NCBI GenBank assembly: GCA_946497955.1
Contig: CAMMMH010000011.1
Span: 1 to 47,097 of the forward strand
From: an uncultured Mycoplasmatota bacterium
GTDB lineage: Bacteria > Bacillota_I > Bacilli_A > RF39 > UBA660
Length of the DNA stretch: 47,097 bases
Direction: 5' to 3'
The notes beneath the pieces were generated by a model, which was not told where the DNA came from, did not search any database, and saw only the letters and a program-made list of their open reading frames with translations. Made by a program: the position numbers and the translations under genes. Positions 1 through 47,097 of this stretch are shown one piece after another (the stretch's first letter is position 1; the number at the start of each line of letters is the position of its first letter).

Positions 1-29
1 TTTAACATTTCATTAAAATTTACTAACAC
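1..29 (-). CDS. 5' end of a gene running off the left edge (possibly class II fructose-bisphosphate aldolase)
   Basis: Nine complete codons are visible, from a GTG start at 29, reading MLVNFNEML. A Shine-Dalgarno AAGGTGAT (34-41) sits 4 bases upstream and a strong promoter lies at 49-78, so a real gene start is likely. The peptide resembles the N-terminus of class II fructose-bisphosphate aldolases. In Bacillus, fbaA lies in the same chromosomal neighbourhood as rpoE, prfA, prmC and spoIIR. The identity rests on a very short peptide plus synteny and is a guess; the start itself is better supported. Confidence 0.45.
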
Positions 30-48
30 TATTATCACCTTCATATAT

Positions 49-78
49 ATAATAATGCATGTATCTAGTGTTTGTCAA
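49..78 (-). promoter_or_regulatory. Sigma-A type promoter of the left-edge gene
   Basis: Minus-strand -35 TTGACA (73-78), 18-bp spacer, -10 TATTAT (49-54). The start codon of the edge gene follows about 20 bases further on. Three 12-bp direct repeats lie upstream at 140-215 and could be operator sites. Confidence 0.6.
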
Positions 79-139
79 AAGAAAAAGAAAGTTGTTTCTT
101 CCTTTTAATTGCTTATTATTTATTATATTTAATATAAAA

Positions 140-215
140 ATCACACTTTTGCAACGTTTTTTAGACTTTTTATCACACTTTTGCAGGTATTTTTGCTTTA
201 TTCATCACACTTTTG
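140..215. repeat. Three 12-bp direct repeats at exact 32-bp spacing
   Basis: ATCACACTTTTG occurs at 140-151, 172-183 and 204-215. The first two copies share two more bases (CA). The period is exactly 32 bp, about three helical turns, which would put all copies on one DNA face. They lie upstream of the 49-78 promoter and downstream of the 225-255 terminator. An operator or iteron array for a DNA-binding protein is one reading; remains of a transposon end are another. Confidence 0.7.
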
Positions 216-224
216 TTTAAAATC

Positions 225-255
225 ATAAAAAAAGAAGTGTTATTTAACTTCTTTT
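225..255 (-). terminator. Intrinsic terminator after the small ORF
   Basis: Minus-strand stem AAAAGAAGT/ACTTCTTTT (9 bp, 8-nt loop) followed by a run of T. The stem overlaps the stop codon of the 240-347 ORF and would end the spoIIR-mntP transcript. Confidence 0.7.
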
Positions 256-347
256 ACAAGTGGGTTTACAAGATGAAATCTTAATGGAAGTATTTCTTTT
301 TTCATAATCTCTTCCATTTCTTCATCTGTAATTATTCTTTTTCTCAT
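240..347 (-). CDS. Small hypothetical protein (35 aa)
   Basis: A 35-codon ORF starting MRKRIITDEEMEEIMKKEIL and rich in Lys and Glu. A plausible Shine-Dalgarno (GGGTGAAG) lies upstream. It begins 41 bases after the mntP stop, and its stop codon lies inside a good intrinsic terminator, as is usual for last genes in this window. No family is recognised. It could be a real small protein co-transcribed with mntP, or a chance ORF between mntP and its terminator. Confidence 0.45.
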   Translation of the reverse strand: MRKRIITDEEMEEIMKKEILPLRFHLVNPLVKEVK

Positions 348-387
348 AATACTTCACCCAGTCTTATTTTTTACAATATTTTTCTTT

Positions 388-924
388 TTATTCAAAGAAA
401 TAAGTAAGTGCTAGTATAAATAGTAAAATACTTCCAATTACATTAGCGACTTTACCAAATTTTAAAGTTAAAAACTTACCGATATTAAGTCCTAAAAAGG
501 TAAAGATAAAACTTGTTATTGCAAAGATTACTCCTGCTAAATAGATATTTTCATTATGAGTTCCTAGGGCAATTCCCACAGAGAAGCTATCGATACTTAC
601 ACTAAAACCGAAAAGGAAAGCATTCGCTAAACTTTTAAAATATTTTTTCTCTTCGCCTAAGTCTTTTATATTAAGTAACATCTCAACACTTAGAATAGTA
701 AAGATTATTCCTACTAAAATATCGGGATTACTTATTATATGATGAACGATAAATAGTCCTAATATACTTCCTAAAAGAGGCATAATAAAGTGAAATACAC
801 CTACTGTTATACTTAAAAAGTTTTTAATTTTATTAGATAGATTTAAGGTTCCATAGACAATAGATAAAGAAAAGGCATCCATACTTAGACCTATCGCTAG
901 TATTATTAACTCTAAAATATCCAA
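388..924 (-). CDS. mntP: MntP-type manganese efflux pump
   Basis: Small integral membrane protein of the MntP (DUF204) family, which exports Mn2+ across the cytoplasmic membrane. About six hydrophobic helices arranged as two related halves each carry the family's Asp motif: GLSMDAFS near residue 14 and SIDSFSVGIALG near residue 110. Length (178 aa) is normal. I chose a TTG start at 924, because the AGGTGA Shine-Dalgarno lies 5 bases upstream; the longer frame would start with a GTG at 933 inside that Shine-Dalgarno. It follows spoIIR by about 40 bases and is probably co-transcribed. A hairpin at 932-957 could mask the ribosome site. The related sporulation protein YtaF shares this fold, so a role linked to spoIIR cannot be excluded. 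Confidence 0.85.
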   Translation of the reverse strand: MDILELIILAIGLSMDAFSLSIVYGTLNLSNKIKNFLSITVGVFHFIMPLLGSILGLFIVHHIISNPDILVGIIFTILSVEMLLNIKDLGEEKKYFKSLANAFLFGFSVSIDSFSVGIALGTHNENIYLAGVIFAITSFIFTFLGLNIGKFLTLKFGKVANVIGSILLFILALTYFFE

Positions 925-931
925 AGTAATC

Positions 932-957
932 ACCTATCAAATTTTATTCAGATAGGT
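932..957 (-). promoter_or_regulatory. Hairpin masking the mntP ribosome-binding site
   Basis: On the minus strand ACCTATC pairs with GATAGGT (7 bp, 12-nt loop). The 3' arm contains the AGG of the mntP Shine-Dalgarno AGGTGA. No T-run follows, so it is not a terminator. It could reduce mntP translation unless opened by ribosomes finishing spoIIR. Confidence 0.45.
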
Positions 958-966
958 AGATATTTA

Positions 967-1494
967 TTATAAGTATTTATCTATCATTTCTTTAACAAAA
1001 GATTTATATTCTACTTCATCAGTATTGTTATCCTCGCCTTCCATTAAACATAAAGGAGGAAATAAAACACACCACCAATTTTCACCATTACCACTTCCTA
1101 GAGTTACTACTAGTGACTCATAATAACCTTCTTCATAGATAACTCCTTTATAGTTTTTCTCTGGAAAATAATTGATACCATAGTTTACTTTATAGCTTGT
1201 GTTTATCTTATTAGTTAGAAGTGTTCTTTCTACTAAAGATTCAAAATGACTTTGATTTTCTTTTAAAATAGTTCTTGTCTCATCAATTGAAGTACTGTTT
1301 TTTAAAAGCTTATCTAAATCATCTTCTAAAGCATCTTTAACAATAGTTTTCGCTTCTTGGTCTTCTTTAGTGTTTGATTCTGCTATTACTCTAAATCTTA
1401 TCGCTTCATCAGGTATTACTATCTCATCACTTTCTTTATTTAAATTAGGTATAAATACTAAGATTAAACTTGCTAAGATTAAATATTTTTTCAT
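967..1494 (-). CDS. spoIIR: Stage II sporulation protein R
   Basis: SpoIIR is the secreted signal made in the forespore (under sigma F in Bacillus) that triggers processing of pro-sigma E in the mother cell through SpoIIGA. The 175-aa protein has a short N-terminal hydrophobic export segment (about residues 3-17). It carries the family signatures IRFRVIAESNTKEDQ (about 32-46) and NWWCVLFPPLC (139-149). It follows prmC and precedes mntP; spoIIR, prmC and prfA are also neighbours in Bacillus. The Shine-Dalgarno AAAGGGTGAT lies about 8 bases before the ATG, within a possible hairpin (1498-1539). With gerQ, this indicates that the genome retains sporulation functions; whether the organism sporulates cannot be told from here. 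Confidence 0.93.
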   Translation of the reverse strand: MKKYLILASLILVFIPNLNKESDEIVIPDEAIRFRVIAESNTKEDQEAKTIVKDALEDDLDKLLKNSTSIDETRTILKENQSHFESLVERTLLTNKINTSYKVNYGINYFPEKNYKGVIYEEGYYESLVVTLGSGNGENWWCVLFPPLCLMEGEDNNTDEVEYKSFVKEMIDKYL

Positions 1495-1497
1495 ATA

Positions 1498-1539
1498 AAA
1501 ATATCACCCTTTCTACACTTAATTAATGAGTGATATTTT
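1498..1539 (-). promoter_or_regulatory. Large hairpin between prmC and spoIIR
   Basis: Minus-strand AAAATATCAC pairs with GTGATATTTT (10 bp) around a 22-nt loop. The spoIIR Shine-Dalgarno lies partly in the loop and partly in the 3' arm. A short T-rich stretch follows, so it could act as a weak terminator for the prfA-prmC unit or as a translational block on spoIIR. I could not recognise a convincing sigma F promoter here. Confidence 0.4.
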
Positions 1540-1545
1540 ATATTT

Positions 1546-2373
1546 TTAATCAATATTTTTTTCGACAAAAAGCATTCTATCTTTAGCACTTAAATCTTTT
1601 TTAATAGTTACTTTGCTATTAGGAATAGTCTCTTTGATTAATTCTTTTAATTTTTCTCCTTCAAGATATCCTATTTCAAAGGCAATTAAATAATCATCTT
1701 TTAGGTAGTTATTAATATCTTTTAAAATACTTCTATAACAGTCTAGTCCATCTTTTCCTCCATATAGGGCAATGGCTGGTTCATTATTCTTAACTATTTC
1801 TTCTATTTCTTCATCAGTCATAATATATGGTGGGTTTGAGACTATAACATCATATTTATCTATAGGAACATTACTAAACCAGTCACTTTTTATAAAGTTA
1901 ACATCTAGTCCTAGACTTTTAGCATTAGATTCTGCTACTTTCAAAGCTTCTTCACTAATATCAACTAAAGTTACTAAAGAATTAGGAAAGAAATGTTTTA
2001 AAGTTAGTCCAATGACCCCACTACCACAGCCTAAATCTAAGATTTTCGGATTAGTTATATTTTTCTTTTCAAGATAGTTTTTAATATTTTCAACTAACTC
2101 TTCTGTCTCAAAACGGGGTATTAACACATTTTCATTAACTTTAAACTTTAAGCCATAGAAATTAACATGACCTATTACGTATTGAATAGGTCTATTTTCA
2201 CTTAAAGCTTTTAAAGATTCTTTATAAAGATTAACCTTATCTTCTTCTACAATTTTATCTAAGATAGTTAATAGTTCTAGAGGATTAACTTCTAAAAGTA
2301 TTGCAAGTAACATTTTAGCATGAGTGCTACTGGTATATTTTTTTCCTAAGACTATTAACTCTTCAACTGTCAT
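1546..2373 (-). CDS. prmC: Peptide chain release factor N5-glutamine methyltransferase
   Basis: PrmC (HemK) uses S-adenosylmethionine to methylate the glutamine of the GGQ motif in release factors, raising termination efficiency. The 275-aa protein shows an N-terminal helical substrate-binding domain, the SAM-binding motif LDLGCGSG (112-119) and the catalytic NPPY motif (180-183). Its ATG overlaps the prfA stop by four bases (ATGA), so it is translationally coupled to its substrate gene, the usual arrangement. Confidence 0.95.
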
Positions 2374-3431
2374 TCTTCTTCTCCTGCTAGTTTTCTTCTT
2401 TGGTCTTCCATAGTTAAAGCTTCTATTATCTCATCTAAATCTCCATTCATAACTCTATCTAAGTTATTAGTAGTAAAGCCAATTCTATGGTCTGTTACTC
2501 TATTTTGTGGATAGTTATATGTTCTTATTTTTTCAGCTCTATCTCCTGTACCTATTTTATTACGACGAGATTCACCTAATTCTTCTTCTTGGCGTCTTAA
2601 TTCTTGTTCATAAAGTCTTGCTTTTAATACTTTCATGGCCTGCTCTTTATTTTGAATTTGACTTCTTTCATTTTGACAAGTTACAACTGTATTTGTTGGT
2701 AAGTGAGTAATACGAACAGCACTATCTGTAGTATTTACTCCTTGTCCACCACAACCAGATGAACGATAAATATCTATTCTAAGGTCTTGAGGATTTATTT
2801 CAATATTAACATCTTCTGCTTCCGGCATTACAAGTACTGTTGCAGTTGATGTTTGAATTCTCCCATTACTCTCAGTTACAGGTATTCTTTGAACTCTATG
2901 AGAACCACTTTCATACTTAAGCTTTGAGTAAGCACCATTACCTTTAACCATGAATTCTACTTGACTAAAGCCTCCTGCTGTTCCTTCTTCAGCATTGATT
3001 AATTCTGTTTTAAAACCAACTTTATCAGCATATTTAGAATACATTCTATAAAGGTCACCTGCAAAGATATTAGCTTCATCTCCTCCAGCTGCCCCTCTTA
3101 TTTCCACAATAACGTTTTTATTATCGTTAGGGTCTTTTGGTATTAAAAGTATCTCTAAATCATGTTCTAACTTTTCTTTCTTTGCTTCTAAATCTTTTAA
3201 CTCTTCTTTAGCGATATCTTTTAATTCATCATCTTTTAACATTTCTTTAGTCTCAGGAATAGCTTCAAGTACTTTCTTATATTCACGATAAACTGTAACT
3301 GTCTCTTCTAAATCAGACATCTCTTTTGATAATTCTCTTGTTTTATTAATATCTTTTAAGACTTCTTCACTCATTAGTTCTTGTTGTAAGTCCATATATT
3401 TCTTTTCAGTAGCTTCAAGACGTTCTATCAT
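2370..3431 (-). CDS. prfA: Peptide chain release factor 1
   Basis: RF1 reads UAA and UAG and triggers peptide release on the ribosome. The 353-aa protein has an N-terminal helical domain, the stop-codon-reading PxT tripeptide (PVT, about 184-186) and the catalytic GGQ (about 228-230) in a GCGGQGVN context. The ATG at 3431 is chosen over an upstream in-frame ATG (3488) because AAAGGA lies just before it, the protein then matches family length, and the upstream stretch contains the predicted promoter. It heads the prfA-prmC operon. Confidence 0.95.
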
Positions 3432-3459
3432 TATAACCAGTCCTTTCTTTTTCTTTGTA

Positions 3460-3488
3460 ATTATAGCATAGCTTCCCTTTAAATACAA
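3460..3488 (-). promoter_or_regulatory. Promoter of the prfA-prmC operon
   Basis: Minus-strand -35 TTGTAT (3483-3488), 17-bp spacer, -10 TATAAT (3460-3465) preceded by TGC (extended -10). It lies between the rpoE terminator and the prfA ATG. Confidence 0.65.
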
Positions 3489-3500
3489 TCTTTGTTTTTA

Positions 3501-3534
3501 AAGAAAAAGAACTAAATATTTTAGTTTTAGTTCT
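3501..3534 (-). terminator. Intrinsic terminator of rpoE
   Basis: Minus-strand stem AGAACTAAA/TTTAGTTCT (9 bp, 9-nt loop) followed by TTTTC. It overlaps the rpoE stop codon and sits just upstream of the prfA promoter. Confidence 0.75.
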
Positions 3535-3973
3535 CTTCTAATTCATCCTCATCGACAACAACTAAATCTTTTAAATCTTCATTAGCATCATCATAGTCAT
3601 CATCTTCATCTGTATCACCAGAGTCATAATTATCTTCTTCTTCATCTGGTAAGATAGTATCTTCTTTTATTTCTTCTTCCTCATCTTCTTCGTCTTCATC
3701 TTCTGTTACTTTTACGATTTTATCAGAGGTATGACGACTTCTTAGGTCCCAACAACCATCTTCTAGTAAGATAAATCTCTTATCAGTTGTAAGAAGGGTA
3801 TAATAGTCACCTATTTTTTCTTCAAAAGTTTTATCAGGAAGTTCTAGTAATGTTACTACTTTTTTGAAAAGGTCAGCAGTATTCATTTTTCCTTCTTCTT
3901 CTAATATATAATATGTTATATCCTTATGTGACAGTAGTTCTAAATCTTCTTTTTTCATTTTAGCTAACTTCAT
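3527..3973 (-). CDS. rpoE: RNA polymerase delta subunit
   Basis: Delta is a Gram-positive RNA polymerase subunit that speeds recycling of the enzyme and affects promoter and initiating-nucleotide selectivity. The 148-aa protein has the expected two parts: a folded winged-helix N-terminal domain (about 1-85) and a disordered, extremely acidic Asp/Glu tail (about 90-148). A strong Shine-Dalgarno (AGGAGG) precedes the ATG. It is monocistronic here, with its own promoter (4041-4069) and terminator (3501-3534). Proximity to argS and prfA matches the wider Bacillus neighbourhood. Confidence 0.93.
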   Translation of the reverse strand: MKLAKMKKEDLELLSHKDITYYILEEEGKMNTADLFKKVVTLLELPDKTFEEKIGDYYTLLTTDKRFILLEDGCWDLRSRHTSDKIVKVTEDEDEEDEEEEIKEDTILPDEEEDNYDSGDTDEDDDYDDANEDLKDLVVVDEDELEEN

Positions 3974-4040
3974 AAAAATTCCTCCTATAGCTAAGACATT
4001 ATATGTAATAATTTTTTATTTGTGTATTAAATCAGATAAA

Positions 4041-4069
4041 GTTATAGCATGAATTAATATAAAAGGCAA
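4041..4069 (-). promoter_or_regulatory. Promoter of rpoE
   Basis: Minus-strand -35 TTGCCT (4064-4069), 17-bp spacer, -10 TATAAC (4041-4046) with a TGC extension. It leaves a 5' leader of about 60 bases. Confidence 0.55.
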
Positions 4070-4116
4070 TACTTTTTTATACATTTATATATTTTTCTAA
4101 AATTTGACACTCATTT

Positions 4117-4860
4117 TTATTTTTTTAACTCTATATATTCATACATATATACACTTATTTCTTTTGTGCCATTTCTCATTATATTTTTATAAGGATTATG
4201 GATATGGCCGTGAATATGATAGGGAATTTTGTTTTTATATAAGTAATACGTTATTCCAAATAATCCTTGATGTGCTATATCATATAACGCTGTGCTGTCA
4301 AATCTATTATCATGACTTACTAAAATATCAACTTTAGGTTTATCCTTTAAAAAGTCAATACTTTCTTTTTGAGTAAATGAAGGAAAATCTTCTTGTTTAT
4401 ATTTATAACTTCCTTCTATTCCTAATAAAGATACACCTTTAATATTTATTACTTGCCCATTTAAACTATTTATAGCATATTCTGTTAAATAATTTCTATC
4501 ATGATTTCCTAATAGTCCATAAGTCTTGGTCTTGTCTACACATTTTAATATCTTTTCAATATCAGATGAACTATGGTCTCCTAATAGAATACATATATCA
4601 TAGTTATTATGTTTAGAAATAAACTGTTTAAAATCATCAAAGTTTAAATCATTGTGTGTATCACTTATCGCTATTATTTTTAGGGAGTTATTAAAGTTAT
4701 TACAAGCTCCAAAAATTTGATACAATTTATCTTCTTGATTAGCATATTTATTATTAAAGCCATATGGTATATCTTTTTTTGTAGTTTTTTTTAGATATAT
4801 ATCATAATCTTCTTTAGTAGATATTTCTTTATTTTCATTTTTTTTGAAGAACTTAAACAT
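4117..4860 (-). CDS. Calcineurin-like metallophosphoesterase
   Basis: A 247-aa enzyme of the dimetal calcineurin-like phosphoesterase superfamily. All ordered metal-ligand motifs are present: SDTH (DxH), GD (LLGDHSSSD), GNHD (LLGNHDRN), a later His (LVSHD) and HGHIH (GHxH). The substrate cannot be deduced; superfamily members act on nucleotides, phosphoproteins or nucleic acids. The ATG at 4860 is preferred over an upstream in-frame ATG (4896), which lies inside argS, because GGAAA precedes it. It lies 13 bases beyond the argS stop and is probably the last gene of the argS operon. No clear terminator is visible after it. Confidence 0.85.
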   Translation of the reverse strand: MFKFFKKNENKEISTKEDYDIYLKKTTKKDIPYGFNNKYANQEDKLYQIFGACNNFNNSLKIIAISDTHNDLNFDDFKQFISKHNNYDICILLGDHSSSDIEKILKCVDKTKTYGLLGNHDRNYLTEYAINSLNGQVINIKGVSLLGIEGSYKYKQEDFPSFTQKESIDFLKDKPKVDILVSHDNRFDSTALYDIAHQGLFGITYYLYKNKIPYHIHGHIHNPYKNIMRNGTKEISVYMYEYIELKK

Positions 4861-4873
4861 ATATTTTTCCTTT

Positions 4874-6616
4874 TTACATTTTCTCTGGTACTTCAATCGC
4901 TAGTATATCAAGTAATTCTTCATTAGTTTCTTTAACTAGTTTTGTTAATGTAAGCCAGCTTTCTCTTACCTTTTCATCACTTTCAGTTAAGATGTGATTT
5001 GCCTCATAAAATCTACTGAATAAACTTGTTAAATTATATAGGTAATCTGCTATAGAACTTAAATCTTTATTATTATAAGCTTTATGTAAAATATTATTCT
5101 TCTTCATTAATAAAAGGATAATTTCTTTTTCAGTATCTGTTGGTTTATTATAGTAATTACTATAGTCTATACTCATATCATTCGCTTTCTTTAAAATAGA
5201 TTTCATTCTAATAGTATTATATAAAATATATGGTCCTGTTTTTCCTTCTACATCAATAAATTTACTAGGCTCAAAGATATAATCTGTTGTTCTATTAGGT
5301 AAAAAGTCAGCATATTTAATCGCAGCGATAGCGATTTTTTCAGATATTTCTTCTTTATTATCCATATCTTTATTCATATGAGTAAGTATTTCTTCTTTAA
5401 CACTTTGAATTAGGCTTTTTAGAGTTGCAGCATTACCATCTCTTGTTTTAAATGGTTTACCATCAGTTCCGTTCATTGTTCCAAAGCCATAATACTCTAA
5501 AACTGTATCTTTAGAGACAAGTCCTGTTTTATATGATGCTCTAAATACTTGCTCAAAATATAAACTTTGACGCATATCTACTACATACCAAATTTCTTTA
5601 GGATTAAATCTTTTCATACGAGAAGTGATAGTTGCAAGTTCTCTTGTAGCATATAAAGTTGCTCCATTACTTTGAAGAACAATAAGTGGGGGCATAGGAG
5701 CTTTATCATCATCTTCTATTACTTCTACTATTTTCGCTCCTTCACTTTCTATTAAATAACTAGATTTTTCCATAGTATCTAGTGTTTCTTTGATATAAGG
5801 ATAAGCATCACTTTCTCCTTCCCATAAATCAAAGTCAGCATTTAATTCTTTATAAATACTTTTTATATCTTCTATAGATACTTCTTTTATCTTATTCCAT
5901 AAAGCGACATAACCTTTATTTTTACCAGATTCTAACTCAGCGGTTATTTCTCTTACTTCATTCATTATATCTTCATTTTCTTTAGCTTTATTGCTTGCAG
6001 TAGGATAGATTTCTTCTAAGTCTTTTCCTGTTATAGGTAACTCATCCCAAGTAGTTTCCTCTTTGCCACTAAAATAATTAAGATTAGGATATCTTTGTTT
6101 TAGTTCATAGATTACCATTCCAGATTGACGACCAATATCTCCAAAGTGAACATCTGATATTACTTCTTTACCAAGATATCTTGCTAATCTTTTTAAAGCT
6201 TCACCAATATTTGCACTTCTTAGATGTCCTACATGAAGAGTTTTAGCAATATTTGCACCACCATAATCGATGATAATTCTTTCTTCATTAAGTTTTTCCA
6301 CATCTTTTGTGGAATCCTTAATAACTTTTTCCACATATTCTGTTAATAACTCGTCTTTAAAACTTAAGTTAATAAAACCAGCACCTGCGATATTTATATT
6401 TTTAAAATACCCTGTTTCTTCTAGACATTTAACTAGGTCTTCTGCGATATCTCTTGGAGATTTATGCATTACTTTGGCAAGTTTCATAGCATCATTAATC
6501 TGATAATCTCCTAGTTCTTTTTTACTACTTGTTATTAATTGTACTTCATCAATGGGAATGTTATTTTCTTTAAATTTATTTAATATATCTTTTTCCACAG
6601 TATTTAAAAAATTCAT
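4874..6616 (-). CDS. argS: Arginyl-tRNA synthetase
   Basis: ArgS charges tRNA-Arg. The 580-aa class I synthetase has the N-terminal tRNA-recognition (Add-1) domain (about 1-90), the HIGH signature as HVGH (128-131) and a KMSK-region equivalent, GTDGKPFKTRDG (near 390), with the usual degenerate form. The anticodon-binding domain has the conserved C-terminal end EVPEKM. A Shine-Dalgarno (GGAGGAT) lies just before the ATG. It is the third gene of an operon with YwiB/DUF1934 and a kinase-like gene; ywiB-argS adjacency is known in Bacillus. Confidence 0.97.
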   Translation of the reverse strand: MNFLNTVEKDILNKFKENNIPIDEVQLITSSKKELGDYQINDAMKLAKVMHKSPRDIAEDLVKCLEETGYFKNINIAGAGFINLSFKDELLTEYVEKVIKDSTKDVEKLNEERIIIDYGGANIAKTLHVGHLRSANIGEALKRLARYLGKEVISDVHFGDIGRQSGMVIYELKQRYPNLNYFSGKEETTWDELPITGKDLEEIYPTASNKAKENEDIMNEVREITAELESGKNKGYVALWNKIKEVSIEDIKSIYKELNADFDLWEGESDAYPYIKETLDTMEKSSYLIESEGAKIVEVIEDDDKAPMPPLIVLQSNGATLYATRELATITSRMKRFNPKEIWYVVDMRQSLYFEQVFRASYKTGLVSKDTVLEYYGFGTMNGTDGKPFKTRDGNAATLKSLIQSVKEEILTHMNKDMDNKEEISEKIAIAAIKYADFLPNRTTDYIFEPSKFIDVEGKTGPYILYNTIRMKSILKKANDMSIDYSNYYNKPTDTEKEIILLLMKKNNILHKAYNNKDLSSIADYLYNLTSLFSRFYEANHILTESDEKVRESWLTLTKLVKETNEELLDILAIEVPEKM

Positions 6617-6628
6617 AGTATCCTCCTT

Positions 6629-7120
6629 TTATATCAAGTTTTCATCTTTTAAATAATCTTCTAAATATTTATCTTTATCTAAAATAACTAAAGGACAGTT
6701 ATAATCTTCTTCTTTATAACTCCATGTATCAAAATACCCCATAACTAGATTAATTAATTCTTGACTATTACGACGACTTTTATATCTTTCTAACAGTATT
6801 TCTTTAGAATCTTTACTTGGTAAGATAAAAGTATAATCTATATCATTTTTCTCTAATAGTTCTCTAATATCAGGTGAAGATGCTACTAAAATAATATCAT
6901 ACTTATTAGTAGATTCTTTTATTGCATTTATAAAATTATTAGGCCAGTTAGGATTAACTTTTCTATTAGGCTTTTCTTTTATTTTCTCATAATCTTCTTT
7001 TTTTATATTAGTATAATCATAGCGATAGGGACTACTTTGTAAATCTAAAACATTTGGATATTTTTTACCAACGTAGGTCTTTCCTAATCCTGAAAAGACA
7101 CTAAATACTTTCGATCTCAT
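6629..7120 (-). CDS. P-loop nucleotide kinase-like protein
   Basis: A 163-aa soluble protein that starts almost at once with a short P-loop, FSGLGKTY (GxGKT), near residues 7-14. The fold suggests adenylate- or guanylate-kinase-like NTP binding, followed by a helical region with an Arg pair (YKSRRNS) that could be a lid. The substrate is unknown. The ATG at 7120 is preferred over one four codons upstream, because GGAGGAT lies just before it and it gives an ATGA overlap with the YwiB stop. Position between ywiB and argS implies co-expression with argS. This gene is absent from the Bacillus arrangement. Confidence 0.65.
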   Translation of the reverse strand: MRSKVFSVFSGLGKTYVGKKYPNVLDLQSSPYRYDYTNIKKEDYEKIKEKPNRKVNPNWPNNFINAIKESTNKYDIILVASSPDIRELLEKNDIDYTFILPSKDSKEILLERYKSRRNSQELINLVMGYFDTWSYKEEDYNCPLVILDKDKYLEDYLKDENLI

Positions 7121-7479
7121 AGTATCCTCCATTCTACTTTAAACTCATGTTTAAAGTCATTACCATCTATTTGATATATAACTTCATAAGTTGTATTATC
7201 TTTATTTATATTAAAGGTTTTCATCGGAACAAAACCTGTTTGTTTTAAGTCTTTTAAAAACACTTCAAAATTAGTTTTTTCATTTTCCACAAATTTATAA
7301 CTTAATATAGTATCTTCTGTTTCTCGTAGCATAATATTATCATCAAGAAAGATAGTTAAAACAGCTTTATTATCTTGATACTGTATTAAGTTTTTCTTTT
7401 CATCGAATGTTCCTTTACCTTCAAAAGGTAATTCTTCATCTTTGTTTTTTATTTTCGCTTTTATAAATACATCTTTCAT
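7117..7479 (-). CDS. YwiB-like DUF1934 beta-barrel protein
   Basis: A 120-aa protein of the YwiB/DUF1934 family, small cytosolic beta-barrel proteins (calycin-like) of unknown role often encoded just upstream of argS. It is rich in beta-strand patterning and has no signal peptide. The AAAAAAGGAG Shine-Dalgarno is good. It is the first gene of the ywiB-kinase-argS operon. No promoter fits between its start and the terminator at 7511-7536, so transcription probably enters through the structured leader (7511-7632). Confidence 0.75.
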   Translation of the reverse strand: MKDVFIKAKIKNKDEELPFEGKGTFDEKKNLIQYQDNKAVLTIFLDDNIMLRETEDTILSYKFVENEKTNFEVFLKDLKQTGFVPMKTFNINKDNTTYEVIYQIDGNDFKHEFKVEWRIL

Positions 7480-7510
7480 AGATAATCTCCTTTTTTCGCA
7501 ATTAATAAAT

Positions 7511-7536
7511 AGAAAAACCTAGTCATTGACTAGGTT
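7511..7536 (-). terminator. Intrinsic terminator upstream of the ywiB-argS operon
   Basis: Minus-strand stem AACCTAGTC/GACTAGGTT (9 bp, 3-nt loop ATT in plus sense) followed by TTTTTCT. It lies between a strong promoter (7604-7632) and the ywiB start with no room for a second promoter, so it may be conditional. Confidence 0.8.
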
Positions 7537-7598
7537 ATTAATAGAAGCCGTCGCCGGCTAAACTGACTACATATAAAACATTGCTGTTTCAGTTGTCA
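7537..7598 (-). ncRNA. Structured leader RNA or small RNA (candidate attenuator/riboswitch)
   Basis: A short transcribed region between a consensus promoter and an intrinsic terminator. On the minus strand it can form AACTGA/TCAGTT (7589-7594 with 7561-7566), capped by a hairpin AACA-GCAA-TGTT with a GNRA loop. A second hairpin AGCCG-GCGA-CGGCT (7546-7559), also with a GNRA loop, follows, and then the terminator. It is noticeably GC-richer than its surroundings. No T-box (AGGGTGG) and no riboswitch class I know is recognisable. It either controls the downstream argS operon or is a free RNA of about 90 nt. Confidence 0.6.
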
Positions 7599-7603
7599 TA
7601 GTA

Positions 7604-7632
7604 ATTATAGCATATTGTAACCTATTCGTCAA
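7604..7632 (-). promoter_or_regulatory. Strong promoter of the argS-operon leader
   Basis: Minus-strand -35 TTGACG (7627-7632), 17-bp spacer, -10 TATAAT (7604-7609) with upstream TGC. The -35 overlaps the last codons of the MazF-like gene. It is one of the best promoter matches in the window. Confidence 0.8.
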
Positions 7633-8371
7633 TATTTTTTGATTTTATATAATTATTAAATTCTCTATAATCAAGTCCTGTATATACTTTTACTATATTT
7701 TTATCAATTAAATCCATAATGTTTTTATCACATTTATAATTTCCAACAATATCATACTCATTTATCTTTGGCAAAATATTTAATTTACTAATAGTTCTAA
7801 TTTGATCAATGCAAGCATATGAGAATTTATCTTTTATTTTTTTATAATATTTTAAAACTTCTTCTATTTCTTTAATTTTCTTCATGTAGTTAGGATTAAA
7901 TTCACAGTTTTCTATATCTATTTCCTTTATTTCTTTCTGTAATTCATCAACTTTATCTTGTAAAGAACTAATATAAGTATCACTTATCAATTTTCCTAAC
8001 TCTGCTGTATTTTTATGTTTTTTTGAAGTTAATGGAACAACTATTAGGGTATTATTATAAATTCCGTCTTTCTTTGATAGAGATATAGCAAAATGTTGCT
8101 CTGAAAATTCCCCTCCAATATTTACACCAAAATCTACTTTTATAATACTTCCTCTAGGATATCTCATATACTTCTTTTTAGGGTCCAAACTTATTTCATA
8201 TAATAATCTTTTACTTTTTGTACATTCCCAAGCTTCAAAGGATTTAAATTTATTTTGCATATTTAACTCTGATATTTTAAGATTGTTTTCAAATGCTTGA
8301 ACTAATCTTGATTTTTTTAAATCTTGTTTTTGAAGTTCTTTTTTATTAATTTTTTCTAATGTGGCAGTCAT
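7622..8371 (-). CDS. Elongated MazF/PemK-like protein
   Basis: A 249-aa protein with a split MazF/PemK-type core. The first part reads RYPRGSIIKVDFGVNIGGE, followed by FAISLSKKDGIYNN and VVPLTSK (about 80-128). After a charged, probably coiled insertion of about 60 residues comes SYACIDQIRTISKLN, like the MazF C-terminal strand (LDQIRTV). MazF relatives are mRNA interferases. The N-terminal 75 residues are an added helical, Lys-rich extension. No antitoxin gene lies beside it, so nuclease or toxin activity is uncertain; long solitary PemK-like proteins are known in Firmicutes. It has its own promoter (8443-8471) and is single-gene. Confidence 0.6.
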   Translation of the reverse strand: MTATLEKINKKELQKQDLKKSRLVQAFENNLKISELNMQNKFKSFEAWECTKSKRLLYEISLDPKKKYMRYPRGSIIKVDFGVNIGGEFSEQHFAISLSKKDGIYNNTLIVVPLTSKKHKNTAELGKLISDTYISSLQDKVDELQKEIKEIDIENCEFNPNYMKKIKEIEEVLKYYKKIKDKFSYACIDQIRTISKLNILPKINEYDIVGNYKCDKNIMDLIDKNIVKVYTGLDYREFNNYIKSKNIDE

Positions 8372-8442
8372 TTTATTTTCCTTTCTTAAACTATTTATTT
8401 TTTATTTATATTTAAACCCTTTGAACCCTTTTTTCGTCTTAA

Positions 8443-8471
8443 ATTATAACAAAAAAAGATTAAAGTTACAA
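8443..8471 (-). promoter_or_regulatory. Promoter of the MazF-like gene
   Basis: Minus-strand -35 TTGTAA (8466-8471), 17-bp spacer, -10 TATAAT (8443-8448), in the gap shared with the divergent PBP gene. Confidence 0.6.
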
Positions 8472-8531
8472 CTTTTTGGTGTGAATGATAATTTTTTGGA
8501 CATGATATATAAAGAAAGGATTTGATATGTT

Positions 8532-10493
8532 ATGAAAGTTTTAAAGAAGTGTTTAAAAATATTTATAATTCTTATAGGACTTTTTATTCTTGGAAATATT
8601 GGTGTTTATACTTATGCTAAGTTAAGTCCTAAGATTGAGATAAAGAATGCTAATAGTTTTATGTTATTTGATAGTGATAATGAGGTTTTCTTTCAAGGAA
8701 GTGGTTCTAGGGAATGGATTAGTCTTGATGATATTTCTCCATATTTGATAGAAGCGACTATAAATACTGAAGATAAAAACTTTTATAAACATATTGGATT
8801 TGATTACTTAAGGATACTAAAGGCGATGGTTGTTAATATAACTAGTGGTACTACTAGTCAAGGTGCTAGTACGATTACCCAGCAGTATGCTAAAAACTTA
8901 TTTTTAGATTTTGATAAGACGTGGAAAAGAAAATGGGATGAGATGTGGTATACGATAGAAATAGAGTCTCATTATAGTAAAGATGAAATACTTGAGGGAT
9001 ATTTAAATACAATAAACTATGGTCATGGTAAATATGGAATAGAGACTGCTAGTAAATATTACTTTGGGAAGAGTGCTAAAGACTTGACTTTGGCAGAAGC
9101 GGCTATGCTTACGGGTATTCCTAAGTCACCTAGTAATTATTCTCCTTTTGTTAATTTAAAAAAAGCGACACAAAGACAACAGATGATTTTAAAGAGTATG
9201 TATGATGATGGTGTTATTAGTGAAGCGGAATATAATAAGGCTCTTGATGAAGAATTGAAGTTTGTAGGTGAAGAAGAAGAGGATGAACTAGAGAGTGTTA
9301 TGTATTATCAAGATGCGGTTATAGAGGAGTTAAAAAGTTTAAAGGAAATACCGGAGTCTTTTCTTGAGACGGGAGGTCTTAAAGTCTATACTAGTCTTGA
9401 TATGGAGGCACAGAAACAGTTAGAAGAGACTGTTAAAAATACAATGCCAGATAGTGACTTAGAGACTGCTAGTGTTATGGTTAATCCTAATAATGGAAGA
9501 GTTATCGCTTTGGTGGGCGGAAAAGACTATAGTAAGTCAGAATTTAATAGAGCGACTGATGCGAAAAGGCAGGTAGGTTCTACGATGAAAGCTTTTCTAT
9601 ATTATGCAGCTTTGGAAAATGGATTTACGGCTTCTACTACTTTTACGAGTGAAGAGACTACTTTTACTTTTAATAATAATCAATCATATTCACCCCAGAA
9701 TTATAATGGTACTTATGGTAATAAACCTATTTCTATGGCTACGGCAATCGCTTACTCTGAAAATATTTATGCTGTTAAGACACATATGTTTTTAGGTGAA
9801 GATACACTTATTGATATGGCAAAAAGACTTGGTATTACTTCTAAACTTGATGAAGTGCCTTCTCTTGCTCTTGGTACTAGTGAGATTGGTATGTTAGAAA
9901 TGGCTGGTGCCTACTCTGCTTTTGCCAATGAAGGATATAAAGTAACACCTCATTTTATTACTAAAGTTGTAGATAAAGAAGGTAATGTTTTATATGAAGC
10001 GGATGAAGAGAAAGACCTTATTCTTAATTCTAGTTTAACTTTTATTTTAAGTAATTTGTTAACCGCTACTTACGATGCTAATTTTATTGATTATAACTAT
10101 CCTACCGCTGTTAATCTTGCTAGTAGAATGACTCATAAATATGCTTTAAAAAGTGGTACTACTAATACCGATAACTGGTATATTGGCTATAATAAAGATA
10201 TTGTTACGGCAGTATGGTGTGGTTATGATGATGCTAGGGACTTAAAATCTAGTGAATATAAATATGCCCAAAATATTTGGCTTAATACAATGGAAGGCTA
10301 TATGAAAGATAAAGATGATGAATGGTATAGTCAACCTGAAAATGTGGTAGGAGTTTTAGTTAATCCAATTACGGGGAAACCTGCTGTTGATAGTGATGAG
10401 AAAAAAATAATTGAATACTATGTTAAAGGAACAGAACCTAGTGCAGATGATCCTGTTTTTGATGAGATTAGTGGAAATACTAGTAGTAATTAG
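8532..10493 (+). CDS. Class A penicillin-binding protein (transglycosylase/transpeptidase)
   Basis: A bifunctional cell-wall synthase that polymerises lipid II and cross-links peptidoglycan on the outer face of the membrane. A signal-anchor helix (about 8-28) is followed by a GT51 glycosyltransferase domain with catalytic Glu80 in TEDKNFYKH and GASTITQQYAKN (111-122). The penicillin-binding domain has all three motifs: STMK (350-353, nucleophile Ser350), SEN (409-411) and KSGT (540-543). At 653 aa it is typical for PBP1A/PBP2-type enzymes, with a short tail and no extra C-terminal domains. It leads a plus-strand block that is head-on to replication. AAAGGA lies about 11 bases before the ATG. 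Confidence 0.95.
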   Translation: MKVLKKCLKIFIILIGLFILGNIGVYTYAKLSPKIEIKNANSFMLFDSDNEVFFQGSGSREWISLDDISPYLIEATINTEDKNFYKHIGFDYLRILKAMVVNITSGTTSQGASTITQQYAKNLFLDFDKTWKRKWDEMWYTIEIESHYSKDEILEGYLNTINYGHGKYGIETASKYYFGKSAKDLTLAEAAMLTGIPKSPSNYSPFVNLKKATQRQQMILKSMYDDGVISEAEYNKALDEELKFVGEEEEDELESVMYYQDAVIEELKSLKEIPESFLETGGLKVYTSLDMEAQKQLEETVKNTMPDSDLETASVMVNPNNGRVIALVGGKDYSKSEFNRATDAKRQVGSTMKAFLYYAALENGFTASTTFTSEETTFTFNNNQSYSPQNYNGTYGNKPISMATAIAYSENIYAVKTHMFLGEDTLIDMAKRLGITSKLDEVPSLALGTSEIGMLEMAGAYSAFANEGYKVTPHFITKVVDKEGNVLYEADEEKDLILNSSLTFILSNLLTATYDANFIDYNYPTAVNLASRMTHKYALKSGTTNTDNWYIGYNKDIVTAVWCGYDDARDLKSSEYKYAQNIWLNTMEGYMKDKDDEWYSQPENVVGVLVNPITGKPAVDSDEKKIIEYYVKGTEPSADDPVFDEISGNTSSN

Positions 10494-10540
10494 TATAATT
10501 TAAAATTTTATTAATATAATTACTTTGAGAGGATGATTTG

Positions 10541-10894
10541 ATGAATAATAATTTTGATACTTATCCTAATCAAAGTACTGATCCACCTTATCAAAACTTT
10601 GATTATGATTATAACCCTAATATGAATAATATTCCTAATAACAATGATACTGTTCCAATTAGTGGTGATATGGATTATGCAGAGAATATTTTAGAATTAA
10701 ATGTCGGTAAAGAAGCAAGTTTCTATATGTCATATTCTGACTCGTTGGAATGGCGTGATAGAGTATTTACAGGAACAATTGTTGGGGCAGGTAGAGACTA
10801 TGCAGTTGTTAGAGATAGTAATAACCATAATTTTCTACTTTGGACAGTTTACCTTAGTTATGTAGAGTTTAGAGAAGATATTACTTTAAGATAA
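10541..10894 (+). CDS. gerQ: Spore coat protein GerQ
   Basis: GerQ is a spore coat protein cross-linked by transglutaminase in Bacillus and needed there for correct localisation of the cortex hydrolase CwlJ. The 117-aa protein has an Asn/Pro/Tyr-rich disordered N-terminus (about 1-45). A conserved domain follows, with YAENILELNVGKEASFYMS, a GAGRDYAVV segment and LWTVYLSYVEF. The ATG at 10541, 7 bases after AGAGGA, is preferred to an adjacent TTG. Location after a PBP gene suggests an envelope cluster. Its terminator stem overlaps the 3' end. No cwlJ-like gene is in the window. Confidence 0.85.
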   Translation: MNNNFDTYPNQSTDPPYQNFDYDYNPNMNNIPNNNDTVPISGDMDYAENILELNVGKEASFYMSYSDSLEWRDRVFTGTIVGAGRDYAVVRDSNNHNFLLWTVYLSYVEFREDITLR

Positions 10895-10911
10895 TTTACT
10901 CTTCTCTTTTT
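10871..10911 (+). terminator. Intrinsic terminator of gerQ
   Basis: Stem AGAGAAGA (10871-10878)/TCTTCTCT (10900-10907) followed by TTTTC. The 5' arm lies within the last codons of gerQ. Confidence 0.65.
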
Positions 10912-10923
10912 CTTTGCTATAAT
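10895..10923 (+). promoter_or_regulatory. Promoter of the 184-aa anchored protein gene
   Basis: -35 TTTACT (10895-10900), 17-bp spacer, -10 TATAAT (10918-10923) with TGC directly upstream. It overlaps the gerQ terminator. Confidence 0.55.
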
Positions 10924-10960
10924 ATGGTTATATAACAATAGTAGGAAGTGAGAAAATTTT

Positions 10961-11515
10961 ATGGAAAAGAAAACTAACAAGGGGTTGGTTATTACTATAA
11001 TTCTATTATTAATCATTATAGGTGGGCTTGTATTTTATATTTGTTATGATAAAGGTATAGTTTTTAGTAGTAATGATAATGAGAAAAAACAAGAAGATAT
11101 TAAAAGAGTTGATGAGAATAGTGATACTGTTGATAATAACAATAACATGAGTGATAATAATGAACAAGATATGACTACTGATGATATTTATAATCAAAAG
11201 AAATGTTATGGTACATATTATGGAGAAGGTTATGGTACTTATGAAAATGGTATATCTTGGTCTGAAAAAGCAACTTATGTACTTAATACTGATGGTACTT
11301 TTACGGCTACTTTTGGTGATGCAGGTGCTTCTGCTACTCAAGGAATTTATGTTACCATAGGTAATACAATAATATTTATACGTTCTAAAGATACTTTTGG
11401 ACCAAAAGACCAGGACCCATATTATTATGCTGAAAGTTACGTAATGGCTGATGATTGTTCGTATTTTATAAAAAACAACGGAAGTGGAGCAATATATAAA
11501 ATACAATCACAATAA
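10961..11515 (+). CDS. Membrane-anchored extracellular protein of unknown function
   Basis: A 184-aa protein with a short positive N-terminus and one transmembrane helix (about 9-30), then an Asp/Asn/Glu-rich, probably disordered spacer (about 38-78). A Gly/Tyr/Thr-rich beta-strand domain (about 82-184) starts CYGTYYGEGYGTY. There is no lipobox, so it should be a signal-anchored surface protein. The C-terminal part looks like a small beta-barrel or META/lipocalin-like module, but I recognise no family. It has its own promoter and terminator. A minus-strand ORF over the same bases is a shadow. Confidence 0.7.
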   Translation: MEKKTNKGLVITIILLLIIIGGLVFYICYDKGIVFSSNDNEKKQEDIKRVDENSDTVDNNNNMSDNNEQDMTTDDIYNQKKCYGTYYGEGYGTYENGISWSEKATYVLNTDGTFTATFGDAGASATQGIYVTIGNTIIFIRSKDTFGPKDQDPYYYAESYVMADDCSYFIKNNGSGAIYKIQSQ

Positions 11516-11544
11516 AGAGTTACATTAGTAGCTTTTTATTTTCC
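11511..11544 (+). terminator. Intrinsic terminator after the anchored protein gene
   Basis: Stem AATAAAGAG (11511-11519)/CTTTTTATT (11532-11540) with one G-T pair and a 12-nt loop, then a T/C-rich tail. It overlaps the stop codon. Confidence 0.55.
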
Positions 11545-11574
11545 TTTCTTATAGATTTTAAGCTTTTCATTTGC

Positions 11575-11580
11575 TATAAT
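11575..11580 (+). promoter_or_regulatory. Extended -10 element of lemA
   Basis: TATAAT preceded by TTGC (extended -10), 21 bases before the lemA ATG. No good -35 at 16-18 bp is visible. Confidence 0.5.
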
Positions 11581-11601
11581 ACTATTAAGGATGTGATACT
11601 A

Positions 11602-12132
11602 ATGATTTATGCTATTATAGGGGGAATTGTTGTATTAATTATTTTAATTTGTGTAATAATGGTTTTAGTTTATAAAAATAAATATAACTTTTTATATATT
11701 AAGGTGAAGGAAGCCGATAATAATTTAGATATTTTATTACAAAAAAAAGAAGAGATACTTTTAAAGATTATTCCTATTTTAGAAGAGGCTAAAATAAAAG
11801 ATATTCCTGAAGTTATTAAATTAAAATCTAAAAGACTTAATCATCATGAGTTATATCAAGAATTAATGGATATGACTACTGAGATTCTAAAGATAATAGA
11901 TGACTATGAGGATAAACTTGATTTTAAGAAACTAGATGCTTTAGTAGATAAATTAAACGAAAATGAAAATGATTTAAGAGCGGCTTTAAAGTATTATAAT
12001 GATAATGGCGAAGAGATTATTTATCTTTCTCATAAGTTCCCAACTAATTTAATTAAAACCTTTTCTCATTATCAAGATATAGAGACTTATAAATTAGAGA
12101 AAAGAGAAACTTTTGAAATATTAAAACATTGA
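11602..12132 (+). CDS. lemA: LemA family protein
   Basis: LemA proteins are membrane-anchored helical-bundle proteins of uncertain function, found widely in bacteria. This one has an N-terminal transmembrane helix (about 2-23) and the typical helical core: an EADNNLDILLQKKEEIL stretch, then a YYNDNGEEI region, and the conserved FPTNLIKTF (family FPxNxIAxxF) near the C-terminus. At 176 aa it is near family length. ATG 11602 is chosen because AAGGA lies 10 bases upstream, whereas an earlier in-frame GTG (11593) sits against it. Last gene of the plus-strand block; its terminator overlaps the stop. Confidence 0.85.
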   Translation: MIYAIIGGIVVLIILICVIMVLVYKNKYNFLYIKVKEADNNLDILLQKKEEILLKIIPILEEAKIKDIPEVIKLKSKRLNHHELYQELMDMTTEILKIIDDYEDKLDFKKLDALVDKLNENENDLRAALKYYNDNGEEIIYLSHKFPTNLIKTFSHYQDIETYKLEKRETFEILKH

Positions 12133-12154
12133 CCTAATTGCCAATGTTTTTTTT
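12123..12154 (+). terminator. Intrinsic terminator of lemA
   Basis: Stem AAAACATTG (12123-12131)/CAATGTTTT (12142-12150) with a 10-nt loop and T-run. It ends the head-on plus-strand block. Confidence 0.8.
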
Positions 12155-12187
12155 AAATGTTTTACTAGTTTCATAGTCTTTTCTTAA

Positions 12188-12295
12188 CTATTCTAATGTT
12201 ATAGCATCGTCTCCTATATTAGTTACGATAGTACCATTATCACAGTAAATAATTGATTCAGGAACTTCTAGATTTAAGTAATTAACATAGGGTAT
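12188..12295 (-). pseudogene. In-frame coding-like continuation after the stop of the 127-aa gene
   Basis: Directly after the TAA of the 12296-12679 gene, the same frame stays open for 35 codons to a TAG at 12188. It reads IPYVNYLNLEVPESIIYCDN and on to IGDDAITLE. Composition and hydrophobic patterning look protein-like. This suggests that the gene once encoded about 163 residues and was cut by a nonsense change, or that the stop is read through. A chance open frame is less likely but possible in AT-rich DNA. Confidence 0.4.
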
Positions 12296-12679
12296 TTATC
12301 TAGCATCACTTTTACTTTTTTCTATTAATTCTTCATGACTTATTCTTTTTCTTAAATATATCTTTTTGGATATACTATGCTTTTTAGTGTTATATCTTTC
12401 TCCATCTATTTCTACTTCTTTAGTATCATAATATTGAAAGGCAATAACATCACTAGTAAATTGTTCTTCTAATGGAGATACTTTATCTACACTCCTAAAC
12501 CTAGAATCACAACTGTTTAATCTTATTCCATTTGGAACAAATTCTTTTAGATATGTATCTACTGTTATATCTATTTTGATATTATCTTTTTCAAAATGAT
12601 AATGATTATCATTATGAAAAAATTTAGATAAGCTTTCTATTATTTCTGTTAATTTTTTTGTTTTTTCTACTTCTTCCAT
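12296..12679 (-). CDS. Hypothetical protein, possibly truncated
   Basis: A 127-aa soluble protein of no family I recognise. The N-terminal half is helical and charged. A central stretch (YHFEKDNIKIDITVDTYLKE) looks like beta strands, and the C-terminus is basic (KKHSISKKIYLRKRIS). A good Shine-Dalgarno (AAAGGAGAAG) precedes the ATG, and a -10 TATAAT with TGC extension lies at 12721-12726. The reading frame continues open for 35 codons after the stop, so this may be the N-terminal part of a broken gene. Confidence 0.6.
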   Translation of the reverse strand: MEEVEKTKKLTEIIESLSKFFHNDNHYHFEKDNIKIDITVDTYLKEFVPNGIRLNSCDSRFRSVDKVSPLEEQFTSDVIAFQYYDTKEVEIDGERYNTKKHSISKKIYLRKRISHEELIEKSKSDAR

Positions 12680-12720
12680 TTTTTTCTTCTCCTTTAGACT
12701 TATTTAAGTTGTTTTTAAGG

Positions 12721-12726
12721 ATTATA
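12721..12726 (-). promoter_or_regulatory. Extended -10 element of the 127-aa gene
   Basis: Minus-strand TATAAT with TTGC directly upstream, about 42 bases before the ATG. The -35 region is poor. Confidence 0.45.
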
Positions 12727-12790
12727 GCAAGATATTTTAATTTAATTGTGTCATAAATAACGATATTTTTCCATTTATTTCCAGTTGTTA

Positions 12791-12826
12791 TACAAAAAAG
12801 TTACTGATAATTGTATCAATAACTTT
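12791..12826 (-). terminator. Intrinsic terminator of the 441-aa gene
   Basis: A 13-bp minus-strand stem AAAGTTATTGATA/TATCAGTAACTTT (one T-G pair) with a 4-nt loop, then TTTTTTG-like tail. One of the clearest terminators in the window. Confidence 0.85.
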
Positions 12827-12840
12827 AGTATAAATCTTTT

Positions 12841-14166
12841 TTATTTCAGTATTTTTGTATGGCCTTGTTCTAATTTTATATTTGTCGCATTATGAAACTG
12901 GTTTGAGATTAAATCAAAAAATTTATCTTTATCATTGCTGACTAATGTATAAATTTCTTCAAATGTTTTATTAATAAATTCCTTTGGTGATAATTCATCT
13001 ATTGGTTCTTCTTTAAATCCTTTTTGAATTTCTAATTTATTAATAAAATTCATTAATTCATTGATAACAGTTTGAATAAATATATTGTCTATATCCTCAT
13101 TTTCTTTAGCAGTTAATTGTTCTAGAATACTTTGAATTTCTAGACTTGAAATATTATCATCATTAATTTTTGCGACTTGAAGTTCTTTTTTAGCAATTAT
13201 AACTTTTTCTTGGTCTGGTATACCATCTTCTTTTGTTATGCTTTTCCATTTTATCGCTTCATATTTCAAATGTATATTATCATCAGTAGTTAAAGCATCG
13301 TCATTATTAAAAGTCTTGTTTTTGGAAATTGTTAAGAAATGATGAATACCTTCATCAGTACTACCTGTAAACATGATAGCAGATTTACATACATTTTTAT
13401 TAAAATATTTAGTAAAATCCTTTTTATTTATATTATAAGGTAGATATCTACGGAATTCTTTATTTATCTTTTCAAAACAAACCCCATTAAATTGATGTAA
13501 TTTATCTTTTATTTCTATGTTATTTATTCCATAAATAATAGTTCCAAATTCATTATAACAATATTTATCTTGTCTATCATTGTAGTTTATTAAATGCTTT
13601 AAGTCATAAGTGTAATCTTGTTCAAAAGTATTACTATCTTTTATTTGATAAATTTTTGTTAATAGCGATTGTTTTCCTTTTTTTCTTCCTTCTTTTATAT
13701 TTTTCTTATATCGTATAACAAATCTTGTATCTGCACTAATACCAAAACCAAAATAATTCTCTCTTTCTTTTTCAAAAGTTAATTCATAATCATCTTTTAT
13801 AAATGTTAGTTGCGAAATTATTGGTATGGTTGAATTTGTATAATACAAGCTTTCTATTCTATAGTTAGGATTAGTAATAATTACATTAATAAATTTGGTA
13901 TTACCACTATAGTTTAAAAGTTTTGCATCTTCTGTATATTTTGATGTAACTGTTGTATTGTCTTTATTATCTACTACTTTTATAGATGGAATATTATAAT
14001 CGATTGATTCAATATCATAGTCTTCTAATCTAGTAGTATCTATGGAAATATTAAAAAATTTTAGAACATCAACTATTGTTGCTTTTCCATCGGTTCTTTC
14101 TCCAATATATCTTTTATAAGTCCTTTTTATCACTCTTTTTAAATATTCTTCTTTGTCATTATACAT
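12841..14166 (-). CDS. Hypothetical protein (441 aa)
   Basis: I do not recognise this family. It is a soluble, Lys/Asn/Ile-rich protein with no signal peptide or transmembrane segment. The middle (about 60-250) alternates short beta-like strands, with many aromatic residues. The C-terminal third (about 330-420) is mainly helical and acidic. GGGAGG lies before the ATG. It stands alone between two terminators, next to another unrecognised gene, in a stretch that interrupts otherwise conserved gene order. This suggests lineage-specific or acquired material. Confidence 0.65.
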   Translation of the reverse strand: MYNDKEEYLKRVIKRTYKRYIGERTDGKATIVDVLKFFNISIDTTRLEDYDIESIDYNIPSIKVVDNKDNTTVTSKYTEDAKLLNYSGNTKFINVIITNPNYRIESLYYTNSTIPIISQLTFIKDDYELTFEKERENYFGFGISADTRFVIRYKKNIKEGRKKGKQSLLTKIYQIKDSNTFEQDYTYDLKHLINYNDRQDKYCYNEFGTIIYGINNIEIKDKLHQFNGVCFEKINKEFRRYLPYNINKKDFTKYFNKNVCKSAIMFTGSTDEGIHHFLTISKNKTFNNDDALTTDDNIHLKYEAIKWKSITKEDGIPDQEKVIIAKKELQVAKINDDNISSLEIQSILEQLTAKENEDIDNIFIQTVINELMNFINKLEIQKGFKEEPIDELSPKEFINKTFEEIYTLVSNDKDKFFDLISNQFHNATNIKLEQGHTKILK

Positions 14167-14240
14167 AATAAACCTCCCTTGCTATATATCTTACCATATT
14201 TTTTATTAGTTGTGGTTAGGATTAAGATATAAACATATAA

Positions 14241-14260
14241 AAAACTAATTAGTTCTAGTT
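14241..14260 (-). terminator. Weak terminator of ung
   Basis: Minus-strand AACTA/TAGTT hairpin (5 bp) followed by a run of T. It overlaps the ung stop. Weak stem, but correctly placed at the end of the dnaB-ung gene run. Confidence 0.4.
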
Positions 14261-14921
14261 AATCTATTTTCCAATCTATTGGTTTTAGACCTTTAGAGAT
14301 TAGGAAGTTATTAGTCTTAGAGAATGGTTTACTACCAAAGAAGCCATTGTAGGCAGATAGAGGTGAAGGATGGGCTGACTCTACTATATAATGATTTTTA
14401 TTAGTTATTAGTTTTTTTTTATTTCTTGCAAAAGAACCCCAAAGAATAAAGACTACTGGCTCTTCTTTTTTATCTAATAATTCTATTATTTTATCAGTAA
14501 ATATTTCCCAACCTTTATCTTTATGAGAGGCGGCCATATTTGCTTGTACTGTTAAAACGGCATTTAGAAGTAATACTCCTTGGTCTGCCCAAGGGATAAG
14601 GCTACTAGTTTTAGGAAAAGGTATTCCTAAGTCATCATTTAACTCCTTAAAGATATTTTGTAATGATGGTGGCTTTCTAATACCATTTTTAACAGAGAAA
14701 GATAGCCCTTCTGCTTGATGTTCTCCATGATATGGGTCTTGTCCTAGTATTACGACTTTTACATCTTTATATGGAGTATGTCTTAAGGCATTAAATATCT
14801 CATTTTTAGGTGGATAAATAGTCTTTTCTTTATATTCCTTATTAACAAAATCTATTAATTTCTTAAAATAGTCTTTATTATATTCATCTTTTAAATAAAT
14901 ATCCCAATCGTTTCCAATCAT
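14259..14921 (-). CDS. ung: Uracil-DNA glycosylase
   Basis: Removes uracil from DNA as the first step of base-excision repair. The 220-aa family 1 enzyme has the water-activating motif GQDPYHG (60-66, catalytic Asp62), a uracil-binding segment with LLNAVLTV, and the leucine-loop motif HPSPLSA (184-190, catalytic His184). The ATG at 14921 is chosen because AGGAG lies 8 bases upstream; a GTG at 14930 abuts it. It follows rlmH by 11 bases and is the last gene of the run from dnaB. Confidence 0.97.
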   Translation of the reverse strand: MIGNDWDIYLKDEYNKDYFKKLIDFVNKEYKEKTIYPPKNEIFNALRHTPYKDVKVVILGQDPYHGEHQAEGLSFSVKNGIRKPPSLQNIFKELNDDLGIPFPKTSSLIPWADQGVLLLNAVLTVQANMAASHKDKGWEIFTDKIIELLDKKEEPVVFILWGSFARNKKKLITNKNHYIVESAHPSPLSAYNGFFGSKPFSKTNNFLISKGLKPIDWKID

Positions 14922-14932
14922 ACTTCTCACTC

Positions 14933-15388
14933 CTACTTATGATAGTTTTCATTATTTCTTATTTTATATGTTCTATAAATTTGTTCTAGTAATATAACTC
15001 TAAATAGTTGATGAGGAAAAGTTAGTTTAGAAAAAGATATATTATAATTCGCTCTTTTCTTTACTTCTTCACTTAGGCCATAACTTCCTCCTATTATAAA
15101 GGTTATATTACTATTCATCGCTTCTAAGGAACATAATTTAGTAGTTAATTCTACTGATGATAACTCGTGTCCATTTATGTCAAGAATAATAACATTATCA
15201 GTTTCTTTTATGTGCTTTAAAATGAGTTTACCTTCCTCTTTTTTTACTTTATCTATTTCATTGTAACTACTATCAGGTAGTTCTACTATGTCTAATTTTG
15301 TATATTTAGATAGTCTCTTTTTATATTCATCTATCGCCTCATTTAAGTATTTTTCTTTTATTTTACCTACACATATTAACTTTATCAT
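14933..15388 (-). CDS. rlmH: 23S rRNA pseudouridine-1915 N3-methyltransferase
   Basis: RlmH (OrfX) is a SPOUT-class methyltransferase acting on 23S rRNA helix 69 in assembled 70S ribosomes. The 151-aa protein has the SAM-binding trefoil motif IIGGSYG (98-104) and the conserved C-terminal knot SKLTFPHQLFRVILLEQIYR. Its last codons (TATCATAAG) match the end of staphylococcal orfX where SCC elements insert, but no element is present here. It overlaps the 3' end of walJ by 26 bases, with AGAGG within walJ serving as its ribosome site. Confidence 0.96.
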   Translation of the reverse strand: MIKLICVGKIKEKYLNEAIDEYKKRLSKYTKLDIVELPDSSYNEIDKVKKEEGKLILKHIKETDNVIILDINGHELSSVELTTKLCSLEAMNSNITFIIGGSYGLSEEVKKRANYNISFSKLTFPHQLFRVILLEQIYRTYKIRNNENYHK

Positions 15389-16148
15389 ATATTACCTCTA
15401 TTTCTTCTAAAGCCTCGTTTTGTTTAGCTACTAATATTTTAATATCACTTCTATCTTGTAGAGCAACTCTAGTTGTTGTATAAGCAAGTTCTTCTTTATT
15501 GTTATGTTCACTTAAATGAGCGAGAATTATGTACTTAGTACTATCTCCTACTAATTTCTTTAGATATTTTGAAGTTGTCTCATTAGACAGATGCCCCTCA
15601 TCACTAAGTATTCTTTGTTTTAAGTAATAAGGATAAGGTCCATCCATAAGCATTTTCTCATCATGATTACTTTCTATATAATAAATATTTCTGTTAGTAA
15701 GTAATTTAAAATACTTACGATTTAAGTATCCCGTATCTGTTATATATACTAAGGAACTTCCATCATCTGTTATTAAGAAACCAACTGAGCCTTTGGCATC
15801 ATGACTTGTCTTAAAGATGGTTAGTTCTGTACTATTTAAGTGCATAATACTATCATAAAGTTCTATTCTTTCTTTATCTATATCTACTGTTAGTTCTTTT
15901 ATAATATCTTTATTTGCATAAATCTTAAAGTTGGTATGTTTTAAAAGGACTTTAAGACCGCTTGTATGGTCATTATGAGCATGGGTTAAAAGGAGGGCAT
16001 CTATATCATCTAAGTTTAAGTTCATCTTCTCTAATTCTTTTTTTAATCTTTGATAGGTAATTCCTATATCAATAAGAAAGCGAGCAGATGCTGTTTCTAT
16101 TAAGGAACAGTTTCCTTTAGATCCACTCGCTAGTACTTTTATTTTCAT
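15363..16148 (-). CDS. walJ: WalJ (YycJ)-type metallo-beta-lactamase-fold hydrolase
   Basis: WalJ proteins are metallo-beta-lactamase-fold enzymes, reported in Bacillus and streptococci as 5'-exonucleases with roles in mismatch repair and cell-wall/division coordination. The 261-aa protein has the metal motif THAHNDH (His56, His58, Asp60, His61) and further ligands downstream (TSHD, LAHLSEHN). In Bacillus the gene ends the walRK operon. Here no walRK is present; it sits between an M23 peptidase (TAATG overlap) and rlmH, an order otherwise like Bacillus. Confidence 0.9.
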   Translation of the reverse strand: MKIKVLASGSKGNCSLIETASARFLIDIGITYQRLKKELEKMNLNLDDIDALLLTHAHNDHTSGLKVLLKHTNFKIYANKDIIKELTVDIDKERIELYDSIMHLNSTELTIFKTSHDAKGSVGFLITDDGSSLVYITDTGYLNRKYFKLLTNRNIYYIESNHDEKMLMDGPYPYYLKQRILSDEGHLSNETTSKYLKKLVGDSTKYIILAHLSEHNNKEELAYTTTRVALQDRSDIKILVAKQNEALEEIEVIYDKVNMCR

Positions 16149-17665
16149 TAGAATAGACTCATCGGATTCATAGAAGATGAACCACGGCTATATGGAAAGC
16201 CTCGCCATAAACCGAAGTGTAAGTGAACTCCTGTGGCAAATCCAGTTTGTCCCATCGCTCCAATAGTGTCTCCTTGAGAAACTTCTTGTCCTACACTAAC
16301 ATAACGTTCGGCAAGATGAGCATAGATTGTATAGTAGCCATTGTTATGATTAATAACAATATATTCACCATTATCCCATTTATAAGAAGATGCTACTACT
16401 ATACCATTATTAGAAGCATAAATTGGTGAACCAAAACCTGCTCCTGCTATATCCAAACCATCATGAAGTGTTCCCCAACGATAAGCATATGGACTACTGA
16501 TGTAATAAGGTGTTCTAGTTGGCCATAACCAGTATCCTTCAATTTTAGTATTACTGCTTAATCCACTATTAACTCCACCACTGCCACCTCTTTGTTTAGT
16601 ACCTTTAACGATTATTCTTTTAACAGGTTCTTTTAAAACTTGAGTAGCATTATTATCAATAACAGCACTTTCTACTTGACCATTAACTTTTTCTACTTTA
16701 GATGTTACTAGTTGTGAACCAACTTGTCCTTCTTGAATTGTTTCTTCGTAAGTATTATACTGGGTATTATCATATCTTGTCTCTGTTTCATAAGGTATAT
16801 CTTGAGTGGATACTTGGTGGTCTATTTCTACTAATCTAAATTGTGGTTTAATAATACTTATCGTAACATTTTGTCCTTCATATAGAAGGTTATTAGCATC
16901 AGTAAACTCTGGATTAGCGATTAAGAACTCTTCATTAGATAGTTTGTTATTGAAGGCAACATCGCTGATTGTATCTCCTGCTTGAACGGTATATTTTTGT
17001 TGTTCATCTAGAGTTCCAAATAGTAAGTATTTACTTAAATCATCAACATTTTCATAAATAGTTTCATCTGATGGAATATTTGTTTCTTTTATAGTTACTT
17101 TGTTTTCTATATAAATATTTTCTATAACTGTTCCTGTTTTGCCACTTTCAATTTCTTTTTGGTCATTATTTAGATATTTATCATAACTATCACTATCTAC
17201 AAATGACCTTATCGTATTATCCATCGCTTCTTCAAAGACTTTTTTATCTAAAACATAGATAGTTTGGTCTTTTCCTTTTATAGTTTCTCCTTCTTCATTA
17301 GTACTATCAAGACCTTCTATTGTTATAGCATATCCTTTAATAGTAAATGGCTCGATATCCTTAATTTTATTGTATATTTCTTCTGTTGTAGATATGTTTT
17401 CATTATAGGTTACATCTTTTACTACTTCTAAGTCTTCTGGGGCATAGACTTTGTCAGCTTTGTATTTATCTTTTAAAGTCTGTTGTTCTTTATCTATATA
17501 CTCGTCTAGTGAGTCTTTATCATCTATTAATCCTACTGATTTACCGGCTAGATAAACACGATAAACGTTTTTAGGGGTTAATGTTTCTTCTTTGGGAGTT
17601 ATAAATATTATAATGAGACTTACCATTAAGGCAACTATGATTGTAATTATAGTTTTTATATTCAT
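16148..17665 (-). CDS. LysM-G5-M23 cell-wall metallopeptidase
   Basis: A 505-aa envelope protein that probably cleaves peptidoglycan cross-bridges or binds the wall. Domains in order: N-terminal transmembrane anchor (about 4-23), a linker domain, LysM (about 224-271, YTVQAGDTISDVA), G5 (about 275-356), and a C-terminal LytM/M23 domain with zinc ligands in HDGLD (His401, Asp405) and HLHF (481-484). All zinc motifs are present, so it should be active. It lies one base after dnaB and overlaps walJ, so it is expressed with replication and division genes. The family resembles the spore- and division-linked M23 proteins of Firmicutes. Confidence 0.88.
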   Translation of the reverse strand: MNIKTIITIIVALMVSLIIIFITPKEETLTPKNVYRVYLAGKSVGLIDDKDSLDEYIDKEQQTLKDKYKADKVYAPEDLEVVKDVTYNENISTTEEIYNKIKDIEPFTIKGYAITIEGLDSTNEEGETIKGKDQTIYVLDKKVFEEAMDNTIRSFVDSDSYDKYLNNDQKEIESGKTGTVIENIYIENKVTIKETNIPSDETIYENVDDLSKYLLFGTLDEQQKYTVQAGDTISDVAFNNKLSNEEFLIANPEFTDANNLLYEGQNVTISIIKPQFRLVEIDHQVSTQDIPYETETRYDNTQYNTYEETIQEGQVGSQLVTSKVEKVNGQVESAVIDNNATQVLKEPVKRIIVKGTKQRGGSGGVNSGLSSNTKIEGYWLWPTRTPYYISSPYAYRWGTLHDGLDIAGAGFGSPIYASNNGIVVASSYKWDNGEYIVINHNNGYYTIYAHLAERYVSVGQEVSQGDTIGAMGQTGFATGVHLHFGLWRGFPYSRGSSSMNPMSLF

Positions 17666-17666
17666 A

Positions 17667-19013
17667 TTATTCCTCCTCTATTTCGTTTTTGCTCATATTT
17701 AAGAATGTAGATGTATCTTTTTTAAATAGTAACTGGATGGTAGCTTGAGGTCCGGCACGGTGCTTAGCGATTATAAATTCACTGATACTTGTAGCATCGT
17801 TTTTAGCTTCTTTATTGTAATAATCATCACGATAAAGGAAACCTACAAGGTCGGCATCCTGCTCGATTGAACCTGATTCCCTTAAATCTGATAGCATTGG
17901 TCTTTTATCTTCTCTTCCTTCAACACTACGAGAAAGTTGGGCTAGGGCAATTACGGGAATATGTAATTCCATCGCAAGAGTTTTTAGACTTCTTGAGATA
18001 TCTGCTACTTCTTGTTGACGATTAGCCCCATAGTTTTTACCACCTGATATTAATTGAAGGTAGTCGATTATTACAAGGTCAAGGCCATCTGGAGATGATG
18101 CTAAACGACGACATTTCGCACGTATTTCTCCAATTGTTATACCTGGAGTATCATCTATATATAGCTTAGAGTTATCTAATCTACTAACTGCCTGATCAAA
18201 TCTCTTCCAGTCATTATTTAACATTTTACCAGTTCTAAGTTTATATCCTTCTATTTGTCCAAGAGATGAGATAATACGATTGGCAAGTTGTTCTGCTCCC
18301 ATTTCAAGGTTGAATACAGCGACTGTTTTATCTGTGTGTGTTGTTACATAAGTTGCAAGGTTAAGGGCAAAGGCAGTTTTACCCATACCAGGACGAGCGG
18401 CAAGGATTATAAGTTCATTTTCATGAAGTCCTGCTGTTACTTTATCAATATCATACCATCCTGTAGGGATACCTGTTATTTCTCCTTTCGCTTCGGCAAG
18501 CTTTTGTAAGTCTTCTTCAGTCTTTTTTAAGACTTCACCTATAGATTTAAACTCACTAGCTTTTCTATTCTTAGCGATAGTTAAGATTTTACGTTCAGCA
18601 CTATCTAAGATATCACCTATACTTTCTTCACTATTATATCCCATGGTAGCGATAGACTCTGCTGTTTCAATTAATCTTCTAAGAAGAGAAGCATTATCTA
18701 CTTCTTTTATATAGTATTCTACATTAGTAGCGGTTGGAACAAAGGTTGTTATTTCTGTTAAATACGCAACTCCTCCTACATCATTTAAATAGTTTAGTTT
18801 AGTTAATTCTGTTGTTAAAGTAGTTAAGTCAACAGGTGTTTTTTCTTCAACTAATTTTTTTAATGCTGTAAATATTTTAGCATGTCTAGCATCATAAAAG
18901 TCAGTCTCATCTAAGGCTTCTATAGCCATTAATAAAGCATTATTTGAAAGAAAACAAGAACCTAAGACACTTTTTTCTGCTTCTAAATTGTGAGGGCTTG
19001 GTCTTACAGCCAT
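17667..19013 (-). CDS. dnaB: Replicative DNA helicase
   Basis: The hexameric 5'-3' helicase of the replication fork (DnaC in Bacillus naming). The 448-aa protein has the N-terminal DnaG-interacting domain (about 1-105), the linker, and a RecA-like domain with Walker A GMGKT (209-213), Walker B LVIIDYLQL and the DnaB motif H4 region. The order rplI-dnaB matches Bacillus. There is no intein insertion. Confidence 0.97.
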   Translation of the reverse strand: MAVRPSPHNLEAEKSVLGSCFLSNNALLMAIEALDETDFYDARHAKIFTALKKLVEEKTPVDLTTLTTELTKLNYLNDVGGVAYLTEITTFVPTATNVEYYIKEVDNASLLRRLIETAESIATMGYNSEESIGDILDSAERKILTIAKNRKASEFKSIGEVLKKTEEDLQKLAEAKGEITGIPTGWYDIDKVTAGLHENELIILAARPGMGKTAFALNLATYVTTHTDKTVAVFNLEMGAEQLANRIISSLGQIEGYKLRTGKMLNNDWKRFDQAVSRLDNSKLYIDDTPGITIGEIRAKCRRLASSPDGLDLVIIDYLQLISGGKNYGANRQQEVADISRSLKTLAMELHIPVIALAQLSRSVEGREDKRPMLSDLRESGSIEQDADLVGFLYRDDYYNKEAKNDATSISEFIIAKHRAGPQATIQLLFKKDTSTFLNMSKNEIEEE

Positions 19014-19021
19014 ATTATCAC

Positions 19022-19462
19022 CTACTTAACTAAATGTATTTTTACTTTGGCAGTTATATTTTTATATAGTTCTACTTCAATATTATGAAAACCTAAAGAT
19101 GAAGGAGAACTTGTTAGTTTAATCATACTTTTATCAAAGTCATAACCTTTTTCTTTTAGGGCTTCCTTTATTTGTTTAACACTAATACTTCCAAAGACTT
19201 TATCATTATCTCCTGTTTTAACTTTAAAAGTTAAAGTTACTTTCTCTAATTTTTCTTTTAAGCTTATTGCTTCTTTCTTAGCTTTTTCCTCTTCTTCTTT
19301 TTTAGCTTTGTTTTCATCAGCTAGTTTCTCTAAAGAGGTTTTAGTAGACTTAATCGCATAGCCTTTTTTTATTAAGAAGTTTTCAGCATATCCATCTTTT
19401 ACTTCTTTTATTTCTCCCTTTTTACCTTGTCCTTTTAAATCTTTTATAAAGATTACTTCCAT
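19022..19462 (-). CDS. rplI: 50S ribosomal protein L9
   Basis: L9 binds 23S rRNA near the L1 stalk base and aids translation fidelity. The 146-aa protein has the N-terminal domain [20 protein letters not shown], the long charged connecting helix (about 40-78, Lys/Glu-rich) and the C-terminal domain. Its start follows the phosphodiesterase stop by one base, and dnaB follows 8 bases later. Confidence 0.97.
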
Positions 19463-19463
19463 G

Positions 19464-20456
19464 CTATTCCTCCTCTTTTTTTAAGATTTGTTTTAGTTTA
19501 GTCTCTACTTTACTAATAGTACTATCACTTATTCGTGTTGCCCCTACGGTCTTGTTTCCGCCACCACCTAATGGGGTAAGTATTTTAGAAATGTCATAGT
19601 TGCCTAAGCTTCTACCACTAATAGAGATGGTTTTAGAAGTAGTTTTGGCAATAACGAATGATGCTTCTATATCGTTAAAGAATAGAAGGGTATCGGCTAT
19701 TTTAGCGATATCTTCTCTTCGATATACCATGTAAGGACTACCTTTAGCGATAGCGATTCTATTATTTATAATATCGACATTAGTAATTACTTTTTGTCTT
19801 TCTATGTACTCTTTTAAGTCTTGTTTTAATAGATACTGAACTTTCTTTGTACTGGCTCCCATACTTGATAAATAATAGGCAGCATAGTAAGTCTCAGAAT
19901 TTGTTTTTAATGTAAAGTTATTAGTATCTAAGACAATTCCTGATAATAAAAGAGTTGCATAATAAGGGTCAAGTTCCATTTTATAGGCTTCTATTAGATT
20001 AGTAATCATTTCACAAGTACTAGAAATATCATTATCTATTATCATAAGTCCAGCATCAATTGATGTTTCTCCTAGTTCGTGATGGTCTAATATTACTATA
20101 TTTTCTTTATCAAAATAGTTAATAGCATCTCTTTCTTGGACCAATTCTTCTTTATTTGTATCTAATATTACTAATAGATTTTTCTTACTTCTTATATAAA
20201 GATTATCTTCTATTTCACTATCTTTAATTATATTTAGGCATCCTTCTAGTTCTTTAAATACTTTAGAGACACCAGATTCATGCTTTGTATCATTAATAAT
20301 TAGAAAACAATTTTTATTTAGTTTTTCTAAGATAATGTAAAGACCTATAGAACTTCCTAGGGCATCTAAATCTAAATCTTTATGAGCCATAATAAAAACT
20401 GTTTTTGCAGATTTTAATTTTTGCTTTAGTTCTTTTTTTCTTTCTATTAATTTCAT
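19464..20456 (-). CDS. gdpP: GdpP-type DHH phosphodiesterase lacking the sensor half
   Basis: A 330-aa DHH/DHHA1 phosphoesterase. Motifs are intact: [13 protein letters not shown] (His25, Asp29, Asp31), LDT (Asp99), DHH (124-126), the Asp177 motif VLDTNN, and a DHHA1 glycine loop GGGGN. Position directly before rplI-dnaB is that of gdpP in Bacillus, the main c-di-AMP phosphodiesterase. GdpP, however, is about 650 aa with two membrane helices, PAS and degenerate GGDEF domains; this protein has only the catalytic half and no membrane segment. Likely substrate is c-di-AMP, pApA or a nano-RNA (NrnA-like activity). It heads a unit with its own promoter (20484-20512). Confidence 0.75.
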
Positions 20457-20483
20457 TAGATCCTCCTTTTATCCCTTGTTAAT

Positions 20484-20512
20484 ATTATATACTATTTTAG
20501 GGTAGAAGTAAA
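20484..20512 (-). promoter_or_regulatory. Promoter of the gdpP-rplI-dnaB run
   Basis: Minus-strand -35 TTTACT (20507-20512), 17-bp spacer, -10 TATAAT (20484-20489). It lies between the rpsR terminator and the DHH gene, whose ribosome site is AGGAGG. Confidence 0.65.
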
Positions 20513-20521
20513 ACTTGTAAT

Positions 20522-20552
20522 GAAAAAAGTAAATAGATGTTTCTATTTACTT
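20522..20552 (-). terminator. Intrinsic terminator of the rpsF-ssb-rpsR operon
   Basis: Minus-strand stem AAGTAAATAG/CTATTTACTT (10 bp, 6-nt loop) followed by TTTT. It overlaps the rpsR stop. Confidence 0.85.
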
Positions 20553-20783
20553 AGTAAATGGTAATAGACCAATAGCTCTTGCTCTTTTAATCTCTCTTGC
20601 TATATGTCTTTGATGACGAGCACAAGTTCCTGTTACACGACGAGGAACAATTTTACCTCTATCGTTAATAAATCTTCTTAATGTATCAACATCTTTATAG
20701 TTAACGTCTTTTCCAGTACACATTATACATACTTTCTTTTTACGACGTCCAAATTCTTTATGTTCTTTAAAGTCTTTAGCCAT
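20547..20783 (-). CDS. rpsR: 30S ribosomal protein S18
   Basis: S18 forms a heterodimer with S6 on the platform of the small subunit. The 78-aa protein has the conserved core [15 protein letters not shown] and a basic C-terminus ([19 protein letters not shown]). A CxxC pair (CIMC) near residues 19-22 plus a later Cys suggests a zinc-binding form. Last gene of rpsF-ssb-rpsR. Confidence 0.97.
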
Positions 20784-20802
20784 AGACTATTCCTCCCTTC
20801 TT

Positions 20803-21318
20803 TTAAAATGGTAATTCACTATCATCTATTTCAATACTTGCTCCAAAGTCTTTATATGGGTCATTTGAAATATCTGTTCCATTATTTGATGATGGTGTAT
20901 CAGTAAAGTCATATGGAGTAGGTTCTGATGGAGTAGATGGAGCGGATGTCACTCCACTGTTATAGTTGTTAGTATTAGTTCCTTGAGAGCCATTATTATC
21001 TCTTTTTGAACCAATAAATTCAACACTATCAGCGATTACTTCAGTAACGTAACGACGTTGTCCATTTTGGTCATCATAATTACGTACTTGAATACGTCCT
21101 TCTACTGCTACTTGACTACCTTGTGATAGATAGTTTTTAACGCTTTCAGCTTGTCTACGCCATACTACAACTGGTATAAAATCTGCTTCACGCTCTCCTG
21201 CTTGATTAGTATAAGTTCTATTAACAGCGATAGTAAAACTTGCTACTGCTGTATTATTACCTGTATAACGAAGTTCAGGGTCACGAGTTAAGCGACCTAT
21301 TAAAAATACTTTATTCAT
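20803..21318 (-). CDS. ssb: Single-stranded DNA-binding protein
   Basis: SSB coats single-stranded DNA in replication, repair and recombination. The 171-aa protein has an OB-fold (about 1-105, starting [18 protein letters not shown]) and a Gly/Ser/Asn/Pro-rich disordered linker. The acidic C-terminal tip DDSELPF recruits partner proteins. Position between rpsF and rpsR is the standard Firmicutes arrangement. Confidence 0.97.
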
Positions 21319-21332
21319 AAATACCTCTTTTC

Positions 21333-21620
21333 TTAATCGTCTAATTTAATAACTAAATGACGTAAAATGTTTTCATTTAGACGAGCTAGACGATCAAATT
21401 CAGAAATAGCTTCATGAGTTGCTTCTACAACATATAAGAAATAATAACCATTTTTATATTTATTCATTTCATAAGCTAATTCTTTTTGTCCCATTGCTTT
21501 TTCTTCATTAATCTTACATTTTCTATCAGTTAAAACTTTCTTTAGATTTTCTGCTTCTTTTTTTATAGCAGCCTCATCTAAATCTGGTTTAACGATAAAC
21601 ATGATTTCATAATTTGTCAT
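21333..21620 (-). CDS. rpsF: 30S ribosomal protein S6
   Basis: S6 partners S18 in the 30S platform. The 95-aa protein is full length with the ferredoxin-like fold signature [16 protein letters not shown] and [10 protein letters not shown]. The AAGGAGG Shine-Dalgarno is strong but can be paired by an upstream CTCCTT (see 21632-21668), implying feedback control of the operon. Confidence 0.97.
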
Positions 21621-21631
21621 TAAACGTACAC

Positions 21632-21668
21632 CTCCTTCTGGACATAAGACCTATTTCTAGGTAAGGAG
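21632..21668 (-). promoter_or_regulatory. rpsF leader hairpin masking the Shine-Dalgarno (candidate S6:S18 autoregulatory element)
   Basis: On the minus strand CTCCTT (21663-21668) pairs with AAGGAG (21632-21637), the rpsF Shine-Dalgarno. It encloses a hairpin ACCTA-GAAA-TAGGT (21649-21662, GNRA loop) stacked directly on it, with an 11-nt bulge on the 3' side. rpsF leaders in many bacteria bind the S6:S18 complex to repress translation. The position and Shine-Dalgarno pairing fit that, but I did not confirm the known bulge consensus. Confidence 0.6.
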
Positions 21669-21687
21669 TAATTAAATACTCGCTAGT

Positions 21688-21716
21688 ATTATAGCAAAAG
21701 AAAAAAGAAAAGTCTA
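21688..21716 (-). promoter_or_regulatory. Promoter of rpsF-ssb-rpsR
   Basis: Minus-strand -35 TAGACT (21711-21716), 17-bp spacer, -10 TATAAT (21688-21693) with TTGC directly upstream. Leader of about 60 bases. Confidence 0.6.
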
Positions 21717-21791
21717 TCTTTTTCTTTAGTTTTTTGTAATTAATTATGAGACTTAATGTTAAGTCTTTTAGTATTTATAAATTTATAGCAC

Positions 21792-22421
21792 TTATTTATT
21801 TTTCTTTGTATAACTAGTACCTTGAAATTCTTCAACTCTTCTAATAGTGTCTTTATCCATTCTATCAACTTCTGTTAAGGTTATACATTTCATTACATCA
21901 TCATAATATATCTTATCATTTACTTGATTTTTATTAAGTTCTCTTTCTTCTTTTAAAGCTTCCAAACTATTAATACTTTCTTTTAAAGCTTGTATTTCTA
22001 TTTTCTCTAATGGCTCTGTTAAACATCTTCTTAAAGTAGCTTTCAATTCAATCTCCCGTTGTTTTACTAGTAGTATTGAATTACATGATAATGAATAATC
22101 TTTTAATAAACTTATAATTTGGGCATAACCATTTAATAAGTAATCTATATAATTAACAAGAGGTGTGGGCATATATTCATCATATTCTATCACATATGTT
22201 TCAAAATAATCTTTAGGTTCTTCAATTTTTCTTGAATGATAATTTTTAAAATAAATACCTTTTGGCATGTTAAAATCTAATTCTGATTCATATTGATATC
22301 TATGATGAATGATATTACTACAGTTATTAATTATTTTTTCTCTTAACTCTATTAAATTTTCTTCATTGATTTCTACTTCGTATTTTATTAATTCATCATC
22401 TGTTTCTTCTATATAATACAT
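21792..22421 (-). CDS. Hypothetical protein (209 aa)
   Basis: Unrecognised soluble protein, Glu/Lys/Tyr-rich. The N-terminal half looks mixed alpha/beta and the C-terminal half (about 115-185) is a long helical, probably coiled region that includes SINSLEALKEER. It starts 11 bases after the ychF stop and is probably its operon partner. No signal or membrane segment. It is one of several unrecognised genes placed between universally conserved origin genes in this window. Confidence 0.65.
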   Translation of the reverse strand: MYYIEETDDELIKYEVEINEENLIELREKIINNCSNIIHHRYQYESELDFNMPKGIYFKNYHSRKIEEPKDYFETYVIEYDEYMPTPLVNYIDYLLNGYAQIISLLKDYSLSCNSILLVKQREIELKATLRRCLTEPLEKIEIQALKESINSLEALKEERELNKNQVNDKIYYDDVMKCITLTEVDRMDKDTIRRVEEFQGTSYTKKNK

Positions 22422-22432
22422 AAATAATCCCC

Positions 22433-23530
22433 CTATACATTAAATCTAAAATGACAGATATCTCCATCTTGCATTAAATAGTCTTTTCCTTCAAGTCTTG
22501 CTTTACCTGCTTCTCTTGCTTTTAATTCACTACCACACTCTATTAAATCTTCATAGGAGATAACTTCTGCTTTAATAAAGCCTTTTTCAAAATCTGTATG
22601 GATGATACCAGCACAGCTTTTAGCATTCATGCCTTTTTTGAAAGTCCATGCTCTTACTTCATCAGGTCCTACGGTAAAATATGTGGCAAGTCCTAATAAG
22701 TCATAGGTTGCAGCGATTAGAGAGTCTAATCCACTTTTTTCTAGTCCTAGTGCTTCTAACATTTCTTTAGCATCCTCATCTTCTAGTTCACTTAACTCTT
22801 CTTCTACTTTAGCACATATTTCTATTACTTTAGCATTTTCTTTGCTAGCATATTCTTTAACTTTTTTAACATAGTCATTATCTGTACCTAAATCACTTTC
22901 ATTAACATTTGCAAGATAAATCAAAGGTTTTTCGGTTAGAAGATTAAAGCTTTTGATAATAGATTTCTCTTCTTTTGTTAAGTCAATTAGTCTTATTGGG
23001 GTATTTTCTTCTAGAGCTTTTCTTAATTTTTCTAGAGTTTCATACTCTAAAAGTTCATCTTTATCTTTACTCATTCTAGCTTTTTTACTAATTCTACCTA
23101 TTCTATTAGTTACTGTTTCTAAGTCTGCTAGCACTAATTCTAGATTAATTGTTTCAATATCTCTTATAGGGTCTACATTACCATCAACATGGATTATATT
23201 ACCATTATCAAAACATCTTACTACTTCACAGATGGCATCTACTTCTCTTATATGTGATAAGAACTTATTACCTAGTCCTTCTCCTTTACTTGCACCTTTA
23301 ACAAGTCCTGCTATATCAATGAACTCATAACTTGTATATATTGTTCTCTTAGGATTATACATACTTGATAATTTATCAATTCTCTCATCTTTAACATTTA
23401 CTATTCCAACATTAGGGTCAATAGTTGCGAATGGATAGTTTTCTGCTAAGATATGGGTTTTTGTTAGGGCATTAAACAATGTACTTTTACCTACATTTGG
23501 TAGTCCTATAATTCCTGCTTTTAAACTCAT
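22433..23530 (-). CDS. ychF: Redox-regulated ATPase YchF
   Basis: YchF (OLA1 homologue) is an Obg-family P-loop NTPase that prefers ATP, binds ribosomes and affects stress and oxidant responses. The 365-aa protein has G1 GLPNVGKST, the switch region, a coiled-coil insertion (about 125-200) and the C-terminal TGS domain with the end [10 protein letters not shown]. The ATG at 23530 is chosen, because AGAGG lies upstream and the residue 2 onward sequence [13 protein letters not shown] is the family N-terminus. An open frame extends 49 codons further but covers the promoter. Confidence 0.95.
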
Positions 23531-23554
23531 AATATTACCTCTTTTCTTCTTCAT

Positions 23555-23560
23555 ATTATA
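23555..23560 (-). promoter_or_regulatory. Extended -10 element of ychF
   Basis: Minus-strand TATAAT with TGC directly upstream, about 25 bases before the ychF ATG. The -35 match is weak. Confidence 0.5.
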
Positions 23561-23584
23561 GCATTGTTTTATATCTTTTAAAAG

Positions 23585-23606
23585 AAAAAAATACCTTGCG
23601 GTATTT
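23585..23606 (-). terminator. Intrinsic terminator of the transporter gene
   Basis: Minus-strand stem AAATACC-GCAA-GGTATTT (7 bp, GNRA loop) followed by TTTTTTC, overlapping the TAA of the AbgT-type gene. Confidence 0.85.
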
Positions 23607-25218
23607 AAATTGTGGCATATACTCCTGGACCTAGTGGTAGTCCTATTAAGTACCATCCTATTATTAGCAAAATCCAAGTTATGGCGATTATTCCAAAGTA
23701 TGGTAAAAGATAACTTATACTTTTATGAATTGTTATTGGTTTTGTCTTATCTGGGTTATAAACATTTAAGTAACCTATATAAATGGCAAAGCATGCTAGT
23801 AATGGAGTTATTCCTGCTGTTATTGAGGTACCTGCTCTTAAGATGAACTGTGCGAATGGTGCTGATAAATTTGATTGCATAAAGGCAGGAACCATAACTG
23901 GAGCGAATATCTGCCATTTTGCACTTGGGGTTGGAACAAAGAGATTAGCAAATCCTATCATAATAATAGCGAATATTATTAAAGGTAGGCCTGTAAAGCC
24001 AATATTACCTACAGCACTAGCACACCAAGAGGCAATAACTGTTCCAATATTTGTTTCTCTAAATACAGAAGTAAATTGTGATACAACAAAGATTAACATT
24101 AATATTTCTCCCATAGGGGCGAATGTTTCTTTACAACCATTAATGATATCTTTATCGTTCTTAATACTTTTAGCACCTATTCCATAGGCAATACCAACTA
24201 AAGTTAAAAGTAAAGCCATCATATAAGTAAAGCCATCTTGAAAATAAGAGTTAGTACCAAATAATTGACCAAGATAAGTATCTTCTTCCATATCAAGTAA
24301 CATTCCTGAATATGGTAAATTTGGTATTATAGAATAGATAAATAAAATTATTACTATTATTCCTGTTATGATAGCGGCTTTAAGTCCTCTTTTTTCACGT
24401 CTATCTTTCTCTATTTTTTGTTGTTCTAATTCTTTAGCATCTACTTCATCGACAACAACTAATTCTTCTGTTTTAGATAATTCTTCTTTTTCTTTATATT
24501 TACCAAGACGAGGAGCGATTATCTTTTCTATTATAATAGTTCCAACTATTGATAAAATAAGAGAAAAAGCGATTATTATAAATAGATTTGAGGTTAGACT
24601 GACATGAGCTGATGCGTCTATAAGACGAGCTGCTGTTGTCGTATCTGGTATTAGATTTACTTCCATACTTCCTACGAAGATAGATACTCCATAACCAAAG
24701 CTAACACCTGCAAAAGCGGCAATGATACCTAGATGGGGATTTCTATTATTAAGTAAAAATAACATAGCAGATATTGGTATTAATATAACATAACCTACAT
24801 CATTTATTAATGATGATATAGTTGCTAAAAATATAACTATAAATGTTAATATTTTTTTATCTATTTTAATCAATACTCTTTTACATAGAGTATCTAGAAA
24901 ACCAGTTGATTTTGCAATACTAAGACCAAATAGAGTAAGTAATAACATACCTAGTGGTGCAAAAGATAAGAAGTTAGTCATAGCATTACTAAATATATAT
25001 TTCATGCCATCGAAGTTTAGTAAATTTTCTACTGTTACTAAGGTACTTTCTAATTCATTAGTTGTAGGACTTATTGTATTATAAGTCGCTTGCATTTGAA
25101 AAGCTGAAAGAATAGCACTTAGTACTAAAACAAGAAATGTTAATAGTAGATAAATGGTAATAGGATGGAGATAGAATTTTTTTAATTTTAACTTTCTTCT
25201 ATTATGATGCATCTTCAT
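23605..25218 (-). CDS. AbgT-family transporter (p-aminobenzoyl-glutamate type)
   Basis: A 537-aa inner membrane protein with about 11-13 hydrophobic segments, of the AbgT family. Members import p-aminobenzoyl-glutamate (a folate breakdown product) or export sulphonamides. Recognisable features are the conserved loops GSMEVNLIPDTTTAA and NLFVPTPSAKWQIFAPVMVP. A cytosolic acidic loop lies near residues 225-275. The physiological substrate here is unknown. It overlaps the DUF951 gene by 17 bases, and its placement in the ParB-to-ychF run is unlike Bacillus. Confidence 0.85.
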   Translation of the reverse strand: MKMHHNRRKLKLKKFYLHPITIYLLLTFLVLVLSAILSAFQMQATYNTISPTTNELESTLVTVENLLNFDGMKYIFSNAMTNFLSFAPLGMLLLTLFGLSIAKSTGFLDTLCKRVLIKIDKKILTFIVIFLATISSLINDVGYVILIPISAMLFLLNNRNPHLGIIAAFAGVSFGYGVSIFVGSMEVNLIPDTTTAARLIDASAHVSLTSNLFIIIAFSLILSIVGTIIIEKIIAPRLGKYKEKEELSKTEELVVVDEVDAKELEQQKIEKDRREKRGLKAAIITGIIVIILFIYSIIPNLPYSGMLLDMEEDTYLGQLFGTNSYFQDGFTYMMALLLTLVGIAYGIGAKSIKNDKDIINGCKETFAPMGEILMLIFVVSQFTSVFRETNIGTVIASWCASAVGNIGFTGLPLIIFAIIMIGFANLFVPTPSAKWQIFAPVMVPAFMQSNLSAPFAQFILRAGTSITAGITPLLACFAIYIGYLNVYNPDKTKPITIHKSISYLLPYFGIIAITWILLIIGWYLIGLPLGPGVYATI

Positions 25219-25408
25219 TCTCCTTTTCTATTATTTTCTTTATCTTTTTATTTAACTCTATTCTTGGTATAAATACTAATCTACCACAGTTTCTACATTT
25301 TAGTTTTATATCGGCTCCTAATTTTACTACTTCCCAGTCATTAGTACCACAAGGATGGCCTTTTTTTAATACTAGTCTATCTCCTAATTTATATGTTTTA
25401 CTTTCCAT
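25202..25408 (-). CDS. DUF951 (YyzM-like) small protein
   Basis: A 68-aa protein of the DUF951/YyzM family, located in this origin neighbourhood in many Firmicutes. It shows LGDRLVLKKGHPCGTNDWEV and a C-terminal CRNCGR motif; the three Cys plus His could bind a metal. Function is unknown. It overlaps both neighbours, MscS upstream and the transporter downstream, by about 11 and 17 bases, so it is tightly coupled. Confidence 0.85.
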   Translation of the reverse strand: MESKTYKLGDRLVLKKGHPCGTNDWEVVKLGADIKLKCRNCGRLVFIPRIELNKKIKKIIEKENEDAS

Positions 25409-26204
25409 TACGAACCTCCATATGTGTTTGTGGCATCTTAATACCTGCTTTAGTTAAAGCATCTTGTAAGTCTTTTCTCATCTTTCTTTGAACATCAAAG
25501 TCTTTTCCAGTCTTAGTTTTAACTGCTAATTTATATGTAACAGCATTTTGTTCTAGCATCTCAACTCCCCATAGTTCAGTATTTCCTTTAAGAAAATCAT
25601 AAGTTTTATCAATTGTATCCATAGTTTTTCTAATAATCTTCTCAACTTTATCTAAGTTATTATCAGAATCTACAGAGATTGTAACTTCAGCTAGAGATGG
25701 ATTTAAACTATAGTTAGTAACTTCTGTTATCATGTGATTTGATATTATTTGGACTGCACCTTTATAATCTTTTATTCTAGTTGTCTTAAGTCCCATTTCT
25801 ATAACATCACCACGAAAGCCATTAATCATGACATTATCACCTATTTCAAATTGGTCTTCCATAACAATAGCAATACCAGCGATAAAGTCTTTTGCTAAAT
25901 CTTGGAAGGCTAGAGTAAGAACCGCAGCGACTATTCCTAAACCTGCTAAGATACTACTTACATTAATACCAAAACTATTAAGTATAACTAAGATTGTTAA
26001 AAATATTATTATATACTTTAAGCAGTTATTTATAAGACTTAAAGTTGTATTTACCCGTTTTTTATTCTTACTTTTTAAATATTTAGTATGTAATGCTTTA
26101 GTAAGAAAAAATGTTATTACTTTGTATGAAATATAGGCAAAACCAATATAGATTATAGGTCTTACTATATATATAAATATTTCAGAGTCTAAGAATTCTT
26201 TCAA
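25398..26204 (-). CDS. Small-conductance mechanosensitive channel (MscS family)
   Basis: A 268-aa MscS-type channel that opens under membrane tension to release solutes. It has three N-terminal helices, with the pore helix region GIVAAVLTLAFQDLAKDF (about 85-105). The cytosolic beta domain follows (GDNVMINGFRGDVIEMGLKTTRIK) and then the C-terminal alpha/beta vestibule. A minimal family member. Encoded 15 bases after parB, the same relative place as yyaD-region genes in Bacillus relatives. Confidence 0.92.
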   Translation of the reverse strand: MKEFLDSEIFIYIVRPIIYIGFAYISYKVITFFLTKALHTKYLKSKNKKRVNTTLSLINNCLKYIIIFLTILVILNSFGINVSSILAGLGIVAAVLTLAFQDLAKDFIAGIAIVMEDQFEIGDNVMINGFRGDVIEMGLKTTRIKDYKGAVQIISNHMITEVTNYSLNPSLAEVTISVDSDNNLDKVEKIIRKTMDTIDKTYDFLKGNTELWGVEMLEQNAVTYKLAVKTKTGKDFDVQRKMRKDLQDALTKAGIKMPQTHMEVRNGK

Positions 26205-26218
26205 GGGGATTACCTCCT

Positions 26219-27106
26219 TTATTTATCTAAATGCATTATTTCTAGTATTCTTGTTAAGTCATTAGCATTTGTAAAACTTATTTCTAGTTTATTATTTCTT
26301 ATCTTTACTTTTGTACCTAGTTTTTCACATAAATCACTTTCTAAGTAAGAGTATTCATTATCTTTAGCTTTTGATTTATGAGGTGTTATTTCTTTTTTAC
26401 GATGATATTCTTCTTTAGAATTGGTTAACTCTTCTAGTCTTCTAACACTTAGATTTTCATTTATTGTCTTTTCTGCTAGACTTATAGCTTGCTCTTTATC
26501 TTCAAGCTTACTTAGGACTCTAGCATGTCCCATACTTAGTTCACCTTTTACTACTTCGTCTTTTATTTCATTAGGCAAAGTTAAAAGTCCTAGCATATTA
26601 GTAATATGACTTCTTGATTTACCTACTTTCTTAGCAAGTTCTTCTTGTGTTAGATTAAGTCTAGTCTTTAAGGCATTATAGGCTTCTGCTTCTTCCATAG
26701 CACTTAAGTTTTCTCTTTGTAAGTTTTCAAGTAAAGCTATTTCCATCATTTCTTCATCAGTAAAGTCTTTAATGATGGCTGGTATGGTAGTTAAGCCTGC
26801 TAGTCTTGAAGCTTTAACACGACGTTCTCCTGCTATTATTTCATAGCCTTTAATACTTTTTTTAGCAATTATAGGTTGAAATACACCATGCTCTTTGATA
26901 GATGAAGCTAATTCATTAAGACTTTCTTCATCAAAGTTTTTACGAGGTTGATAAGGGTTACTTCTTAATTCATCTAGATTTAGATTTACTATCTGGTCTT
27001 TTGGAGTGTTATTTATTATCTTTTCTTCTACATCAGCAATATTTAATTGTTCACTATTAAATAATTCTTCAAGACCTTTTCCTAAAGCACGCCTTTTATT
27101 TTCCAT
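26219..27106 (-). CDS. parB: Chromosome partitioning protein ParB (Spo0J)
   Basis: ParB binds parS, spreads as a CTP-dependent clamp and loads SMC near the origin. The 295-aa protein has an N-terminal Soj-interacting segment (RRALGKGLEELF) and a CTPase domain with GERR (IIAGERRVKASR). The helix-turn-helix reads GKSRSHITNMLGLLTLP, with a GHAR motif, and a dimerisation domain follows. At the positions known to separate ParB from Noc it has Arg in GKSR and Gly in SMGHAR, which are parS-type. ATG 27106 is chosen over a TTG at 27115; it overlaps soj by 11 bases. Likely target sites lie after gyrA. Confidence 0.96.
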   Translation of the reverse strand: MENKRRALGKGLEELFNSEQLNIADVEEKIINNTPKDQIVNLNLDELRSNPYQPRKNFDEESLNELASSIKEHGVFQPIIAKKSIKGYEIIAGERRVKASRLAGLTTIPAIIKDFTDEEMMEIALLENLQRENLSAMEEAEAYNALKTRLNLTQEELAKKVGKSRSHITNMLGLLTLPNEIKDEVVKGELSMGHARVLSKLEDKEQAISLAEKTINENLSVRRLEELTNSKEEYHRKKEITPHKSKAKDNEYSYLESDLCEKLGTKVKIRNNKLEISFTNANDLTRILEIMHLDK

Positions 27107-27884
27107 TTCTATCAATCACTTCCTTTGCTAAGTTTAGATAAGCTTCTGAGCCTTTACTCTTAGGGTCATATACTATTATAGGTTCTCCATGGGATGGAGC
27201 TTCTGTTAATCTGATTAGTCTCGGTATAATAGTATTATATACCTTTTCTTTGAAAAACTTTCTAATATCATCTACTACTTCAAAACCTAAGTTAGTTCTT
27301 GAATCTAACATCGTTAGTAAGACTCCTTCTATATCTAGATTAGGATTTAATTGTTTTTGAGCAAGTCTTATTGTATTTAGTAATTGCATTATTCCTTCTA
27401 GAGCAAAGAACTCACATTGAACTGGAATAATAACAGAGTCACTTGCTGTTAGGGCATTTGTTGTAATTAATCCTAATGATGGAGGACAATCAATTATTAT
27501 AAAATCAAAAGTTTCATCTTCTAACTCTTTTAGATGATATTTTAATTGGGCTCCTTTTGCAAAACCAGGTTCACTCTGACTTTTTTCAAGTAGTTCAATA
27601 TCAAGACCTGCTAAATTTATTGTTGCAGGTAGTACATATAGTTTTTTATATTTAGTTTTAATCATGGCATCTTTGGTACTGCATTTATTTGTTAGAACAT
27701 CATATACACTTACATCTATATCTCCCTTATTTATTCCTACTCCTGTTGTGGTATTACCTTGAGGGTCTAAGTCTATTAATAATACTTTTTTACCAAGAAA
27801 TGCTAATGAGGCAGAAAGGTTAATACTTGTTGTTGTCTTTCCTACTCCACCTTTTTGATTAACTAAAGAAATTACCTTTGCCAT
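27096..27884 (-). CDS. soj: Chromosome partitioning ATPase ParA (Soj)
   Basis: A 262-aa deviant-Walker ATPase that works with ParB in origin segregation and regulates DnaA in Bacillus. KGGVGKTT (11-18) carries the signature Lys, followed by DLDPQGNTTTG and the DCPPSLG Walker B region. It is expressed from its own candidate promoter (27917-27945), after the noc terminator. Confidence 0.97.
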   Translation of the reverse strand: MAKVISLVNQKGGVGKTTTSINLSASLAFLGKKVLLIDLDPQGNTTTGVGINKGDIDVSVYDVLTNKCSTKDAMIKTKYKKLYVLPATINLAGLDIELLEKSQSEPGFAKGAQLKYHLKELEDETFDFIIIDCPPSLGLITTNALTASDSVIIPVQCEFFALEGIMQLLNTIRLAQKQLNPNLDIEGVLLTMLDSRTNLGFEVVDDIRKFFKEKVYNTIIPRLIRLTEAPSHGEPIIVYDPKSKGSEAYLNLAKEVIDRNGK

Positions 27885-27916
27885 TTTATCACTCTCTTCT
27901 TCTATTTGTCTTTTTT

Positions 27917-27945
27917 ATTGTATCAAAAATATGTTATTATGGAAA
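27917..27945 (-). promoter_or_regulatory. Promoter of soj-parB
   Basis: Minus-strand -35 TTTCCA (27940-27945), 17-bp spacer, -10 TACAAT (27917-27922), between the noc terminator and soj. Confidence 0.5.
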
Positions 27946-27954
27946 GAATTTTAT

Positions 27955-27982
27955 CTAAAAAAGTAGATTTAACTCTACTTTT
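27955..27982 (-). terminator. Intrinsic terminator of noc
   Basis: Minus-strand stem AAAAGTAGA/TCTACTTTT (9 bp, 6-nt loop) followed by TTAG. It touches the noc stop. Confidence 0.75.
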
Positions 27983-29426
27983 AGCTGTTATTATTTTCTT
28001 TAGATATTTTAATAGTTATCTGATAGTTATTAACAAGGTCCATTTCTTCACTATCTACTTTAAAGCCTGACTCTTCTATTTTCTTTAGAGTTTCTCTTAC
28101 TAGATTTATAGATTCATTTAGAGTATATTTTGGTTTATTTTCTTTTTGTTGTTCTTCACTTGCTTTTACATTGTCGCTAAAGATTGGATTGTGAGCGAAT
28201 GGATTATTAAATGTATCTATACTTGGTACTGATGGTGTATCTTTAACAGAAGCATTGTTATTGGTATTAACTCCTGCTAGTAAGTTATCCATAGATGTAC
28301 TAGTAGAATCTTTTAAATCTTTAGTCTCTCCTCCTAAGTTAAAAGGATTATCATTGATGAAAGGAGCATTGGTTGGAGCAGGGGCATCAAACATGGATAC
28401 TGATGATTCTTGTTTTTGGGGTGCCTCTTTAGTTTCTTCTTCCATAGGTGAGAAAAATTTAAAATTACCTTTTTCTTCTTTCTTCTCTTCTTTAGGTGCA
28501 ACTTTTAAAAACTCACTAATATTATTAGTAGCATTAGTATCATTAGTTGGATTTAATGTATTTATATCTTTTGCATTATCTTTTATAGCATTTATATCAA
28601 TAGATTTATTAGCAGTACTCTCTAAGTTATCATTTATATTTGGTACATCGTAATCAATAAATTTTGGAGGAGTTGAATAATCAATTCCTACACTTGTATT
28701 AAAATCATTATTAGGATTAGTATTATTAGTATTAGTTGGAACATTTAAAGAGTTTGTTTGAGGCATAGTAGCACTAACAGGTGATGGATTTAATAAGGCA
28801 TCTATATCACTTTTTGTTATTTCTTCTTTAGGATTTATTTTTTCCTCTAATTCTCTTACAGTCATTTTCTTATCTATAACTTCTTTTAATAATTGTTTTT
28901 GAGTCTCAGGGTCTTTGGCATTTAATAAGGCTCTAGCATGACGTTCTGAGATTTGGTCTTTTAAAAGAGCATCTTGGACTTCATCTGTTAAAGATAAAAG
29001 ACGTAGTTTATTGGCAACAGCACTTTGACTTTTACCCATAGTTTTAGCAAGTTCTTCTTGAGTCATTTGGTCAAGTTCAAGAATTTTTTGATATGTTTTT
29101 GCTTCTTCGATTGGGTTTAAGTTCTTACGTTGTAAGTTTTCAAGAAGAGCGACTTTGCTACTTTCTTTATCATCCAAATTACGAACAATAGCTGGTATAG
29201 TTGTAAGTCCTGCCATAGCTGAGGCTTTATAACGACGTTCTCCTGCTATTATTTCATACTTATTACCAATGTTACGAACAATAATTGGTTGAATTACACC
29301 ATGTTCTTTGATAGATACTGCTAACTCTTTTAAAGCTTTTTCATCAAATACTTGTCTTGGTTGAAATCTATTTGGAATTATATCATCTAAATGTAAATAT
29401 ACTACTTCGTTTTCTTTATTATCCAT
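27981..29426 (-). CDS. noc: Nucleoid occlusion protein Noc, with long disordered insert
   Basis: A ParB-family CTPase that binds Noc-binding sites and keeps FtsZ from assembling over the nucleoid. Position after rsmG is diagnostic. Conserved part (about 5-205): NRFQPR, the CTP motif AGERRYKAS and the helix-turn-helix GKSQSAVANKLRLLS with ISERHAR. Gln in GKSQ, Lys in ANK and Arg in SERHAR are Noc-type specificity residues. Unlike Bacillus Noc (about 280 aa), it lacks the N-terminal amphipathic membrane helix and has an Asn/Thr/Pro/Ser-rich linker of about 220 residues. A short C-terminal domain (last 50 residues) follows, probably for dimerisation. ATG 29426 has AGAGGG 7 bases upstream. Confidence 0.9.
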   Translation of the reverse strand: MDNKENEVVYLHLDDIIPNRFQPRQVFDEKALKELAVSIKEHGVIQPIIVRNIGNKYEIIAGERRYKASAMAGLTTIPAIVRNLDDKESSKVALLENLQRKNLNPIEEAKTYQKILELDQMTQEELAKTMGKSQSAVANKLRLLSLTDEVQDALLKDQISERHARALLNAKDPETQKQLLKEVIDKKMTVRELEEKINPKEEITKSDIDALLNPSPVSATMPQTNSLNVPTNTNNTNPNNDFNTSVGIDYSTPPKFIDYDVPNINDNLESTANKSIDINAIKDNAKDINTLNPTNDTNATNNISEFLKVAPKEEKKEEKGNFKFFSPMEEETKEAPQKQESSVSMFDAPAPTNAPFINDNPFNLGGETKDLKDSTSTSMDNLLAGVNTNNNASVKDTPSVPSIDTFNNPFAHNPIFSDNVKASEEQQKENKPKYTLNESINLVRETLKKIEESGFKVDSEEMDLVNNYQITIKISKENNNS

Positions 29427-29497
29427 ATACATACCCTCTTTATTCTATTCTTTTATTTTTCTACTAATCTCATTATATCATTAATTGTACTAGTTTG

Positions 29498-30145
29498 CTA
29501 GGCTTTATTTTTAATTTCTAAAATTGTTCTTATATCTTCCTTATTTGGTAAAGTAAATATCTCTTTATTATTAATATACCAGTTATGTTTTTTCAGAATA
29601 TCTTTAGATAGTTCTAATTCTTCAGTAACATTTCCTTTCATGGCAAGAAAACTACCATTTTTATTTACTAAAGGCATTGTCCATAATAGTAGTTTAGGTA
29701 AGTTTGCTACAGCTCTTGCTGTTACTATATCAAACTTTTTCCCTTCTTTTATTAAGTCTTCAGCACGATTATGATAGGCTTTTATACCTGTTAGATGTAA
29801 TTTATCTATTAAGTTATTAAGATAATTTACTCTTTTTAAAAGAGAATCTGCTAAAGTTATTTCTAAGTTAGGATAGAATATTTTTAAGACTAGACCTGGG
29901 AAGCCGGCTCCTGTTCCAATATCACATAGAGTTTTAGCTTTTGATAGGTCATATACTTTGGCTAGAGTTAGACTATCATAGAAATGTTTTAAATAAACAT
30001 CACTTTCTTCTGTTATTCTTGTTAAGTTCATAGTTTTATTTGTTTCTATTAAAGTATTATAAATAATATCTAACTTTTCTAACTCTTCAGCAGTTACCTT
30101 TAAACCTAGTTTCTCTACTTCTTTTATAAACTCTTCCTTAGTCAT
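29498..30145 (-). CDS. rsmG: 16S rRNA guanine-527 N7-methyltransferase
   Basis: RsmG (GidB) methylates G527 of 16S rRNA; its loss causes low-level streptomycin resistance in other bacteria. The 215-aa protein shows the SAM-binding motif LCDIGTGAGFPGLVLKI (about 70-86) and the later VTARAVANLPKLL. It abuts mnmG, the standard pair near the origin. Confidence 0.97.
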   Translation of the reverse strand: MTKEEFIKEVEKLGLKVTAEELEKLDIIYNTLIETNKTMNLTRITEESDVYLKHFYDSLTLAKVYDLSKAKTLCDIGTGAGFPGLVLKIFYPNLEITLADSLLKRVNYLNNLIDKLHLTGIKAYHNRAEDLIKEGKKFDIVTARAVANLPKLLLWTMPLVNKNGSFLAMKGNVTEELELSKDILKKHNWYINNKEIFTLPNKEDIRTILEIKNKA

Positions 30146-32002
30146 TTAGATTCCCCTTTTCTTTAAATAAACAGAGATAATAGCGATATCTGATGGATTA
30201 ACACCACTAATTCTACTTGCTTGTCCCAAAGTTACTGGTCTAATCTTGTCTAGCTTTTCTTTCGCTTCACTGGCAATATTAGGAATATCTTGATAGTTAA
30301 TATCTTCTGGTAAAGTTTTATCTTCTAACTCTAACATCTTATTAGCTTCTTCAAGAGATTTTTTAATATAGCCTTCATATTTTATATTAATCTCTACTTC
30401 TTTTAGAACTTCTTTAGAGTAATTTAACTCTTTAAAATTAGTTAAGTCTTCTATAGATAGTTCTGGTCTTTTTAATAAGTCATATAAAGTAATACTATCT
30501 TTTAAAGGAGATGTATTTAACTTTATTAAGATATCATTTATTTCTTTTTTAGGAGTAATTTTAGTTTCTTTTAAAATATTTGTTAACTCTTCAATATCTT
30601 GCTTTTTCTTTAGAAACTTATTATAAATATCATCATTTATTAATCCTATTTCATGGCCATATTCTCTAAGTCTTAAATCAGCATTATCATCTCTTAATAA
30701 AAGACGATATTCAGCACGTGATGTTAAAAGGCGATATGGGTCTTTTACTCCTTTTGTTACTAGGTCATCGATTAGAACTCCGATATATGACTCATTACGT
30801 TTTAAGATTAAAGGATTTTTATTTTCTAGCTTTAAGGAAGCGTTAATCCCTGCGATTAGACCTTGTCCTGCTGCTTCTTCATAACCACTTGTACCATTTA
30901 TTTGGCCGGCTGTATAAAGATTTTCAATTATCTTGGTTTCAAGAGTTGGTTTTATTTGTCTTGAGTCAATAGCATCATACTCTATGGCATAAGCATATTT
31001 TAATATCTTAGCATGTTCTAACCCAGAAAGACTATGGACCATTTGCTCTTGAACATAGTGAGGCATACTTGTAGAAAATCCTTGTAAATATAGGTCATCA
31101 TAATAAATACTTTCAGGCTCTAAGAAGAGTTGATGCCGTTCTTTATCACTAAATCTTACTACTTTATCTTCAATAGATGGACAATATCTTGGTCCTACTC
31201 CTTCGACATAGCCACCATACATACTAGATTCATTTAGATGTTCTTTAATTATTTTATGAGTTAAATCGTTAGTGTAGATTAAATAACAAGGTAATTGGTA
31301 CTTATAGGCAAGAGCGGTAGTGTTATCATATGAGAAAGTTATATCTTCACTACTACCAAGCTCTTCCTGCATTTTAGAAAAATCAACACTTGCTTTTTCA
31401 ATACGAGGAGGAGTTCCTGTTTTTAGTCTTAAAATATTAAACCCTAACCTCTTTAAGAAAGGACTTAAATAATTACTAGCTTTTTCACCATGAGGACCGC
31501 CTGCTGTTTTCTTATCACCTACTAATATTGTTCCTTTTAAATAGGTTCCTGTTGTTAAGATAACGGCTTTTGAAGATATTTTCTCGCCATTTTCTAAAAT
31601 GACTCCACCTACTTTATTATCTTTTATAACAAGTTCTTTTACTAGTCCTTCTTTAATATCTAAGTTATCTTGATTTTTTAAGGTCTTTAACATTTCCTTT
31701 TTATAGATAACTTTATCAGCTTGGGCACGTAAAGCACGAACGGCAGGACCTTTTTTAGTATTTAACATTTTCATTTGTAAAGAACTCTTATCAGTATTTT
31801 TAGCCATTTCGCCACCTAAAGCATCTATTTCTCTTACAACTATTCCTTTAGCAGGTCCTCCAATTGAGGGATTACAGGGCATATCGGCAATATTATTAAT
31901 ATTACCAGTTACTAAAAGTGTCTTGTGGTTAAGTCTCGCACTGGCAAGACATGCTTCTATACCGGCATGACCTCCTCCTACAACAATTACTTCATAATTC
32001 AT
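30146..32002 (-). CDS. mnmG: tRNA uridine-5-carboxymethylaminomethyl synthesis enzyme MnmG
   Basis: MnmG (GidA) works with MnmE to make the cmnm5U34 wobble modification using FAD, NADH and folate. The 618-aa protein has the FAD site VVGGGHAGIEA at the N-terminus, CNPSIGGPAKG near residue 42, and the GidA signature GPRYCPSIEDK near 271. The C-terminal helical MnmE-binding domain completes it. Full length. Confidence 0.98.
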   Translation of the reverse strand: MNYEVIVVGGGHAGIEACLASARLNHKTLLVTGNINNIADMPCNPSIGGPAKGIVVREIDALGGEMAKNTDKSSLQMKMLNTKKGPAVRALRAQADKVIYKKEMLKTLKNQDNLDIKEGLVKELVIKDNKVGGVILENGEKISSKAVILTTGTYLKGTILVGDKKTAGGPHGEKASNYLSPFLKRLGFNILRLKTGTPPRIEKASVDFSKMQEELGSSEDITFSYDNTTALAYKYQLPCYLIYTNDLTHKIIKEHLNESSMYGGYVEGVGPRYCPSIEDKVVRFSDKERHQLFLEPESIYYDDLYLQGFSTSMPHYVQEQMVHSLSGLEHAKILKYAYAIEYDAIDSRQIKPTLETKIIENLYTAGQINGTSGYEEAAGQGLIAGINASLKLENKNPLILKRNESYIGVLIDDLVTKGVKDPYRLLTSRAEYRLLLRDDNADLRLREYGHEIGLINDDIYNKFLKKKQDIEELTNILKETKITPKKEINDILIKLNTSPLKDSITLYDLLKRPELSIEDLTNFKELNYSKEVLKEVEINIKYEGYIKKSLEEANKMLELEDKTLPEDINYQDIPNIASEAKEKLDKIRPVTLGQASRISGVNPSDIAIISVYLKKRGI

Positions 32003-32018
32003 CTAACATCACGTCTTT

Positions 32019-32390
32019 CTATTTTAATTCTAGTACTTTTTCTTTTTGTCTTGCTTTAAAATTTTCTATTATTTCCATTTCAAAATATCTCAAAGAAAGA
32101 ATTTGCCCTAAACTATATTTTCCTGCTATTTTTCTATTTGGAATAGGTAAATTTTCCTCTCTATATTTTTTTAGCCATTCTCTTTGAAATAATAAGGAAT
32201 CATGTTCAGTTACTTTCTTGCTTTTAGGCTCTAAATCTTCTTCTAAATATCTTTCTTCTATTATTTCACCGATACTTCTATCATCTGATTTATTATATAT
32301 TAGAACAAAACTATTGCCATCTTCTATTGCTTTGTTTATCCATAATTGATTAAATAAAATTGAATTTTTCTTAGTAATTTTTTCGTTCAT
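32019..32390 (-). CDS. Hypothetical protein made of two tandem repeats
   Basis: A 123-aa protein between mnmG and mnmE with no recognised family. It contains two copies of a domain of about 50 residues (from 4 to 52 and 59 to 107). Each follows the pattern K[IV]T-x2-[ND]S[IL]LF-x3-W, then [SI]G-x-I-x3-RY-x-E. The shared Trp, the Ser-x-Gly and the Arg-Tyr suggest a conserved small fold; a nucleic-acid-binding helicase-associated-like domain is possible but unproven. The second ATG (32390) has AAAGGA 9 bases upstream and is preferred to 32399. It lies 8-17 bases after mnmE and is part of the same operon. Confidence 0.65.
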   Translation of the reverse strand: MNEKITKKNSILFNQLWINKAIEDGNSFVLIYNKSDDRSIGEIIEERYLEEDLEPKSKKVTEHDSLLFQREWLKKYREENLPIPNRKIAGKYSLGQILSLRYFEMEIIENFKARQKEKVLELK

Positions 32391-32406
32391 TTCTATCATT
32401 CCTTTC

Positions 32407-33762
32407 TTATTTTCCTACACAGAAACTTGCAAATAACTCATCTAATAGTTCATCACTATAACTTTCTCCAGTGATTGAACCTAAGATATCAAATACTTCT
32501 TTTAAGTCTATTTCAATTATATCAACAGGTTCATCAGATTCTAAACTAACTTTAGCATCGCCTAAACTCTTAAGAGCCTTCTTCGCTAGTGTTAATTGCC
32601 TTTCATTAGCAAGATAAGTGTAATCATCTTCTTTTATTTCTGATAGTTTAAACATACTCTTTATTTCTTCTTTTAATGGTTCTATTCCATCTAGGGTATT
32701 AGTATTAGTACTTACAATATGTTTAAAGTCTAACTTATCTGTATCAATTTTCTTAGGTAAATCATTCTTATTTAAAACTATAATTGGATTTTTATCTTTT
32801 ACTTTATCTAAGATGAACTTATCATTATCATTTAACTCTTCACTAGAGTTTAGTACTACTATAATAAGGTTAGCATTATCAATTAAAGATAAACTCTTCT
32901 CTACTCCTATTTTTTCTGCTAAATTATCTGTATCTCTTATGCCTGCTGTATCTATTAAAGATAATTCTATACCATCAAAGATAATACTACCTTCAACGAT
33001 ATCTCTTGTTGTTCCTTCAATATCTGTGACTATAGCTTTATCTTCTTTTAGAAATCTATTTAAAATACTACTCTTTCCGACATTAGGTCTACCTATAATA
33101 ATAGTCTTAATACCATTTTTGATAATTTGTCTTTCTTCTGACTTTTTTACTAAGTTTTGTAAATCTTTTTCAAGGTCAGTTATTACTTCTTTTAATTCTT
33201 TCTTAGTAACTTCTTCTATATCATAGTACTCAGGATAATCTATATTTACTTCAATGTTTGCAATAACATGTTTTAATTTATCTCTAAAACTATTGATATA
33301 TTTCTTTAAGGAACCTTCTAGTGATGATAGTGCTAGTTTTCTACTATTATCAGTCTTACTATCTATTAATTCCATTACTGATTCGGCTTGGGTTAAATCT
33401 ATTCTACCATTAAGAAAGGCTCTTTTAGTAAACTCCCCTCTTTCTGCTTTCCTTGCTCCTTTTTCTATTAAAAGTTCAAAGATACTAAGAGTTGTAGCGA
33501 TTCCTCCATGACAATTTATTTCAACAACATCTTCTCTTGTAAAGGTTTTAGGAGACCTCATAACTGTTACTAATACTTCATCTATATCTTCTTTTCCATT
33601 ATTAATAAAACCATAGTTTATGGTATGAGATTCTACTTTAGTTAAATCTTTTCCTCTAAAGACTTTATTTACTAAAGATATAGCATCTTTACCACTTACT
33701 CTTACTATGGATATAGCCCCTACTCCCAATTTTGTTGAAATCGCTACTATTGTATCAGTCAT
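32407..33762 (-). CDS. mnmE: tRNA modification GTPase MnmE
   Basis: MnmE (TrmE) is the GTPase partner of MnmG in wobble-uridine modification. The 451-aa protein has an N-terminal folate-binding domain (about 1-115) and a helical domain. The inserted G domain has G1 GRPNVGKSS, G3 DTAG and G4 NKND. The family's C-terminal catalytic motif is FCVGK (Cys448). Its start overlaps the upstream orphan gene by 8 bases. Confidence 0.98.
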   Translation of the reverse strand: MTDTIVAISTKLGVGAISIVRVSGKDAISLVNKVFRGKDLTKVESHTINYGFINNGKEDIDEVLVTVMRSPKTFTREDVVEINCHGGIATTLSIFELLIEKGARKAERGEFTKRAFLNGRIDLTQAESVMELIDSKTDNSRKLALSSLEGSLKKYINSFRDKLKHVIANIEVNIDYPEYYDIEEVTKKELKEVITDLEKDLQNLVKKSEERQIIKNGIKTIIIGRPNVGKSSILNRFLKEDKAIVTDIEGTTRDIVEGSIIFDGIELSLIDTAGIRDTDNLAEKIGVEKSLSLIDNANLIIVVLNSSEELNDNDKFILDKVKDKNPIIVLNKNDLPKKIDTDKLDFKHIVSTNTNTLDGIEPLKEEIKSMFKLSEIKEDDYTYLANERQLTLAKKALKSLGDAKVSLESDEPVDIIEIDLKEVFDILGSITGESYSDELLDELFASFCVGK

Positions 33763-34471
33763 TTTTCTTTGCTCCTATTCTTTTTACTTTATCTTGTTCT
33801 TTAGATATGCCTAAAGCTTTACATGCTTCAATTCCAAAGAAAGCTTCCTTTTCTCTTTCTGTTAAATTATCTTTTTCATATAGATATTCTAAATCTAAAG
33901 ATGGTAGTTCTCTTACATTCTTTATATCATAATTTTGAGGATTTTGATATACCTTATAACATAATATATCATTTACTACCTTATCATCTTCGTATACTTT
34001 ATAAGCTTGCAAAGCATTTCTTACAGCATCTATATAATTATTTAACTCTTCTATAGTAAAGCTTGCTGGTAATCCTTCTTGTTCCTTTAAATTAATTAAG
34101 TGTTTTAGTGCTGTTACAGGAGAGTATAAAATCTTGTCTTCTCTTTCTTTATTATATATTATACCATTTACGGAAATTAAATTTTCAAGGTATTTTAATT
34201 TTTCTTGATAATATTCTATAGTTATTGGAGTTTCCTCATATTGTTTTACTTCAGCATAAGTATTTTTTAATTCTTCTATTCTTTTTATTAATTCAATGGA
34301 TTTTATTATATTAGAAGTTTTATCTATTTCTTGTTTTAGGGCAATATATTCTTGTACTGCTTCTAATGCTTCTAAACTGTTTACACCATTCTTTATAACA
34401 TCTATTTCAGTAGTTAATTGTAACTTTAAAAATTCTAAATCATTAATTGTATCTGCAACTATTTCTTGCAT
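33755..34471 (-). CDS. Hypothetical helical protein (238 aa)
   Basis: Unrecognised soluble protein, mostly helical, with a heptad-like N-terminal half (about 5-100) containing GVNSLEALEAVQEYIALKQE. Its stop overlaps the mnmE start and it has AGGAAGG upstream of the ATG, so it is the first gene of the operon ending with mnmG-rsmG. A short NSLEAL segment also occurs in the 21792-22421 orphan; this may be chance. Confidence 0.65.
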   Translation of the reverse strand: MQEIVADTINDLEFLKLQLTTEIDVIKNGVNSLEALEAVQEYIALKQEIDKTSNIIKSIELIKRIEELKNTYAEVKQYEETPITIEYYQEKLKYLENLISVNGIIYNKEREDKILYSPVTALKHLINLKEQEGLPASFTIEELNNYIDAVRNALQAYKVYEDDKVVNDILCYKVYQNPQNYDIKNVRELPSLDLEYLYEKDNLTEREKEAFFGIEACKALGISKEQDKVKRIGAKKND

Positions 34472-34504
34472 ATAACACCTTCCTTTCCTTTTTTCAGTCT
34501 TATT

Positions 34505-34533
34505 ATTATATAGATATTTTGTGATACTGTAAA
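34505..34533 (-). promoter_or_regulatory. Promoter of the orphan-mnmE-mnmG-rsmG operon
   Basis: Minus-strand -35 TTTACA (34528-34533), 17-bp spacer, -10 TATAAT (34505-34510), followed after about 30 bases by the orphan gene's ATG. Confidence 0.7.
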
Positions 34534-34573
34534 GGTCAAATAAGGAAAGTTTTATAAATTAGTCAAAACTTTA

Positions 34574-34599
34574 CAAAAAAAGAACCTAGTCACGAGGTT
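34574..34599 (-). terminator. Intrinsic terminator of the khpB end of the rpmH-yidC run
   Basis: Minus-strand stem AACCT/AGGTT (7-nt loop) followed by CTTTTTTT, overlapping the khpB stop. Short stem but a good T-run. Confidence 0.6.
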
Positions 34600-35194
34600 T
34601 TATAACAACACAACGATTAGGTTCTTCTCCTACACTTTCAGTATAGACATATTTATTATTATTTAAAATATTGTGTACTAGTCTTCTTTGATATGAGTTC
34701 ATGGAATCCATCTTTACTTCTACTTTTGTTTCTCTTACTTCTCTTGCTAACTTTTTGGCAAGGCGTTCAATTCTTCTATCATTTTTTTCTTTGTAGTCAC
34801 TTACATCTATTAAGAATTTATAATTACTATTTATCTCTTTTGTTAGTATAGCATTTACAACAGTTGTTAACGCTTTTAAATTTTTACCATCTTTTCCTAT
34901 TAATAAGGCATCATTCGTAGAATATAAACGATATGTTGGGGTATTATTATTAACAATTATTTCTATTTCAACATCAAAGCCCATATCTTTTAATAGAGTT
35001 TTAATTAATTTTTTTAGATAGTCTTTTACTTCTCTTTTTTCTATTACTTCTATCTCTACTTTTTTAGATAGTAAAGTTTTCTTTTCTTCTTTAGTATTTA
35101 TTATTAAGTTTTCTTCTAACTCTTGTAAATCTATCTTAGCTTTGTTAACAGCTTCTTCATATGTTTTTCCTGTATACTCATGTTTATTTACCAT
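34586..35194 (-). CDS. khpB: RNA-binding protein KhpB (Jag)
   Basis: KhpB/Jag (SpoIIIJ-associated protein) is an RNA-binding protein that pairs with KhpA and affects cell elongation. Domains in order: Jag-N (about 1-50, EYTGKTYEEAVNKA), a Lys/Glu linker, a KH domain with LLIGKDGKNLKAL (about 108-120), and an R3H domain with the conserved His (RRLVHNIL). 202 aa. It overlaps the yidC stop by 11 bases, the standard pairing. Confidence 0.95.
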   Translation of the reverse strand: MVNKHEYTGKTYEEAVNKAKIDLQELEENLIINTKEEKKTLLSKKVEIEVIEKREVKDYLKKLIKTLLKDMGFDVEIEIIVNNNTPTYRLYSTNDALLIGKDGKNLKALTTVVNAILTKEINSNYKFLIDVSDYKEKNDRRIERLAKKLAREVRETKVEVKMDSMNSYQRRLVHNILNNNKYVYTESVGEEPNRCVVIKPRD

Positions 35195-36113
35195 GTTTTT
35201 CCATCCCCCTCATTACAACAATATTTTGAACAATAGCGAATATATTACCTACTGACCAATATATTCCTAGAGCAGCTGGCATGAAAAATGCAGTTATAAT
35301 AATAATTACACTCATCATGATAGGCATCATTTTCATTGATGGGTCACTTGCACTATTATTGGTTGTTTTAAACATTAAAATTGTTGAGGCACCTATTATA
35401 AGAATAAGAATTATATACATATAGAAGGTACTACTACCAAAACCTACTAGTGGCGTTGTTCCTAACTGTATTCCTAGGAAGTTTTCTTCAAATATTGCAG
35501 GTACCCTATTTATCGCTTCTAAGAATGCTAATAATAGAGGAAGTTGTATAAATGAGATTAAACAACTTGTTAGAGGATTAAAGTTATACTTTTTATAAAC
35601 CATCATCATTTCTTGATTTTGTTTTAACATAGAGTCTTGGTCTGTTTTACCTTCATACTTCTTTTGAATTCTAGCAAGTTCAGGAGAAGCTTTTTTCATC
35701 ATTTCACTTTGTACTGCCATTTTTCTTGTGAATGGGAATAATATTAATCTTATTATAATAGTAATAATGATAATACTTAAAGCAAAACTACCAATATATT
35801 TACCTAATGTTAAGATTAAAAATGCTAGTGGTTTAACAAATATTCCAGTCCATAGTCCATCATATTCTGTTGAACCTGGTGTAAATTCTGAACACTTTGG
35901 TAAATCTTTTAGTTTAACACCATTTTTTTCATATAACTTTCTAGTTTGTTCATTTTCTGGTTGGCAAAGAATATTTTCTGTTAAAGACTGCCCTGTTTCA
36001 GGATTTTTTACCGGTTCATTATCTTTATTTACTAAAGTTGTAGTACATCCTGTTACTAGAAATAGTAACATTATTATAATAATTATCTTTGATTTTATTT
36101 TTCTTTTTTTCAT
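35184..36113 (-). CDS. yidC: Membrane protein insertase YidC (SpoIIIJ/OxaA)
   Basis: Inserts and folds membrane proteins alone or with Sec. The 309-aa Gram-positive form starts with a lipoprotein signal whose lipobox ends at Cys23 (LVTGC), then a short extracellular region. Five transmembrane helices follow, with the conserved hydrophilic-groove Arg in FPFTRKMAVQSE and the cytosolic coiled segment KKASPELARIQKKYEGK. It follows rnpA as usual. Confidence 0.96.
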   Translation of the reverse strand: MKKRKIKSKIIIIIMLLFLVTGCTTTLVNKDNEPVKNPETGQSLTENILCQPENEQTRKLYEKNGVKLKDLPKCSEFTPGSTEYDGLWTGIFVKPLAFLILTLGKYIGSFALSIIIITIIIRLILFPFTRKMAVQSEMMKKASPELARIQKKYEGKTDQDSMLKQNQEMMMVYKKYNFNPLTSCLISFIQLPLLLAFLEAINRVPAIFEENFLGIQLGTTPLVGFGSSTFYMYIILILIIGASTILMFKTTNNSASDPSMKMMPIMMSVIIIITAFFMPAALGIYWSVGNIFAIVQNIVVMRGMEKHGK

Positions 36114-36123
36114 ACAATGCTCC

Positions 36124-36450
36124 TTACTTAATTTTATCTAATAAATATTGTAAGCTGCTAGATAATTCTTGATAAGATAGATTTAGACAGCTGTTTCTTA
36201 TAATTATAATACAATTATAGTTTTTTTCATAGTTTTTGTTGTAGTTTCTGATAATTGCTCTAACCTTTCTTTTTAGGTTATTTCTAATATGAGCCTTCCC
36301 TACTTTCTTTGGAACGGTTATTCCATACTTAGTAGGAGAATCTTTTTTTTCTTTATAAAAGATGACAAAGTTATAGTTCTTTATCTTTTTACCACTTTCT
36401 ATTACTTCATCAAAGACTCTACTTTCTTTTACTATATACTTCTTGTTCAT
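36124..36450 (-). CDS. rnpA: Ribonuclease P protein component
   Basis: Protein subunit of RNase P, which matures tRNA 5' ends with the rnpB RNA. The 108-aa basic protein has the signature RNNLKRKVRAIIRNY (RNR motif). ATG 36450 is chosen; an in-frame TTG at 36465 gives a five-residue longer form. The Shine-Dalgarno is weak for both. A terminator lies between rpmH and rnpA, so expression should be below that of L34. Confidence 0.96.
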   Translation of the reverse strand: MNKKYIVKESRVFDEVIESGKKIKNYNFVIFYKEKKDSPTKYGITVPKKVGKAHIRNNLKRKVRAIIRNYNKNYEKNYNCIIIIRNSCLNLSYQELSSSLQYLLDKIK

Positions 36451-36469
36451 TTTATCACGTCCCAAATTT

Positions 36470-36492
36470 AAAAAAACACTGCAAAAACAGTG
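36470..36492 (-). terminator. Terminator between rpmH and rnpA
   Basis: Minus-strand stem CACTG/CAGTG (5 bp, 6-nt loop) followed by seven T. It probably acts as a partial terminator that keeps rnpA below rpmH, since no separate rnpA promoter is visible. Confidence 0.7.
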
Positions 36493-36496
36493 AATT

Positions 36497-36625
36497 TTAT
36501 TTTACTAATTCTTTACGTCCCTTCTTACGACGAGCATTTAAAATATTACCAGCACTTGCTTTACGAGCGAAGAATCCATGTTTCTTTGCTCTTCTTCTTT
36601 GGTTTGGTTGATATGTTCTTTTCAT
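36497..36625 (-). CDS. rpmH: 50S ribosomal protein L34
   Basis: A 42-aa highly basic ribosomal protein starting [18 protein letters not shown], the textbook L34. The ATG at 36625 has GGAGGT upstream; a longer frame to 36685 covers the promoter. It is the first gene of the rpmH-rnpA-yidC-khpB run. Confidence 0.98.
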
Positions 36626-36655
36626 TATAACACCTCCAGACTTGAAATCTACATT

Positions 36656-36685
36656 ATTATAATAGTTTAGATAAAGCTTTGTCAA
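36656..36685 (-). promoter_or_regulatory. Strong promoter of rpmH
   Basis: Minus-strand -35 TTGACA (36680-36685, perfect), 18-bp spacer, -10 TATAAT (36656-36661, perfect). Confidence 0.85.
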
Positions 36686-36697
36686 GAAATTTGTAAC

Positions 36698-37573
36698 TTA
36701 AATATATTTAATTTTTCTTTTAATTTCTAAATTAGGCAGTTTTTTTACTTTTATTTCTTCTAAATTAGTAAATTCCTTACTCATATTAAATAAATCTTCT
36801 TTGTCTTCTATAAAATCTTCTTCTTTTAAACCCATATCATCTAATATAATTTTAGCGACATAATTTGTTATTTCTATTTCTTTCTTTTCTTCTTCAGTTA
36901 CTTCTTTTTTAGAATCTAATTCAGTAAATCTTCTCTCTAGTTGGTCTGTTTTTATTGTGTTTTCATAAAAACTATCATAGCCTATTATTTCTTCTTCTAC
37001 AAAAACTCGGCAAGATACATATCTATCATATAAATTTTTTAATTTTTCACTAATAAGATTAATTTCTTTTTCTCTTTGTTCTTTGCTTTCTAAAGTTTGA
37101 TATATAGTTATTCCTCCCAAATTCCTATTATAATAATATTCTGGAATTTTATTTCTATATGGTGAATGATAATTGTAATCATATTCAAATACATTTATCC
37201 TTTTTTTACTTCTTGTAACGAAAGATAGATTTAAAGAGTTTTCTCTAACATCAATAGGCTTATCAAATCTATTAATTTCTATAGGTAAATTATTCTCCTT
37301 TATTAGTTTAATACTTCTATTATAGATATTATAAATTGAAGCATAACGATAAATAGAAAGTTCAGTTATTATTTCTTTATTCTTTATCGTTGTATTATCT
37401 TTTATAACTGAAAATTCTAACTCTATTAAAGAGTCTAGATATTCAATTATTTCCTTTGATAATATTTCTTTATATCTTTCTAATAATAGTTTTAGTTCTT
37501 CCTTTGATAATAATGAGCTTTTTTCTTTATCTGTTGCTTTTACTAAATCTAATAATTTAATTAAATCTTTCAT
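36698..37573 (-). CDS. Hypothetical protein (291 aa)
   Basis: Unrecognised soluble protein next to oriC, between rpmH and dnaA. It is helical and charged at both ends (about 1-75 and 165-255), with a Tyr/Asn-rich middle (YDYNYHSPYRNKIPEYYYN). No signal or membrane segment. GGGAGG precedes the ATG. In most Firmicutes nothing separates rpmH from the dnaA intergenic region, so this is an insertion of lineage-specific material at the origin. Confidence 0.65.
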   Translation of the reverse strand: MKDLIKLLDLVKATDKEKSSLLSKEELKLLLERYKEILSKEIIEYLDSLIELEFSVIKDNTTIKNKEIITELSIYRYASIYNIYNRSIKLIKENNLPIEINRFDKPIDVRENSLNLSFVTRSKKRINVFEYDYNYHSPYRNKIPEYYYNRNLGGITIYQTLESKEQREKEINLISEKLKNLYDRYVSCRVFVEEEIIGYDSFYENTIKTDQLERRFTELDSKKEVTEEEKKEIEITNYVAKIILDDMGLKEEDFIEDKEDLFNMSKEFTNLEEIKVKKLPNLEIKRKIKYI

Positions 37574-37621
37574 TTTGAACCTCCCTTGATATTTAAAATA
37601 AGTACTTACATTTCTATATTA

Positions 37622-37803
37622 ACATATCTTTTCCACTATTTCCACATGATGTGGAAAACAGATATTAACTTGTGAATTATAAATTTGTGGAAAATGTGGA
37701 AAACTCTGTTTTTTGTTGATATATGTCGATTTTAGTTGTGGAGAAATTTGTCGAAAAATTGTGGAAAACTAAAAAATTAAAAATACCTATTCCTTTTTCC
37801 ACA
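37622..37803. other. oriC, upstream DnaA-box cluster
   Basis: Region ahead of dnaA dense in DnaA-box-like 9-mers of the TTTTCCACA type: TGTGGAAAA at 37650-37658, 37686-37694, 37695-37703 and 37760-37768, TGTGGAGAA at 37737-37745, and TTTTCCACA at 37795-37803. Most point the same way, and two are directly adjacent. Strand polarity of the whole window switches here. They may also autoregulate dnaA. Confidence 0.85.
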
Positions 37804-37815
37804 AATTTAGAGTAT

Positions 37816-37821
37816 TATAAT
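37816..37821 (+). promoter_or_regulatory. Candidate -10 of dnaA
   Basis: TATAAT 33 bases before the GTG start, with a DnaA box (37795-37803) in the expected -35 area, suggesting DnaA autoregulation. The -35 match itself is poor. Confidence 0.45.
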
Positions 37822-37854
37822 GGTAATTTAGGAATTCAGGTGGGAGGTGATAGG

Positions 37855-39228
37855 GTGAATGTCGAAATTCTATGGCAAAATGTTCTAAAAGAGATAAAAG
37901 ATGAACTTTCATCCCTAGCTTTCGACACTTGGTTTAGTGATGTTAAACTTATTAGTTTAGATAATGGGGTAGCGATTATTGAAGTACCTATGTCTATTCA
38001 TAAAAAACATTTATCTGATAATTACTTTGAACTTATTAGAATGGCTTTAAATAAGGTAACAGGAACAAATTTTGAGTTAGAGTTTTTGTTGCCAGATGAA
38101 ATTAATAACAGAAAAGTGGAAAAAGAGAAAGAAGAAGAAGAAAGAATAGAGGAAGGTGTTCCTAAGTCTTTTAAAAATCAGTCTAATCTTAATCCTAAAT
38201 ATAATTTTGAGAACTTTATAGTAGGTAATAGTAATAAATTTGCCCAAGCGGCAGCCTTATCAGTTGCGGAAAATCCTGGTAAAATGTATAATCCTTTATT
38301 TATATATGGTAATAGTGGACTAGGAAAGACACATTTAATGCATGCGATAGGGAATTATATTGTGGAAAATTCTAATAGAAGAGTTCTTTATGTTACTAGT
38401 GACCAGTTTAGAGATGATTTTGTTGGTATTAATAAAAAAGACGAGAAGGGGACTAACTTTAGTTATATAGACTTCTTTAAAAATAAATATAGAAATATTG
38501 ATGTATTAATAATTGATGATATTCAGTTTCTTGGAGGAGCGACTCAAACACAACAAGAGTTTTTCCACACCTTTACTAATCTTTATAATGATTCTAAACA
38601 GATAATTATATCTTCAGATAGGTCTCCTAATGATTTAAAACTATTAGAGGAACGTCTTAGAACAAGATTCTGTTGGGGACTTACTGTTAATATTTATCCA
38701 CCTGATTTTGAGCTTAGAAAAGAAATACTCCGTAAAAAAATAATAGCAGGTAACTTTGAAGCTGAAATACCAGAAGATGTTATTGAATACATTGCTTCTA
38801 ATATGGGAAGTGATGTAAGACAACTAGAAGGTTCTATTACAAGACTTGTTGCTTATTCAACTATTATGGGAGGAGCGAAGATAGATATAAACCTTGCGAT
38901 TGAGGCTTTGAAAGACTTTATTAGTAAAGGACTTAGTGAAAAGAATGATATAACAAGAATTCAAAAGATAGTGGCAGAGTATTTTCAGATATCAGTTGAA
39001 GATATAAGAAGTAAGAAAAGAAGTAGTAACATTGCTTTTCCTAGACAAATTGCTATGTATTTATGTAGAAAACTTACTAGTGAGTCTTTTCCTAAAATTG
39101 GGACAGAGTTTGGAGGAAAAGACCATTCAACGGTAATGCATTCCGTTGAGAAAATTGAACAAGAGATTAAAAATAATAGTGATTTAGCAGGGATAATTAA
39201 GAAACTTGAAAATGATTTGAAACCATAG
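37855..39228 (+). CDS. dnaA: Chromosomal replication initiator DnaA
   Basis: DnaA binds DnaA boxes at oriC and melts the origin. The 457-aa protein has domain I (about 1-85, ILWQNVLKEIKDELSSLAFDTWF), a short Glu-rich domain II and an AAA+ domain with Walker A GNSGLGKTHL. Walker B is LIIDDIQFL, and the C-terminal helix-turn-helix carries GGKDHSTVMHSVEKI. I chose a GTG start at 37855, since GGGAGGTGAT lies before it and the family N-terminus follows. The frame is open 44 codons further upstream, but that part crosses DnaA boxes. Confidence 0.97.
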   Translation: MNVEILWQNVLKEIKDELSSLAFDTWFSDVKLISLDNGVAIIEVPMSIHKKHLSDNYFELIRMALNKVTGTNFELEFLLPDEINNRKVEKEKEEEERIEEGVPKSFKNQSNLNPKYNFENFIVGNSNKFAQAAALSVAENPGKMYNPLFIYGNSGLGKTHLMHAIGNYIVENSNRRVLYVTSDQFRDDFVGINKKDEKGTNFSYIDFFKNKYRNIDVLIIDDIQFLGGATQTQQEFFHTFTNLYNDSKQIIISSDRSPNDLKLLEERLRTRFCWGLTVNIYPPDFELRKEILRKKIIAGNFEAEIPEDVIEYIASNMGSDVRQLEGSITRLVAYSTIMGGAKIDINLAIEALKDFISKGLSEKNDITRIQKIVAEYFQISVEDIRSKKRSSNIAFPRQIAMYLCRKLTSESFPKIGTEFGGKDHSTVMHSVEKIEQEIKNNSDLAGIIKKLENDLKP

Positions 39229-39234
39229 TTGTTG

Positions 39235-39258
39235 AAAAGTTTTAGTTTTAAACTTTTT
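39235..39258 (+). terminator. Hairpin after dnaA
   Basis: Stem AAAAGTTT (39235-39242)/AAACTTTT (39250-39257), 7-nt loop, followed by T. The T-tract runs into a DnaA box, so terminator function is moderate at best. Confidence 0.45.
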
Positions 39259-39329
39259 ATCCACAAGCATTGTTAATAAAAAATATGATATAATATAAAG
39301 GAAAATTAGGGTTTTCCACATTTTCCACT
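39257..39329. other. oriC, downstream DnaA boxes and AT-rich stretch
   Basis: A perfect DnaA box TTATCCACA at 39257-39265, then TTTTCCACA at 39312-39320 and the near-box TTTTCCACT at 39321-39329. An almost pure A/T stretch (39330-39358) follows and could be the unwinding element. With the upstream cluster this gives a bipartite origin flanking dnaA, as in Bacillus. Confidence 0.8.
39289..39294 (+). promoter_or_regulatory. Candidate -10 of dnaN
   Basis: TATAAT with TGA upstream (extended -10 form), about 75 bases before the dnaN ATG and between DnaA boxes. Confidence 0.4.
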
Positions 39330-39368
39330 CTATAAATAAAAATAATATATAAGAAAGAAGGAATAATA

Positions 39369-40496
39369 ATGAAATTTACAATAAAAAAAGAAGTATTAAT
39401 GGAGGCGATTAATAAAGTAAGTAAGGCTATATCAAGTAGGAATGTTATTCCAGTTTTAGCTGGTATTAAATTTGAACTTACTAGTAAAAAATTAGTTTTA
39501 ACTGCTAGTGATAACGATATTACTATTCAAACACATATTGATTGTGATAATGAAGAGATTATTAAAGTAAAAGAAGAGGGTAGTATCATTATTCAAGGTA
39601 AGTATATTTCTGATATTGTTAGAAAATTACCAGATCCTTATATAAATATAGAAGTAGTTGATGAACTTAAGATTCTTATTTATACAGAAAATAGTGAATT
39701 TAACTTAAATGGTATTAGTGAAAGTGAATATCCTAATATAGATTTAGGGGAGAGTAAGAGTCATATAGAACTTTTACCTAGTGTTTTAAAAGAAATAGTT
39801 AATCAAACAGCATTTGCAACTTCTATAGATGAGAATAAAGCGATATTAAATGGTATTAACTTTAATATAACAGGAGATATGCTAGAATGTAATGCAACAG
39901 ATTCTTATAGATTGGCTAGAAAAGTTATAAAATTAGATAAAGTTAGTAAAGAAAACCAAAATATTGTAATTCCTAGTAGAAATTTAGTAGAATTTACAAG
40001 AATTATTGATGATAGTGATGAAATGATAGAAATTCATATCTTTAATAATAAGATTTTATTTAAATATCAAAACCTTTTGTTTCAATCTAGATTAATAAAT
40101 GGAACATATCCTAATACATCTAATCTTTTACCAAAAGACTATTTAGTTAAATTACATTTTAATATTAATCAATTCTATGATGTTGTTGATAGAGTTAGTA
40201 TTTTAACTAGTGATAAAGATAAAAATACAGTAACCCTTGAAACTGATGGCAATAATTTAATAATGAAATCATCTAGTGCAGAGATTGGTAGAGTAGAAGA
40301 GAAAATGACTATTACTAAAGACCAGGATATTGATGTTAAAGTATCATTTAGTTCTAAATATATGATGGATGCTTTAAAATCATTTAATACAGAAACTGTA
40401 GAATTACATTTTGTAGGGGAAATTAAGCCAATTTTATTAAAAAGTTCTGAAGATGAGACCTTAACTCAGTTAGTTTTACCTATTAGAACCTACTAA
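39369..40496 (+). CDS. dnaN: DNA polymerase III beta subunit (sliding clamp)
   Basis: The ring-shaped processivity factor of the replisome. The 375-aa protein has three clamp domains, beginning MKFTIKKEVLMEAINKVSKA and ending with the conserved LVLPIRTY. AAGAAGGA lies before the ATG. Position after dnaA is universal. Confidence 0.98.
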   Translation: MKFTIKKEVLMEAINKVSKAISSRNVIPVLAGIKFELTSKKLVLTASDNDITIQTHIDCDNEEIIKVKEEGSIIIQGKYISDIVRKLPDPYINIEVVDELKILIYTENSEFNLNGISESEYPNIDLGESKSHIELLPSVLKEIVNQTAFATSIDENKAILNGINFNITGDMLECNATDSYRLARKVIKLDKVSKENQNIVIPSRNLVEFTRIIDDSDEMIEIHIFNNKILFKYQNLLFQSRLINGTYPNTSNLLPKDYLVKLHFNINQFYDVVDRVSILTSDKDKNTVTLETDGNNLIMKSSSAEIGRVEEKMTITKDQDIDVKVSFSSKYMMDALKSFNTETVELHFVGEIKPILLKSSEDETLTQLVLPIRTY

Positions 40497-40525
40497 ATTT
40501 TGAAAATTTGAGGAAAAAAGTAAGG

Positions 40526-40569
40526 AAATTTTACTTTTTTTTTACTTTTGCGACAAAAAAATACTTTTT
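40526..40569 (+). promoter_or_regulatory. Possible ComK K-box upstream of comK
   Basis: ComK binds paired A/T-boxes AAAA-N5-TTTT. One perfect box lies at 40557-40569 and one with 3/4 A at 40526-40538. The gap between them is 18 bp, one of the spacings used in Bacillus. The stretch is low-complexity A/T, so the match could be chance. Confidence 0.35.
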
Positions 40570-40576
40570 TCGACAA

Positions 40577-40582
40577 TATAAT
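40577..40582 (+). promoter_or_regulatory. Candidate -10 of comK
   Basis: TATAAT about 52 bases before the comK ATG, directly after the possible K-box. No good -35 is present, as expected for an activated promoter. Confidence 0.5.
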
Positions 40583-40598
40583 ATAGTAGACTGATAGC

Positions 40599-40616
40599 AA
40601 AGCAAGTAATTGCTTT
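40599..40616 (+). promoter_or_regulatory. 5' leader hairpin of comK
   Basis: Perfect hairpin AAAGCAA-GTAA-TTGCTTT with a GNRA loop, ending about 4 bases before the Shine-Dalgarno AAGGGGG. It could stabilise the mRNA or affect initiation. Confidence 0.5.
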
Positions 40617-40634
40617 TGAAGGGGGAATTTTTTT

Positions 40635-41102
40635 ATGAAAGATTATGAAATTAATGATGAGACACTTGCGATTATGCCTGGTGAAGATTTATGGGATTCT
40701 GTTGTTGTTGAAGATGACTGTAATTATGAGGTTAATATGAGGCCTTTAGAAATAATTAATTATAGTTGTAAATATTTTGGTAGTTCTTATCATGGTAGAA
40801 AAGAAGGTTCTAAGGGGATATTAAATAGCAGTTATAAGTTGCCAATTTTAGTTGAGGATACTAGAAATTTAGTATTTTTTCCTACAACTAGTCCAATTGA
40901 CGATGATTGTAGTTGGATTTCTTTAAAAAATATTAAAGAATATCGTCGCCTTGATCCTAACAATACAGAAGTTGAATTTAAAAATGGCAAAATCTTGAAA
41001 GTTAATATTTCTTATAATTCGTTTAATAATCAAGTTATGAGAGCAAGTAGATTAGAATCTATTACAAGAAATCGAAGAGAAAAAGCAGAAAAAGAAAAAT
41101 AA
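40635..41102 (+). CDS. comK: ComK-like competence transcription factor
   Basis: ComK is the master activator of competence in Bacillus, binding A/T-boxes. The 155-aa protein aligns along its length: YEINDETLAIMPGED at the N-terminus, YEVNMRPLEIINYSCKYFGSSYHGRKEGS (about 31-59), then CSWISLKNIKEY, TEVEFKNGK and ISYNSFNNQVMRA. It ends about 35-40 residues before the Bacillus C-terminus, the part needed there for MecA-dependent degradation, so stability control may differ. Its place between dnaN and recF is where Bacillus has the S4-domain gene yaaA. No competence machinery genes are in the window. Confidence 0.88.
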   Translation: MKDYEINDETLAIMPGEDLWDSVVVEDDCNYEVNMRPLEIINYSCKYFGSSYHGRKEGSKGILNSSYKLPILVEDTRNLVFFPTTSPIDDDCSWISLKNIKEYRRLDPNNTEVEFKNGKILKVNISYNSFNNQVMRASRLESITRNRREKAEKEK

Positions 41103-41113
41103 CTGCTTTTTTT
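41081..41113 (+). terminator. Intrinsic terminator of comK
   Basis: Stem AAAAGCAG (41081-41088)/CTGCTTTT (41103-41110), 14-nt loop, then TTT. It overlaps the stop codon. Confidence 0.7.
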
Positions 41114-41137
41114 CTGTTTATTTAGGGCTAAATATGA

Positions 41138-41143
41138 TATAAT
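41138..41143 (+). promoter_or_regulatory. Candidate -10 of the recF-gyrB-gyrA operon
   Basis: TATAAT with TGA directly upstream (extended -10), about 45 bases before the leader ORF. The -35 is weak. Confidence 0.45.
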
Positions 41144-41188
41144 ATTCTTGCGTGTATAGGAGTACTAAAATAGGGTGTAGGTGATTAT

Positions 41189-41221
41189 ATGGTCGTTTTT
41201 TTGAGCAAATATGATAATTAG
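41189..41221 (+). CDS. Possible 10-aa leader peptide overlapping recF
   Basis: ATG with a good Shine-Dalgarno (GTAGGTGAT) opens a short frame MVVFLSKYDN that ends at a TAG inside the first codons of recF, in another frame. recF itself has only a weak GAG upstream. Ribosomes finishing this frame could re-initiate at the recF ATG 10 bases before the stop. Not proven. Confidence 0.3.
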   Translation: MVVFLSKYDN

Positions 41222-42326
41222 GTCCTTAAAAGTTACGAATTTTCGTAATTATGATAAATTTAATATAACTTTAGGTAGTAAAATGAATATTTTTATTGGA
41301 AATAATGCTAGTGGTAAGACAAATATACTTGAATCTATTGCAATACTTGGACTTACTAAATCCTTTAGAAATGGCTTAGATGCTGATGTTATTGAGTTTG
41401 GTAGAAAGAAAGCTGTTATTGAGGGTAGAGTTTTAAATAATAAGCAGATTAAAGACTTGAAGATAGAGTTTTTAGAGAAAGATAAAAATATCTTTGTAAA
41501 TAATAAAAAGGTAAAAAAATATGCTTCTTATATTTCTAATTTAAATATTATTATTTTTACACCTAATGATTTAGATATTATAAAGGGATCACCTAGTATC
41601 AGAAGGAATTTACTTAATATGGCATTGTCACAAATTTCTTATTCTTATTTAGTTACTTATAATGAATATAATAAAATTTTAAAGACACGTAATGAATATC
41701 TTAAAATATTATTTACTAATGGAATTGCTGATAAAGCTTATTTAGATGTTTTAACAGATAAGTTAGTAGAGAAAGCTGTTTTGATTTATAGGGATAGATT
41801 TAAGTATTTATCTTTAATTAATAGTTATATTAGTGATATTTATAATAATATTACAGAAGATAAGAGACTATTAAAAATAGAATATAGTCCTAATATATCT
41901 ATTAGTTCTTATGAAGAGGAAGAGTTAAGGAAGGTTCTTATTAATACTTATAAGAAGAATTATAGAAGAGAATTAAGTGCTGGTATGACGCTATTTGGGC
42001 CTCATAGAGACGATTTTTCCTTTATTATGGATAATAATATAGATATGAAGATTTATGCGTCAGAGGGGCAGCAGAAATGCGCTGTACTTGCTTATAAACT
42101 TGCTTCTATTCCAATTTTTAAAGAAAACAATGGAACTAATCCGGTACTTCTTTTAGATGATATATTTAGTGAACTTGATTTAACAAAGAGAAATAAGCTT
42201 TTAAAATATGTAAGTCGAGATATTCAGAGTATTATAACAACTACTGATTTAAAAAATATTTCTAAGAAAACTTTAGATAGTGCAGTTATATTTAAAGTTA
42301 ATGAAGGAAAAGTAGAGAGGAGTTAG
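41211..42326 (+). CDS. recF: DNA replication and repair protein RecF
   Basis: RecF is an SMC-like ATPase that helps load RecA at gaps. The 371-aa protein has Walker A GNNASGKTN (about 30-38), the ABC signature SEGQQKCAVLAYKLA and Walker B VLLLDDIFSELD. The ATG at 41211 gives the normal N-terminus (MIIRSLKVTNFRNYD) but has a poor ribosome site, suggesting coupling to the leader ORF. gyrB starts 3 bases after its stop. Confidence 0.96.
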   Translation: MIIRSLKVTNFRNYDKFNITLGSKMNIFIGNNASGKTNILESIAILGLTKSFRNGLDADVIEFGRKKAVIEGRVLNNKQIKDLKIEFLEKDKNIFVNNKKVKKYASYISNLNIIIFTPNDLDIIKGSPSIRRNLLNMALSQISYSYLVTYNEYNKILKTRNEYLKILFTNGIADKAYLDVLTDKLVEKAVLIYRDRFKYLSLINSYISDIYNNITEDKRLLKIEYSPNISISSYEEEELRKVLINTYKKNYRRELSAGMTLFGPHRDDFSFIMDNNIDMKIYASEGQQKCAVLAYKLASIPIFKENNGTNPVLLLDDIFSELDLTKRNKLLKYVSRDIQSIITTTDLKNISKKTLDSAVIFKVNEGKVERS

Positions 42327-42329
42327 AAT

Positions 42330-44252
42330 ATGGAAGAAAAAGTAGAAGGTAATTATGATTCTTCGGCTATACAAGTGCTAGAAGGATTAGAAGCTGTTAG
42401 AAAAAGACCTGGTATGTATATTGGTTCTACTAGTTCGAGAGGACTTCATCATTTAGTATGGGAAATTGTTGATAATGCAATAGATGAAGCTTTAGCAGGA
42501 TATTGTACACATATTGAAGTTACTATTAATAAAGATAATAGTATTACAGTTAAAGATGATGGAAGAGGTATACCTGTTGATATTCATCCTAAAACTCATA
42601 AAAGTACAGTAGAAACTGTTTATACAGTACTTCATGCTGGAGGTAAATTTGGTGGAGGCGGATATAAAGTATCTGGAGGACTTCATGGTGTTGGAGCTTC
42701 AGTTGTTAATGCTTTATCTGACTGGTTAGAGGTTAAAGTATATCGTGATGGTAAGATATATTACCAAAGATATCAAACAGGAGGTAAACCAGTTGAGCCT
42801 TTAAAAGTAATAGGAGAATGTGATAAAGATAGAACTGGTACAACTGTTACATTTAAACCAGATGACCAAATATTTACGGAAACTACTGTATATGATTATG
42901 ATACTTTAAAAACAAGACTTCGTGAGTTAGCTTTCTTAAATAGAGGTCTACGTATTACTTTATATGATGATAGAGAAACGCCTAGAAAAGATAGCTTTCA
43001 TTATGAAGGTGGAATTAGAGAGTATGTAGAGATGCTTAATAAGAATAAAAATCCAATTCATCCTACAATTATTGATGTAACTGGAGTTATGAATGATATT
43101 TCAGTTGAAGTGGCTTTACAATATAATGAGTCATATAATGCAGCGATTTATTCATTTGTTAATAATATTACAACACCAGAAGGTGGTACTCATGAAGATG
43201 GTGTAAGACGTGCTTTAACTAGAGTTTTGAATAAATATGCTGTTAGTCATAACCTTCTAAAAGATAAAGATGATTCTTTAAGTGGTGATGATGTTAAAGA
43301 GGGTATTACAATGATTATTTCTGTAAAACATCCTAATCCACAGTTTGAAGGTCAGACTAAGACGAAACTTGGTAATAGTGAGGTTAGAGGAATAGCTGAT
43401 AAGATATTTTCAGAACAATTTGAGAGATTTTTATTAGAACATCCTGATGAAGCAAGAGTTATTGTGGAAAAATGTATAACAGCATCAAGGGCTCGTGTGG
43501 CTGCCAAGAAAGCAAGAGAGTTAACTCGTCGTAAGGGTGACCTAGATATGACTAATGTTTGGGGTAAACTTAATGACTGTAAGAGTAAAGATGCATCAGA
43601 ATGTGAAATATTCTTAGTCGAGGGAGATTCTGCTGGTGGTTCTGCTATTAAAGGAAGAAATAGTATGACACAAGCGATACTTCCTTTACGTGGTAAAATT
43701 TTAAATGTAGAAAAAGCAAGACTTGATAGGGCTTTATCTAATGAAGAGATTAGGACAATTATTACAGCATTTGGAACAGGAATTGGGGAAGAGTTTGATA
43801 TTTCAAAGCTTCGTTATAATAAGATTATTATAATGACTGATGCTGATGTTGATGGTTCTCATATTAGAGTTTTACTTTTAACATTATTTTATCGTTTCTT
43901 TAAGCCTATTATTGAAGAAGGACATGTATATGCGGCCCAACCTCCACTATTTAGAATTACTCATGGTAAGACACGTAAGTATGTTTTGGATTTAGCAGAA
44001 CGTGATGAATATTTGGCAACTCTTTCTCCAAATACTAAATATGAGATAACTCGTATGAAAGGTTTAGGAGAAATGGATGCAGAAGAGTTAAATGAGACAA
44101 CTATGGATATTACTAAGCGTGTTTTAAGACAGATTACAATTGATGATGCAGTTGCAGCGGATGAAGTATTTTCACAGCTTATGGGTGAAGAAGTAGCTCC
44201 TCGTCGTGAATTTATTGAAGAAAATGCAACTTATGCAACATTAGATGTTTAG
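42330..44252 (+). CDS. gyrB: DNA gyrase subunit B
   Basis: ATPase subunit of gyrase. The 640-aa protein has a GHKL ATPase domain ([45 protein letters not shown]), the transducer, and a TOPRIM domain with EGDSAGGSA and [10 protein letters not shown]. The C-terminal tail is of Gram-positive type without the large proteobacterial insertion. In operon with recF and gyrA. Confidence 0.98.
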
Positions 44253-44265
44253 GAGGTAAGTGGTT

Positions 44266-46710
44266 ATGGATAGATTAGAACAAAATAATATAGTAAAAGA
44301 AGTAAAAGACTCCTTTCTTGATTATTCAATGAGTGTTATTACAGCAAGGGCAATTCCTGATTTAAGAGATGGTTTGAAGCCTGTCCATCGTCGTATATTA
44401 TATTCAATGTATGAGTCAGGATATACACCTGATAAGCCTCATAGAAAAAGTGCTAAGACTGTTGGTGAGGTTATGGGTAATTATCACCCTCATGGTGATA
44501 GTTCTATTTACGAAGCAATGGTTAGAATGGCTCAAGATTTTTCATATCGATATATGCTAATTGATGGTCATGGTAACTTTGGTAATATTGAAGGTTATGG
44601 AGCAGCAGCTATGCGTTATACTGAGTCAAGACTTTCAAAAATATCTCTTGAACTTTTAAGAAATATTAATAAAAATACAGTAGATTTTACTCCTAACTTT
44701 GATGAATCTTCAAAAGAACCTGTAGTTTTACCTTCAAGGTTTCCTAATATTTTAGTTAATGGTACTACTGGTATTGCTGTTGGTATGGCAACAAATATAC
44801 CACCTCATAATTTAAAAGAGGTAATTGATGGTTGTGTTGCTTATATCGACAATCCTGATATTGATGTAGATGGATTAATGCAATATATTAAGGGACCGGA
44901 TTTTCCTACTGGAGCATCTATTTTAGGAAATAGTGGTATTAAAAAAGCTTATGAGACTGGTAGAGGTACTATTACTATTAGAAGTAAAGCTCAAATTGAA
45001 GAGAAAAATGGTAGACAATATATAATTATTGATGAAGTTCCTTATGGTGTTAATACATCTGAGTTAAAAAATAAAGTAGCAGAACTTGTTCATAATAAGA
45101 CAATTGAAGGTATTTCTGATTATCATTCTGATTTAAAGGATGGTATTAAGATTACTATTACATTGAAGAAGGATGCCAATGCTCAAGTTGTATTGAATAA
45201 ATTATATAAACATACACAGTTTCAAACTAGTTATGGAATAATTTTCTTGATGTTAGACCAAGGTGTTCCTAGAACTTTAGGATTAAAGGACATTATTGCA
45301 AAATATATTGATTTCCAAAGGGAAGTTATTATAAGAAGAACGCAATTTGATTTAGATAATGCAGAGAAACGTGTTCATATTTTAGAAGGTTTAAAGATCG
45401 CCTTAGATAACATTGATGAAGTAATTAAGTTAATTAGAGGTTCTAAGTCTGATGATGAGGCTAGAAGTGGCTTAATGAGTAAGTTTGGCTTAACTGAAAT
45501 ACAAGCGAATGCTATCTTAGAGATGAGACTTAGAAGATTAACTGGATTAGAAAGAGAAAAAATAGAGAATGAACTTAAGGATTTACTTGAGTTAATTGCT
45601 AATTTAAAAGATATTTTAAGTAGTGATGCGAAGATTCTTAATGTTATTAAGACAGAGCTTCTAGAGATTAAAGATAAATATGGAGATGACAGAAGAACTA
45701 ATATTGATATGACAGCGATTGAATATATTGAAGATGAGTCTTTAATTCCAGTAGAAGATGTTATTGTAACATTAACTAATAAAGGTTATATAAAGAGATT
45801 AAGAGCAGATACTTATAAGAGTCAAAATCGTGGTGGTGTTGGAATTAAAGGAATGGCTACGAATGAAGAGGACTTTGTTAAACATTTAATTTCAATGAAA
45901 ACACATGATTATATCTTATTCTTCTCTAATAAAGGAAGAGTATACAGACTTAAAGGATATGAGATTCCAGAGTATAGTCGTCAATCTAAAGGTCTACCTG
46001 TGGTAAACTTATTATCACTAGAAAACGGCGAAAACATAAGTTCGATAGTATGCTTAGACCCTTCTGTGGAAAACTATAAATATTTACTTTTTGTTACCAG
46101 AAATGGTCTAGTAAAACGTACGGAAATAAAGGAATTTGATAATATCCGTAAGAGTGGAAAGATAGCAATTGTTCTTAAAGATAACGATGAGTTAATAGCT
46201 GTGGATAAAACTACTGGTGAAGATGAAGTAATAATTGGTGCTAGCAATGGAAGAATGGTAAGATTTGTGGAAACTGAAATACGTTCTATGGGGCGTGGTA
46301 CATCTGGAGTTAAAGGAATTGACCTTGATGGAAGTGTCGTTGTTGGTGCTAATGTTGTAACTGGAAATCAAGAAGTTTTAATTGTTACTGAGAATGGTTA
46401 TGGTAAGAAAACAGATATAAATGAATATAGATTAACTCATAGAGGTAGTAAGGGTGTTAAAGCTTTAAATATGACCGATAAAAATGGTTCTATGGTGTCT
46501 CTAAATTGTGTTAATGCTGATGAAAGTGATAAAAAAGATGTAATGATTATTACAGATAGTGGTGTTATTATGAGAATGCCAATGGAACAGATATCTACTT
46601 TGAAGAGAGCAACTCAAGGAGTTAGGTTAATTCATTTAAAAGATGATCAAAAAGTTGCAACAGTCACGGTTGTTGATAAAGATGAAGAAGAAAGTACTAA
46701 TGAAGAGTAA
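44266..46710 (+). CDS. gyrA: DNA gyrase subunit A
   Basis: The DNA-cleaving subunit of gyrase. The 814-aa protein has the catalytic Tyr in [12 protein letters not shown] (about residue 122) and the quinolone-resistance region [17 protein letters not shown], with Ser and Glu at the usual susceptible positions. A C-terminal beta-pinwheel has the GyrA-box-like [11 protein letters not shown], which favours gyrase over topoisomerase IV. ATG 44266 is preferred to GTG 44260 because AGGAGG needs the longer spacing. Its terminator is followed at once by the parS/NBS array. Confidence 0.97.
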
Positions 46711-46724
46711 CTTCTTCTTTTTTT
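46684..46724 (+). terminator. Intrinsic terminator of recF-gyrB-gyrA
   Basis: GAAGAAG (46684-46690) can pair with CTTCTTC (46711-46717), followed by seven T. The 5' arm lies in the last gyrA codons and the loop is long, so the exact stem is uncertain. Confidence 0.6.
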
Positions 46725-46740
46725 AAGCTTTATATATCAA

Positions 46741-46756
46741 TGTTTCACGTGGAACA
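46741..46756. other. parS site 1
   Basis: TGTTTCACGTGGAACA; its reverse complement TGTTCCACGTGAAACA fits the Bacillus parS consensus TGTTNCACGTGAAACA exactly. Predicted target of the ParB at 26219-27106. Confidence 0.9.
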
Positions 46757-46798
46757 TATAAAGAAGTAGATGAAACTATATAGAGAAGCAGTAAAATT

Positions 46799-46812
46799 AT
46801 TTCCCGGGAAAT
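46799..46812. other. Noc-binding site 1
   Basis: ATTTCCCGGGAAAT, identical to the Bacillus Noc-binding-site consensus, inside a perfect 24-bp palindrome (46794-46817). Predicted target of the Noc at 27981-29426. Centre 57 bp from parS site 1. Confidence 0.88.
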
Positions 46813-46867
46813 AATTTAGATAGAAGTAAGTATTAAATTTATCGTTTTTTTCAGCTTTATATATCAA

Positions 46868-46883
46868 TCTTTCACGTAAAACA
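46868..46883. other. Degenerate parS site 2
   Basis: TCTTTCACGTAAAACA differs from TGTTTCACGTGAAACA at two positions, one in the core. Probably weakened or lost for ParB, while the Noc site of the same unit is intact. Confidence 0.65.
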
Positions 46884-46924
46884 TATAAAAAATTGATAAA
46901 ACTATATAGAGAAGTAGTAAAATT

Positions 46925-46938
46925 ATTTCCCGGGAAAT
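46925..46938. other. Noc-binding site 2
   Basis: ATTTCCCGGGAAAT, perfect, in the same extended palindrome as the other copies; centre 56 bp from degenerate parS site 2. Confidence 0.88.
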
Positions 46939-46993
46939 AATTTAGGTAGAAGTAAGTATTAATTTTATACTTTATTTAAAGCTTATATACTAA

Positions 46994-47009
46994 TGTTTCA
47001 CGTGGAACA
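46994..47009. other. parS site 3
   Basis: TGTTTCACGTGGAACA, identical to site 1 and matching the parS consensus on the reverse strand. Confidence 0.9.
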
Positions 47010-47051
47010 TATAAAGAAGTTAATAAAACTATATAGAGAAGCAGTAAAATT

Positions 47052-47065
47052 ATTTCCCGGGAAAT
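47052..47065. other. Noc-binding site 3
   Basis: ATTTCCCGGGAAAT, perfect; centre 57 bp from parS site 3. Confidence 0.88.
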
Positions 47066-47097
47066 AATTTAGGTAGAAGTAAGTATTAATTTTATAC

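What the first reader, a model, noticed from the sequence alone, without database searches (positions are those of the whole stretch)
7511..7632. Candidate attenuator, riboswitch or small RNA before the argS operon
A near-perfect promoter (TTGACG, 17 bp, TATAAT) is followed within about 90 bases by two GNRA-capped hairpins and a strong intrinsic terminator, then directly by the ywiB ribosome site. No second promoter fits in the roughly 30 bases between terminator and gene, so operon transcription probably has to pass the terminator. No T-box sequence is present, which would be the usual solution for a synthetase gene.
Basis: partly seen in the sequence, partly recalled or inferred. Interest (0 to 1): 0.7.

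Follow-up and report, generated by a model that had tools for sequence, protein, structure and literature searches.

The report
Phage toxin gene's partner small RNA
The stretch before the arginine-enzyme genes is not a control switch for them but a small RNA gene that arrived with a phage-type RNA-cutting toxin gene, and related toxin genes across many bacteria and phages carry a similar RNA beside them, probably as the RNA antidote.

Summary
On the minus strand lie a strong promoter (7632-7604), an ~85-nt structured RNA with two GNRA-capped hairpins, and an intrinsic terminator (7536-7507), 28 bases before a ywiB-like gene in the argS operon. The argS reading is not supported. Of 30 same-genus genomes with the gene, 24 lack the element and have their own promoter directly before it. 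In the window genome a 928-bp insert flanked by a 10-bp direct repeat carries only a MazF/PemK-fold gene of phage family PHROG_1412 (7622-8371) and this RNA gene. PHROG_1412 genes in Staphylococcus and Streptococcus phages, Bacillus plasmids and 19 other genera of the window's family usually carry a comparable RNA gene beside them: strict joint test 11/18 clusters and 13/19 loci versus 3/183 and 2/118 control gene ends. RNA type follows the toxin tree, stems show compensatory changes, and no Rfam family fits. Best reading: an RNA antitoxin of a two-component module, type III-like, but with a canonical MazF fold and the RNA downstream under its own promoter. The RNA gene and its link to the toxin are shown; neutralisation is inferred. 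Four genomes keep the RNA without the toxin, in ywiB's 5'UTR.

The parts
7604..7632 (-). promoter of the small RNA gene: TTGACG, 17 nt, TATAAT with TG before the -10; overlaps the last codons of the PemK-family gene
   Evidence: a promoter at the same place in 12 of 18 PHROG_1412 clusters against 6% of control gene ends
7507..7598 (-). structured small RNA, about 85-90 nt, start inferred from the -10
   Evidence: z -4.28; compensatory changes against L200 and the orphan copies
7564..7598 (-). hairpin 1: TGAC/GTCA and AC/GT outer stem, AAACA-GCAA-TGTTT inner hairpin with GNRA loop
   Evidence: outer stem TGAC/GTCA in window and L200 becomes AAAA/GTTT in the orphans (two pairs changed on both sides, one broken)
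7547..7558 (-). hairpin 2: GCCG-GCGA-CGGC with GNRA loop
   Evidence: 14-mer around it only once per genome, always at this locus; becomes GTCG-GCGA-CGAC in L200
7507..7536 (-). intrinsic terminator AACCTAGTCAATGACTAGGTT-TTTCTATTT
   Evidence: L200 has a different stem with one pair swapped
7622..8371 (-). PemK/MazF-fold protein, 249 aa, PHROG_1412, probable endoribonuclease toxin
   Evidence: Pfam PemK_toxin 1.5e-6, phrog_1412 5e-52, predicted fold matches MazF at Z 11.0
7499..8426 (.). insert that carries only the PemK-family gene and the RNA gene
   Evidence: comparison with uninserted L009 and other same-genus loci
7489..7498 (-). direct repeat CGAAAAAAGG, right copy
8427..8436 (-). direct repeat CGAAAAAAGG, left copy
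8443..8471 (-). ancestral ywiB-argS promoter TTGTAA-17-TATAAT, now upstream of the PemK-family gene
7117..7479 (-). ywiB-like first gene of the argS operon, now read only through the inserted module
4874..6616 (-). argS

Best explanation
The feature is an independently transcribed, terminated small RNA gene that belongs to a phage-derived two-component module: a MazF/PemK-fold endoribonuclease of family PHROG_1412 followed by a structured RNA with its own promoter. Most likely the RNA is the antitoxin. It would be made in excess from its strong promoter and bind the toxin; when transcription stops, for example in infection or after loss of the element, the RNA would decay and the toxin be released. 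Shown: promoter, fold, terminator, insertion with the toxin gene, conservation beside this toxin family, covariation, clade matching. Inferred: transcription itself, ribonuclease activity, direct binding and neutralisation, a role in defence or addiction. In the window genome the module sits in the 5' region of the ywiB-argS operon, which is then read by passing the RNA's terminator.
For: The insert holds no other gene: PemK-family ORF plus RNA, between 10-bp direct repeats, against uninserted relatives. PHROG_1412 relatives (24-36% identical to the window protein) in phages and plasmids have promoter, hairpins and terminator right after the gene: strict joint test 11 of 18 clusters versus 3 of 183 control gene ends. 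In a set fetched afterwards, 19 genera of the window's own family, 13 of 19 versus 2 of 118, Fisher p 5e-12. The closest relative, L200, carries the same RNA with compensatory changes in hairpin 2 and the terminator; it lies behind HTH, ImmA/IrrE and Ltp-type lipoprotein genes and before an integrase fragment. Two-sided changes also in other RNA types. Eleven RNA types on the toxin tree need 10 changes, the minimum; shuffles need at least 22. Some RNAs are tandem repeats with varying copy number, 2 in L051 and 3 in L153, as in type III antitoxins. The RNA is not tied to integrase: L052, L179, L183 and the window have none next to it. The protein has the MazF fold, Z 11.0.
Against: No experiment shows RNA, toxicity or neutralisation. 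Window and L200 RNAs are not repeats. MazF-fold toxins are usually neutralised by a protein, and the first ~60 residues, low-confidence in the model, could act as a built-in inhibitor. Several loci failed the strict automatic test and were judged by eye, and RNA types were assigned by eye with names in view. Adjacent genes co-inherit by linkage alone, so clade matching is weaker than it looks. One of 19 loci, L208, has a tRNA gene there and no recognisable RNA, although it passes the loose pattern test.
Confidence: 0.68

Rival explanations
1. The RNA is a partner of the PemK-family protein but not its antitoxin: for instance a guide, activator or processed substrate of the ribonuclease, or a regulator of phage lysogeny genes.
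For: Comparable RNA genes beside the family; in phages they sit in the lysogeny region next to integrase; some copies persist without the toxin.
Against: A toxin-fold gene inserted with the RNA and nothing else is the usual make-up of a toxin-antitoxin pair; repeat structure as in type III.
Confidence: 0.2
2. Attenuator, riboswitch or leader-peptide control of the ywiB-argS operon.
For: Position and terminator; operon transcription has to pass it in this genome.
Against: Missing in 24 of 30 same-genus genomes; the same RNA lies next to PemK and an integrase fragment in L200; the 10-codon ORF at the RNA start (MTTETAMFYM) has no Arg codon and no start codon in the orphans; no Rfam riboswitch or T-box.
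Confidence: 0.05
3. The RNA is an integrase leader or attachment-site structure of the phage and follows integrase, not PemK.
For: Integrase follows the RNA in most phages.
Against: No integrase next to it in L052, L179, L183 and the window; in five loci the RNA-like array after pemK appears to be on the opposite strand; RNA type follows the toxin tree.
Confidence: 0.04
4. A chance promoter, fold and terminator in A+T-rich DNA.
For: A+T-rich region; about as many promoter-like sites as in shuffles at the loose threshold.
Against: Fold z -4.28, compensatory changes across genera, independent validation set.
Confidence: 0.02

Closest known systems
Type III toxin-antitoxin systems (ToxIN, CptIN, TenpIN, AbiQ)
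   Same: A ribonuclease toxin paired with a structured, sometimes tandem-repeat RNA and an intrinsic terminator; found on mobile elements
   Different: Known ones have the RNA upstream in one operon with the toxin (PMC5086642). Here the RNA is downstream with its own promoter, and the toxin matches PemK_toxin by sequence, with MazF chains as best structural matches
AbiF/RCd22 of Clostridioides difficile (PMC12373285)
   Same: Prophage-encoded toxic protein held in check by direct binding of a noncoding RNA with two repeated motifs
   Different: Abi_2 protein, RNA upstream of the gene, Rfam RF03085; no relation in sequence found here
Rfam pemK RNA (RF02913)
   Same: A structured RNA near pemK genes
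   Different: Rfam calls it cis-regulatory; in this genome both copies lie upstream of small MazF genes, and it does not match the window RNA
MazEF/PemIK type II systems
   Same: The MazF/PemK fold of the toxin
   Different: No protein antitoxin gene in the insert; an RNA gene instead

Membership tests
Type III toxin-antitoxin | toxin of the ToxN, TenpN or CptN sequence families | tested here: not met
   Pfam-A scan gives PemK_toxin as the only model over its cut-off, no type III toxin model
Type III toxin-antitoxin | toxin fold closest to ToxN or CptN | tested here: inconclusive
   rows shown are MazF/Kid-type chains; absence from a ranked list excludes nothing
Type III toxin-antitoxin | RNA upstream of the toxin in one operon, terminator between them | tested here: not met
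   RNA lies downstream with its own promoter
Type III toxin-antitoxin | RNA made of tandem repeats | tested here: inconclusive
   clear in L051/L153, two similar hairpins by eye in L048 and L178; not in the window
Type III toxin-antitoxin | RNA neutralises the toxin protein | not testable with these tools
   needs experiment
Type II toxin-antitoxin (MazEF/PemIK) | MazF/PemK-fold toxin | tested here: met
Type II toxin-antitoxin (MazEF/PemIK) | adjacent protein antitoxin gene | tested here: not met
   no second ORF of 60 aa or more in the 928-bp insert; a shorter one was not excluded
Type I toxin-antitoxin | RNA antisense to the toxin mRNA | tested here: not met
   same strand, downstream of the gene; base-pairing in trans not tested
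T-box or riboswitch leader of argS | match to a known leader family and conservation before argS/ywiB in relatives | tested here: not met
   no Rfam match; absent in 24 of 30 genomes
Rfam RF02913 pemK RNA | match to the covariance model | tested here: not met
   no match at the window locus among places with E up to 10
PHROG_1412 | match to the profile | tested here: met
   5e-52, residues 17-231

The most novel reading that the evidence does not exclude
A widespread, undescribed class of toxin-antitoxin pairs in which MazF/PemK-fold toxins of phages, plasmids and gut bacteria are neutralised by a downstream small RNA with its own promoter, with the RNA kept alone in some genomes and phages as protection against incoming toxin-carrying elements.
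Probability: 0.5. Interest if true: 0.82.

Novelty: new variant of a known kind. Interest (0 to 1): 0.72.

Why it matters
PHROG_1412 genes are found beside integrase in many Staphylococcus and Streptococcus prophages and are labelled 'antitoxin mazE-like', although the predicted fold is MazF, and no partner is named. A conserved small RNA gene as the partner would explain how these lone toxin genes are tolerated, extend RNA neutralisation to the MazF fold, and give a simple test. Orphan RNAs suggest RNA-only immunity against such elements. It also warns that a hairpin and terminator before a synthetase gene need not be an attenuator.

Tried and rejected
argS attenuation, T-box and leader peptide: no Rfam hit, absent in most relatives. 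Rfam pemK RNA: a different RNA. Search for the RNA in viral contigs by pattern and for the toxin by single-protein scan: nothing. The nine-sequence toxin alignment was too diverse for the locus search, so pairs were used. Weak relatives of the toxin in family f7 (L039-L045) have no such RNA gene. ToxN or CptN chains did not appear among the structural matches shown. An alternative stem register (TGAA/TTYA) within the genus is nearly invariant and uninformative. An H-type pseudoknot in some streptococcal RNAs (L050, L054) was seen by eye only and not tested. No earlier description was found in the open-access library; the 2017 paper with 224 RNA motifs is not held. The library lacks most subscription journals, so prior description is not excluded.

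Full report
What is there. On the minus strand, the last codons of a 249-aa PemK-family gene (7622-8371) overlap a promoter TTGACG-17-TATAAT (7632-7604). The RNA starts at about 7598 and ends in an intrinsic terminator (7536-7507); the ywiB-like ATG is at 7479. The RNA folds at -27.5 kcal/mol, z -4.28, with GCAA and GCGA tetraloops. No Rfam family matches the window at gathering scores.

It is not an argS leader. I took the ywiB-like gene from same-genus genomes and read its upstream DNA. In 30 genomes, 24 have a promoter of the TTGTAA/TATAAT type and the ribosome site directly before the gene, mostly with a divergent gene beyond. Six carry the hairpin motif: G000 and G016 with the PemK-family gene and the terminator, and G008, G009, G013, G015 with a short remnant without either. 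Against uninserted L009, the window carries 928 bp between two copies of CGAAAAAAGG. The ancestral promoter is still there, upstream of the PemK-family gene.

The toxin-like gene. It matches PemK_toxin and PHROG_1412 at 5e-52. An AlphaFold model (mean pLDDT 76, residues 5-43 poor) matches MazF structures: Z 11.0, rmsd 2.4 over 110 residues with B. subtilis YdcE. PHROGs calls the family 'antitoxin mazE-like', which does not fit that fold. Relatives lie in 102 phage records of Staphylococcus and Streptococcus, beside integrase in most of those read, and in six plasmids.

The RNA goes with the toxin. In the phage and plasmid relatives I read, a promoter at the toxin's stop codon, two small hairpins and a terminator follow. 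Strict scoring in 18 protein clusters: promoter 12, terminator 17, joint 11; control gene ends 6%, 19% and 3 of 183. After forming the hypothesis I searched the window's own family and found the toxin in 19 other genomes of 18 or more other genera. Of these 19 loci, 13 pass the same test on either strand, against 2 of 118 control ends, p 5e-12. In five of them (L206, L207, L210-L212) the hairpin array appears to belong to a gene on the opposite strand; two of these five pass the strict test. L208 passes the test but by eye has a tRNA gene there, so it should not be counted as support.

Selection on the RNA. L200, the closest toxin relative, has the window's RNA with GCCG/CGGC changed to GTCG/CGAC and the outer terminator pair swapped. 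With the orphans, four pairs change on both sides; 1 of 500 shuffles reaches the covariation score and no slid register shows a two-sided change. The orphan copies changed TGAC/GTCA to AAAA/GTTT: two pairs changed on both sides, one lost. Other RNA types show the same kind of change; each alignment has only six sequences. Eleven RNA types need the minimum of 10 changes on the toxin tree, shuffles at least 22. The types were assigned by eye, and linkage alone favours agreement.

How it probably works. The insert is a toxin-fold gene plus an RNA gene and nothing else. In some staphylococcal phages the RNA is a 38-nt tandem repeat in two or three copies, as type III antitoxins are repeats (PMC5086642, PMC12373285). 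I therefore think the RNA binds and silences the toxin. This is inference. Alternatives are a guide or activator role, or lysogeny control.

Orphan RNAs. Four genomes of the genus keep the hairpins without the toxin. Streptococcus phage Javan597 has lost the toxin, apart from what looks by eye like a C-terminal remnant, but keeps two RNA genes in a row; Javan197 has an unrelated gene before the RNA; Javan569 carries a second RNA of another type behind its own. This fits RNA-only protection against toxin-bearing elements, or slow decay.

Consequence for argS. In G000 and G016 the operon has no promoter between the RNA terminator and ywiB, so its transcription must pass the terminator, from the RNA promoter or from the ancestral promoter through the PemK-family gene. 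This follows from the sequence, not from RNA data.

Limits. All evidence is computational. No prior description was found in the open-access papers held, but most subscription journals are missing.

Noticed in passing
L039-L045: In family f7 a PemK/MazF-like gene is followed within about 200 bp by a dif-like site (AACTTCGCATAATGTCCATTATGTTAA) in seven genomes, without the RNA gene.
   Followed up: no
G000:C9:21796-21876 and G000:C38:10315-10395 (L056, L057): Two copies of Rfam pemK RNA RF02913, each upstream of a small MazF gene and behind a sigma-like gene.
   Followed up: partly
L196 1200-1780: Streptococcus phage Javan597: two RNA genes in a row, then a promoter-RNA-terminator before an abortive infection gene.
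   Followed up: partly
L047 2497-2600: A second RNA of another toxin type sits behind the phage's own RNA.
   Followed up: partly
L153 1893-1990: The 38-nt RNA repeat has three copies where near-identical phages have two.
   Followed up: no
L002 (G008): The ywiB-like gene is 98.6% identical to the window's but carries the orphan-type RNA, which suggests recombination at this spot.
   Followed up: no
L047, L049, L050, L194: Spy779816 sRNA (RF02589) on the opposite strand next to the integrase in Streptococcus phages.
   Followed up: no
window 6629-7132: A kinase-like 167-aa gene between ywiB and argS without any Pfam match.
   Followed up: no

Follow-up and report, generated by a model that had tools for sequence, protein, structure and literature searches.

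The 47,097-nt window analysed here, the whole of contig C11 in the draft genome of an uncultured Mycoplasmatota bacterium, ends downstream of gyrA in a tandem array in which parS sites alternate with Noc-binding sites (NBS). We interpret this array as an origin-proximal centromere-like locus with interleaved loading sites for two CTP-clamp proteins, ParB and a Noc-like paralogue, a reading that we consider probable (roughly two chances in three). The sites themselves, their order, location, and conservation, the matching recognition residues of the two proteins, and a gene set with ParA and SMC are all directly observed.

Three direct repeats, starting 126 and 127 bp apart, fill the last 386 bases of the window. 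Their coordinates confirm the sequence-only reading, which had described three repeats of 126-127 bp, each with a parS-like 16-mer and a perfect ATTTCCCGGGAAAT at a centre spacing of 56-57 bp:

46712..47097, + strand: three composite repeat units, found by direct-repeat detection; the array goes on in contig C15 (L007:1-210)
46741..46756, + strand: parS site 1, TGTTTCACGTGGAACA, one mismatch to the consensus TGTTTCACGTGAAACA
46798..46813, unstranded: NBS 1, perfect over 16 bp, core ATTTCCCGGGAAAT at 46799-46812, 24-bp palindrome at 46794-46817
46868..46883, + strand: parS site 2, TCTTTCACGTAAAACA, two mismatches to the consensus TGTTTCACGTGAAACA
46924..46939, unstranded: NBS 2, perfect over 16 bp, core ATTTCCCGGGAAAT at 46925-46938, 24-bp palindrome at 46920-46943
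46994..47009, + strand: parS site 3, TGTTTCACGTGGAACA, one mismatch to the consensus TGTTTCACGTGAAACA
47051..47066, unstranded: NBS 3, perfect over 16 bp, core ATTTCCCGGGAAAT at 47052-47065, 24-bp palindrome at 47047-47070

Each ATTTCCCGGGAAAT together with its flanks matches the published 16-bp NBS consensus TATTTCCCGGGAAATA (PMC7383237) at 16 of 16 positions and lies inside a perfect 24-bp palindrome. The centres of parS and the following NBS are 57, 56, and 57 bp apart in the three units, and those of NBS and the next parS are 70 bp apart in both instances. A chance origin of the sites was excluded by two sets of shuffles: the expectation was 0.00 for the parS pattern and for the NBS pattern in 100 dinucleotide shuffles of the window, and 200 mononucleotide shuffles of the 81 gyrA-downstream intervals of the family gave 0 sites. 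The direct-repeat structure makes it clear that the units arose via tandem duplication.

The array is cut by the end of the window, and with it of contig C11. Two further parS and NBS pairs stand at the start of contig C15, followed by an SRP RNA gene, tadA, dnaX, ebfC, and recR (the last two named from their own sequence). The initial 50-odd bases of C15 repeat a stretch of the window's third unit before diverging, and the array comprises four units at the least and possibly five or more. In the relative G008, gyrA, the array, and tadA are consecutive on an unbroken contig; the stretches of GyrA compared between G008 and the window are 100% identical. Because unbroken relatives show this gyrA-array-tadA order, a single array most likely spans the break between C11 and C15. 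The earlier claim that parS and NBS are packed into one origin-proximal array is therefore borne out, and the array is larger than had been claimed, since it continues on C15.

The genome to which the window belongs is 1.72 Mb in 81 contigs and 92% complete, and its predicted origin region lies upstream of the array on the same contig:

37573..37800, unstranded: origin region, with the GC-skew minimum at 37645 and a run of DnaA-box-like 9-mers (at most one mismatch) next to dnaA
37723..39228, + strand: dnaA
44260..46710, + strand: gyrA, which precedes the array

The distance from the GC-skew minimum at dnaA to the start of the array is 9.1 kb. A ComK-family gene lies between dnaN and recF (40635-41102), where a competence regulator is not usually found. 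The NBS 14-mer occurs six times in the 1.72-Mb genome, each time perfectly, with five copies in the array and one about 7 kb beyond it; the window's own three copies match the full 16-mer TATTTCCCGGGAAATA, and no NBS with one or two mismatches was found anywhere in this genome. The six sites thus occupy the end of C11 and the first 7 kb of C15 and are not spread over the origin-proximal chromosome. The lone perfect NBS is at C15:6881 (L007:6881-6894), 10-25 bp upstream of pth, the start codon of which is uncertain; a lone NBS between rsmI and pth is also seen in G008 and G016. All four parS sites with at most one mismatch are in the array, as is a fifth site with two mismatches, and two lone look-alikes with two mismatches, on C7 and C18, do not have the central CACGTG. 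It is worth noting that genome totals of relatives are counts of exact 12-bp NBS cores, and mismatched NBS were sought genome-wide in the window's own genome; the confinement of NBS is therefore strictly shown for this genome only. The sequence-only reading would have failed had the two motifs occurred separately elsewhere and relatives had no such array; the genome-wide site search and the recurrence of the array in the same gyrA-tadA interval of relatives show that this is not the case.

The candidate proteins for both kinds of site are encoded side by side in the window:

26219..27115, - strand: parB, 298 aa, with ParB_N, HTH_ParB, and ParB_C domains, the ParA-binding motif LGKGL, and residues R173 and G201
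27096..27884, - strand: parA, a soj-type ATPase (AAA_31 match, 2.3e-68), overlapping parB
27981..29432, - strand: noc-like gene, 483 aa, with ParB_N and HTH, residues Q173, K179, and R201, a linker of more than 200 aa, and a short conserved C-terminal end

The products of the first two genes are consistent with a chromosomal ParABS system. A ParA Walker-type ATPase gene stands beside parB, and ParB carries, besides its HTH domain, the ParA-binding motif LGKGL (defined as LG[R/K]GL; PMC12704722) and the CTP-fold motifs GERR and ENLQR. ParB is closest to Spo0J chain 6sdk in a phmmer search of PDB chains. The sites near the origin comprise four array parS with one mismatch and one with two, 9.1 kb from the skew minimum, and an SMC-type protein is encoded on contig C56. 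Two further ParB_N-domain proteins are encoded elsewhere in the genome, at C12:41611 and C6:14059 (open frames of 321 and 357 aa; L017, L018). The specificity code has been given as R173/G201 for parS and as Q173, a lysine at 179 or 184, and R201 for NBS, the Q and R plus one lysine being sufficient for NBS recognition (PMC7383237). The ParB of the window has R173, M179, T184, and G201 and is thus of parS type; in the family, R173 is present in 16/16 ParB sequences examined and G201 in 15 of the 16, with a serine at 201 in G042.

The paralogue, the gene of which sits between parA and rsmG, has Q173, K179, S184, and R201 and is thus of NBS type. The Q173/K179/R201 set is found in all 33 of the family Noc-like proteins examined and, as Q, K, and R, in 8/8 outgroup Noc. 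The protein is closest to the solved Noc chains 7nfu, 7ng0, and 7ol9 (phmmer) and scores 300.5 bits on the NCBIfam model TIGR04285, below the cut-off of 315, a model on which the window's ParB reaches 234.3. No N-terminal amphipathic helix was found, as the protein starts MYMDNKENEVVYLHLDDIIPN and the open frame runs only 4 residues before the start Met (by eye). Residues 4-6 align with residue 24 of the solved Noc chains, so the N-terminus is about 20 residues shorter and has no room for a membrane helix. Among the outgroups, N-termini vary: those of G104, G093, G098, and G120 are longer, with FDFLG or VFNIF, and those of G117 and G095 are no longer and start MNIF. We use the name Noc-like because of the shortened N-terminus, the long linker, and the score below the TIGR04285 cut-off. 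Since Noc without its N-terminal membrane helix has impaired nucleoid occlusion in B. subtilis (PMC8429893), and since the linker is long, classical nucleoid occlusion is uncertain here, and a nucleoid-occlusion role of this predicted protein is unproven.

Noc-like open frames in the family measure 346-728 aa, compared with 267-306 aa in most outgroups; the outgroup G115 (f17; L166) has a 675-aa Noc-like protein with MALFNRK at its start and DGFWNLFK at the end of an unusually long C-terminal extension. Short motifs in the linker (GIDYSTPPKFIDY, FKFF, SMD-LLAGV, and NPFA-NPIF) reappear in slightly altered form in the eight genus sequences compared by eye, the third of them being absent from G020. 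The long linker of the family proteins is a possible partner-binding or membrane-targeting segment.

On a wider search of relatives, both motifs share the gyrA-tadA interval in 10/10 complete genus loci and in 46/81 family intervals. The composite pattern was found in 27 of 35 genus genomes, in 2 of 20 from other genera of the family, and in none of 35 class outgroups. The gyrA 3' end is present in 29 of the 35 genus genomes, 27 of which have sites downstream, and the two loci that do not reach a contig end 74 and 283 bp past gyrA. The genus members without sites (G005, G009, G029, and G031) either have no gyrA 3' end in the assembly or belong to these truncated loci. The sample consists of draft assemblies that are often broken at the array. 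The ten complete genus intervals all hold both motifs and account for 48 of the 54 exact NBS cores in their genomes.

Across the family, 81 genomes have a gyrA 3' end, and with at most one mismatch per site, 72 of the intervals hold parS, 51 NBS, and 46 both. These intervals, complete or cut by a contig end (54,467 bp), contain 180 NBS and 279 parS, compared with 25 and 8 in the flanks of these loci (306,277 bp). For the 52 genomes of other genera, the counts are 47 with parS, 24 with NBS, and 21 with both; the interval is free of NBS in 28 of the 52, and 11 of these 28 stop short at the end of a contig. Outside the genus, 34 intervals are complete, and 23 of the 62 NBS cores in the genomes concerned lie within them. 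Confinement of NBS to the interval is thus strong in the genus and weaker outside, as judged from these sequences. Because other genera often have no NBS in the interval, and only 23/62 cores lie inside it, the composite form is not required family-wide. In ten class outgroups, no site with at most one mismatch was found in the ~2.7 kb that follow gyrA. A perfect 12-bp NBS core is absent from five class outgroups whose Noc-like protein is of Q-K-R type (G093, G095, G106, G117, and G120); these five and the contig-cut genus loci make the co-occurrence of NBS with Noc a weak test.

A scan of named genomes for the composite pattern gave at least 117 stretches. Among the matches listed, 80 loci can be sorted by title: 57 from Bacilli, Bacillales, Erysipelotrichaceae, or Tenericutes, 6 from an "uncultured bacterium", 1 from Candidatus Onthousia, and 16 others. 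Hits in unrelated organisms, among them Chryseobacterium, Paenibacillus, and an Acidobacteria bin, were set aside as single matches, about 15 being expected by chance in a rough count with uniform bases. Planomicrobium okeanokoites and a Planococcus sp. (L283, L286) have one composite match each, of 53-54 bp, and such like-length matches in related genera could be more than chance. A viral origin was rejected, as a viral-contig scan for the composite pattern gave one stretch, which has no site by the 14-mer criterion.

In the mechanism that we propose, a parS cluster in the gyrA-tadA interval, ~9 kb from oriC, would have received interleaved NBS, about one per parS in the genus. CTP clamps of these two families load onto DNA at parS (ParB) and NBS (Noc) and then slide; ParA is stimulated by the ParB complex (PMC8429893). 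Because both families slide in this way, ParB loaded at parS and the Noc-like paralogue loaded at NBS would sit adjacently as CTP-dependent clamps on the same ~0.4-2 kb, mix in the array, and spread into one another's territory. Both proteins would mark one point, the origin, in contrast to a Noc that marks tens of scattered places. ParA and SMC would act on the ParB part, as ParB recruits SMC at parS (PMC7333895), and the Noc-like protein would restrain division or another origin-linked process there; in B. subtilis, Spo0J and Noc jointly oppose early Z rings (PMC6852036). We infer binding, simultaneous occupancy, spreading, and segregation-division coupling, and we favour a mixed centromere complex that would tell segregation and division alike where the origin lies. 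The simplest forms of the mechanism put forward in the sequence-only reading, be it coupling or clamps that block each other, have two details against them: the varying spacing of the sites and the missing N-terminal membrane helix. We suggest, as a tentative extension that is possible rather than probable, that in this family, and above all in this genus, the paralogue shifted from a chromosome-wide division inhibitor to a part of the centromere, with a mixed ParB/Noc complex at the origin and a linker that, substituting for the missing membrane helix, would reach a division or replication partner.

The restriction of NBS to the vicinity of the origin in the window's own genome, the absence of an N-terminal extension, and the long linker with its recurring motifs in eight genus sequences would also fit a Noc-like protein that has left nucleoid occlusion and acts as an origin-bound adaptor, for example for replication initiation or for a partner recognised by the linker. 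In S. aureus, Noc restrains replication initiation (PMC5540599). We regard this alternative as somewhat unlikely, because a MinC C-terminal domain was not found in the 92% complete genome, so that a second control on division would be needed all the more; moreover, a membrane contact could sit in the linker, and the link to DnaA is hypothetical.

The arrangement of the sites bears on a second alternative, in which NBS shape the spreading of ParB, or parS that of Noc, through mutual roadblock or retention. A dimer held at each NBS would slow or stop ParB sliding between two units, keeping it dense over the array and off gyrA and tadA. Strict alternation of parS and NBS is seen in 14 of the 27 genus loci with sites (parS counted with up to one mismatch), so that parS is bracketed by NBS; DNA-bound TetR attenuates ParB-CTP spreading in vitro (PMC7053999); and neighbouring sites in genus arrays are mostly 56-74 bp apart, so mutual exclusion is not forced. 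However, Noc with CTP itself slides as a clamp (PMC8429893) and would make a poor fixed block, the arrays of G018 and G017 contain runs of parS with no intervening NBS, and distances vary widely, all of which makes this alternative unlikely. A fixed parS-NBS spacing or helical phasing was rejected, as neighbouring spacings of 27, 38, 45, 49, 57, 58, 60, 68, and 70 bp occur across lineages; this variation implies no fixed ParB-Noc geometry. In the genus member G020 (L198), gyrA is followed by nine NBS, 74-83 bp apart, with no parS in the available part.

Turnover of the units is informative about whether NBS are simply passengers, that is, whether an NBS lying by chance in one unit was copied along when the parS cluster was duplicated, with no joint function. 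The units are clearly products of tandem duplication, and parS without NBS is common outside the genus (parS in 47/52 intervals, NBS in 24/52), both as hitchhiking would predict. By contrast, conservation within the units is highest in the NBS columns: identity between genus genomes is 99.0% in NBS columns, 91.9/88.8% in parS columns, and 69.9/79.7% in spacers, as computed from 32 units of spacing 57 (9 genomes) and 30 units of spacing 58 (8 genomes), with pairs of fewer than 8 differences left out. Both motifs also occur with other unit lengths, of about 76, 76, 66, 62, and 79 bp in G011, G027, G038, G047, and G056 and irregular in G022 and G048. Because unit lengths vary while the motifs persist, we argue for selection on both sites and not on one spacing. 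The spacers of these seven genomes are no more similar to those of the window than shuffled ones, in a low-power test that the related G013 also fails. Among spacer pairs (G000 being the window's genome), G000-G015, G015-G013, G011-G027, and G027-G048 are above the shuffled range and most are within it. GyrA identity to the window is 60% in G056 and 64% in G055, and 59-74% in genera with parS and no NBS in the interval; sequence comparison suggests that the interleaved form may have arisen more than once. In G056 (L194, L389), there are two gyrA copies, each followed by a different parS/NBS array, and the bin may for this reason mix two organisms.

NBS are also found inside the coding sequence of dnaX, about 300-380 codons past Walker A, in 12 of 15 family genomes that were picked because a site lay near (L347, L351, L355, L356, L358, L369, L371, L375, L377, L195, L391, and L385; one with a mismatch). 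The site is read in two frames, as ISREI in nine and as YFPGN or YFPGK in three, and the neighbouring residues differ. The use of two frames suggests that a DNA site, rather than the DnaX protein sequence, is kept near the origin, and this, too, argues against passive copying, which on balance is quite improbable.

It would be very improbable that the ATTTCCCGGGAAAT palindrome is read by some other protein, such as a regulator or methylase, or forms an RNA hairpin, unrelated to Noc. The five class outgroups with a Q-K-R Noc-like protein and no perfect 12-bp core are in its favour, and binding in the family is predicted only; however, the 16/16 match to the published consensus (PMC7383237) is accompanied by fitting recognition residues in the neighbouring paralogue, a perfect palindrome leaves no hairpin loop, and several tandem copies would be unlike a terminator. 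The chance that the repeat is an assembler product is negligible: the window and many contigs of relatives do stop inside or at the array, but complete single-contig intervals with both motifs, built of different units, are present in 10 genomes of the genus and in 14 others of the family.

Overall, the proposed interleaved centromere for ParB and the Noc-like protein would bear on the timing of segregation relative to division, an old open question, as here the DNA itself sets both loading sites adjacent. The arrays of different lineages differ in their units yet keep both motifs, and one 127-bp unit allows a direct two-clamp test. A Noc-like protein whose genomic sites amount to nearly one locus is a natural case that separates where Noc acts from how it acts. 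If the tentative shift of the paralogue into the centromere is true, the DNA sequence itself would build two different clamp proteins into a bacterial centromere.

Several known systems share parts of this arrangement. The chromosomal ParABS (Soj/Spo0J) system is alike in its ParA, its ParB with parS-type residues and LGKGL, its several parS near oriC, and its SMC; unlike it, each parS in the window is paired with the site of a second paralogue, in tandem units within one intergenic interval. Noc/NBS of Bacillus subtilis and Staphylococcus aureus share the recognition residues, the 16-bp NBS, the location of the gene beside parA-parB, and the CTPase-fold motifs. In B. subtilis, however, about 70 NBS lie around most of the chromosome (PMC4331003), and in S. 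aureus all but one of 41 Noc loci are in the origin-proximal half (PMC5540599), whereas here there is one array plus one site ~7 kb off, no N-terminal helix, and a long linker. The tools mParSpot and ParSite (PMC11109969, PMC11798528) are alike in using ParB/parS and, in mParSpot, Noc/NBS as separate clamps in one cell, but they are artificial, work in the living cells of another kind of organism, and do not involve natural interleaved sites. Among the matches listed from the open-access literature, the titles and abstract starts do not describe natural interleaved parS/NBS units.

In plasmid RK2, KorA near the loading site can reportedly change the spreading of the KorB clamp. The KorB-KorA pair (PMC11790492) may be likened to a clamp and a second DNA-bound protein, and the ParB and TetR roadblock (PMC7053999) is alike in that a second DNA-bound protein near the loading site alters clamp spreading. 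In both of these cases, the second protein is not a CTP-clamp paralogue, and the sites are not interleaved in an array. Origin-proximal parS clusters and Noc/NBS are each known; their interleaving in one array is, as far as we have seen, new.
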